A DNA stretch of 33,890 nt, taken from IMG/VR virus record IMGVR_UViG_3300042375_000433, positions 1-33,890 of that record; one strand, 5' to 3'. Source of the DNA: a virus. Position numbers and translations under genes: made by a program. Positions 1 to 33,890 of the stretch are shown piece by piece (the first letter of the stretch is position 1; the number at the start of each line of letters is the position of its first letter). Below the pieces are notes generated by a model. The model did no database searches, was not told the DNA's origin, and worked only from the letters and a program-made list of their open reading frames with translations.

Positions 1-237
1 CAACTGGGGACAATTAATTAAGAAAGGCGACAAATATTATAATTACGTTAATAAAGAAGTTCCTGAAAATGAAGTAGTATTTTTAAAGAAATTCAGAGGT
101 TTTGAATACTATCATAAATACAATGATTTGCAGTTAGCAAGTCTTAAAAAATTACTTCAAGAATTGTGTGTTAAATTTGCTATCAATAAAAAATATAATT
201 CAGATATGTGGGATTTATCGGTTAATGCCTTAAGTGG
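1..237. repeat. Left copy of imperfect terminal repeat
   Basis: Bases 1-237 align without gaps to 33654-33890. I count 20 mismatches, about 92% identity. The first 108 bases are identical and differences accumulate after that. Both copies lie in the same reading frame of an amidase gene. A physical phage terminal repeat should be identical, so this looks like a circular or permuted genome whose contig ends come from two allelic variants. A tandem pair of amidase genes is the alternative. Confidence 0.85.
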
Positions 238-331
238 TGTTAATGGTATTTATACTCACGTTTCTTACCGAAGTGATAAAAACGATTGCAGTCCACAAAT
301 TAACTTAATAGAAATGTTAAAAACTTTATAA
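2..331 (+). CDS. N-acetylmuramoyl-L-alanine amidase (endolysin), C-terminal part, open at the 5' end
   Basis: This is the 3' fragment of the phage endolysin, which cuts the MurNAc-L-Ala amide bond of peptidoglycan at lysis. The frame is open from base 2 with no start and continues the gene that begins at 33394. Joined across the terminal repeat, the protein would be 196 aa, normal for a single-domain Amidase_2 enzyme. This part holds the C-terminal zinc-site region: a His in YTHVSYRSDKNDCSP followed ten residues later by a Cys, like the His/Cys ligands of T7 lysozyme. The N-terminal HHTAGG motif lies in the other fragment. The stop overlaps the next start (TAATG at 329-333), which indicates translational coupling. 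Confidence 0.85.
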   Translation, partial: NWGQLIKKGDKYYNYVNKEVPENEVVFLKKFRGFEYYHKYNDLQLASLKKLLQELCVKFAINKKYNSDMWDLSVNALSGVNGIYTHVSYRSDKNDCSPQINLIEMLKTL

Positions 332-450
332 TGGCAAAAAAAGAAACAAGCACTACCGCTTTAATTAAGAAAGCAAAAGGTAATGGCAAAGCTAAAAAGC
401 ATCCTAATAAAAAGGAATCAGTTAAAAAGTATAAAGGACAAGGACGATGA
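331..450 (+). CDS. Small basic protein (39 aa) of the lysis cassette
   Basis: A 39-aa, very Lys-rich protein starting MAKKETSTTALIKKAKGNGK. It has no membrane segment and no recognised family. The evidence that it is real is its packing: its ATG overlaps the amidase stop and its TGA overlaps the next ATG (ATGA at 447-450). It therefore sits in a coupled amidase-39 aa-holin string. A nucleic-acid-binding or lysis-accessory role is possible, but nothing in the sequence decides. Confidence 0.7.
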   Translation: MAKKETSTTALIKKAKGNGKAKKHPNKKESVKKYKGQGR

Positions 451-677
451 TTAAAGACTTATTAAACAGTTTTAAGAATGATAAAGCTGGCTATTCAGGA
501 AGGAAATTATCAGCCTTTATAGGCGTTGCAACTGCTATTTATTTAACTATATTTAAAATACCATTAGAACATCAATTGGACGCTCTAATGGTATGGTTAG
601 CTTTTAGTTTATTATGCTTAGGTATTGTTACCGTTCAAAATGTAATTGAATTTAAGAATGGTTCTAACAAAGGCTAA
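447..677 (+). CDS. Holin-like protein with two membrane segments
   Basis: A 76-aa protein with a short charged N-terminus (about 1-22) and two hydrophobic segments at about 24-40 and 46-65. The C-terminus is hydrophilic and ends in Lys/Gly. Size, topology and position directly after the amidase fit a holin, which opens the inner membrane so that the endolysin can reach peptidoglycan. The family assignment rests on topology and context, not on a diagnostic motif. The gene is translationally coupled to the 39-aa gene before it. Its stop falls within a hairpin at 672-702 that probably ends the late transcript. Confidence 0.7.
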   Translation: MIKDLLNSFKNDKAGYSGRKLSAFIGVATAIYLTIFKIPLEHQLDALMVWLAFSLLCLGIVTVQNVIEFKNGSNKG

Positions 678-702
678 AAGTGCATTAAAACGCACTTTAG
701 CC
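672..702. terminator. Hairpin between converging transcripts
   Basis: GGCTAAAAGTGC (672-683) pairs with GCACTTTAGCC (692-702), giving an 11-bp stem with one bulged A and an 8-base loop. It lies between the rightward holin gene and the leftward gene at 708-1097, where a two-way terminator is expected. There is no long T run, so the termination role is inferred from position. Confidence 0.55.
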
Positions 703-704
703 GA

Positions 705-716
705 CTGTTATAACTC
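705..716. repeat. Left arm of 12-bp inverted repeat flanking 708-1097
   Basis: CTGTTATAACTC here is the exact reverse complement of GAGTTATAACAG at 1107-1118. The pair brackets the single gene 708-1097. The core GTTATAAC is itself palindromic. This could mark an inserted cassette or paired protein-binding sites, or could be chance. Confidence 0.5.
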
Positions 717-1097
717 ATTTTCTAAACCGCCAGTAATAGAAACTAATCTTCCATCTGTAAATTTAGCGTAGAACTCATACCATTTGCCTTTAAAATCACA
801 ATAGAAATTAATTATTCCGTGATAATTTAAAGTTTCTAAAACTTCATTTTCTTTCTGTAAACTTCCAATTAGTCCAATAATTCCATCATCGTTTGGATGT
901 GGTCTTTCTTCTTTTGGAACAGTTTTATAATTAAACCTTTCTATTTGTAATAAACCAGCATCTGTAATAATTACTTTTGTCAAAGTGCAATCTAAATCTT
1001 TTGTTTGCCAATCAGGATTTTTACCAAATAGCTTTTTTTCTTCATCTGAAACAGGCAGTTTATCTGTGTTGATGTATAAGTTGTCGAACATTCCCAT
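708..1097 (-). CDS. Conserved-looking hypothetical protein (129 aa)
   Basis: A 129-aa acidic soluble protein beginning MGMFDNLYINTDKLPVS. I do not recognise a catalytic family. The N-terminal segment resembles small hypothetical proteins I associate with phage and bacterial genomes, but that is a recollection, not a motif. It stands alone between the lysis cassette and the leftward recombination operon and is bracketed by 12-bp inverted repeats at 705-716 and 1107-1118. No clear TAnnTTTG promoter is visible just upstream (1098-1160). It may be an accessory (moron-type) gene. Confidence 0.75.
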   Translation of the reverse strand: MGMFDNLYINTDKLPVSDEEKKLFGKNPDWQTKDLDCTLTKVIITDAGLLQIERFNYKTVPKEERPHPNDDGIIGLIGSLQKENEVLETLNYHGIINFYCDFKGKWYEFYAKFTDGRLVSITGGLENEL

Positions 1098-1106
1098 AAT
1101 AAAAAC

Positions 1107-1118
1107 GAGTTATAACAG
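1107..1118. repeat. Right arm of 12-bp inverted repeat flanking 708-1097
   Basis: GAGTTATAACAG is the exact reverse complement of 705-716. It lies 10 bases upstream of the start of the leftward gene 708-1097, where an operator or a cassette boundary could sit. Confidence 0.5.
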
Positions 1119-1136
1119 CAATTACACGCTATTGCT
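1117..1136. other. Small hairpin in the gap 1098-1237
   Basis: AGCAAT (1117-1122) pairs with ATTGCT (1131-1136) around an 8-base loop. It lies next to the right arm of the inverted repeat. The function is unknown. It could be part of the 5' region of the 708-1097 transcript or an operator. Confidence 0.35.
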
Positions 1137-1211
1137 ATATTGTGATTAATTTAATGATTGTTTTGTATCTTAAAGTTCCGTGTTAAACTGAAAGGTATTT
1201 TTATGTTTGTA

Positions 1212-1232
1212 CGCAACAGACGTGTAGTTGCG
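1212..1232 (-). terminator. Candidate terminator hairpin of the leftward recombination operon
   Basis: CGCAAC (1212-1217) pairs with GTTGCG (1227-1232) around a 9-base loop, and flanking GTTT and AAAC can extend the stem past a bulge. It lies just after the stop of the Gp157-like gene (1238), so leftward transcripts would end here. The T tract is weak, so termination is inferred. Confidence 0.4.
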
Positions 1233-1237
1233 AAACG

Positions 1238-1726
1238 TTATTTAATTTGCAAATTACGATTAGATTTAATTGAACATCCCGAAATAAACATACCACTTTT
1301 TAAGGCATCTTTAATCTTTAATTTATCAGCAGTTTCAGTTAATTTAATAGTTTTAAATTCATTCGGCAATTCATTAACATCACTAACCTCAACACTTTCA
1401 GACTTTCTAAATGATATCTTAATTAGTGGCGTTTCTATTTTATCAATATCAAAAGTTAGCATAGCTAGTTCAATAGTATCTTTTAAACGCTGAATTGTTT
1501 TTTCTCTCGATTTCTTAGCTTGTTGCAAACGTTTTATTTCATTGTCGATTATATCCATTTCAGCATCAAATTGCTTTGTAACGTATGCGAAATTCTCAGA
1601 CTTTGAATGAAAATTGTCTTTATTAATTTGTAAGGCTAATTCTATTTCTGGAGTAATTTCGCCACCATTTTCTATTAATTCATTTACTAATAGTTGGTAT
1701 TCTGTTTGAATGTTAAATATATTCAT
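1238..1726 (-). CDS. Gp157-like phage protein (Siphovirus Gp157 family)
   Basis: A 162-aa protein matching the layout of the Siphovirus Gp157 family: N-terminal helical part, a long coiled coil rich in Lys, Glu and Gln at about 45-95 (AEMDIIDNEIKRLQQAKKS), then the conserved-type segment IETPLIKISFRKSESVEV and a C-terminal tail. Family members are common in phages next to recombination genes. Their role is not firmly known, although one streptococcal member was linked to phage resistance. The start overlaps the ERF stop as TAATG, so the two are coupled. Confidence 0.75.
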   Translation of the reverse strand: MNIFNIQTEYQLLVNELIENGGEITPEIELALQINKDNFHSKSENFAYVTKQFDAEMDIIDNEIKRLQQAKKSREKTIQRLKDTIELAMLTFDIDKIETPLIKISFRKSESVEVSDVNELPNEFKTIKLTETADKLKIKDALKSGMFISGCSIKSNRNLQIK

Positions 1727-2277
1727 TATTTCAAAGTTGATTTTAGTTTATCTTTTAAGGCTATTACTTCAACGTTAGCTGCTTGTTCTTTTGGAAGTGA
1801 TAAATATACTTGTTGTAATTCTTTTAACGTGCTTACAACGATTAATTTACTTTTAGCATCTTCAACATTTACAACAATCGGTTGTTCAACTTTTGAAGCT
1901 GGTTTAATTTGTTCGCCACTTGCATCAGTATCTTTATCAGTAATCAATCCTAAGGCACTTGACAAAGCATAACGTCTAATGTAAGTAATTGCACTTCCTA
2001 ATGTTTGAAAGTCATTCATACCCTTTAAATTAGTTCCCTGAGGTATTGTTGTAGTAGTTTCTAACTGCTCTCCACTTTCGTAGTGAAAAATAATAGTTTT
2101 AATGTTATTATCGCCAACTAATTGTGTAAAGCCTAATTTATTCTTTTTAAGAATTGGATTAATTACATCAAAGATAGTAGCTAAATTGGCATAAGAATAA
2201 CCATATCCTTGAGTGCCTTTGTGAATTACTGGAACTTCCTGCTGAAATTCTGCTAATGATTTTAATAAGTTTTTCAT
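1726..2277 (-). CDS. erf: ERF family single-strand annealing recombinase
   Basis: A 183-aa protein with the ERF hallmarks: GYGYSYANLATIFDVINPIL (about 24-43), a middle region on the ester-like GEQLETTTTIP stretch, and the conserved FQTLGSAITYIRRYALSSAL block followed by GLITDKDTDA. ERF proteins anneal complementary single strands during phage recombination and genome circularisation. The C-terminal third (from about 125) is a variable tail, as is usual. An SSB-like gene lies upstream and a Gp157-like gene downstream, and a PD-(D/E)XK nuclease at 8287 could be its exonuclease partner. The gene has its own promoter at 2380-2387 and a structured leader. Confidence 0.88.
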   Translation of the reverse strand: MKNLLKSLAEFQQEVPVIHKGTQGYGYSYANLATIFDVINPILKKNKLGFTQLVGDNNIKTIIFHYESGEQLETTTTIPQGTNLKGMNDFQTLGSAITYIRRYALSSALGLITDKDTDASGEQIKPASKVEQPIVVNVEDAKSKLIVVSTLKELQQVYLSLPKEQAANVEVIALKDKLKSTLK

Positions 2278-2280
2278 GTT

Positions 2281-2358
2281 TTATAAATTAAGAAATCCCC
2301 AACTCAATAGCCCTACCACAGGCGTTTTGAATCGAGGATTAATGGTTAATTTTTTCAT
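2281..2358 (-). CDS. Possible 25-aa leader peptide upstream of erf
   Basis: A 25-codon frame, MKKLTINPRFKTPVVGLLSW and five more residues, lies in the transcribed leader of erf. It starts about 22 bases after the promoter and ends 3 bases before the erf ATG. It covers a GC-richer patch that can form a stem with the leader start. It could be a regulatory leader peptide or simply an open frame in a structured RNA. Confidence 0.3.
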   Translation of the reverse strand: MKKLTINPRFKTPVVGLLSWGFLNL

Positions 2359-2368
2359 TTGGTGGTAG
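2313..2368 (-). promoter_or_regulatory. Leader stem upstream of erf
   Basis: On the minus strand the leader start carries CTACCAC (plus-strand 2362-2368 reads GTGGTAG), complementary to GTGGTAG further down (plus-strand 2313-2319 reads CTACCAC). A 7-bp long-range stem can form in the mRNA and would cover the start of the 25-codon frame. The box AATACTACCA at its 5' side recurs in the leader at 7928-7937, so it may be a shared translation or regulatory element. Confidence 0.4.
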
Positions 2369-2379
2369 TATTTATTTTA

Positions 2380-2387
2380 CAAATATA
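2380..2387 (-). promoter_or_regulatory. Bacteroidota-type -7 element for erf
   Basis: The minus strand reads TATATTTG, a perfect TAnnTTTG -7 element, 102 bases before the erf ATG. Transcription would start a few bases downstream. It gives erf and the Gp157-like gene their own promoter within the longer leftward operon. Confidence 0.7.
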
Positions 2388-2398
2388 ATTAATTAATT

Positions 2399-2659
2399 TT
2401 AAAAAGCAACCTTTTTTTCTGCAATTATTATTTTGCCATCCGTCCAAATTACTTTTGCATTACCTAGATAGGTCTTTGGTGCTTTAGCAGTTCGTTCCTC
2501 AACACTTTGATTGATTGACACACTAGCATTATTGCCATAAGTATCGGTTGCATCATTAATTGCAATGGTTAGGTTTAACCATCTTTTACCGTTTTTTTCG
2601 ATAACTTTACTTTCTTCGATTTTCGTCAAATCTATTGACGCACTTACAATTGAACTCAT
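2399..2659 (-). CDS. Small SSB-like (OB-fold-like) protein
   Basis: An 86-aa protein rich in beta-type segments: KNGKRWLNLTIAINDATDTYGNNASVSI, then SVEERTAKAPKTYLGNAKVI and WTDGKI. This pattern resembles short hypothetical proteins placed beside annealing recombinases in Bacteroidota phages, where a single-stranded-DNA-binding role is plausible. I see no diagnostic SSB signature or acidic C-terminal tip, so the function is inferred from beta-rich composition and the position directly upstream of erf. The leader before the start contains TACTAACCCCTAAAAACAAA, similar to other early leaders here. Confidence 0.6.
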   Translation of the reverse strand: MSSIVSASIDLTKIEESKVIEKNGKRWLNLTIAINDATDTYGNNASVSINQSVEERTAKAPKTYLGNAKVIWTDGKIIIAEKKVAF

Positions 2660-2694
2660 GTTTTATTTGTTTTTAGGGGTTAGTATTTTATTAG

Positions 2695-2937
2695 TTACCA
2701 TTTGCCACTGTTAGTGATGCAGTATCTACTTCCAGGATGTGCATTTATCCAGTCGCCTTCACTTAGGGTAAATGTTTTATTGTTATTGCTGCATTCGTTT
2801 TTAATCACTACTGAGTAATCAACTACATTATCTGATTGAATTATTCCACAATTACAAGGAGATGTTTCTTTTATTTCTTTTTTCTTGCAAGAACTAATTA
2901 AAGCTACAATTGCTAGTATTAATGTTATTTTTTTCAT
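2695..2937 (-). CDS. Small lipoprotein (80 aa)
   Basis: The N-terminus is a classic lipoprotein signal: MKK, a hydrophobic core TLILAIVALI, and lipobox LISSC with the lipidated Cys at residue 17. The mature part is about 64 aa with six further cysteines besides the lipidated one, or close to that (CNCG, ECSNN, RYC). No family is recognised. It overlaps the upstream 54-aa gene by ATGA. Phage lipoproteins in early operons often block superinfection or act in the envelope, but that role here is only an inference. Confidence 0.75.
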   Translation of the reverse strand: MKKITLILAIVALISSCKKKEIKETSPCNCGIIQSDNVVDYSVVIKNECSNNNKTFTLSEGDWINAHPGSRYCITNSGKW

Positions 2938-3098
2938 AAGTCTTCGTTTAAATGGTTAAGTAAATTCTTTTCAGTATATTTTAAATTTTGTAAACTTATT
3001 TCCAAAATTAATATTTGATTTTGGTGGTAAGTAAGATTTTCTTCATTTTTAATTATTTCTTTTTTAATCAATTCTAATATGTATTCTGTTTTTTCCAT
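2934..3098 (-). CDS. Small helical protein (54 aa)
   Basis: A 54-aa Glu/Lys/Asn/Leu-rich frame starting MEKTEYILELIKKEIIKNEE. It is predicted largely helical, with a heptad-like pattern of Leu and Ile along its length, so a coiled coil is likely. No family is recognised. It fills a gap between two genes, its stop overlaps the lipoprotein start as ATGA, and its start is preceded by AAACTAACTAAA, a leader type seen before other early genes here. These points make it a credible coupled gene. Confidence 0.65.
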   Translation of the reverse strand: MEKTEYILELIKKEIIKNEENLTYHQNQILILEISLQNLKYTEKNLLNHLNEDL

Positions 3099-3103
3099 TT
3101 TAG

Positions 3104-3448
3104 TTAGTTTTTTAAATCTTTAAAAAGTCTAATTTGTTCCTGAATGATTAGTGATTGTTTTCCTGAGTTTAAAGCCTGCATATCTTTTGATACTATTAAG
3201 CCATTCAATCCCTTTAAAAACTTTTCTTTTTGCTCATTGTCATTTTCAACTACTGAGCCAACAAAACTAAAGTCATTCACTTTCTGCAGTTCCATAAATT
3301 CTAATAGTGAATCATAAAGCCTATCACTAATTAAAGAACCGCTAAATGTATCAGCTATATTCTTAACATTTAAAAATGTGCTTAGTTTTATTCTTTGGCG
3401 ATACCCTATCTTTGAAAGAATTGGTATAAATACTTTAGCTTCTACCAT
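3104..3448 (-). CDS. Hypothetical protein (114 aa)
   Basis: A 114-aa soluble protein starting MVEAKVFIPILSKIGYRQRI. It has no membrane segment and no recognised motif. The N-terminal half is mixed and the C-terminal part (about 70-114) is Lys/Gln-rich and helical. It overlaps the upstream gene 3442-3783 by 7 bases, so the two are likely co-translated. It is a member of the leftward early operon that ends with erf. Confidence 0.7.
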   Translation of the reverse strand: MVEAKVFIPILSKIGYRQRIKLSTFLNVKNIADTFSGSLISDRLYDSLLEFMELQKVNDFSFVGSVVENDNEQKEKFLKGLNGLIVSKDMQALNSGKQSLIIQEQIRLFKDLKN

Positions 3449-3783
3449 GACTCTTTATCGCTAAATTCCCAGTCCTGCATTTCACTATCAAATATCTTAT
3501 CAACTATTAAATCTAAAGCATCATTTATTTCATTTGTGTATTTTTGCAAAGAACTTGTTTTATTAATTATAAAGTAATAATTATCACTTATAACATTTTC
3601 GCAGTCGTGTTCATCGCATCCAACGTTCCAAAAGAAAGTAACTTTAATGTTATGGTCTCCATAGTCTTGTATTTCATAAGTTACATTGTAATCCTTATCA
3701 ATTGGTTCGATGTGTTCAAATTGGTTAATTATTCCTACTGTAATTAAGTCCAGTTCTTTGTTAGTAAATTTAGTTAGTTTCAT
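3442..3783 (-). CDS. Acidic hypothetical protein (113 aa)
   Basis: A 113-aa strongly acidic protein. A central FWNVGCDEHDCENV segment places two Cys and a His among acidic residues, a possible metal site but not a known motif. The C-terminus is Asp/Glu/Trp-rich (QDWEFSDKESW). Such small acidic early proteins sometimes act as DNA mimics or host inhibitors, but the sequence alone does not show this. It lies 3 bases after the stop of the membrane protein gene 3787-4041 and overlaps the next gene. Confidence 0.7.
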   Translation of the reverse strand: MKLTKFTNKELDLITVGIINQFEHIEPIDKDYNVTYEIQDYGDHNIKVTFFWNVGCDEHDCENVISDNYYFIINKTSSLQKYTNEINDALDLIVDKIFDSEMQDWEFSDKESW

Positions 3784-3786
3784 GGC

Positions 3787-4041
3787 TTATTTTTTAAAAG
3801 ATAAAGTTAAATTGTCAAAAGTTAGTTCCTGATTAGTTGCATCCATTTGTTTAATGATAACATCACGTTGTTTAATTTGATAGTCTAATTGCTCATTTAC
3901 AATTGATAGTCTAATTGCTATTCCCAAGAATATAATAGTTGCTAATGAAGTAATTACTAGCAGTCCAAAGTATAGACTTGCTTTGTTAATTTGTTTACTT
4001 TCTGTTTTTTCGATTCCGTTGTTTAATAAATCCTCTTTCAT
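3787..4041 (-). CDS. Single-span membrane protein with coiled coil (84 aa)
   Basis: An 84-aa protein with a charged N-terminus (1-21), one strong membrane segment at about 24-46 (LYFGLLVITSLATIIFLGIA), and a C-terminal helix with coiled-coil character (NEQLDYQIKQRDVIIKQMDA). No family is recognised. It is the first gene of the leftward early operon and follows a promoter-leader that is nearly duplicated at 7861-7930. A membrane-anchored early protein could act in exclusion or in host takeover, but no function can be assigned. Confidence 0.75.
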   Translation of the reverse strand: MKEDLLNNGIEKTESKQINKASLYFGLLVITSLATIIFLGIAIRLSIVNEQLDYQIKQRDVIIKQMDATNQELTFDNLTLSFKK

Positions 4042-4050
4042 TTGTTTTTA

Positions 4051-4120
4051 GTTTTAATTGGTTAGTAATATGATGTAAAAGTATATTATTTATTTTGAAT
4101 AAAAAAATATATTTTCAAAA
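4051..4120 (-). promoter_or_regulatory. Leftward early promoter-leader, near copy of 7861-7930
   Basis: Read on the minus strand, these 70 bases match plus-strand 7861-7930 at 58 positions with no gaps. The -7 element is TACTTTTA at 4076-4083, at the same offset as TATATTTA in the other copy. The leader includes the shared ATATTACTAACCAATTAAAA (the last 20 matching bases). An 11-bp inverted repeat lies over the upstream part. It would drive the operon 4041 to 1238. Confidence 0.75.
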
Positions 4121-4124
4121 TAAA
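4089..4124. repeat. 11-bp inverted repeat, candidate operator
   Basis: TTTATTTTGAA (4089-4099) is the exact reverse complement of TTCAAAATAAA (4114-4124), separated by 14 bases. It sits just upstream of the -7 element of the leftward promoter. A weaker version of the same arrangement occurs in the rightward copy near 7863-7890. A dimeric regulator could bind here. Confidence 0.5.
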
Positions 4125-4182
4125 AGCTATATTTATTTAATATTTATGTAACTATTTGATAGTCAATTAAATAGATTTCATA

Positions 4183-4713
4183 TTATTTTAAAGTACCTAT
4201 TAAAAAGCCACCTAAAAATGTGATTATTCCAACTTGAGCAATCTTTAATCTATTATTCTTTTTAGCTTTTCTAAGACTTAATGAATCGTTGTAGTGTTGA
4301 ATGTCTTTAACCATTACAATGTCTTTATAATTTATGATCATTTTAGAGTAATCTTTTATAATTGAATCCTGAACTAATATAGTACTATCATTAGCCAAAT
4401 CTATTTTATCATGCCATTTAATTACTGTATCAATATAAGTTCTGCAAGTGTCTGGTGCAGTTAAATAAACATTCTTTACTTTATCTTTATAAACAACCTT
4501 TAAGCCTTGTTTAGTTAGCTTTAGCAGTTGCAAAGATACATTTAGGTTAGTTATATCATTCGTTAAATTTGCATTGCTTAAATTAGCTTTAATTAATAAG
4601 CTATCATTAATAGGTTTCAATCCTTCAACTGTTTTATTTCCGCAGTCTTTTAATGCTAGAAAAATCATAGCTATTAAAAATAATTCTAAGGTAACTCTGT
4701 ATTGTATTTTCAT
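4183..4713 (-). CDS. Membrane protein with periplasmic-type helical domain, spanin-like in layout
   Basis: A 176-aa protein when started at the ATG at 4713. A longer upstream frame overlaps the neighbouring gene and is unlikely. There is one hydrophobic segment at about 8-22 (LELFLIAMIFLAL), a long middle region with coiled-coil and Asn-rich stretches, two or three Cys, and a second hydrophobic segment close to the C-terminus (VGIITFLGGFLIGTL). Two anchors joined by a helical domain recall lysis spanins, but spanins normally sit near the holin and amidase, and this gene is in an early operon. The function is therefore open. The start lies 2 bases after the stop of 4716-4958. Confidence 0.65.
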   Translation of the reverse strand: MKIQYRVTLELFLIAMIFLALKDCGNKTVEGLKPINDSLLIKANLSNANLTNDITNLNVSLQLLKLTKQGLKVVYKDKVKNVYLTAPDTCRTYIDTVIKWHDKIDLANDSTILVQDSIIKDYSKMIINYKDIVMVKDIQHYNDSLSLRKAKKNNRLKIAQVGIITFLGGFLIGTLK

Positions 4714-4715
4714 GT

Positions 4716-4958
4716 TTAATGTTTTGTATAGTAAGTGAATGTGTCTTGGTATATAGAATAAATACCAAATGAAATAGATCCAATTATGATAAGTATCATA
4801 ACACCAAAAACCCATGTTACAACGTGGTCACGATTTGTTCTAGTTATATTGAGAAGTTTATCAAGTAAAAGACCTACAAAGTAAGGTATGCCTATAAATA
4901 CAACTACTACTATTATTAATGTTATTATTGTTTCTAAGTGTATTATTAAATTTTCCAT
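4716..4958 (-). CDS. Small membrane protein with two segments (80 aa)
   Basis: An 80-aa very hydrophobic protein. Segment one is at about 8-30 (many Ile and Val) and segment two at about 47-68, joined by a basic loop (KLLNITRTNRDH). No family is recognised. It is followed after 2 bases by the two-anchor protein 4183-4713, and another tiny membrane protein lies upstream. The cluster of three membrane proteins suggests a joint envelope function, possibly exclusion or a second lysis-type set, but this is inference. Confidence 0.7.
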   Translation of the reverse strand: MENLIIHLETIITLIIVVVVFIGIPYFVGLLLDKLLNITRTNRDHVVTWVFGVMILIIIGSISFGIYSIYQDTFTYYTKH

Positions 4959-5003
4959 ATTAGTTTTGTTTGTTTAGTTTATTTATTTTTTTATAGTTAT
5001 AAA

Positions 5004-5117
5004 TTATTTCTTATTAAATAAAGTTATTATCCATGCACTGAATAAAATTAACAAGGCTATCGGCAAGCCTATCATAATCTCTATAATTATCCAAATGTAA
5101 AAAATTAGTTTTCTCAT
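5004..5117 (-). CDS. Tiny single-span membrane protein (37 aa)
   Basis: A 37-aa frame starting MRKLIFYIWIIIEIMIGLPI. Nearly the whole sequence is one or two hydrophobic helices, with basic ends (MRK and FNKK). Its ATG overlaps the TGA of 5114-5398 as ATGA, which is the main argument that it is a real coupled gene. No family is recognised. Confidence 0.65.
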   Translation of the reverse strand: MRKLIFYIWIIIEIMIGLPIALLILFSAWIITLFNKK

Positions 5118-5398
5118 AATTCCGTTAATTCGTAAGTGCTATTCTTAGTTTGAAATTTAATATATTTATCTCTTTGTTCTATTATTTCAGTAATTACAGT
5201 AGTCATCCAACCGTTATCTAATAATAAAGACCTACCTATTTTAATGTCATTATGTCTCCAAGCGAACTCCCCTTTATCGTTCCATTCAATATACTCAACT
5301 TTAAATTTACCAACTTGAGTTAAGCCATCATTCATTCTTTTTAAGATAAATTTAGGCTTATAATCTTTTACTAAGTTAGCGTTGTATTTATCGTTCAT
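5114..5398 (-). CDS. Hypothetical protein (94 aa)
   Basis: A 94-aa soluble basic protein that looks beta-rich. Segments such as KFKVEYIEWNDKGEFAWRHN and GRSLLLDNGWMTTVITEIIE suggest a small barrel, but I recognise no family. It is overlapped at both ends by ATGA junctions, with the RHH-like gene upstream and the 37-aa membrane protein downstream. This shows a tightly coupled early operon. Confidence 0.7.
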   Translation of the reverse strand: MNDKYNANLVKDYKPKFILKRMNDGLTQVGKFKVEYIEWNDKGEFAWRHNDIKIGRSLLLDNGWMTTVITEIIEQRDKYIKFQTKNSTYELTEL

Positions 5399-5541
5399 AA
5401 TCCTTTAGCTAGTTTCTTTAACTGTTCAACATCGTAAACGCATACAGTTACCGATTTCTTTTTAATCAATTTCTTTGGAGCTCCTGCACCTTTACGTTTG
5501 CCACCAGATAATTTAGGTTTTCCGTCTTTTTTTAGTTTCAT
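5395..5541 (-). CDS. Small basic DNA-binding-type protein (48 aa)
   Basis: A 48-aa protein. It starts MKLKKDGKPK, followed by the motif GGKRKGAGAPKK. A GGKRxGAGRK-type N-terminus is typical of small phage and plasmid proteins with a ribbon-helix-helix or similar DNA-binding fold. The C-terminal part KSVTVCVYDVEQLKKLAK fits one strand plus a helix. It is the first gene of its operon, so a regulatory role is plausible. Its start is 5 bases after the G of the -7 element TATATTTG, so the mRNA is probably leaderless. Confidence 0.65.
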   Translation of the reverse strand: MKLKKDGKPKLSGGKRKGAGAPKKLIKKKSVTVCVYDVEQLKKLAKGL

Positions 5542-5546
5542 GTTTG

Positions 5547-5607
5547 CAAATATAATTATAATATTTTAATATAAAAATTTTTTATTCAAATTATTTTGTT
5601 AATTTTG
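5547..5607. promoter_or_regulatory. Divergent promoter pair with leaderless starts
   Basis: The minus strand reads TATATTTG at 5554-5547, five bases before the ATG at 5541. The plus strand reads TAATTTTG at 5600-5607, four bases before the ATG at 5612. With the usual Bacteroidota start point a few bases after the -7 element, both transcripts would begin at or next to the ATG. The two -7 elements are about 45 bases apart and their upstream regions overlap. Confidence 0.7.
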
Positions 5608-5611
5608 TAAA

Positions 5612-5899
5612 ATGGAATTAGAAACAATAAACAATTTAATTAAGGCAGAATATCAAACTATGTGCGAACTTGCAATTGCTAAAAATATATCTTACAACGG
5701 ATCAATCTTTAATTCAAATTGGATTATAAATGTAGACGGTATTGATAAAGCTAAACAAGTTGAAATTGGTATTATAGCTCGCTGTAACGATAAATTAAGC
5801 AGAATTAATAAAGTAGGCTTAACAGGTTTTAACGAAGATAACCTAACAGATTTGATAGGTTACTTAATGCTTTTAAAAATACATAAAAATATAAAATAA
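5612..5899 (+). CDS. Nmad1/DUF1599-like protein, possible nucleotide-modification partner
   Basis: A 95-aa helical protein with the pattern of the DUF1599 (Nmad1) group: AKNISYNGSIF near 23-33, then ARCNDKLSRI near 56-65 and EDNLTDLIGYLMLLKI near 75-90. The spaced R..DKL.R and ED....DL..Y residues are typical of this MazG-related helical fold. Members occur in phages and have been linked by genome context to nucleotide modification or nucleotide pools. It is shorter than many members. It is the first gene of a rightward early operon with a leaderless start. MazG-like nucleotide hydrolysis is the main alternative. Confidence 0.6.
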   Translation: MELETINNLIKAEYQTMCELAIAKNISYNGSIFNSNWIINVDGIDKAKQVEIGIIARCNDKLSRINKVGLTGFNEDNLTDLIGYLMLLKIHKNIK

Positions 5900-5900
5900 A

Positions 5901-6101
5901 ATGTCAGATATAACGAAATGCGAGGGTAAAGATTGCCCACTAAAAGAAAATTGTTTTAGATTTACATCAACTGGAAACCCGATTTACCAAAGTTACTTTG
6001 TAGACGTTCCATTTAAAGATAATGAGTGCGAAATGTTTTGGGGCAAAAAATCAGAAAGTATATTTAAACAATTAAAAGATATAACAAATGGAAAAACATG
6101 A
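5901..6101 (+). CDS. Cys-containing small protein, probable zinc site (66 aa)
   Basis: A 66-aa protein with Cys at positions 7, 12, 18 and 43 (KCEGKDCPLKENCFRFT and NECEMFWG), a spacing suitable for one metal site. The layout resembles small hypothetical proteins common in Bacteroidota phages. No function is known to me. It begins 1 base after the previous stop and overlaps the next gene by 14 bases, so it is part of a compact early operon. Confidence 0.7.
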   Translation: MSDITKCEGKDCPLKENCFRFTSTGNPIYQSYFVDVPFKDNECEMFWGKKSESIFKQLKDITNGKT

Positions 6102-6324
6102 AGTAAAAGCAGTTACAATGGTTACTGAAATTAACCGTATACTATGTAGAAATTGCACTACCGATAAAGCAGGAATTGAAATAGCTATCTGGCAATGTAA
6201 AGAATACAGAAATACTTTATATCGCCACAATCTTATTCATGGCAGAAGTTCAAATAACTTTGAAACATTAGAACAGGTTATATTTTGGGATAAAGTAAAA
6301 GAATATTTAAAAACTTTATTATGA
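6088..6324 (+). CDS. Hypothetical protein (78 aa)
   Basis: A 78-aa soluble protein with three Cys (ILCRNC and WQCKEY) and mixed helix. No family is recognised. It overlaps the gene before it by 14 bases, and its TGA overlaps the next ATG as ATGA. Operon context is the only functional hint. Confidence 0.7.
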   Translation: MEKHEVKAVTMVTEINRILCRNCTTDKAGIEIAIWQCKEYRNTLYRHNLIHGRSSNNFETLEQVIFWDKVKEYLKTLL

Positions 6325-6455
6325 ACTTAACAGAAGCAATAGAAATATTAATGATTCACAGAAAATGGAGGCTAGGTGCTGAAATTGTAATGATTGAACC
6401 TAAAGAATTAACAGAAGCTATTGACGTTGTATTAGCTGAATTACTCAGCAAATAA
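6321..6455 (+). CDS. Small helical protein (44 aa)
   Basis: A 44-aa frame starting MNLTEAIEILMIHRKWRLGA. It appears to form two amphipathic helices. It is coupled to the previous gene by ATGA at 6321-6324 and ends inside the last codons of the leftward gene 6441-6734, so the two converging genes overlap by 15 bases. The phase and coupling make it a credible gene. Function unknown. Confidence 0.65.
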   Translation: MNLTEAIEILMIHRKWRLGAEIVMIEPKELTEAIDVVLAELLSK

Positions 6456-6734
6456 AGGAATATAATTCTCTAAATAGTTTTTTTCGAATGTATCAAATTT
6501 ATTAACGGCAAATAATATTGAGCCGTCGGATAAATATACCTTTGTACATTCCTTTGGATTACCCTCTGAATCAAATAATACATAGCTTCTAAACGCTACA
6601 ATTACAACCTCAGCAGTTTCTAAGGCGAAGTTAAAGAATGCCCACTCACCGAATGGCTTGCCGATTATTTCACCGTATTCTCCAAACTCCTGAGTTTCGT
6701 GTTTGTCGATTATCCTAAATTTGAAAAGTGCCAT
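6441..6734 (-). CDS. Hypothetical protein (97 aa)
   Basis: A 97-aa protein, probably a small alpha/beta fold, starting MALFKFRIIDKHETQEFGEY. I recognise no family. Its start overlaps the last base of the exonuclease stop (position 6734), so the two leftward genes form a coupled pair. It ends against the rightward gene 6321-6455. Confidence 0.7.
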   Translation of the reverse strand: MALFKFRIIDKHETQEFGEYGEIIGKPFGEWAFFNFALETAEVVIVAFRSYVLFDSEGNPKECTKVYLSDGSILFAVNKFDTFEKNYLENYIPLFAE

Positions 6735-7462
6735 TACTTTAATTTGAATTTATTAGTTGAATATGCAAACCATTTATTACATTCATTACATTTAGCTCTT
6801 TGTGTTTTATTACCTAAAGAACTAACTCTAAAGCCTCTTAATTGAATGCTATCACTTCCACATTCAGGGCAATCACATTTAACACCAGTAGCGTGTGTTT
6901 TAGGCTTCATATATTTATTTAACTTATCAAACCATTGTTCTAATAAATTAACGTCTTGTTTGCAATATTTAATCATTCTCATTAAGGCGGCTTGGTTATT
7001 TTCACGCCACACTTTATGCCATAAATTAGGCTCATTTTCTAATTTTTGACCTAAATTAAAATATTTACCAATTGAGTCTAAACGATTAGAAGGTAAGTTT
7101 AATAACTGCCTTGCTTGTTTTAATGTATCAATTGATTTAAAGTCTGGCATCATATCAATATCATGAATCATTGCTCTAGTTCTAAGCCATTTGGTATCAA
7201 ACCTATCTGAATTATGACCAACTATTTCATCAGCTTTGTGCATGATTTCAATAAATTTAATCATCATTTCTTTATCACATTGGTTTTTATCCCACTTTAA
7301 ATAATAAATTTTAGGTGAGTAATTCCATTTATAACAAATGCAGATTATTTTAGCATCCTCTATAACATTACCGTAATTAAGGTTAGTTTGGTAACCTGGA
7401 CGCCAGAACCATCCTAAACATGGCGAAGTTTCAATATCAAAGAATAATCTATTAATTGCCAT
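6734..7462 (-). CDS. DnaQ-like 3'-5' exonuclease with C-terminal zinc ribbon
   Basis: A 242-aa protein of the ribonuclease H-like exonuclease superfamily. Exo I is FFDIET (D9, E11), Exo II is VGHNSDRFDTKW (D86, D89), and Exo III is YCKQDV (D170). This fits the RNase_H_2/YprB-type group, which trims 3' ends of DNA or RNA. At about 198-228 there is a four-Cys ribbon (CPEC and CNEC), which probably helps substrate binding. It starts from a promoter at 7482-7489 with a 19-base leader. It probably serves recombination, repair or host DNA degradation. A complete DNA polymerase is not seen, so this is not simply a proofreading domain. Confidence 0.85.
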   Translation of the reverse strand: MAINRLFFDIETSPCLGWFWRPGYQTNLNYGNVIEDAKIICICYKWNYSPKIYYLKWDKNQCDKEMMIKFIEIMHKADEIVGHNSDRFDTKWLRTRAMIHDIDMMPDFKSIDTLKQARQLLNLPSNRLDSIGKYFNLGQKLENEPNLWHKVWRENNQAALMRMIKYCKQDVNLLEQWFDKLNKYMKPKTHATGVKCDCPECGSDSIQLRGFRVSSLGNKTQRAKCNECNKWFAYSTNKFKLK

Positions 7463-7481
7463 ATTTTTTTTATTTTTTAAA

Positions 7482-7508
7482 CAAATATAAACATTTTATT
7501 TATATTTG
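7482..7508. promoter_or_regulatory. Divergent promoters for exonuclease and RusA-like genes
   Basis: The minus strand has TATATTTG at 7489-7482 with a TTTG -33 element at 7514-7511, spacer 21. The plus strand has TATATTTG at 7501-7508, ending five bases before the ATG at 7514. The rightward transcript is therefore probably leaderless, and the leftward one has a leader of about 15 bases. Confidence 0.75.
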
Positions 7509-7513
7509 CACAA

Positions 7514-7834
7514 ATGATTAAATTAAATATAAAAGCATTAAGTGTAAATAAGGCGTTTCAAGGACGCAGATTTAAAACACCTGAATACAATAAATTTATT
7601 TCTAATATGTTATTGGTGCTACCTAAATTAAAAGACGTGCCAACAAAAGATATTCGATTAAAAATTGATTTTGGTTATAGTAGTAAACTTAGCGACATAG
7701 ATAACGGTTTAAAAACTTTTTTAGATTGTTTAGTTAAAAAATATGGCTTTGATGATAGGTATATTATTGAGTTACATGTAACCAAAACGATAGTAAATAA
7801 AGGTCAAGATTATATTAAATTTGAATTTTATTAG
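7514..7834 (+). CDS. RusA-like Holliday junction resolvase
   Basis: A 106-aa protein, a little shorter than E. coli RusA (120 aa). It has the RusA acidic pattern: SDIDNGLKTFLDCLV with D61, D63, N64, K67 and D71, then GFDDRYI with D80 and D81. RusA enzymes act as dimers that cut four-way DNA junctions during phage recombination and before packaging. Transcription starts from TATATTTG only five bases before its ATG, so it is probably leaderless. Confidence 0.85.
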   Translation: MIKLNIKALSVNKAFQGRRFKTPEYNKFISNMLLVLPKLKDVPTKDIRLKIDFGYSSKLSDIDNGLKTFLDCLVKKYGFDDRYIIELHVTKTIVNKGQDYIKFEFY

Positions 7835-7860
7835 ATTGATAATTAATTAGTTACAAAATA

Positions 7861-7930
7861 TTATGAAAATAAATTTTTTTAATCAAAATATAATGTGTAT
7901 ATTTACATTATATTACTAACCAATTAAAAA
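7861..7930 (+). promoter_or_regulatory. Rightward early promoter-leader, near copy of 4051-4120
   Basis: It matches the minus-strand element at 4120-4051 at 58 of 70 positions without gaps. The -7 element is TATATTTA at 7898-7905. The leader contains the 20-base run shared with the other copy, ending in ACTAACCAATTAAAA, and ends in AAATACTACC just before the ATG at 7939. It should start the early operon of the nuclease and ABC-GNAT genes. Confidence 0.75.
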
Positions 7931-7938
7931 ATACTACC

Positions 7939-8229
7939 ATGACAACAACAACCGAAACAACAACAGAACCAAAAGATATTATTGATATTCCAATGATATC
8001 TAATTACGACATCTTTGAAAGAAACAGAGATAAAGCAAACGAAAATGGATATGAGCATTGTCCTTGCTGTGGCAAAACAATAAAAAATCCACAATTCTTT
8101 TTTAATAGTATTTATGGAGGAATGGCTTACCCATCAAATGATAAAACAGAATATAACGATGCTTGGGTAATGGGCGTTGGAACAGAGTGTCAAAAAAAAT
8201 TCCCTAAAGGATATATCTTTAAACAATAA
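7939..8229 (+). CDS. Hypothetical protein with Cys pair (96 aa)
   Basis: A 96-aa protein. The N-terminus is Thr/Glu-rich and low in complexity (MTTTTETTTEPKD). At about 41-44 there is CPCC and at about 86 a further Cys, a possible zinc site. The C-terminal half (AWVMGVGTECQKKFPKGY) looks like a small conserved domain I cannot name. It is the first gene after the shared early promoter-leader, which is the position of an immediate-early protein. Confidence 0.75.
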   Translation: MTTTTETTTEPKDIIDIPMISNYDIFERNRDKANENGYEHCPCCGKTIKNPQFFFNSIYGGMAYPSNDKTEYNDAWVMGVGTECQKKFPKGYIFKQ

Positions 8230-8286
8230 TTAAATAATAGGTGGAGCAGCATACCAATCACTGCATAATTAATTAAATACTATCAC

Positions 8287-8949
8287 GTGAAAAAATATAG
8301 CAAAGACGGCAAAGTATGTTTTAATCCTGAAAATCATACTTATTTTATAGGAGACAAACAATTAACAAGTGTTACTACTTATTTAAGTCAATTTAAAAAT
8401 AAATTTGATTCTGAATTAATAGCTACAAAATATGCTAAAAAAAATGGATTAAATAAATTAGATGTTTTAAAAGAATGGAAAGATAAAGCTGAATTATCTG
8501 CTAAAAACGGTACAATTTGCCATTCTATTTTTGAAAATTATATTTTAAATGACGTTATAGAATTACCAGGAATCGCACCTAAAGAAAAAGTAGCTAAAAA
8601 ATTTATTAATGATTATTTTGAAAGAGGTTTATTAATACCTGTTGAAACTGAAATGATAGTATATGATGAAAATTTAGCAGGTCAAATTGATTGTATAGCT
8701 AAAAATAAGTCTGGAGAATATTTTATTTTAGATTGGAAAACAAACAATAAAATTGATAAAACAAATTATAATAAGTTTATGTTAGGAGATTACGACATTT
8801 ATCCTGACGCTAATTATTACCATTATTCATTACAATTAAGTTTATATAGAAAAATGTGTAAAGAGTATGATATAAAGAATTGTTTTATAATTCATTTAGA
8901 TATAGATAATTACGAAGTAATAGAATGCATAAAAATAAAAATAAAATAA
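8287..8949 (+). CDS. PD-(D/E)XK nuclease, RecB/Cas4-like exonuclease
   Basis: A 220-aa protein with the PDDEXK_1 layout: GTICHSIFE (about 75-83, with H79), E120, GQIDCIAKN with D135, then ILDWKT with D149 and K151, and QLSLYR in the C-terminal half. These are the residues of RecB-type metal-dependent nucleases. It may be the 5'-3' exonuclease that makes single strands for the ERF protein at 1726, in the manner of lambda exo with Beta. The start codon is GTG at 8287. Just upstream, 8230-8286 is a short gap with a GC-richer patch and no clear promoter. Confidence 0.82.
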   Translation: MKKYSKDGKVCFNPENHTYFIGDKQLTSVTTYLSQFKNKFDSELIATKYAKKNGLNKLDVLKEWKDKAELSAKNGTICHSIFENYILNDVIELPGIAPKEKVAKKFINDYFERGLLIPVETEMIVYDENLAGQIDCIAKNKSGEYFILDWKTNNKIDKTNYNKFMLGDYDIYPDANYYHYSLQLSLYRKMCKEYDIKNCFIIHLDIDNYEVIECIKIKIK

Positions 8950-8951
8950 AT

Positions 8952-9107
8952 ATGAAAACAATTTATGAAGCTCTTAGTGAGTTTAAAAAAACAAATCCAA
9001 TTCTTAAGCCGAGATTGTGCTTAAATGAACAAACAGGTTACTACCTTGTAACATTAGCTTTTAGTAAAGCTTATTGTGAATCTAAAAATCTAAAAGTTAT
9101 ATTATGA
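8952..9107 (+). CDS. Small hypothetical protein (51 aa)
   Basis: A 51-aa protein starting MKTIYEALSEFKKTNPILKP. The start at 8952 is chosen over a longer frame from 8925 because the longer frame overlaps the nuclease C-terminus and adds only low-complexity Lys/Asn. The next gene overlaps its stop as ATGA. No family is recognised. Confidence 0.65.
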   Translation: MKTIYEALSEFKKTNPILKPRLCLNEQTGYYLVTLAFSKAYCESKNLKVIL

Positions 9108-9382
9108 GTGAAATAGAATTACAAACGCAAAGGGCGTTAATTGTATTTTGCTCACTTGCAAAGGTACAATCAGAAATGTATACATATTTTTTAGGTAGGT
9201 TTAAACATTTAGAAAAACAAAAGTTTAATGATTTAATCCGAGCTTCAGATATGTTTATCAAAACTTTAAAAAATAATTTAGATGAGCAAAGTTTAAAAGC
9301 AGTTCAACAAATGGATGAAAATTTACATAATTTTATTTACACTTTAATTAAAAACGAGGAATTTATAAAACTTATAAAATAA
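9104..9382 (+). CDS. Helical hypothetical protein (92 aa)
   Basis: A 92-aa protein that looks fully helical. It is Gln/Lys/Leu-rich with possible coiled-coil segments (ALIVFCSLAKVQSEMYTYF and KTLKNNLDEQSLKAVQQMD). No family is recognised. It lies between the nuclease and the ABC-GNAT gene, with an ATGA overlap upstream and a 5-base gap downstream, so it may be co-expressed with the latter. Confidence 0.7.
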   Translation: MSEIELQTQRALIVFCSLAKVQSEMYTYFLGRFKHLEKQKFNDLIRASDMFIKTLKNNLDEQSLKAVQQMDENLHNFIYTLIKNEEFIKLIK

Positions 9383-9387
9383 AAAAT

Positions 9388-10560
9388 ATGAAAATAAATT
9401 TAACACATAATATTTTAAATGATAAATATACAGAATATGTATATGAAGCATTTGATATTCAAAATAAAAATGAATCAAATGTAACCATTGATGCAAATTT
9501 AGAGAATTTACCTGAAACATGGAATATTGGAGTTGTTTATGGTGGTTCTGGAACAGGTAAAACTACTATCTTAAAAAATTATTTTAAAAAAGAAATGGAT
9601 AAATCTTATTTTGATAATTCAAAATCTTTAATATCTAATTTTGATTGGTTAGAACCAAAAGAAGCTACTTTTTTATTATCTGCAATGGGTTTATCTTCTG
9701 TTCCAACTTGGTTACGTCCTTTTAATACATTATCAAATGGTGAACAATACAGAGCAAATCTTGCTTATATTGTAGGAAGTTCAAAAGAAAATGAAATAAT
9801 TTTAATTGATGAATATACTTCAGTAGTAGATAGGGATGTAGCAAAAGCAATGTCAAATGCTTTACAAAAATATATTCGTAGAACAAATAAAAAAATAGTT
9901 TTAGCATCATGTCATTTTGATATAATGGAATGGTTACAACCAGATTGGATTTATTCACCACAAAAAAGGCGTCTTGAAACAGCGTCATTGCTTCGGCGGC
10001 CAGAAATTGAACTTTCGATATTTCGATGTAGATATGAAACTTGGAATATATTCAAACATCATCATTATATGACACAAGATTTGAATAAAGCAGCAATATG
10101 TTATGTAATATTATGGAATGATAAACCAATTGGATTTATTGCAATATTGCCTTTTCCTCATGGACATATAAAAAATGGTTTTAGAATTTCTAGAATTGTT
10201 GTTTTATCTGATTTTCAAGGACTTGGTATTGGATTTAAAATAATTGATTATTTTGCTTCATTATATTATAAAATAGGAAGAACAATGTATATTAAAACAA
10301 GTAATGTTGCTTTATTTGGAGCTATGGAAAAAAATAAAAACAATTGGAAATTAACAAATGAAGTAAAAAAAGAACAATTAAATTCTGAATGGATGTTAAA
10401 ACAACAAACTTCAGATAAAGGTGGAATGTTAAAATTAAGGAATGCTATAACTAAATCGTTTAAATATATTGGAAATAAATCTAAAGATTCAGAAAATATG
10501 ATTATATTTAATGCCGACGCCTGGAAAGAAGTAGCTCAAAATCAAATATCAATGTTTTAA
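9388..10560 (+). CDS. ABC-type ATPase fused to a GNAT-like acetyltransferase domain
   Basis: A 390-aa two-domain protein. The N-terminal ABC ATPase (about 45-195) has Walker A GGSGTGKTT (52-60), signature LSNGEQ (115-120), Walker B IILIDE (137-142) and an H-loop His (ASCH, H176). No membrane segment is present, so it is not a transporter. The C-terminal half (about 215-325) is GNAT-like with RISRIVVLSDFQGLGIG (266-282), where QGLGIG would bind an acyl-CoA or related cofactor. The ABC-plus-acetyltransferase fusion is an established orthologous group (COG2401) whose reaction is not known to me. GNAT-fold Mom of phage Mu modifies adenine in DNA, so DNA modification is a reasonable hypothesis. 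Confidence 0.85.
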   Translation: MKINLTHNILNDKYTEYVYEAFDIQNKNESNVTIDANLENLPETWNIGVVYGGSGTGKTTILKNYFKKEMDKSYFDNSKSLISNFDWLEPKEATFLLSAMGLSSVPTWLRPFNTLSNGEQYRANLAYIVGSSKENEIILIDEYTSVVDRDVAKAMSNALQKYIRRTNKKIVLASCHFDIMEWLQPDWIYSPQKRRLETASLLRRPEIELSIFRCRYETWNIFKHHHYMTQDLNKAAICYVILWNDKPIGFIAILPFPHGHIKNGFRISRIVVLSDFQGLGIGFKIIDYFASLYYKIGRTMYIKTSNVALFGAMEKNKNNWKLTNEVKKEQLNSEWMLKQQTSDKGGMLKLRNAITKSFKYIGNKSKDSENMIIFNADAWKEVAQNQISMF

Positions 10561-10597
10561 ATCAATAATTAATAATAAAAATAAAAACCAAAAAATC

Positions 10598-10735
10598 ATG
10601 GAAAAAACAACAAAATCAATCGAAATCAAAAAAATGTTAACTGAAAACAAATCAACTAAAGAAATTTCATTATCTTTAAATGTAAGTTCTGCTTATATTT
10701 ATAAAATAAAAAAAGATTTAAACAAAGTTGTATAA
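10598..10735 (+). CDS. Small helix-turn-helix protein (45 aa)
   Basis: A 45-aa protein. After a short basic N-terminus it has one helix-turn-helix: MLTENKSTKEISLSLNVSSA followed by a helix ending in Asp-Leu. The ST-KEIS and NVSSAYIYKI pattern is that of a homeodomain-like or resolvase-type DNA-binding unit. It is the only recognisable candidate transcription regulator in the early region besides the 48-aa protein at 5395. It lies between the ABC-GNAT gene and the predicted small RNA. The size is that of an HTH alone. Confidence 0.65.
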   Translation: MEKTTKSIEIKKMLTENKSTKEISLSLNVSSAYIYKIKKDLNKVV

Positions 10736-10750
10736 TTAAATTTTATTTAT

Positions 10751-10758
10751 TATATTTG
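10751..10758 (+). promoter_or_regulatory. Promoter of the predicted small RNA
   Basis: TATATTTG is a perfect TAnnTTTG -7 element, and TTGT at 10728-10731 is a weak -33 element at a 19-base spacer. No gene start follows closely. The predicted start is about 10762, about 128 bases before the next ATG at 10890. Confidence 0.75.
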
Positions 10759-10761
10759 TAA

Positions 10762-10849
10762 AAGTTAAGGTTTTCGGGAACTATTTAAATTAACTAACTT
10801 ATTAACCCATTGCCAGAGGAGCCCGAACTCCAAAGGCATGGGTTTTTTT
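10762..10849 (+). ncRNA. Predicted small RNA of about 88 nt with pseudoknot potential
   Basis: A near-consensus promoter and a strong terminator enclose about 88 bases without a credible reading frame. The 3' half folds as CCCATTGCC (10806-10814) with GGCATGGG (10835-10842). Inside is a second stem, GGAG (10818-10821) with CTCC (10828-10831), with loop CCCGAA (10822-10827). The 5' part holds TTCGGG at 10773-10778, an exact complement of that loop, so a pseudoknot or an alternative fold is possible. It may be a free-standing small RNA, or an attenuator leader for the replication genes at 10890-13598. No known RNA family is recognised. Confidence 0.6.
10806..10849 (+). terminator. Intrinsic terminator of the small RNA or leader
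   Basis: An 8-bp stem with one bulge, CCCATTGCC with GGCATGGG, is followed directly by seven T (10843-10849). An inner GGAG/CTCC stem extends it. This is one of the two best rho-independent terminators in the window, the other being at 24065-24101. Confidence 0.8.
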
Positions 10850-10889
10850 ATTTAAGGTTATTGATTATCCTAAAATCATTATTATTAAT

Positions 10890-11123
10890 ATGGAAAAAAC
10901 AAAAATTGTATTTTGTTCATCTGAATTATCAGATGTTAATCATGAAATGTTAGCTTATGCTAATACAAAAAATGAAATTTTTATTAATATTTATATCCCA
11001 AACGAAAATAATGGTTATGAAAATCAATTTATTTGTTTAGATTTAATAACTGCTATTAAATTTGTAAAGCATTTAAAAAAAGAAATTGCTATTATAAAAG
11101 AAATGGAGGTTAAAAATGTCTAA
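10890..11123 (+). CDS. Hypothetical protein (77 aa)
   Basis: A 77-aa protein starting MEKTKIVFCSSELSDVNHEM. It looks like a small alpha/beta fold with two strands at the N-terminal half and a C-terminal helix (LDLITAIKFVKHLKKEIAII). No family is recognised, though it resembles hypothetical proteins of Bacteroidota phages in size and place. It overlaps the next gene by 8 bases and is the first of the replication operon, just after the small-RNA terminator. Confidence 0.7.
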   Translation: MEKTKIVFCSSELSDVNHEMLAYANTKNEIFINIYIPNENNGYENQFICLDLITAIKFVKHLKKEIAIIKEMEVKNV

Positions 11124-11817
11124 ATTAGGTTATACATGGTATCCAAAAGATTGGGGTACATCAGAAAGTGTATTTGAACTATCATTAAGTGAAAGAGGTT
11201 TATATCGAGAATTTATTGACTTAGCAATGCTAAATGATAATACTACTGAAATTAAAAAAGATGTTTGGGTTCGTAAATTCTGCGTATCAGATATTAATTT
11301 AAATACTATTTTAGATAAATTATTAAATCTTAATCTTATTGAAATTAATGATAATATATTATTTATTCCAAGTTGCGAAAACCGTTTAAAATTAGTACGT
11401 GGAGGTAGTAATGGAGGTAAAAAAAGTAAGCCTATACATAAGCCTAATAGTAAGCCTATACCTAAGCCTTTTGAAAGCCTTATTGAAAAAAATGCTAAGC
11501 CTACTAGCAAGCAAATAGAAATAGAAAGTAAATATAAAGAAAAAGAAAAAGAAAATAAAGATTATATTGATTTTGCTTTTTTAGAAATATTTAATAAATG
11601 GATGGATTATAAAAAACAAAGAAAAGAAAGTTATAAAACTGAAATGTCTGAAAAATCATTTTATAACTCTTTAATTAAATTTTCAAATAATAATCCTATA
11701 ATTGCAAATGAAATAATTGAGCAGTCAATTTCAAATAATTGGGCTGGAATATTTGAACTAAAAAATAAATTAACAACGTCTAATGGAAATAAGGCATCAA
11801 ACGGAATGGTATACTAA
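11116..11817 (+). CDS. Replication initiator or helicase-loader-like protein (DUF1376-type N-terminus)
   Basis: A 233-aa protein. The N-terminal domain (1-100) has TWYPKDWGTSE and SLSERGLYREFIDLAM, the signature of the DUF1376 winged-helix type found in phage replication proteins. A low-complexity linker follows at about 105-130 with several Lys-Pro units. The C-terminal domain has a KWMDYKKQRK segment and the ANEIIEQSISNNWAGIFELK block typical of replisome-organiser C-termini. This class brings replicative helicases to origins. A rare Shine-Dalgarno-like GGAGG lies at 11104-11108. Its stop overlaps the primase-helicase ATG (TAATG). Confidence 0.75.
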   Translation: MSKLGYTWYPKDWGTSESVFELSLSERGLYREFIDLAMLNDNTTEIKKDVWVRKFCVSDINLNTILDKLLNLNLIEINDNILFIPSCENRLKLVRGGSNGGKKSKPIHKPNSKPIPKPFESLIEKNAKPTSKQIEIESKYKEKEKENKDYIDFAFLEIFNKWMDYKKQRKESYKTEMSEKSFYNSLIKFSNNNPIIANEIIEQSISNNWAGIFELKNKLTTSNGNKASNGMVY

Positions 11818-13598
11818 TGGCAGATTTAAAAGTAATTAACTTAGCAGATAAAAAAGAGTATACCATCGACGTTCACAAAAATGGAGAAAACCAAATGGTT
11901 TGTCCTGAATGTTCAGCAAATCGTAAAAAGAAAACAGATAAATGTTTTAGTTTTAACCTAAACAAAGGAGCTGGACGTTGTAACCATTGTGGGATTGTTT
12001 TAGTAGAAAATAAACCTTTTGAACCTAAACGCATACAAATTGAATTTAAACGTCCTAAAATAGTTGAGTTAAGTAAATATACTGATAACTGTTTAAAGTT
12101 CTTTAAAACACGTTTAATTAGCGAAAAAACGTTATTGGAGTTAAAAGTTACCGAAGCAATTGAATGGATGCCAAATGCAAGAGCAGAAATTCCAACAATA
12201 CAATTTAACTATTTTCGTAATGGAGAACTAATAAATATCAAATCAAGAGGTAAAAATAAAGACTTTAAATTATTTAAAGATGCTGAACTAATTTTTTATA
12301 ACCTTGATGCAACCATTGACAATGAAATAATTATAATTTGCGAAGGCGAAATGGATGCTTTAGCTATTTATGAATGTGGATTTAAAAATGTTATATCAGT
12401 TCCAAATGGTGCAGGATTAGGTAAAATAAACTTTGAATACTTAGATAATTGCATAGATTCTTTTTCAGATAATACAAAGTTTTTATTAGCCTTAGATAAT
12501 GACAAAGCTGGTTTAAACCTACAAAATGAATTAGCAAGGCGTTTAGGCTTTGAAAATTGTAGTAAAATAACTTTTAAAGATTGTAAAGATGCAAACGACT
12601 GTTTAATTAAATACGGAATGAAAGCAGTTATTGATTCAATTAACGATGCTAAAGAGTTTCCAATTGTTGGTGTATTTAACGCCTTAGATATTGAGCGTGA
12701 TATTTATGAATATTATAACAACGGTTTACCTAGCGGATGCGGAATAGGTGTAGGTGAAATTGACATGCATATTAAGTTTCAAGAAGGCTATTTAACAACC
12801 ATAACAGGTATTCCAGGACATGGTAAGAGTGAGTTCTTAGACTTTCTTTTATGTAGATTAAACATTTCACATGATTGGAAAACTGCTTTATACTCACCCG
12901 AAAATCATCCACTTGAATTACACTTTAGTAAGTTTGCTGAAAAAATTAGTGGAAAACCATTTGAAGGAACTAACCGATTAAGTCCAATTGATTTAAAAAA
13001 CTTAATTGAATATCATGCTAAAAATTTCTTTTTTATTAATCCCGAAAACGATTTTACTTTAGATAATATCTTAGCAGCAGTTAAACAATTAGTTCGTAAA
13101 AAAGGTATTAAAGCCTTTGTTATTGATGCTTGGAATAAACTCGACCATCAATATACAACTAATGAAACTAAATATATTTCTGAGCAATTAGATAAAATTA
13201 CAATATTTTGTGAAAAAAATAAAGTACATTGCTTTTTAGTAGCTCACCCAACTAAAATACAAAAAGATAAAACAACTGGTAAATATGAAATACCAAATCT
13301 TTACTCTATTAGTGGTTCAGCTAACTTTTATAATAAAACGGCAAACGGAATAACAGTTTACAGAGATTATGAAACGGGCATAACTGAAATTTATGTGCAA
13401 AAGGTTAAATTTAAGCATTGGGGACAAACTGGATGTATTAAAATGGCATGGGACAAAACTAATGGTAGATATTACAAAGGAACACCAAACTATGAAAGTT
13501 GGATTAATAATATTGAAGCTACAAAACAAATTGATAATACCAACTTTTTAAATGAAACAACTGATTTAATTAACAATAACATAGAAAATCCATTCTAA
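11817..13598 (+). CDS. Bifunctional DNA primase-helicase (T7 gp4-like)
   Basis: A 593-aa protein close to T7 gp4 in domain order. The zinc-binding primase domain has CPEC (C29, C32) and CNHC (C55, C58). The TOPRIM domain has IICEGEMDALA (about 174-183) and ALDNDKAG (225-232). The C-terminal RecA-like DnaB helicase has Walker A TGIPGHGKSEF (330-340) and Walker B AFVIDAW (433-439). It would make RNA primers and unwind DNA at the fork. No phage DNA polymerase was seen, so it presumably works with host polymerase. The gene is coupled to the loader-like gene before it. Confidence 0.93.
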   Translation: MADLKVINLADKKEYTIDVHKNGENQMVCPECSANRKKKTDKCFSFNLNKGAGRCNHCGIVLVENKPFEPKRIQIEFKRPKIVELSKYTDNCLKFFKTRLISEKTLLELKVTEAIEWMPNARAEIPTIQFNYFRNGELINIKSRGKNKDFKLFKDAELIFYNLDATIDNEIIIICEGEMDALAIYECGFKNVISVPNGAGLGKINFEYLDNCIDSFSDNTKFLLALDNDKAGLNLQNELARRLGFENCSKITFKDCKDANDCLIKYGMKAVIDSINDAKEFPIVGVFNALDIERDIYEYYNNGLPSGCGIGVGEIDMHIKFQEGYLTTITGIPGHGKSEFLDFLLCRLNISHDWKTALYSPENHPLELHFSKFAEKISGKPFEGTNRLSPIDLKNLIEYHAKNFFFINPENDFTLDNILAAVKQLVRKKGIKAFVIDAWNKLDHQYTTNETKYISEQLDKITIFCEKNKVHCFLVAHPTKIQKDKTTGKYEIPNLYSISGSANFYNKTANGITVYRDYETGITEIYVQKVKFKHWGQTGCIKMAWDKTNGRYYKGTPNYESWINNIEATKQIDNTNFLNETTDLINNNIENPF

Positions 13599-13684
13599 TG
13601 AAATATTTTGAAATATTATACATCGCTCCAATATGTCAAGCAGTAAATATAAATGATTTAATATTTGTTATTTATTGTAATTAA
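13598..13684 (+). CDS. Possible 28-aa peptide after the primase-helicase
   Basis: A 28-codon frame starting MKYFEILYIAPICQAVNIND whose ATG overlaps the primase-helicase stop (TAATG). It is hydrophobic. Most of it overlaps the upstream part of the late promoter at 13664-13696. Coupling supports it, but length and lack of family make it doubtful. Confidence 0.3.
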   Translation: MKYFEILYIAPICQAVNINDLIFVIYCN

Positions 13685-13696
13685 TTTGTATATTTG
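13664..13696 (+). promoter_or_regulatory. Promoter of the packaging and structural region
   Basis: TTTG at 13664-13667 (-33), a 21-base spacer, and TATATTTG at 13689-13696 (-7). It is the best two-part Bacteroidota promoter seen before the terminase genes. The leader to the ATG at 13720 is about 20 bases. Confidence 0.75.
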
Positions 13697-13719
13697 TATT
13701 AAAGTAATAAAAAAGTAAT

Positions 13720-13998
13720 ATGGCATTTGAAAAAGGTAAACCAAGGGCAATAAATGCTGGAAGGATTGCAGGTACGCCAAACAAAAATACAGCAACTGCT
13801 AAAGAGTCAATTCAAAAAGTATTTGAGTTACTTCAAGCAAGTGATTTACATAATTTAGAAGCGTGGGCAAAAGAAAATCCTGAATCATTTTATACTAAAA
13901 TATGGATTAAACTTGTACCTACTGCAGTTGATTTAAAAGCAGAAGTTGAAACAATTACTCAAATATTTAAAATAGGAGATACTGAAATTGAACTCTAA
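13720..13998 (+). CDS. Terminase small subunit-like protein
   Basis: A 92-aa protein starting MAFEKGKPRAINAGRIAGTP. The N-terminal basic segment with AGTPNKNTATAKESI is a DNA-binding type element often found in small proteins placed before terminase large subunits. The rest is helical. Terminase small subunits bind the packaging site and load the large subunit. The call rests on position (overlapping terL by 11 bases) and this motif, and the protein is smaller than most TerS. Confidence 0.65.
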   Translation: MAFEKGKPRAINAGRIAGTPNKNTATAKESIQKVFELLQASDLHNLEAWAKENPESFYTKIWIKLVPTAVDLKAEVETITQIFKIGDTEIEL

Positions 13999-15382
13999 AC
14001 AAATAGTATTTGAACCATTCCCAAAACAGATAGAGTTCTTAGAAGCTATTTTTAGCAATAACTATAACTTTATTATGTATGGTGGTGCTATTCGTGGCGG
14101 TAAAACATTTGCTGGTATTGGTGCTTTATTACTTTTATGTAAAATGTATCCTAATTCAAAATGGTGCATTGTACGTGATACCTTACAAACGCTTAAAAGA
14201 ACTACAATACCATCATTTAATAAAGTTTGCCCTCAATCATTCATTAAGTCTTATAATCAAGATACCCAAACTGTTCATTTAACAAATGGTAGTCAAATCA
14301 TATTCATGGGTGAAAACTTTGCAGATGATAAAGAACTAAACAGATTTAAAGGATTAGAAGTAAATGGATTTTTATTAGAGGAAATTAATGAACTTCAGCA
14401 AAAAACATTCTATAAATGTATTGAACGTGCTGGTTCACAAATTATTGACAAACAACCAAAACCAATTATTTTAGCAACTTGTAACCCATCTAACAATTGG
14501 GTTAAAGAACTAATCTATAACAAGTGGAAATTAAACGATTTACCGAGCAATTGGCTGTACATCCCTTCAAAGATAACAGATAACCCGTTTGTGCCAGATA
14601 GTTACTTAGAATCGCTTAAAACATTAACTACATACGAATATCAAGTGTTTGTTGAAGGTAATTGGGAACTTCAAGAGCGTACAGGCTCAGAATTTTATAA
14701 ATACTTCAATTTAGATAAACACGTTAAACGTTTGGAATACAATCCTGAATTACCTTTACATATATCATGGGATGAGAATGTTAATCCTTATTTGCCATGT
14801 GGTGTGTTCCAAATACAAGGAACTGAAATAAGAATGATAGATGAGATACTAGGTATTAATCCTAGAAATACAGTTCATGATGTATGCAACGAATTTAAAT
14901 ATAGGTATCATGACCATAATGCTGGTTTATTTATTTATGGTGATGCAACTTCTCAAAAAGAAGATGTTAAGCAACAAAAAGGTTATAACTTCTTTAGATT
15001 AATAGAAAATGAATTAATGCAATACCAACCTACATTAAGAGTAGCACGTTCAAATCCATCAGTTGTTATGAGAGCTAATTTCATAAACAAAATATTAGAT
15101 AAAAACCTTTATGATCTTAATTTAATAATTTCAGATAATTGTAAAACAGCAATTTCAGATTTTACAAACACTAAAGAAGCTGCAGATGGTTCTAAAGACA
15201 AAGCAAAGGAACGTGATAGTAAAACAGGTATTAGTTACCAAAAATATGGTCACTTATCAGATTTAACAGACTACCTTATTTGTGAAGCATTTAGTGATGA
15301 GTATTCAAGATTTCGGCATGGAGATATTATTGTAGGACGTTCTATTGGACGCAATTATATTTCTGATAAACATAAAATGTAA
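13988..15382 (+). CDS. terL: Terminase large subunit
   Basis: A 464-aa packaging motor. The ATPase has Walker A GGAIRGGKT (32-40), Walker B GFLLEE (127-132) and a coupling motif LATCNPSNN (162-170). The C-terminal RNase H-like nuclease has ISWDEN with D262 and FIYGDATSQ with D319, and acidic residues near LSDLTDYL. It pumps DNA into the prohead and cuts concatemers. The best start is TTG at 13988. No ATG lies upstream before the in-frame stop at 13973, and the gene overlaps the TerS-like gene. Confidence 0.95.
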   Translation: MNSKQIVFEPFPKQIEFLEAIFSNNYNFIMYGGAIRGGKTFAGIGALLLLCKMYPNSKWCIVRDTLQTLKRTTIPSFNKVCPQSFIKSYNQDTQTVHLTNGSQIIFMGENFADDKELNRFKGLEVNGFLLEEINELQQKTFYKCIERAGSQIIDKQPKPIILATCNPSNNWVKELIYNKWKLNDLPSNWLYIPSKITDNPFVPDSYLESLKTLTTYEYQVFVEGNWELQERTGSEFYKYFNLDKHVKRLEYNPELPLHISWDENVNPYLPCGVFQIQGTEIRMIDEILGINPRNTVHDVCNEFKYRYHDHNAGLFIYGDATSQKEDVKQQKGYNFFRLIENELMQYQPTLRVARSNPSVVMRANFINKILDKNLYDLNLIISDNCKTAISDFTNTKEAADGSKDKAKERDSKTGISYQKYGHLSDLTDYLICEAFSDEYSRFRHGDIIVGRSIGRNYISDKHKM

Positions 15383-15422
15383 CATTTTGTAACAAAGTTA
15401 ATTTTTGTAACAATTTTTAATA

Positions 15423-15430
15423 TAAATTTG
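15423..15430 (+). promoter_or_regulatory. Promoter before the connector gene, leaderless
   Basis: TAAATTTG is a TAnnTTTG -7 element that ends four bases before the ATG at 15435. Upstream there are two copies of TTTTGTAACAA-like sequence (15385-15413), of which the TTTG parts are possible -33 elements, though their spacing is not ideal. The transcript would start at or next to the ATG. Confidence 0.65.
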
Positions 15431-15434
15431 TATC

Positions 15435-16283
15435 ATGGCAAGATTACTAAGACTTTTAGATTATGAGAGAGCTATCCAAAGTGATAACTTAGCTCAAATA
15501 ATTGAATCAAATTATAATTTATTAATTGACGTTGAACAAGCAGCTCAATTAACAATGACTGGTCATTTAAAACAACGTTACCAAGTAGATAAAGTATTTT
15601 CTAATACTTATTTATTTAACATAGCATCTACATATAAAGGAAATGATTTAGTTGAGTATACAGAGCCTGTATTTAGTGCCACTACTGTTTATATAGCAAA
15701 TGAGAGAACATCGTTTAGTGGTAATATATATGAATCTATTGCAGGTTCTGTTGCTCATGCTTTTAATCCTTTAGAATGGACTAAAATATGCGCAGATAAA
15801 TCACTTTTTTATGTTACATTACCTAATCCTTCATATAACAATTCATTAACTTATCAAATTGGTGATGTAGTGTTTTATAATGATTATACTTATACTTGTT
15901 TACAACCAGTTTCAGGCATTTTACCTACTAATACAAATTATTGGTTAGTTGGTGCATCATATTCAGTTACAGGTATTTTACCTACTGATATATCAAAATG
16001 GACTTTAGGCGATAATAGAAACCAAGAGATAGTACAGTATTTAATAGATATTACATTATACAATTTGCATTGTAGAATCAATCCTAGAAACGTTCCTGAA
16101 TTAAGAAAAGAACGTTATGATGGTAATATAGCAAGTCAAATCGGTGGAGCTATTGGTTGGTTAAAAAATGTTAGTGCTGGTAAAGTTTACGTTGATATTC
16201 CTGAAATATTACCAAGTCAAGGTAATTCAATTACTTGGGGAAATGCAAATGGAAGTTCATTAGCAACTATTAACATGTACTAA
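15435..16283 (+). CDS. Mu gp36/DUF1320-like connector with inserted sugar-binding-type repeats
   Basis: A 282-aa protein. The N-terminal (1-60) and C-terminal (195-282) parts form a DUF1320-like head-tail connector, including ERAIQSDNLAQIIESN and QYLIDITLYNLHCRINPRNV. The family is usually about 140 aa, and here roughly 130 residues (about 62-192) are inserted. The insert has two units of the pattern Y..GD.V.Y...Y....P.....W: around 67-115 (with YKGNDLVEY, NIYES, W115) and 140-170 (YQIGDVVFYNDYTY, W170). A third partial unit lies at 178-190 (VTGILPTDISKW). This pattern is that of carbohydrate-binding modules of the 5/12 type. The insert would be displayed at the neck. Confidence 0.75.
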   Translation: MARLLRLLDYERAIQSDNLAQIIESNYNLLIDVEQAAQLTMTGHLKQRYQVDKVFSNTYLFNIASTYKGNDLVEYTEPVFSATTVYIANERTSFSGNIYESIAGSVAHAFNPLEWTKICADKSLFYVTLPNPSYNNSLTYQIGDVVFYNDYTYTCLQPVSGILPTNTNYWLVGASYSVTGILPTDISKWTLGDNRNQEIVQYLIDITLYNLHCRINPRNVPELRKERYDGNIASQIGGAIGWLKNVSAGKVYVDIPEILPSQGNSITWGNANGSSLATINMY

Positions 16284-16384
16284 TGAATGATATTGAAATA
16301 ATAATGACTTTAACCGATGGTCGAGTTTTAGCATTAGATTTAATTACGGGTAAAACATTTATTTTACAACAAAAAACAAAATGA
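16283..16384 (+). CDS. Tiny hypothetical protein (33 aa) before the portal
   Basis: A 33-aa frame starting MNDIEIIMTLTDGRVLALDL. It begins in the TAATG overlap with the connector stop and ends in an ATGA overlap with the portal start. The double coupling makes it likely to be translated. It could be a short beta-hairpin protein, or serve mainly to couple translation of the portal gene. Confidence 0.6.
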   Translation: MNDIEIIMTLTDGRVLALDLITGKTFILQQKTK

Positions 16385-17607
16385 AGATATTAGGAGTTCA
16401 AATACCATTTACACAAATTGAGAATGCTTCTAAAGCGTTATTACCTCAAAACAATACTTTAAATAGTATTGAAAAAATAACTTCTCAAATCTATCGTATT
16501 TCTCAAGATATTGGTAAGTGGCGTTTAGCTTTACAAAATGCTGAGAATGTTAATTACCCTAATCGTTATGACTTAATAAGAACTTATAATGATGTAGTAC
16601 TTGACGCTCATACTACTGCATGTATTCAACAACGTAAAAATTTAACTTTATGTCGTAACTTTTGTGTTATAAATAAAGATGGTAGTGAAAATGAACCTTT
16701 AACTGAAATGTTAGAATCTCAATGGTTCCGTGATTTTATAGACTATTCTTTAGATTCAATGTTTTGGGGTTATTCATTAGTTCAATTTGATTCATTAATA
16801 AATGATAATTTTAAAGAAATAAATTTAGTTCCTAGACAATTTGTTAAGCCTGAATTTAGTATTGTTGTTAAACATTGGGGTGATATTGTTGGTATTAATT
16901 ATACTGAGCAACCTTATTCTGATTTTTGTATTGGAGTAGGTCGTAAAAGAGATTTAGGTTTATTAAACAAAGTAGCTCCTTTAGTTATTTGGAAAAAGAA
17001 TGCTTTAGGTGCTTGGGCTCAATATCAAGAAATATTTGGTTCTCCTATTCGTATTGGTAAAACATCTAAACGTGATAAACAAACAACTGAGAATATGGAT
17101 AATATGCTTAGAAATATGGGTGTTGCTGCATGGGGACGTTTTGATACGGATGATATAATTGAACTAATTGAATCAAGTCATTCAGATGCTTTTAACGTAT
17201 TTGATATGCTAATTGAACGTTGTAATTCAGAGATTGCAAAATTAATATTAGGACAAACAGGAACAACTGCAGAAAAATCATTTGTAGGTTCTGCTGAAGT
17301 TCATGAACGAATCTTAGGAAATTACGCTGAAAACGATGAGCACTTCATTGAAAACGTTTTAAATTACCAATTAATACCAATGCTTGAAAACTTAGGTATT
17401 AAATTTAATGGTGCAAAAATTGAAACTGAATCAGACGATGAACTTGGTTTAATTGAACGTTCAAAAATAGATTTAGAATTATTAAAATATTATAATATTC
17501 CTGCAGATTATATTGAAAAAACTTATGGAACACCAGTTGAAATGAAAACAAACATAGATACAGGAGTTGCAACAATTCAAAATAAATTAAAGGATTTTTA
17601 TAACTAA
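16381..17607 (+). CDS. Portal protein, Mu gp29-like (DUF935)
   Basis: A 408-aa protein with the DUF935 layout: N-terminal helices, CIQQRKNLTLCRNF near 79-92, LVPRQFVKPEF near 139-149, then EIFGSPIRIGKTSKRDKQ near 218-235 and AKLILGQTGTTAEKSFVGSA near 281-300. It forms the ring at the capsid vertex through which DNA enters and leaves. It is followed by a gpF-like head protein with a one-base overlap, as in Mu-like head modules. Confidence 0.9.
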   Translation: MKILGVQIPFTQIENASKALLPQNNTLNSIEKITSQIYRISQDIGKWRLALQNAENVNYPNRYDLIRTYNDVVLDAHTTACIQQRKNLTLCRNFCVINKDGSENEPLTEMLESQWFRDFIDYSLDSMFWGYSLVQFDSLINDNFKEINLVPRQFVKPEFSIVVKHWGDIVGINYTEQPYSDFCIGVGRKRDLGLLNKVAPLVIWKKNALGAWAQYQEIFGSPIRIGKTSKRDKQTTENMDNMLRNMGVAAWGRFDTDDIIELIESSHSDAFNVFDMLIERCNSEIAKLILGQTGTTAEKSFVGSAEVHERILGNYAENDEHFIENVLNYQLIPMLENLGIKFNGAKIETESDDELGLIERSKIDLELLKYYNIPADYIEKTYGTPVEMKTNIDTGVATIQNKLKDFYN

Positions 17608-18404
17608 TGTGTTCATTTTGTGATATAGTTAATCAAGAACCTGATTTATTTGATGAACAGGAAATTGATAGAGTAATTGCTGGAATATATGCAGGAACTA
17701 TTACTTTGCGAAGTTTAGACGTTAAAACATATTTAAAGGTAGCAGATAAATTAACAAGTGGAGTTTATAAAGGTTATGGTAAAACATTAGATACTGTTCT
17801 TTATCTTAGTGAGGATTACCAAATGCTTTACGCTTTGCGTGATAATGTGTTTATTTTTAGTGGTGCTAAACAATATCAGCAAGTTAGACAAATGAGTTCA
17901 TTATTAACTGATAATGGCAAAATAGTTCCATTTAATGAATTTAAAAAACAAGCTAAAACAGTTTTTGATGAATATAATAAAAACTATTTAAACGCTGAAT
18001 ATAATAGTGCAATTGCTCAAAGTCGTACAGCATCACAATGGCAAGATATTGAAAGAACTAAAGGATTGTTTCCTTATTTACAATATCAAACTGCTCAAGA
18101 TGGTCGTGTAAGACCTGAACATGCTGCATTAAATAAAATTATTAAAAAAGTAGATGACCCATTTTGGAGTAATTATATGCCACCAAATGGTTGGAATTGT
18201 AGATGTGATGTTATTCAATTAGACGAAGGAACTGTTACTAATACAGAAAATTTAGTTGTTGAAAATGTGCCTGATGCTTTTAGGTTTAATGCTGGTAAAG
18301 ATAAAATAATATACAGTAAAAAGCATCCATATTTTGATATAGCACCAATAGATAAAAACTTTGCAAATAATAACTTTAATTTACCTATGCCAAATGAAAT
18401 TTAA
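17607..18404 (+). CDS. Minor head protein, Mu gpF-like
   Basis: A 265-aa protein with the C-terminal Mu_F block: QTAQDGRVRPEHAALN near 164-179, DPFWSNYMPPNGWNCRCDV near 187-205, and a C-terminal tail. The N-terminal part is helical (about 1-150). Family proteins act in head morphogenesis near the portal and may be brought inside the capsid. It starts on the portal stop and overlaps the gpG-like gene by 11 bases. The N-terminal CSFCDIV has two Cys that may be only local. Confidence 0.88.
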   Translation: MCSFCDIVNQEPDLFDEQEIDRVIAGIYAGTITLRSLDVKTYLKVADKLTSGVYKGYGKTLDTVLYLSEDYQMLYALRDNVFIFSGAKQYQQVRQMSSLLTDNGKIVPFNEFKKQAKTVFDEYNKNYLNAEYNSAIAQSRTASQWQDIERTKGLFPYLQYQTAQDGRVRPEHAALNKIIKKVDDPFWSNYMPPNGWNCRCDVIQLDEGTVTNTENLVVENVPDAFRFNAGKDKIIYSKKHPYFDIAPIDKNFANNNFNLPMPNEI

Positions 18405-18822
18405 CGAAGCAAGAAAAATAGTTAAAGATATGCAAATGGCTGAAAAAACCATTGCTGATATGGTAGATACAATGGGTATTTATGCTATTAATCATTATAA
18501 AAAATCATTTATTGATGGTGGTTTTACTGATGTAAGTTTTAAAGCATGGAAGCAACGTAAAAGAAGTAGAGATAATGAAGGTAGAGCTATTTTAGTTAAA
18601 ACAGGTAATTTAAAACGTTCTTTAACATACAGAAAAATAGGTAGATATTCAATTAGAATAGAATCTAATGTACCTTATGCTAAAGTACACAATGAAGGAT
18701 TAAGAAGTGGACGTGGACGTGGTTTTACAATGCCTGAACGTAAATTTGTTGGTTATAGCGAACGATTATCTCGTAAGATAGAATTAAAATTAAGAAGTAA
18801 TATAGAAAAAATATTTAAATGA
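18394..18822 (+). CDS. Virion morphogenesis protein, Mu gpG/P2 gpS-like
   Basis: A 142-aa protein of the phage virion morphogenesis family. It has a helical N-terminus, then KAWKQRKRSRDNEGRAILVK, followed by TGNLKRSL, VPYAKVHNEG and a Pro/Arg segment (TMPERKFVGYS). Members connect tail and head or complete tails. The start at 18394 is chosen because a longer frame from 18361 reads through the gpF coding end. It overlaps its neighbours at both ends. Confidence 0.85.
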   Translation: MKFNEARKIVKDMQMAEKTIADMVDTMGIYAINHYKKSFIDGGFTDVSFKAWKQRKRSRDNEGRAILVKTGNLKRSLTYRKIGRYSIRIESNVPYAKVHNEGLRSGRGRGFTMPERKFVGYSERLSRKIELKLRSNIEKIFK

Positions 18823-19292
18823 GTTTAAAGACATTATACACTGAAATAAGAACAATTCTTGAAGCTATTAATGGCATTAAGTATGTTAGATTATGGAATA
18901 ACCAATTTGAACGTGAAAATGTTAATGAGCCATTTTTGTACCCTTGTTGTTTTATTGAGTTTGAACCTACAGAATGTAGAGATTTACTTTGTGGAGTTCA
19001 ACAATACGACTTTATTGTTTGCATTCATTTAGGTTTTGAAAGTTATAAAACAGAAGACATTGATATTTTAGATATTAAGCAAAATATTTATATAGAATTA
19101 AGTCGTTTTAATTCTACAACTAAATTATTTTCTTTATTTGGACGTGAATCAGATACTCAAAATTACGACCATGATAATATACAAGCATACGAAATTAGAT
19201 TTACAGTAACAGGCAAAGATTTTGATGCTGATACAAGACCAAATACATTAGCAACAGCAGATTTATTATTAACAGGAACATTAGATATATAA
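18819..19292 (+). CDS. Neck or tail-completion protein (157 aa)
   Basis: A 157-aa protein that looks alpha/beta with a C-terminal strand-rich segment. Its place after gpF- and gpG-like genes, and its length, fit a head-closure or tail-terminator protein such as Mu gp37-type, but no diagnostic motif was seen. Its start overlaps the previous stop (ATGA at 18819-18822). Confidence 0.6.
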   Translation: MSLKTLYTEIRTILEAINGIKYVRLWNNQFERENVNEPFLYPCCFIEFEPTECRDLLCGVQQYDFIVCIHLGFESYKTEDIDILDIKQNIYIELSRFNSTTKLFSLFGRESDTQNYDHDNIQAYEIRFTVTGKDFDADTRPNTLATADLLLTGTLDI

Positions 19293-19296
19293 AAAA

Positions 19297-20145
19297 ATGG
19301 CAAGAAGTACAGACACAATAATTGCATCAATGGATGCTGAACAAGCAGCACAACCTACATTAGTTTCATTAGATAGCACTTCGCAAACTTCTATTTATAA
19401 ACTATGGAAATTTATAACTGCTACGACTATTAATTATTTTGAGCAATTATTTGATATTTATAAAGCAGAAATTGAAGCAATTGTAAAAGTAGCTCCAGTT
19501 GGTTCTAACTTTTGGTTTCAAAAAAGAATATTTGATTTTCAATACTCAGCAACAATACCTCAAGTATTGCAAATAGACCCAATCACGTTATCTGTAACGT
19601 ATCCAATTGTAGATACTACATTATTACTCATAACTCGTTGTTCCGTTAAAACTACACCTATTAAAAACGTTTTAATTAAGGTTGCAAAGTCAAACCCACC
19701 AGTTGCTTTATCAGCTCCTGAATTAGCATCATTAACTGGTTATATTTCAGATATTGCTTTTGCTGGAGTTAATTATCAAGTAAGTTCTTTATCATCTGAT
19801 AAATTATATATCAAAGCTAATATCTATTTCAATGGTCAATATGCTTCTACTATTGGTGCAAATGTTATTTTAGCAATTAATACTTATTTGGCAAATATAC
19901 CATTTGATGGAGCTATAAATTTATTAAGATTAACAGATGCAATTCAAAATGTAATTGGAGTTACTGATATTATTTTAGTTGATGTTGCTATTCGTTCAGA
20001 TGTTACTCCTTTTATAAGTAAAACATATTTAGTTTCAAGTAAAACAACTATTATATCTAATTACCCATCAATAGCAGGTTATATTGAAGAGGAAACAACT
20101 GCAAGTCAAGATTTTTTAACTACTTTAAATTTTATAGCCCAATAG
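19297..20145 (+). CDS. Baseplate J-like protein
   Basis: A 282-aa protein. The N-terminal helical part (SIYKLWKFITATTINYFEQL) is followed by a beta-rich middle and a C-terminal domain with KANIYFNGQYASTIGANVIL, LANIPFDGAINLLRLTDAIQ and NVIGVTDIILVDVAIR. The C-terminal part matches the gpJ-like baseplate wedge fold. J proteins link the baseplate ring to the sheath. Its place here, upstream of the protease and capsid genes and far from the gp25-like gene at 30251, is unusual. Confidence 0.65.
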   Translation: MARSTDTIIASMDAEQAAQPTLVSLDSTSQTSIYKLWKFITATTINYFEQLFDIYKAEIEAIVKVAPVGSNFWFQKRIFDFQYSATIPQVLQIDPITLSVTYPIVDTTLLLITRCSVKTTPIKNVLIKVAKSNPPVALSAPELASLTGYISDIAFAGVNYQVSSLSSDKLYIKANIYFNGQYASTIGANVILAINTYLANIPFDGAINLLRLTDAIQNVIGVTDIILVDVAIRSDVTPFISKTYLVSSKTTIISNYPSIAGYIEEETTASQDFLTTLNFIAQ

Positions 20146-20146
20146 T

Positions 20147-20827
20147 ATGTCAATTTACAATATTAATACCACCTATGTTAATGAACAGTTAACGCCACCT
20201 AAATTAAGAAAAAATAAATTCTTAGCGTGGTTAAGTGTACTTGCTAAAGAATTAAATATATTCAATTATTTATTTGAATTATACCAAAAATCAGATATAA
20301 CAAGTTGGTTAGCATTTTCAATGAGTTCAACTTATTATTTAAACGATAAAGTTATTTATACTGATAATAATATTTACATGTATAATAGTACTATTCCAAC
20401 TGTTGGTAATTTACCAAATGATGTTAATTATTGGACATTAGTTCAAAGTAATTTCATTGGAGTTGATAAAAGAATTAATGCGAATGCTCAAAAAATGATA
20501 CTTGAATATACTTTAAATAGATATTTTAGAGTTTCAATAATAAGTCCACAAATTTATATTCAAAACACAACTGTATTCTTAACTCCTTTTGTAATGGGAA
20601 ACACAGGTAGTACAAGTTCAAGTATGTCTAATATTAGTAGTTATCAAGTTAATTTCTTAGGTAATGCTTATACATATTCAACAAGCACTAATGATTATAC
20701 AATTTATGTACCAAGTGTTTTATTTGCATCATTAGGAACATCAACTTTAAATAGAGAAAATGCAATACGTTCTTTTGCTGATTTATATAATTTAGCAGGA
20801 ATGACTTATCAAGTAGTAACTTATTAA
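20147..20827 (+). CDS. Baseplate-associated protein with one sugar-binding-type unit
   Basis: A 226-aa protein directly after the J-like gene, where a gpI-type baseplate protein is expected. The N-terminal part (LRKNKFLAWLSVLAKELNIF) is helical. At about 63-97 there is a unit with the same pattern as in the connector at 15435: YYLNDKVIYTDNNIYMY, then GNLPNDVNYW. The C-terminal part is beta-rich and Ser/Thr-rich. The gpI assignment is by position only. The sugar-binding reading is by pattern. Confidence 0.55.
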   Translation: MSIYNINTTYVNEQLTPPKLRKNKFLAWLSVLAKELNIFNYLFELYQKSDITSWLAFSMSSTYYLNDKVIYTDNNIYMYNSTIPTVGNLPNDVNYWTLVQSNFIGVDKRINANAQKMILEYTLNRYFRVSIISPQIYIQNTTVFLTPFVMGNTGSTSSSMSNISSYQVNFLGNAYTYSTSTNDYTIYVPSVLFASLGTSTLNRENAIRSFADLYNLAGMTYQVVTY

Positions 20828-20839
20828 ACAAATAAATAT

Positions 20840-21670
20840 ATGAAAAAAATAGATGTATCACAAATTGTAGACCCATCAATACAACAACCATTCACTGGTT
20901 TATCTTTAGCTTTTTTACAAGAAGCAAATAAAGAAATGACCTATGCTTTATGTACTAATATAATAAAGTCAAAAGGTTATACATTCTCGCCAACAGTTCC
21001 TTATAAAATATCTAATGGTAATTATGGAGACCTTACCTTTGATGGATTTATATTTTATGGAAATGAATTATATAGAATAACTGATGACCCAGTAGGATTA
21101 GATTATGCTTTAATTGATACAACTCCAGACGTTGTTGCTGACCCTGTTTTATTTACTGATTCTGTTAATAGAAACGTTCATAATAATAGATATTTAACAT
21201 ATTCAATGAGCCCAATAGGAGCTTTATTTGCTATGGCAAATGTTATTGATGTAACAGGAATAACTTATAAAGTAGCAGATGAGTATACTTTGCCAACTCA
21301 AACAACTACTTCATATACTTATGTAGATTTAACTGGTTTATCATATACAACAACTAAAACAGCTAAATATGAAATTGAATTAAAAGGAACTATTTATATT
21401 AATAGTACAAGTGGTTCAGGTTCTGCAGGTGGTGGAGCTTTATTTAGATTATTTAATACTACTGATTTAGCTTCATTAGATGATTCAAGAGTAACTATTC
21501 AAACAATAGTAACAGGTAGTACTGTCGATTCAGTTATTTGCGTTAATTTTCAATGTAAAACTATATCTTTTTTAACAAGTGGTAAAACAATAGACTCACA
21601 ATTTGCAATGGAAATAGGAACAGATGATATTACTGCTCTTAATTGTAAAATGTTTGTAAAAGAATTATAA
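20840..21670 (+). CDS. Tail fibre or receptor-binding-type protein
   Basis: A 276-aa protein that looks beta-rich, with many Thr, Ser, Gly and Tyr. It has a Gly/Ser stretch (TSGSGSAGGGALFRLF) near its middle and no recognised family. Its place after the two baseplate genes and its composition suggest an exposed tail or fibre protein. A second fibre candidate lies at 31064. Confidence 0.5.
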   Translation: MKKIDVSQIVDPSIQQPFTGLSLAFLQEANKEMTYALCTNIIKSKGYTFSPTVPYKISNGNYGDLTFDGFIFYGNELYRITDDPVGLDYALIDTTPDVVADPVLFTDSVNRNVHNNRYLTYSMSPIGALFAMANVIDVTGITYKVADEYTLPTQTTTSYTYVDLTGLSYTTTKTAKYEIELKGTIYINSTSGSGSAGGGALFRLFNTTDLASLDDSRVTIQTIVTGSTVDSVICVNFQCKTISFLTSGKTIDSQFAMEIGTDDITALNCKMFVKEL

Positions 21671-21913
21671 CTTTAAATTATTTTTAATATACCTTTTTAT
21701 TTCTACAAATTCCATGTATTTATGATTAGGTATATTATCAATAATTTGGTAATAAATTTCAATAATATTTTTAGCAACATGAGATTCAAGGGCTTCTTTA
21801 TTGACACAATCATTTATGAAACCATCTTTAGCATAACCACATATTCGAGTAGTTACTTTCATAGCCATTTCAGATTTCTTTTTTAACAGGTTTTCTATTG
21901 ATTTTTCAGCCAT
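21665..21913 (-). CDS. Antisense-oriented small protein (82 aa) inside the structural region
   Basis: An 82-aa basic helical protein starting MAEKSIENLLKKKSEMAMKV, with two Cys. No family is recognised. It is the only minus-strand gene in the 20-kb structural block, overlaps the end of the fibre-like gene by 6 bases, and has its own promoter (minus TATATTTG at 21945-21938) with a leader of about 24 bases. It is likely an accessory gene that breaks the late operon. Its function is unknown. Confidence 0.75.
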   Translation of the reverse strand: MAEKSIENLLKKKSEMAMKVTTRICGYAKDGFINDCVNKEALESHVAKNIIEIYYQIIDNIPNHKYMEFVEIKRYIKNNLKL

Positions 21914-21937
21914 AATATTAATTTTTTGTTACAATTA

Positions 21938-21968
21938 CAAATATATAAATAATTTTTAAATAATTTTG
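21938..21968. promoter_or_regulatory. Divergent promoters at the tail-head module break
   Basis: The minus strand reads TATATTTG at 21945-21938, serving the gene 21665-21913. The plus strand reads TAATTTTG at 21961-21968, four bases before the proposed ATC start of the protease at 21973. This spacing equals that of the other probable leaderless starts at 5612 and 15435. Confidence 0.65.
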
Positions 21969-21972
21969 TTAT

Positions 21973-23091
21973 ATCGAAAATTTTAAATACATAAAAAACG
22001 TTTCAGAAGAAGAAGGTACAATATTATTGTATTCTCAAATAGGTGATTCAATTGATGAGAATGGTAATTTAACCCAAGGCATCAATGGAGCATCATTTGC
22101 TTATGAAATGCAATACTTACAAGATAAATGTAAAAGTATATCTGTTCGTATTAATTCAGTTGGCGGTTCAGTTCTTGAAGGATACAGTATTGTTAGTGCA
22201 ATACTTAACTCTAAAATTCCTTGTAATACTTACATTGATGGATTAGCAGCAAGTATTTCAGGAGTTATTGCAATGGCTGGTAAAAAATGCTACATGATGG
22301 ATTATGGCACTTTAATGTTACATAATCCAAGTGGTGGTGATTCAAAGATGCTTGATTTGGTTAAAGAAACATTAGTTACACTTATTTCAAATCGTTGTGG
22401 TAAAACAATGGATGAGATTTCTATAATGATGGATTCAGAAACTTGGTTATCTGCTAATGAATGTTTATCTAACAATTTAGTAGATGAGGTTATTTCAAGT
22501 GGTAAAAAAATTAAAATGAATAAAAGTGAAAGTCTTTATAATATGACTTTGATATATAATAAATTAATAAACCCAAAAACAAAAACAATGATAAAAGTAA
22601 CAGACTTTTTGAAGTTGAAAAACGAAGCATCTGAAGAAGAAATCGTTTCAGCTATCGAAGAAAAGGACAATGTTTTGGTATCAAAAGATGCTGAGATATT
22701 AGAATTAAAAGAAAAGTTAAAAGCTTTCACTGATGCAGAAGAATTAGCTAAAGAAGCTGCTATTGCTGATATGAAGAACAAAGCTAATGACTTAGTAAAC
22801 AAAGCATTTGAAGATAAAAAAATTAAAGAAGAAGAAAAAGAATCTTTAGTTAATTTAGCAATTTCAAACTTTGAAACTATTGAAAATATGTTGAGTAAAA
22901 TCAATGTAGTTAAAAATGCAGTTACTGTATTTGATTTTAAAGTTACTAAAGAAAATGGTAGCGTTGAAAATCGTTCAGAATGGAATTTTAACGATTGGTT
23001 AAAAAACGACAACAAAGGATTAACTGAATTACAAAATTCTAATCCTGAAGAGTTTGAAAAACTAGTAAAAAAATTAAAAGTAACAATCTAA
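21973..23091 (+). CDS. Head maturation protease (ClpP fold) with C-terminal scaffold, probable AUC start
   Basis: A ClpP-type phage protease that trims prohead proteins. Counting from a TTG at 22027, motifs are RINSVGGSV (41-49), GLAASISGVIAMAG (72-85, nucleophile S76), TLMLHNPSGG (H99) and DSETWLSANE (D136 as third triad residue). The C-terminal half (about 188-354) is Lys/Glu-rich coiled coil like a scaffold. The frame is open upstream of 22027 and encodes IENFKYIKNVSEEEGTILLY, which looks like the missing first strand. No ATG is present there. An ATC at 21973 lies four bases after TAATTTTG, exactly where leaderless ATGs sit elsewhere. The start is inferred; TTG at 22027 is the fallback. 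Confidence 0.85.
   Translation: MENFKYIKNVSEEEGTILLYSQIGDSIDENGNLTQGINGASFAYEMQYLQDKCKSISVRINSVGGSVLEGYSIVSAILNSKIPCNTYIDGLAASISGVIAMAGKKCYMMDYGTLMLHNPSGGDSKMLDLVKETLVTLISNRCGKTMDEISIMMDSETWLSANECLSNNLVDEVISSGKKIKMNKSESLYNMTLIYNKLINPKTKTMIKVTDFLKLKNEASEEEIVSAIEEKDNVLVSKDAEILELKEKLKAFTDAEELAKEAAIADMKNKANDLVNKAFEDKKIKEEEKESLVNLAISNFETIENMLSKINVVKNAVTVFDFKVTKENGSVENRSEWNFNDWLKNDNKGLTELQNSNPEEFEKLVKKLKVTI
22588..23091 (+). CDS. Nested scaffold protein from an in-frame internal ATG
   Basis: An in-frame ATG at 22588 (residue 188 counted from 22027) starts a 167-aa product MIKVTDFLKLKNEASEEEIV and onwards. It has coiled-coil helices (EKLKAFTDAEELAKEAAIAD) and a basic C-terminus. It is preceded by CCCAAAAACAAAAACA, which resembles gene leaders elsewhere in this phage. 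Protease-scaffold genes with a nested scaffold are known from lambda (C and Nu3). Internal translation here is an inference. Confidence 0.5.
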   Translation: MIKVTDFLKLKNEASEEEIVSAIEEKDNVLVSKDAEILELKEKLKAFTDAEELAKEAAIADMKNKANDLVNKAFEDKKIKEEEKESLVNLAISNFETIENMLSKINVVKNAVTVFDFKVTKENGSVENRSEWNFNDWLKNDNKGLTELQNSNPEEFEKLVKKLKVTI

Positions 23092-23117
23092 ATATAAACA
23101 ATTAAAAAACAAATAAA

Positions 23118-24044
23118 ATGGCACTAATAAAAGAAATTTGGGTAAACCAAGTTGTTGAAACATTAAACCAAGACGCAGCGTTTTTACCTGCTTCAGTTGA
23201 CCACTCGCAATACGTTGCTTTTGGAACTGTACACATCCCGCAATCAGGAGCTAATCCAACTGTATTAGTTAATCCTACATCGTTTCCGTTAACTATCGCA
23301 CCACGTGTAGATACAGACAGAACTTATTCAATGACACGTTACGCTTTAGAGCCTACGTTAATTGATAATTTAGATGCTATCCAAGTATCTTATGACAAAA
23401 AGAACTCAGTTATTGGACAACAAATTTCAACTTTAGTTGAGAAAGTTGGTAATCAAGTAGCTTATTCTTGGTCTGCTACAGGAGCTTTAAACATTGTTGA
23501 AACAACTGGTACTGCAGGAACATCTTTAGCACCAGGAGCTACAGGAACTCGTAAAGCAGTTACATTAATTGATATTGCTAACTTAGCAAAGAAAATGGAC
23601 AAAGACAACGTTCCAAGAATTGGTCGTAAATTGTTAATGAATGCTGATATGTTTTGGGAGTTGTTTACAATTTCTGAAGTTGTTAGAGCATCTTATAACG
23701 GATTCCAAACAAGTACAATTGCTACTGGCGTTGTTGCTCAATTATTTGGTTTTGAAATTATGATGCGTCCAACTGTATCTATTTATGCTAAAACAGCAAC
23801 TGTACCAACTGCACCAGGAACTGCTACTGTAGTATCTGACCGTTTAGCTTGTATCGCTTGGCATCCAACTACTGTATCTCGTGCTTTAGGTTCTATGAAT
23901 CCAATGTATGACCAAGGAGACAATGGTAATGGTAAACCTGAATATTTAGGTTCTATCTTTAACATGGAAGTTATCTTAGGTTCAGCAATTTTAAGAACAG
24001 ACATGAAAGGTGTTTGTGCTTTAGTTCAAGCTTGGGTATCTTAA
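23118..24044 (+). CDS. Major capsid protein
   Basis: A 308-aa protein directly after the protease-scaffold gene and before a strong terminator. Its codon use is visibly less AT-rich than that of its neighbours, as expected for the most abundant virion protein. Features include the N-terminal WVNQVVETLNQDAAFL, TRYALEPTLIDNLDAIQVSY near 75-94, and a C-terminal segment with GSIFNMEVILGSAILRTDM. A capsid fold of HK97 type is likely from position and length, but no family name is certain. The processing site is not evident. Confidence 0.8.
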   Translation: MALIKEIWVNQVVETLNQDAAFLPASVDHSQYVAFGTVHIPQSGANPTVLVNPTSFPLTIAPRVDTDRTYSMTRYALEPTLIDNLDAIQVSYDKKNSVIGQQISTLVEKVGNQVAYSWSATGALNIVETTGTAGTSLAPGATGTRKAVTLIDIANLAKKMDKDNVPRIGRKLLMNADMFWELFTISEVVRASYNGFQTSTIATGVVAQLFGFEIMMRPTVSIYAKTATVPTAPGTATVVSDRLACIAWHPTTVSRALGSMNPMYDQGDNGNGKPEYLGSIFNMEVILGSAILRTDMKGVCALVQAWVS

Positions 24045-24064
24045 TCAATAAATAAACTAATAAG

Positions 24065-24101
24065 AAAGGCTTGTAGTAAAAAAATTACAAGCCTTTTTTT
24101 T
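24065..24101 (+). terminator. Strong intrinsic terminator after the major capsid gene
   Basis: AAAGGCTTGTA (24065-24075) pairs with TACAAGCC plus the following TTT (24086-24096), giving an 11-bp stem followed by T to 24101. It would end or attenuate the transcript after the capsid gene, keeping capsid mRNA separate and limiting tail gene expression. Confidence 0.9.
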
Positions 24102-24119
24102 AAAAACAAATAATAAAAC

Positions 24120-25643
24120 ATGGCATCAAACGACGTTATATTTATACAAAAGCAAGGAGGTCTAGGAAGACCATTGGCTGGAGAAGATTATATTTCTGGC
24201 TTATTGTTTTATTCAGATGTATTACCTTCAGGTTTTACAAGTACGGATAGAACTAAAAGTGTTTTTTCAATACAAGATGCCGAGGCATTAGGTATATTAA
24301 ACACTGCATTAGATGCTACGGCTTCTACATCAACACATACAGTAACTGACCCAGGAAATGCTGGTGAAACTATTACTTTACAAGTTCAAACAATAAATGG
24401 ATTAATAGCTTTATGTAGTCATACATTAACAGCAATGGAATCAATGTCTGTAAGTTCTGCAGGTAATGCTATTTATAATGCTATTAATGCTTTAACTTCG
24501 GTTCATGGTTTTACTGCTACTCATTTAATGGGAGTAATAACAATCACAGCACCTAAAAAAGAAGGAGTTTATTTAAACATAGGTACTCCATATACTTATA
24601 CAGTAACAGGTTCAACCACTGATTATGCTGCTACTTTAGTTCAAAATGTAGTAGTTGGTATTGCAAGTGATATTGATATTTTATATTATCATATTAATGA
24701 ATTTTTTAGAATACAACCAAAAGGCAAATTATTTGTTGGTATTTATGCTACTACGGATGCGACAACTTTTGCTAGCATTACTTTAATGCAAAATATTGCT
24801 TTAGGTAAAATTAGACAAATAGGTGTTTATCAAAAAACAACTGCTTTTGTTACTTCTCAAGTTACAAGTTTACAAGCTATTGTAAATGCTAATACTGTTA
24901 ATCATAAACCTTTAGAAGTAATTTATCAACCATTAATACAGGTTGCAACTTCATTATCTACTTTATATGATTTAAGAGCATTAAACGCTTCAAATGTATC
25001 AGTTGTTTTAGGTCAAGATGGAGCTAACAATGGTTATAAATTGTTTTTAGCAAACGCTTTATCAATTGGTTGTTTAGGTACAACTTTAGGAGCAGTTGCT
25101 TTTGCAAGTGTTAATGAAGATATTGCTTGGACAGGTAAATTTAATGTATCTAATGTAGAATTTGACACTTTAGCTTTTGTAAATGGCGATTTTTATTCTG
25201 CTCAATCAGATGGTTTAATTGATAATTTAAATTCTTTAGGTTACATCATTCTTAAGAAGTTTGTAAGCTATGAGGGTTCATATTTTAATGATTCTCACAC
25301 TTGTATACCAGTAAGTAATGATTTTGCTTATATTGAAAACAATAGAACATTCAACAAAGCAATTCGTAATTTAAGAGTATTTTTATTACCACAATTAGCA
25401 AGTCCTATTAAATTAAATGCAAATGGTACTTTAACAGAAGATGTAATTGGATTCTATGAAACATTATGCGCTCAAGCCTTGGACGTTATGCAACGTAACA
25501 CTGAACTATCAGCGTATAGTATTACAATAGACCCAACTCAAAACGTATTAAGTACATCTAAATTAGTAATTAGCGTGTCAATTGTACCAATGGGAGTAGC
25601 TAGAACTATTCAAGTAAATGTAGGTTTCACTTTATCAATATAA
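24120..25643 (+). CDS. Contractile tail sheath protein (DUF2586-like)
   Basis: A 507-aa protein starting MASNDVIFIQKQGGLGRPLA. The N-terminal QKQGGLGRPLAGEDYISGLL segment and the C-terminal TIDPTQNVLSTSKLVISVSI followed by a short strand fit Bacteroidota sheath proteins of the DUF2586 group. A C-terminal strand-rich region would form the handshake between sheath subunits. The next gene encodes a tube-like protein, and both together show a contractile tail. An inserted domain at about 60-160 is Thr/Ser/Ala-rich and may be exposed. Confidence 0.85.
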   Translation: MASNDVIFIQKQGGLGRPLAGEDYISGLLFYSDVLPSGFTSTDRTKSVFSIQDAEALGILNTALDATASTSTHTVTDPGNAGETITLQVQTINGLIALCSHTLTAMESMSVSSAGNAIYNAINALTSVHGFTATHLMGVITITAPKKEGVYLNIGTPYTYTVTGSTTDYAATLVQNVVVGIASDIDILYYHINEFFRIQPKGKLFVGIYATTDATTFASITLMQNIALGKIRQIGVYQKTTAFVTSQVTSLQAIVNANTVNHKPLEVIYQPLIQVATSLSTLYDLRALNASNVSVVLGQDGANNGYKLFLANALSIGCLGTTLGAVAFASVNEDIAWTGKFNVSNVEFDTLAFVNGDFYSAQSDGLIDNLNSLGYIILKKFVSYEGSYFNDSHTCIPVSNDFAYIENNRTFNKAIRNLRVFLLPQLASPIKLNANGTLTEDVIGFYETLCAQALDVMQRNTELSAYSITIDPTQNVLSTSKLVISVSIVPMGVARTIQVNVGFTLSI

Positions 25644-25647
25644 AAAA

Positions 25648-26076
25648 ATGAGTTATATAATTCCACCATTAATTAATGGTAAAAGTTACGAGTATGCAGA
25701 TATTATTGTGAACATCTTAGGTGTTCCAATGGTAGGCATTACTTCAATAGAGTATGATAATAAGCAAAACATGGAGAATATCTATGGGGCTGGAAACAAG
25801 GTTGTATCACGTGGTTATGGTAAATTTGAACCAACTGCTAAGATAACTTTGTTAATGGAAGAGATTGAGAATATTACTTCAGTTGCACCATTAGGAAGCA
25901 TTCAAAATATTCCTGAGTTTGATATCGTTGTTATTTATTTAGATGCAGCTTTGGTTACAAGAAAACACAAATTAAGAAATTGTCGTTTCATGAATAATCC
26001 AAGAAAATCATCTACAGGAGATACTTCAATAAGTTGTGATGTAGATTTAATTATTTCAGACGTAGAGTACATTTAA
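25648..26076 (+). CDS. Tail tube protein
   Basis: A 142-aa protein, the usual length of a myovirus tube protein, directly after the sheath. It has a beta-rich composition with GITSIEYDNKQNMENIYGAG and VSRGYGKFEPTAKITLLMEE near the middle, as seen in tube proteins of contractile tails. It would stack as hexameric rings inside the sheath. There is no strong motif. The call is by position, length and fold type. Confidence 0.8.
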   Translation: MSYIIPPLINGKSYEYADIIVNILGVPMVGITSIEYDNKQNMENIYGAGNKVVSRGYGKFEPTAKITLLMEEIENITSVAPLGSIQNIPEFDIVVIYLDAALVTRKHKLRNCRFMNNPRKSSTGDTSISCDVDLIISDVEYI

Positions 26077-26090
26077 TTAAATATTTTTAT

Positions 26091-26098
26091 TATATTTG
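26091..26098 (+). promoter_or_regulatory. Promoter before the tail chaperone and tape measure genes
   Basis: TATATTTG lies 15 bases before the ATG at 26114. It supports 26114 rather than the TTG at 26096 as the start of the next gene, because the TTG lies within the -7 element itself. It would give chaperone, tape measure and baseplate genes their own transcript. Confidence 0.7.
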
Positions 26099-26113
26099 TA
26101 TAAAAAAACAAAT

Positions 26114-26422
26114 ATGGAAAATTTAGAACAATTAAAAGCAAAATACGGAATAATTAGAACTTTGGTAATTCCTTTAGATGAGGACGATGAAAGTAAAACA
26201 GCAACTATTCATCTAAGGAAACCAGACAAAACAACAAGAGATATGGCGAGCAAGTTGGCTCAAAAAAGCTCTGAAAGTGCTATTAAAGCAGTGTTAAATA
26301 ATCTTTACGTTGGTGGTGATAAACTAGCAACTATTTACGAAAGTGAAGATGCAATGGAAAGTTTAGAATATGCAGTAGTACAATTATTGAAAGTTCAACA
26401 AACGATTATAAAAAAAAATTAA
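26114..26422 (+). CDS. Tail assembly chaperone, zero-frame product
   Basis: A 102-aa acidic protein between tube and tape measure genes, the position of lambda gpG-type chaperones. It starts MENLEQLKAKYGIIRTLVIP and ends VQQTIIKKN. The final codons run through nine A residues (26410-26418), and the -1 frame is open from there to 26595. A fraction of ribosomes should make a longer fusion with the downstream frame, as in lambda G/GT. Such proteins coat the tape measure during tail assembly and do not stay in the virion. Confidence 0.85.
   Translation: MENLEQLKAKYGIIRTLVIPLDEDDESKTATIHLRKPDKTTRDMASKLAQKSSESAIKAVLNNLYVGGDKLATIYESEDAMESLEYAVVQLLKVQQTIIKKN
26410..26416 (+). promoter_or_regulatory. 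Slippery site for -1 programmed frameshifting
   Basis: The heptamer A AAA AAA stands in the correct phase at the end of the zero frame, two codons before the TAA at 26420. A slip of one base back leads into a frame open through 26595. A second A run (26421-26427) follows. No strong stem-loop is obvious downstream, so the A run alone may drive the slip. Confidence 0.8.
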
Positions 26423-26442
26423 AAAAATATAAGGATTTAATA

Positions 26443-26595
26443 ATGGCGAATGACAGTGAAAAAAACAACGCTCTCATTCGCTTTTATTTTAATGTTAATC
26501 CTACTATTTTAAATGATTCACAATGGTGTAAAGCAGTAGCGCAAATAGACTTTGTTTTAGATTATAACGGTACAAGAACAAAAGTAAATGAGTAA
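26443..26595 (+). CDS. Second tail chaperone frame, made by -1 frameshift
   Basis: This frame is open from the slippery site (26416) to 26595 and has its own ATG at 26443, giving 50 aa (MANDSEKNNALIRFYFNVNP and onwards). The preceding codons from 26416 encode KLKKYKDLI, which joins the upstream protein without a stop. The fusion would be about 161 aa. Its stop lies inside the first codons of the tape measure gene (start 26588), a typical arrangement. Confidence 0.8.
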   Translation: MANDSEKNNALIRFYFNVNPTILNDSQWCKAVAQIDFVLDYNGTRTKVNE

Positions 26596-27985
26596 AGATT
26601 TAAATTATACACTATCCTTAAAGGATTTATTCTCAAAGCAAATGAGAGGTGCAGCTGATTCGACTTCACGAATGGACAGTTCTATGAGTAAACTAGGAGC
26701 AGTTATTGGTGGAGCTTTTGCGGTTGGTTCTGTTGTAAGTTTTGGTAAAGCAGTTATTGAAAGTTTAAAAAATTATCAATATTTTCATGCTAGTTTAAAA
26801 ACAATGCTACATGGTAATACTGATGCTGCAAACGCTTTAGAAGGTCAATTAGTTAATTTAGCAAAGACAACTCCATTTGAATTAGTAGAAGTTCAAAAAG
26901 CCACAAAGCAGTTATTAGCTTATGGTTTTAAGGCTGGCGAAGTTGTTGATACAATGCGAACTTTAGGTGATGTTAGTAGTGGAGTTGGTGCCCCATTAGA
27001 GGATATTGCTTATTTATATGGAACTTTAAAAACAAGTGGACGTGTTACATTAATGGATTTGCGTCAATTTGCAGGACGTGGTATTCCAATTTATGAAACA
27101 TTAGCAAAACGATTAAATACAACAACTGAAAACATTAATTCAATGGTTTCGGCTGGTAAAATAGGATTTAAAGATATTGAAGGTTCTTTTAAAGATATGA
27201 CTGCTGAGGGTGGTCAATTCTTTAATTTAATGGCTGACCAATCTAAAACAGTTGGTGGTCAGATATCAAATATGTCTGATGCTTGGGAGCAAATAAAAGT
27301 TAATATTGGAAAATCTCAAACAGGTATATTAGCAATGACTATTGGTTTTATGTCTAATATGGCTAATGCTATTAATGATAAATTAACTACTTCTAATTTT
27401 ATTGATGAAGCATATAAAGCAGGTGGAGCTAAGCAATACGATGCTTTAACAACAATGTATAGTACTATTCCAGGATTAAGAGATATGACTTCATTAGCAG
27501 GTACTTCAACTGAAATGAAGGAGTTTGCTATCCACATGGAAGGATTAATTGACATGTCAGGGCAAGGAATAACAAGATTGAAACAAAGTTTAGATTATTT
27601 AAAGTTAAACCAAGAAAAAGCTGTAGCATCATATAAGTCAGGAGAAATGAGTGCAGATGATTTTATGAGAAGGGAAGCTCTCATTGGTGCAGCGTTAAAA
27701 GGTATTAAAGGAAATCAAGCAATTTTAAATTCAAAAGGGGCAGTTACAAATGCAACTGAAAAACAAAAATTAGCATCTTTAGGAGCAAAAGGTTCAGGAG
27801 CTCAAAATTCAGGAGTTAATATTACTGCAGCAAGACCTCAATCATTAACAATTAATATTACAAAATTAGTAGAAAATTTAAACTTAACTTCGCAAACTTT
27901 AAAAGAAGGTACTAGTAAAATTCGTGAAGAAATTTCAAAAGTATTTTTAGAAATGGTAAATGACGCTAATTTAATAACAAGATAA
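26588..27985 (+). CDS. Tape measure protein
   Basis: A 465-aa protein with the TMP N-terminal pattern: KLGAVIGGAFAVGSVVSFGK (35-54), a following helical region with LAKTTPFELVEVQKATKQLL near 92-111, and GRGIPIYETLAKRL near 162-175. The rest is largely helical. With the usual ratio of about 0.15 nm per residue, a tail of roughly 70 nm would follow, which is short for a myovirus. The hydrophobic segments may act in membrane penetration. It is the first gene after the frameshifted chaperone, as expected. Confidence 0.88.
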   Translation: MSKDLNYTLSLKDLFSKQMRGAADSTSRMDSSMSKLGAVIGGAFAVGSVVSFGKAVIESLKNYQYFHASLKTMLHGNTDAANALEGQLVNLAKTTPFELVEVQKATKQLLAYGFKAGEVVDTMRTLGDVSSGVGAPLEDIAYLYGTLKTSGRVTLMDLRQFAGRGIPIYETLAKRLNTTTENINSMVSAGKIGFKDIEGSFKDMTAEGGQFFNLMADQSKTVGGQISNMSDAWEQIKVNIGKSQTGILAMTIGFMSNMANAINDKLTTSNFIDEAYKAGGAKQYDALTTMYSTIPGLRDMTSLAGTSTEMKEFAIHMEGLIDMSGQGITRLKQSLDYLKLNQEKAVASYKSGEMSADDFMRREALIGAALKGIKGNQAILNSKGAVTNATEKQKLASLGAKGSGAQNSGVNITAARPQSLTINITKLVENLNLTSQTLKEGTSKIREEISKVFLEMVNDANLITR

Positions 27986-28632
27986 TGGCTATATTTAATT
28001 CACAAGTTCCAAGAAATATTGAAAATCAATCTAAACTAATTTTAAAAGGTTTAGGATTAGGTTTATTGAAACCTAAATTTTATAATATTGACCAAACAAA
28101 AGTAGCAAAAGAACAGGAGTATGAGGATACTTTAGGTATAATGGGTAATATGTCAGGTATGCAAGTATTTGATGCCGTTATATTAAAGAAACCTGCTCAA
28201 TTTGATAATAAAGTTCAAGGATTCACTCCTGATAGTAAAACAACTGGACAAATAACTCCAAATGACTTAGTATTAGAAATTGCTTTAATAACTGCTACTC
28301 AAGAAAAAAACATTGTTAAAACTGCGGTTCAAGGCAGAAATGGAACTATTAAAGAATACGTTTCTGATGGTGATTGGCAAATATCAATTCGTGGAGTGAT
28401 TGTTAGTGAATCATCTAATAAACGTCCAAGTGAAGAATTAAAAAAATTAGATTTATTTAGAAGTTATAACGTCGATATAGACGTTATAAGCAACTTTTTA
28501 TTTGATTTGAATGTAGTTACTGTAGTTATAACAAACATTACTTACGAGCAACGTGAGGGTATGAGAAACGTATATGATTATACATTAACTTGTTTATCTG
28601 AAACTCCTTTTGAAATAAAATCAAATGCTTAA
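27985..28632 (+). CDS. DUF6046-like tail protein
   Basis: A 215-aa protein between tape measure and hub genes. Segments such as GLGLLKPKF, DAVILKKPAQF and SDGDWQISIRGVIVSE resemble DUF6046, a family of Bacteroidota phage tails. The role is probably baseplate or hub assembly, analogous to the LysM-type DNA circulation proteins found at this place in other myoviruses. Its ATG overlaps the tape measure stop (TAATG), and its end overlaps the next gene by 8 bases. Confidence 0.6.
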   Translation: MAIFNSQVPRNIENQSKLILKGLGLGLLKPKFYNIDQTKVAKEQEYEDTLGIMGNMSGMQVFDAVILKKPAQFDNKVQGFTPDSKTTGQITPNDLVLEIALITATQEKNIVKTAVQGRNGTIKEYVSDGDWQISIRGVIVSESSNKRPSEELKKLDLFRSYNVDIDVISNFLFDLNVVTVVITNITYEQREGMRNVYDYTLTCLSETPFEIKSNA

Positions 28633-29755
28633 AATAGATAGTAAAATAACAATAACTCCTGTTAATGGCAAAGTCTTTGAAATAGATTTTGTTAATGAAG
28701 TTAATGTTATATCTACTTACGATAAATTAACAAGCACTGCTAAGGTAATTTTTCCTAGAAATATTAATTATGATGGTCGTAATATATTTACAGGTTCAAC
28801 TGCTTTGTTTAAACGTGGTGATTCTATAAAGATTGAAATTGGTTATGATAATAAACTAAGAGTAGTATTTGAAGGTTATATCACTAAAATAGGAGCAAAC
28901 AATCCAATAGTTATAGAATGTGAAGATAAAATGTTTTTATTAAAAAAAATAAAAGTAACCTATCCAGAAATAACAGGAACTATAACTAATGGTAAGCCAT
29001 CTAAAAAATATCCTCAAGGAAAGCCATTAAAAAAACCAATTATAACAAGCGACCCGATAACATTGAATCAGTTACTTGATTATATGATTCCTGAAGATAT
29101 TAAGTATAAAATAATTGTAAATAAACCTGATGGAATTGGTTACACAGATGATGTTAATTTAGGTAATTTAAGAGCAACTAAGGTTAGTGTAACTGAAGTA
29201 CTTGATGTTTTAAGACAAGAATATGGTTTATATTCTTACTTTGTAGATGGAGTTTTACATGTTGGTTTACCAAGTAATGCAGCTAAAAGTAATACAGAAG
29301 AATTTGCTTTTGAAAAAACGATAATAAATAGTGAATCATTAGAATACCAACAAGCAGATGATTTAAATATAAAAATAGTTTGTATTAGCATGGATGCAAA
29401 TAATACTAAAAAACAGATTGAAGTTGGTGATTTGGATGGTTCTCAAAAAACATATTATACCTATAATGCTACAGATGCTGATTTAAAAACATTTGCAGAT
29501 TTAAAATTAAAAGAGGTTAAGTATACAGGTTATGTTGGCAATATATTTACCTTTGGAGAACCATTTGTAAAACATGGTGATATTGCTAAAATAACAAGTG
29601 AGAAATTTCCTGAACAAGATGGTTATTATCAAATAATTGGTAATGAATATACATTAAGTGTTCAAGGCGGTTGGAGACAATCAATAAATGTAGGAACGTT
29701 TATTGGCAAAGTAGAAAATGATTTATTTGATTTTAGAAATAACGGAAGTATATAA
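28625..29755 (+). CDS. Baseplate hub protein, gpD/gp27-like
   Basis: A 376-aa protein. The N-terminal beta-barrel part has FKRGDSIKIEIGYDNKLRVV and FEGYITKIG. A middle segment has SVTEVLDVLRQEYGLYSYF near 198-216 and GVLHVGLP. The C-terminal part has FTFGEPFVKHGDIAKITSEK and a last strand pair. This layout fits hub proteins that sit between tube and spike. A Lys/Pro-rich insert occurs near 117-140. It is coupled to its neighbours by overlaps. Confidence 0.75.
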   Translation: MLKIDSKITITPVNGKVFEIDFVNEVNVISTYDKLTSTAKVIFPRNINYDGRNIFTGSTALFKRGDSIKIEIGYDNKLRVVFEGYITKIGANNPIVIECEDKMFLLKKIKVTYPEITGTITNGKPSKKYPQGKPLKKPIITSDPITLNQLLDYMIPEDIKYKIIVNKPDGIGYTDDVNLGNLRATKVSVTEVLDVLRQEYGLYSYFVDGVLHVGLPSNAAKSNTEEFAFEKTIINSESLEYQQADDLNIKIVCISMDANNTKKQIEVGDLDGSQKTYYTYNATDADLKTFADLKLKEVKYTGYVGNIFTFGEPFVKHGDIAKITSEKFPEQDGYYQIIGNEYTLSVQGGWRQSINVGTFIGKVENDLFDFRNNGSI

Positions 29756-30261
29756 TGAATGAACTACAAAATATAAAATTTGCTATTCGTAAAATTTCAG
29801 CAATAGATAAAACTTACTCAGAAGTTTGTACAGTAAAAAATATTGATACTAATAAATATTTATGTGATTGCACTCCTATTGATGGTTCAGCTATTTTAGT
29901 AAATGTTAGATTAATAGCAGATGATAAAATAGGGTTTAAATTAATACCTAAAGAAAATAGCGTTGTTGTGGTTACGTTAATTAATAATACTACGGGTTAT
30001 ATTTCAATGTGTAGTGAAATTGATGAGATACATTTAAATGGAGATAATTTAGATGGTATTGTAAAAGTAAATGATTTGGTAACTAAATTAAATAATCTTG
30101 AAAATAAAGTTAATGAGTTAATATTATATTCAGCAACTCATATTCATTCAGGCGGAACAATACTTGGAAATACAGGAGTTGGAACGCCACCGGTTGTTGG
30201 CAATTTAGTTCCTACTGTAAAATCTAATTTAGAAAATATAAAAGTAAAGCATGGCAGTTAA
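29755..30261 (+). CDS. Baseplate spike protein, gpV/gp45-like
   Basis: A 168-aa protein. The N-terminal OB-like part (CTVKNIDTNKYLCDCTPIDG and following strands) precedes a repeat-rich C-terminus with SATHIHSGG near 126-134. The HIH motif resembles the His-x-His iron site at the tip of P2 and phi92 spikes. The protein would form the trimeric needle that pierces the outer membrane. It starts on the hub stop and overlaps the gp25-like gene by 11 bases. Confidence 0.8.
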   Translation: MNELQNIKFAIRKISAIDKTYSEVCTVKNIDTNKYLCDCTPIDGSAILVNVRLIADDKIGFKLIPKENSVVVVTLINNTTGYISMCSEIDEIHLNGDNLDGIVKVNDLVTKLNNLENKVNELILYSATHIHSGGTILGNTGVGTPPVVGNLVPTVKSNLENIKVKHGS

Positions 30262-30553
30262 AGATATTACATTACTAGAAAATGATTTGTACATTATAAA
30301 TGGAGATTTTAGTGTTCAAGAAAGTGATTCTCAACATATAGAATTAATAATTGATTCATGGTTAGGTTCTTGGAAACAATTTCCATTATGTGGAGTTGGT
30401 ATTGAAAATTACGTAAAATCAAGCGGTCAAAGTCTTGCTTTAAAACGTAGTATATCTGTTCAATTAGAAGCAGATGGTTTTAATAGTATTGATATATACA
30501 TTAGCCCTTACGATATCTTAGATGTAACCGTAGACGCTACAAGGAATGTCTAA
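30251..30553 (+). CDS. Baseplate wedge protein, GPW/gp25-like
   Basis: A 100-aa protein of the usual length of gp25-like wedge proteins. A central SWLGSWKQFPLCGVGIENYV and a C-terminal VQLEADGFNSIDIYISPYDI segment correspond to the conserved core (a lysozyme-like fold without the catalytic role). Such proteins tie the sheath to the baseplate. It overlaps the spike and LysM-type genes at both ends. Confidence 0.72.
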   Translation: MAVKDITLLENDLYIINGDFSVQESDSQHIELIIDSWLGSWKQFPLCGVGIENYVKSSGQSLALKRSISVQLEADGFNSIDIYISPYDILDVTVDATRNV

Positions 30554-31064
30554 TTATACTATAAAATATGGAGAATCAGTAATTGATGTATCGTTAAAAC
30601 TTTACTCAAATGTTAGTTATGTTTATAATTTAATTAAATGGAATCCTATATTAGATAACGTAAATAACACAGCAATAGTAGGATTGACAATTTACTATGA
30701 ACCAATAATAGTTAATACTTTTAAACCAGTAGTTACTATTAATAAAAATTTTAAAAAGAATGTAACAATAAGGCAGAATCAATCAATTTTTGATGTAAGT
30801 TTACAAATATTTGGAACTACTGAAAGAGTTTTAGATGTTTTAAAGTTAGGTAATATTTCAGATATTAATCAGCAAAATTTAGCAAATATAAGTTTTGAAT
30901 ATGATTATGAAGCTACAATGATACCTAAACATATTTTTGAAAAAAGATATATTATAACAACTTTAAAATATAAAACTATTCAACCTGACCAAGTATTTGA
31001 TTATTTATTACAAGAAGATGGTTATTATTTATTACAAGAAAATGGATATAAAATAATATTATAA
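30546..31064 (+). CDS. Tail protein with two LysM-like repeats
   Basis: A 172-aa protein with two LysM-like units: YTIKYGESVIDVSLKLYSNV (4-23) with the following helix, and VTIRQNQSIFDVSLQIFGTT (74-93) with its helix. LysM units bind glycan chains, and Mu- and P2-like gpX proteins at this place use one to connect spike or hub. The C-terminal tail carries a short direct repeat, DYLLQEDGYYLLQENGY. The two-unit form is larger than the usual single-unit gpX. Confidence 0.7.
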   Translation: MSNYTIKYGESVIDVSLKLYSNVSYVYNLIKWNPILDNVNNTAIVGLTIYYEPIIVNTFKPVVTINKNFKKNVTIRQNQSIFDVSLQIFGTTERVLDVLKLGNISDINQQNLANISFEYDYEATMIPKHIFEKRYIITTLKYKTIQPDQVFDYLLQEDGYYLLQENGYKIIL

Positions 31065-32935
31065 TGGCAGATAAAAAAATAACAGAACTACCAATTTCAA
31101 CAACATTAGATGGAACTGAAATTGTACCAATAGTTCAAGGTGGAGTAACGTCACAAGCAACTACTCAAGATATTGCTGATTTGGGTGGTGGAACTCAAAA
31201 TTTACAATCAGTTACTGATGCAGGAAATACAACTACAAATGATATTCAATTTGATGCTGGCGTTGGTGTTTTATTAGATAACACTTCACGATTAAGAGAA
31301 GGTACTATTGATGCAGGTTATGGTGGTGCTAAAGGTATTGCTCAAATTTGTGCGGTTGGTTATGAACTAAAATGGGAGTCAGGAAGTTTATATGTAATGG
31401 ACGGTAATGGTACGCATATAAGACATACCTTATATAATTTTGCTAGCGTTCCAAGTATTACTGAAGATATTAATAAAGGCTTTTTAGTTGGTACTCGTTG
31501 GAGTTTAGATAATGGAAACGTATATGTTTGTACTGATAACAGTATTGGTGCTGCGGTTTGGGTATTAGAAGCAAGCGATTTTACAGATGCTGAAAAAACT
31601 AAATTGAGTGGTATTGCTTCGGGTGCTGAAGTGAATGTTAATGCTGATTGGAATGCAATAAGTGGTGATGCTGAAATATTAAACAAGCCAACAATTCCAA
31701 GTGCAATTACTAAAACATCTGAATTATTTAATGATGGCGACGATGGTAATCCTTTTATCTCTTTAAATGATTTACCAAGTAATTTAATTTTATATGCTAC
31801 AAATAAAGCAAGTGATGTTCCTACTTATGTTAAGTTAGTAAGTAGCATTACAGATATAGACTATAATACAACTGCGGTGGATGTAAGTACAGGCTCAATC
31901 ACAACTACTAATCAATTTATTTCAGCTTTAATAACTTTGCCAAATGTAATAGTTGGTAATCCTGGTGTTTTAAATATAACAACAATTGGAAATATTAGAA
32001 GGACTGCAGGAACGGGAAATGCTGAATTTTATTTTGAAGTTTACAAAAGAGTTGCAGCAGGAACTGAAACTTTAATTACTACTTCTGGAAGTACTCTTCC
32101 CGTATTTAATGGAATTTATGCTGAATTTTCGGCTACTGCATTATGGAATGATGGGATATTTTTAGCAACCGATAGAATTGTATTAAAGTTTTACGGAACT
32201 AGAATATCAGGAGGTTCTAATCCTACTTATGATTTTCAATTTGGAGGCTCTATTCCTGTACGTTCTTTAGTTCCAATTCCTTTAACTGTATCACCAACTC
32301 CATTAAGTGAGTTAATAATAAACAAACAAGACTCTTTAGCAGTTGATGGAACAGCTACTAAGTACCCAACTGTTGATGCTGTTAATAGTAGATTAGTTCC
32401 TTCAAAAGTAGATGGCTTTGTATTTAGTGGCTCTTATATGCCTTGTACTATTGGCTATTATACAATGGCGGTAGGTTCAGCAATAATGAATTTTATTATT
32501 GCTCAAAACATACTACCAAGAAAAACTTGCACAATAACAAGTTTATCCGCTTATTGCTCAACAGGAGTAGCAGGTGGTAATATAAGATTAGCTATTTATT
32601 CAGACTTAAATGGTATGCCAAATAATTTATTAGTAGATAGTGGCAACATAGCTTGTATTTCAGCAGGATTAAAAGAAGCTGCCATTACTCCATTTGTATT
32701 ACAAGGTCAAACTAAATATCACATTTGCCATCAAGTATCATCTAATACAATACTTTTAAGATATAATATTATAACTGATAGGCTTTATTATCAAGCATCA
32801 AATAATCTTTATGTCCCAAATAAATTAGCTACATTTACTTTTGGGGCATTTCCAGCAATTTATCCATTGGCTAGTGTATTACCAACATTTGATGGTTTTG
32901 GCTACTGTACAGAAATATTTTTAAAAGCACAATAA
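31064..32935 (+). CDS. Tail fibre or collar-type protein (623 aa)
   Basis: A 623-aa protein. The N-terminus (ADKKITELPISTTLDGTEIV) is a common attachment segment of Bacteroidota phage fibres. In the middle it has FTDAEKTKLSGIASGAEVNV followed by NADWNA and ILNKP, the classical repeat unit of many phage fibres. The C-terminal part (about 370-623) is beta-rich and likely trimeric and receptor-binding, with a terminal LPTFDGFGYCTEIFLKA. It is the largest protein of the window and the main host-range candidate. Confidence 0.82.
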   Translation: MADKKITELPISTTLDGTEIVPIVQGGVTSQATTQDIADLGGGTQNLQSVTDAGNTTTNDIQFDAGVGVLLDNTSRLREGTIDAGYGGAKGIAQICAVGYELKWESGSLYVMDGNGTHIRHTLYNFASVPSITEDINKGFLVGTRWSLDNGNVYVCTDNSIGAAVWVLEASDFTDAEKTKLSGIASGAEVNVNADWNAISGDAEILNKPTIPSAITKTSELFNDGDDGNPFISLNDLPSNLILYATNKASDVPTYVKLVSSITDIDYNTTAVDVSTGSITTTNQFISALITLPNVIVGNPGVLNITTIGNIRRTAGTGNAEFYFEVYKRVAAGTETLITTSGSTLPVFNGIYAEFSATALWNDGIFLATDRIVLKFYGTRISGGSNPTYDFQFGGSIPVRSLVPIPLTVSPTPLSELIINKQDSLAVDGTATKYPTVDAVNSRLVPSKVDGFVFSGSYMPCTIGYYTMAVGSAIMNFIIAQNILPRKTCTITSLSAYCSTGVAGGNIRLAIYSDLNGMPNNLLVDSGNIACISAGLKEAAITPFVLQGQTKYHICHQVSSNTILLRYNIITDRLYYQASNNLYVPNKLATFTFGAFPAIYPLASVLPTFDGFGYCTEIFLKAQ

Positions 32936-32940
32936 CAATT

Positions 32941-33144
32941 ATGGCATTCAACGAAATATACTCAAAGAAATTAGATAGTGAAGGTAATCCAATCTTAGTA
33001 GATGGGGACTTTGTAATGGAGTTAATATCTAGTATTGAAGTACCTAACTTAGTAGTAGAACCAACCGATATAGTAGTAACTGATTTTAATAATAAAGAAT
33101 CAGTTAATGAATTAATTTTAAAACTTCAAAATCTTAAATTGTAA
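32941..33144 (+). CDS. Small protein after the tail fibre (67 aa)
   Basis: A 67-aa acidic protein starting MAFNEIYSKKLDSEGNPILV. It contains a short beta-type segment and a C-terminal amphipathic helix (ESVNELILKLQNLKL). Placement after the fibre suggests a fibre chaperone or tip component, but no motif shows it. It overlaps the next gene by one base. Confidence 0.65.
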   Translation: MAFNEIYSKKLDSEGNPILVDGDFVMELISSIEVPNLVVEPTDIVVTDFNNKESVNELILKLQNLKL

Positions 33145-33407
33145 TGACCGCCCCTAAATCACTATTGAACTTTGAAAACATTGTTAAATTAAGCACTTTA
33201 ATAGTTGTTGTATTGACTAATTATTATGCAACTAAATCGGATATTAGAAATTTGAATACTGAGAAACGTTTTGAAATTACTCATATTCAATATCAATTAG
33301 ACGAATTAAAAGATTGTTGTAATGATAAGCAACCTAAACAAATAGTAATGAATCGAAATGAAGCAATTTTGCCTAATGGATTAAATTTTGAAGATGTTAA
33401 ACGATAA
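33144..33407 (+). CDS. Single-span membrane protein with coiled coil, lysis-cassette member
   Basis: An 87-aa protein with one membrane segment at about 12-28 (IVKLSTLIVVVLTNYYA), then a helical region with coiled-coil pattern (RNLNTEKRFEITHIQYQLDE) and two adjacent Cys (DCCN). The C-terminus is Asn/Asp-rich. It sits directly before the amidase (overlap 14 bases). An i-spanin-like or second-holin role is possible by topology and position. No family is recognised. Confidence 0.7.
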   Translation: MTAPKSLLNFENIVKLSTLIVVVLTNYYATKSDIRNLNTEKRFEITHIQYQLDELKDCCNDKQPKQIVMNRNEAILPNGLNFEDVKR

Positions 33408-33890
33408 CCAATATTTTAAAGAGAAACAATTTAAAAATCAAATTGTAATACATCACACTGCGGGCGGTTCTAATGCGGATAATGTTATTCACGGTTGGAA
33501 CTTTAATACTGAGCGTATTGGCACAGCTTATTTAATTGATGGCTTAGGAGTGGTTAAAAAAGCCTTTGAGCCTGAATATTGGGCTTACCATTTAGGTTTA
33601 AAAAGTGGTAACAATTTAAGTTTAAACAAAGGTAGTATTGGAATAGAAATATGCAACTGGGGACAATTAATTAAGAAAGGCGACAAATATTATAATTACG
33701 TTAATAAAGAAGTTCCTGAAAATGAAGTAGTATTTTTAAAGAAATTCAGAGGTTTTGAATATTATCATAAATACAATGATTTGCAATTAGCAAGTCTTAA
33801 AAAATTACTAAATGAATTGTGTTCTAAGTTTGCTATCAATAAAAAATATAATTCGGATATGTTTGATATTTCGCCAAACGCTTTAAAGGG
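33394..33890 (+). CDS. N-acetylmuramoyl-L-alanine amidase (endolysin), N-terminal part, open at the 3' end
   Basis: The endolysin gene starts at the ATG at 33394, inside the end of 33144-33407, and runs off the window after 165 codons. The N-terminus has VIHHTAGG (18-25) with zinc-ligand H20, then AYHLG (64-68) and SIGIEICNWG (81-90), all typical of Amidase_2/T7 lysozyme-like enzymes. From 33654 onwards it repeats the sequence at 1-237. The stretch after residue 88 differs from the left copy at several residues (for example LLNELCSKF versus LLQELCVKF). With the left copy it gives a 196-aa enzyme. Confidence 0.9.
   Translation, partial: MLNDNQYFKEKQFKNQIVIHHTAGGSNADNVIHGWNFNTERIGTAYLIDGLGVVKKAFEPEYWAYHLGLKSGNNLSLNKGSIGIEICNWGQLIKKGDKYYNYVNKEVPENEVVFLKKFRGFEYYHKYNDLQLASLKKLLNELCSKFAINKKYNSDMFDISPNALK
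33654..33890. repeat. Right copy of imperfect terminal repeat
   Basis: It pairs with 1-237. The first 108 bases are identical, and the rest carries 20 differences, about half of them silent or conservative in the amidase frame. If this is the circular closing point, the unit length is about 33,653 bases. Confidence 0.85.

Follow-up and report, generated by a model that had tools for sequence, protein, structure and literature searches.

Architecture of the Locus

The window analyzed in this study is a virus record of 33,890 bases, and the element under study is located at 10751–10849 on the plus strand. A promoter was read from the sequence at 10728–10758 (+), consisting of TTG at 10728–10730, a 20 nt spacer and TATATTTG at 10751–10758. 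The latter fits TAnnTTTG, and the combination TTG/TAnnTTTG is of the Bacteroidota promoter type. TAnnTTTG was also found in the matching place among relatives when their upstream regions were compared. Direct reading confirmed this −7 box and a terminator at 10806–10849 where the initial annotation had placed them, and no ORF of at least 50 aa was found in 10751–10849, in agreement with its claim that no credible protein is encoded there.

The 5′ hairpin H1 is located at 10763–10795 (+), as indicated by the minimum free energy (MFE) fold and by covariation in nine relatives. Its outer pairs in the subtype of the window are 10763–10768/10790–10795 (AGTTAA/TTAACT), and its inner stem, 10769–10772/10779–10782 (GGTT/AACT), closes the loop L1, TTCGGG, at 10773–10778 (+). 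H1 usually starts about 5 nt past the −7 box with regular spacing across elements, and it begins about where transcription should start. An A/T-rich linker at 10783–10805 (+) would bridge H1 and the terminator; across elements this linker has a median length of 20 nt (quartiles 17–23) and is A/T-rich throughout.

The terminator hairpin at 10806–10842 (+) has a predicted energy of −16.3 kcal/mol, with an outer stem at 10806–10814/10835–10842, an inner stem at 10818–10821/10828–10831 and the internal loop AGA/AAA. Its apical loop L2, CCCGAA, lies at 10822–10827 (+), and a U-tract at 10843–10849 (+) follows, so that 10806–10849 reads CCCATTGCC AGA GGAG CCCGAA CTCC AAA GGCATGGG TTTTTTT. This is a GC-rich hairpin with a U-tract directly behind it, as is characteristic of intrinsic terminators. 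In L004, L012, L073, L080 and L328, the internal loop is AGTA/GAA, which is the pattern of the loop E (sarcin-ricin) motif.

Behind the element lies a small gene of 77 aa without family match (10890–11123, +), which is the first gene in the subtype of the window. It is followed by the gene of a replication initiation O-like protein (11116–11817, +; phrog_678, E 5.6e-9), the usual gene after such elements, and by that of a TOPRIM primase/helicase (11817–13598, +; Pfam Toprim_2 and DnaB_C), next in the replication operon. A second, separate hairpin, TGATT-ATCCTAA-AATCA, occupies the leader of the 77 aa gene just ahead of its ATG (10862–10878, +). It was found at the same place in L012, L017, L019, L022, L024, L030, L032, L069, L319, L323, L328, L335 and L404; the stem covaries (TGATT/AATCA, TGGTT/AACCA, CGGT/ACCG, AGGT/ACCT, CAGTT/AACTG), and in relatives the loop ..CTTAAA is conserved, with AGTT preceding. 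This hairpin is likely a translational operator, perhaps serving autoregulation by the small protein. On the other side of the element, positions 9388–10560 of the window encode a 390 aa protein in which an ATPase domain is joined to a GNAT acetyltransferase domain, and parts of this DNA show 72–75% identity to phages of Nonlabens, Tenacibaculum and even Pasteurella.

Complementarity of the Two Hairpin Loops

TTCGGG and CCCGAA are both six-base hairpin loops, the former at the tip of the 5′ hairpin and the latter in the terminator loop of the MFE fold, and they are exact complements, as had been pointed out in the initial annotation. L1 and L2 can therefore form a predicted kissing helix of six pairs beside both stems. 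The energy of the L1/L2 duplex is −7.8 kcal/mol in the window, with a class median of −9.9, and the GC content of kissing segments is 58%, against 28% for the genome.

Nine alignable relatives were used to count covariation. The structure of 28 pairs was formed in 93.6% of the cells of this alignment, and its covariation score was reached by none of 500 shuffles. All six kissing pairs were formed in 100% of the relatives, and in three of these pairs both partners had changed. Pairing was kept at 100% in the inner and 94% in the outer stem of H1, and at 97 and 83% in the inner and outer stems of the terminator, respectively, with compensatory changes in both hairpins. The covariance check proposed at the outset thus gave compensatory changes in the stems as well as in the kissing helix, and the pairing, whose loss in relatives had been named among the observations that would speak against the proposal, is conserved. 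For instance, TTCGGG/CCCGAA is replaced by TGTGCG/CGCACA in relatives with complementarity kept, and further complementary loop pairs include GTGCAT/ATGCAC, CTGCAAG/CTTGCAG, GTGAGATTT/AAATCTCAC and GGCTAGAC/GTCTAGCC. In all, 45 different kissing segments were listed.

An ordinary terminator might be complementary to a hairpin loop by chance, a possibility to consider as the window alone offers only six bases and the z-score of its MFE fold is about −2, which alone is not striking. This explanation is refuted by a re-pairing test on 34 dissimilar clusters from flavobacterial phages, collected blind to complementarity, with a promoter and a terminator preceding a replication gene as the only criteria. 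The score was the longest perfect complement between the terminator loop and the upstream part. A perfect match of at least 6 nt was present in 34/34 elements (6 nt in six, 7 in 14, 8 in 11, 9 in two and 10 in one), whereas swapped partners reached 6 nt in 14%; over 20,000 random re-pairings, on average 5.6 of the 34 matched, and never more than 14. In two of the 34 (L327 and L332) the match is perhaps due to a wrong parse. Several viral contigs are near-duplicates, and the statistics rest on distinct sequences. Taken together with the covariation, these results leave chance complementarity with a negligible probability.

The loop letters differ almost everywhere, and the elements have a structure in common with hardly any shared sequence. 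Two hairpin loops whose complementarity is conserved and covaries are what defines a kissing-loop RNA, and both the structure and its covariation are well supported by the sequences compared. The pairing suggested in the initial annotation is therefore real, but its description as a loop-to-5′ pseudoknot needs correction: TTCGGG is not a loose 5′ strand, being the loop of its own hairpin (GGTT-TTCGGG-AACT), and the contact is loop to loop. The further suggestion that TTCGGG competes with the inner GGAG/CTCC stem was not borne out, as both helices are kept together in relatives and the linker would permit their coexistence. Diversifying selection on the loops was also considered and dropped, as loops are shared by close relatives.

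Position Relative to the Downstream Genes

A set of 59 elements, from which a few doubtful matches had been removed by hand, was examined for the genes that follow. In 58 of them a same-strand ORF starts 7–53 nt after the terminator stem (median 25), and the lone exception, that of P12002L, is a mis-parse whose start is actually 13 nt past the stem; in L021 the ATG overlaps the stem end. After other terminators of the same loci, a start codon was as near in 33 of 244 control cases. No TAnnTTTG box was found between terminator and start codon in any of the 59 elements. The position is thus that expected of an attenuator, a 5′ leader on the same strand as its gene without a further promoter. Because the same-strand start lies 7–53 nt downstream with no new promoter between, the identification of the element as a cis 5′ leader is well supported; both this placement and the lack of a further −7 box ahead of the gene are shown by the sequences. 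The genes downstream include replication initiators of different families, a helicase and HNH nucleases, and in other relatives that do not have the 77 aa gene the replication gene itself begins 7–25 nt after the terminator.

These positions bear on the proposal in the initial annotation that the element is a free-standing small RNA. A small RNA gene independent of its neighbors is not supported, since 58/59 elements are near a start codon. In a broader form of the proposal, the terminated RNA would be a stable trans-acting small RNA (a regulator, decoy or sponge) with hairpin-sealed ends, the kissing loop would be a stability device and the downstream gene a bystander reached by read-through. 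A compact RNA enclosed by promoter and terminator, with a 5′ end that should coincide with the first hairpin, is consistent with such a role. However, an independent RNA gene would not need the same-strand start codon found downstream, the scarcity of shared sequence beyond base pairs leaves no conserved target seed, and the loops, which would be the natural seeds, are occupied by each other. We therefore regard a trans-acting RNA as unlikely.

The U-tract was also examined. Among 51 detected elements followed by ATG, 42 had 4–7 T within 8 nt after the stem, a T-run not having been required for detection, and several of the nine outside this range are mis-parsed. The U-tract is short (4 T) in some relatives, and in L077 (approximately position 2882), where the kissing pair ACGTGGAA/TTCCACGT is retained, it is seemingly absent after the terminator stem, which would suggest a role other than termination for that element. 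Because of the short U-tracts and the L077 case, some members of the class may terminate only weakly. Such cases, and start codons down to 7–10 nt from the stem, would also fit a 5′-UTR element for translation or mRNA stability, in which a folded block by the start codon would restrict the loading of ribosomes or shield the 5′ end, with few transcripts ending at the U-tract. A U-tract would be needless for a translational element, yet it directly follows the stem in most elements even when unselected, and this function appears improbable to us.

Distribution in Related Phages

Among the viral stretches scanned, 93 relatives of the O-like replication protein were found, and the order upstream is promoter, 5′ hairpin, A/T-rich linker, terminator hairpin and U-tract. 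Promoter and terminator were located by pattern, and loci without a clear terminator were left unscored; in this way the program recognized the element at 41 of 58 distinct replication genes of the O-like family, and approximately nine more were recognized by eye. No element is present in L025, L079 and L082, and in L065, L071 and L072 another kind of leader stands ahead of the replication gene. Because of these relatives, the kissing-loop leader is evidently not indispensable. By eye, the leader of the latter three is seemingly an H-type pseudoknot (e.g., GGAG..CTACGTT..CTCC..AACGTAG in L072).

Five isolates carry the element at their replication locus, namely Cellulophaga phage phi10:1, Flavobacterium phages 11b and filifjonk9-1, Polaribacter phage P12002L and Tenacibaculum phage JQ, the kissing match of the last being 10 bp long (AGCATCCTAC). 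A covariance model of the subtype of the window independently recovered the copies of filifjonk9-1 (E 0.003) and P12002L (E 0.03) where they had been predicted. The element was not found in Nonlabens phage P12024S, Flavobacterium phage 6H, Riemerella phage RAP44 and Bacteroides phage B40-8. In six element-bearing phages, the complete signature is almost confined to the replication locus. Two stretches of the window, 26074–26103 (+) and 2375–2402 (−), resemble the promoter stretch of the element (89–90% over 28–30 bases) and are likely sister promoters; a scan of the window found no kissing-loop terminator after either. A pattern scan of viral contigs for TTCGGGAAC...GCCCGAAC gave mostly chance matches owing to its wide gap, along with the true relatives L138, L145 and L167.

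On the bacterial side, no element was found in 400 kb of one Flavobacteriaceae chromosome, and a search of 397 Flavobacteriaceae genomes with the covariance model gave no match, a weak result since the model reaches close relatives only. The replication protein is present in two of these 397 bacterial genomes, and no element was seen directly ahead of either gene.

Extra copies of the element precede a gene for a 739 aa helicase, HNH nucleases, another replication protein and small genes. L033/L208 has two copies per genome, and L230 and L315 have three each, all with different loops. Such copies would be compatible with a self-sensing dosage control, in which L2 of released leaders binds L1 of nascent leaders in trans and the copy number of the phage thereby sets proportionally how far cis-kissing and read-through are altered, like plasmid antisense RNAs, with different loops keeping copies and co-infecting phages apart. 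L1 and L2 are indeed complementary in trans too, GC-rich loops of 6–10 nt are typical of kissing antisense RNAs, and the element precedes a replication initiator. On the other hand, cis pairing should outrun trans pairing, and the loops do not change obviously faster than the stems among close relatives, being identical in several close pairs. The orthogonality of copies in the same genome was seen, yet it is expected by chance given the number of loop types. Dosage control by this route is thus considered very unlikely.

Proposed Model of Attenuation

Considering the above results, we consider the element to be most likely an attenuator that acts in cis in the 5′ leader of the replication operon and has a kissing loop inside an intrinsic terminator, and we hold this interpretation with moderate confidence. 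Among the alternatives offered in the initial annotation, this is the one favored here, that of an attenuator gating the replication operon, ahead of which the element sits. In the proposed model, host RNA polymerase would start at the TTG/TAnnTTTG promoter, and the nascent RNA would open with H1. After approximately 20 A/U-rich nucleotides the terminator hairpin would emerge, and its apical loop would pair with the H1 loop by 6–10 perfect base pairs. Because the kissing helix and the closed terminator stem can coexist, bridged by the linker of approximately 20 nt, kissing should clamp the terminator, and would speed and stabilize its folding. Most transcripts would then stay short, approximately 85–90 nt, and the replication genes would be made only by read-through, either at a fixed low level or upon prevention of the clamp by some factor. 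Termination in vivo, its promotion by kissing, the regulation of read-through and the trigger or factor are what we infer from the arrangement. No antiterminator alternative fold was found, and the switch is therefore not visible in the sequence.

A bolder extension would be a purely structural, sequence-free class of phage leaders in which RNA alone, through a terminator-embedded kissing loop, determines how strongly the replication genes are expressed. Such a leader might respond to the dosage of the terminated RNA that it gives rise to, and the loop pairs would act as independent channels for several genes or phages. We consider this extension unlikely. If the element works as proposed, replication in flavobacterial phages is gated by an RNA device. 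The element is carried by cultured phages of Flavobacterium, Cellulophaga, Polaribacter and Tenacibaculum, which makes the model readily testable.

Comparison With Known Systems

No Rfam family (release 15) matched the element of the window or 20 relatives at the gathering threshold, the best sub-threshold score being 21.4 bits against 56.1 required, in line with the initial annotation, in which no matching RNA family was known. In the literature, no description of such an element was found, and some papers on flavobacterial phages do not treat promoters, terminators or RNA structures.

The leader before Q in phage lambda, pR′-tR′ (6S RNA), consists of a promoter, a short leader, an intrinsic terminator and a gene with no further promoter. 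This arrangement is used for late genes in lambda, whereas replication genes follow here. Neither lambda 6S RNA nor AlpA-type units are known to have a conserved kissing loop. The element shares the order of promoter, leader, terminator and gene with both, but their factor acts at promoter DNA. In lambda, a short RNA results from this order unless a factor lets polymerase pass. The same is reported for AlpA-type units (PMC7969949, PMC9371919).

The HMP-PP (thiS) riboswitch is a gene-leader terminator hairpin with a built-in tertiary pairing (PMC6478431), and the element too has tertiary pairing built into a leader terminator. In contrast, the aptamer and the full terminator stem of HMP-PP are mutually exclusive while both stems of the element can coexist, and its ligand-binding bases are strongly conserved while the pairs of the element covary freely without a conserved core. 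A riboswitch of this kind was rejected, as the elements share structure and hardly sequence, and their variation is compensatory. The put RNA of phage HK022 is a leader of approximately 70 nt with two stem-loops near an early promoter that acts on termination (PMC9378689). The element is likewise a two-hairpin phage leader RNA; however, put has no terminator, works through specific bases in contact with RNA polymerase, and is not described as having a pairing between its loops. Membership was rejected, as the element contains a terminator and, by eye, has no such shared unpaired bases across clusters.

Type III toxin-antitoxin RNA (ToxI) is similar in that a pseudoknotted RNA and a terminator are followed by a gene, but the element has no tandem repeats and the genes behind it are mostly replication genes. 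A type III antitoxin RNA was rejected, since a single unit is followed by the 77 aa gene without family match and a replication gene. In ColE1 RNA I/RNA II and in plasmid attenuators with antisense RNA (pT181, pIP501), loops of 6–8 nt kiss and exert control ahead of replication. Those systems use two RNAs, one of them antisense, whereas both loops of the element are in one transcript, and no −7 box was seen on the opposite strand just behind the element in the window.

These RNAs have nothing but the pairing conserved, so that searches by sequence are unable to group them; this would account for the class having been missed. Natural terminators clamped by a loop-loop contact, with dozens of loop pairs, would be useful programmable parts. 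The conservation of pairing amid a near-complete change of letters points to an RNA control device that has not been described before. A covarying kissing loop is known in none of HMP-PP, put, lambda 6S and AlpA-type units, and the element is an attenuator-like leader with a new architecture.
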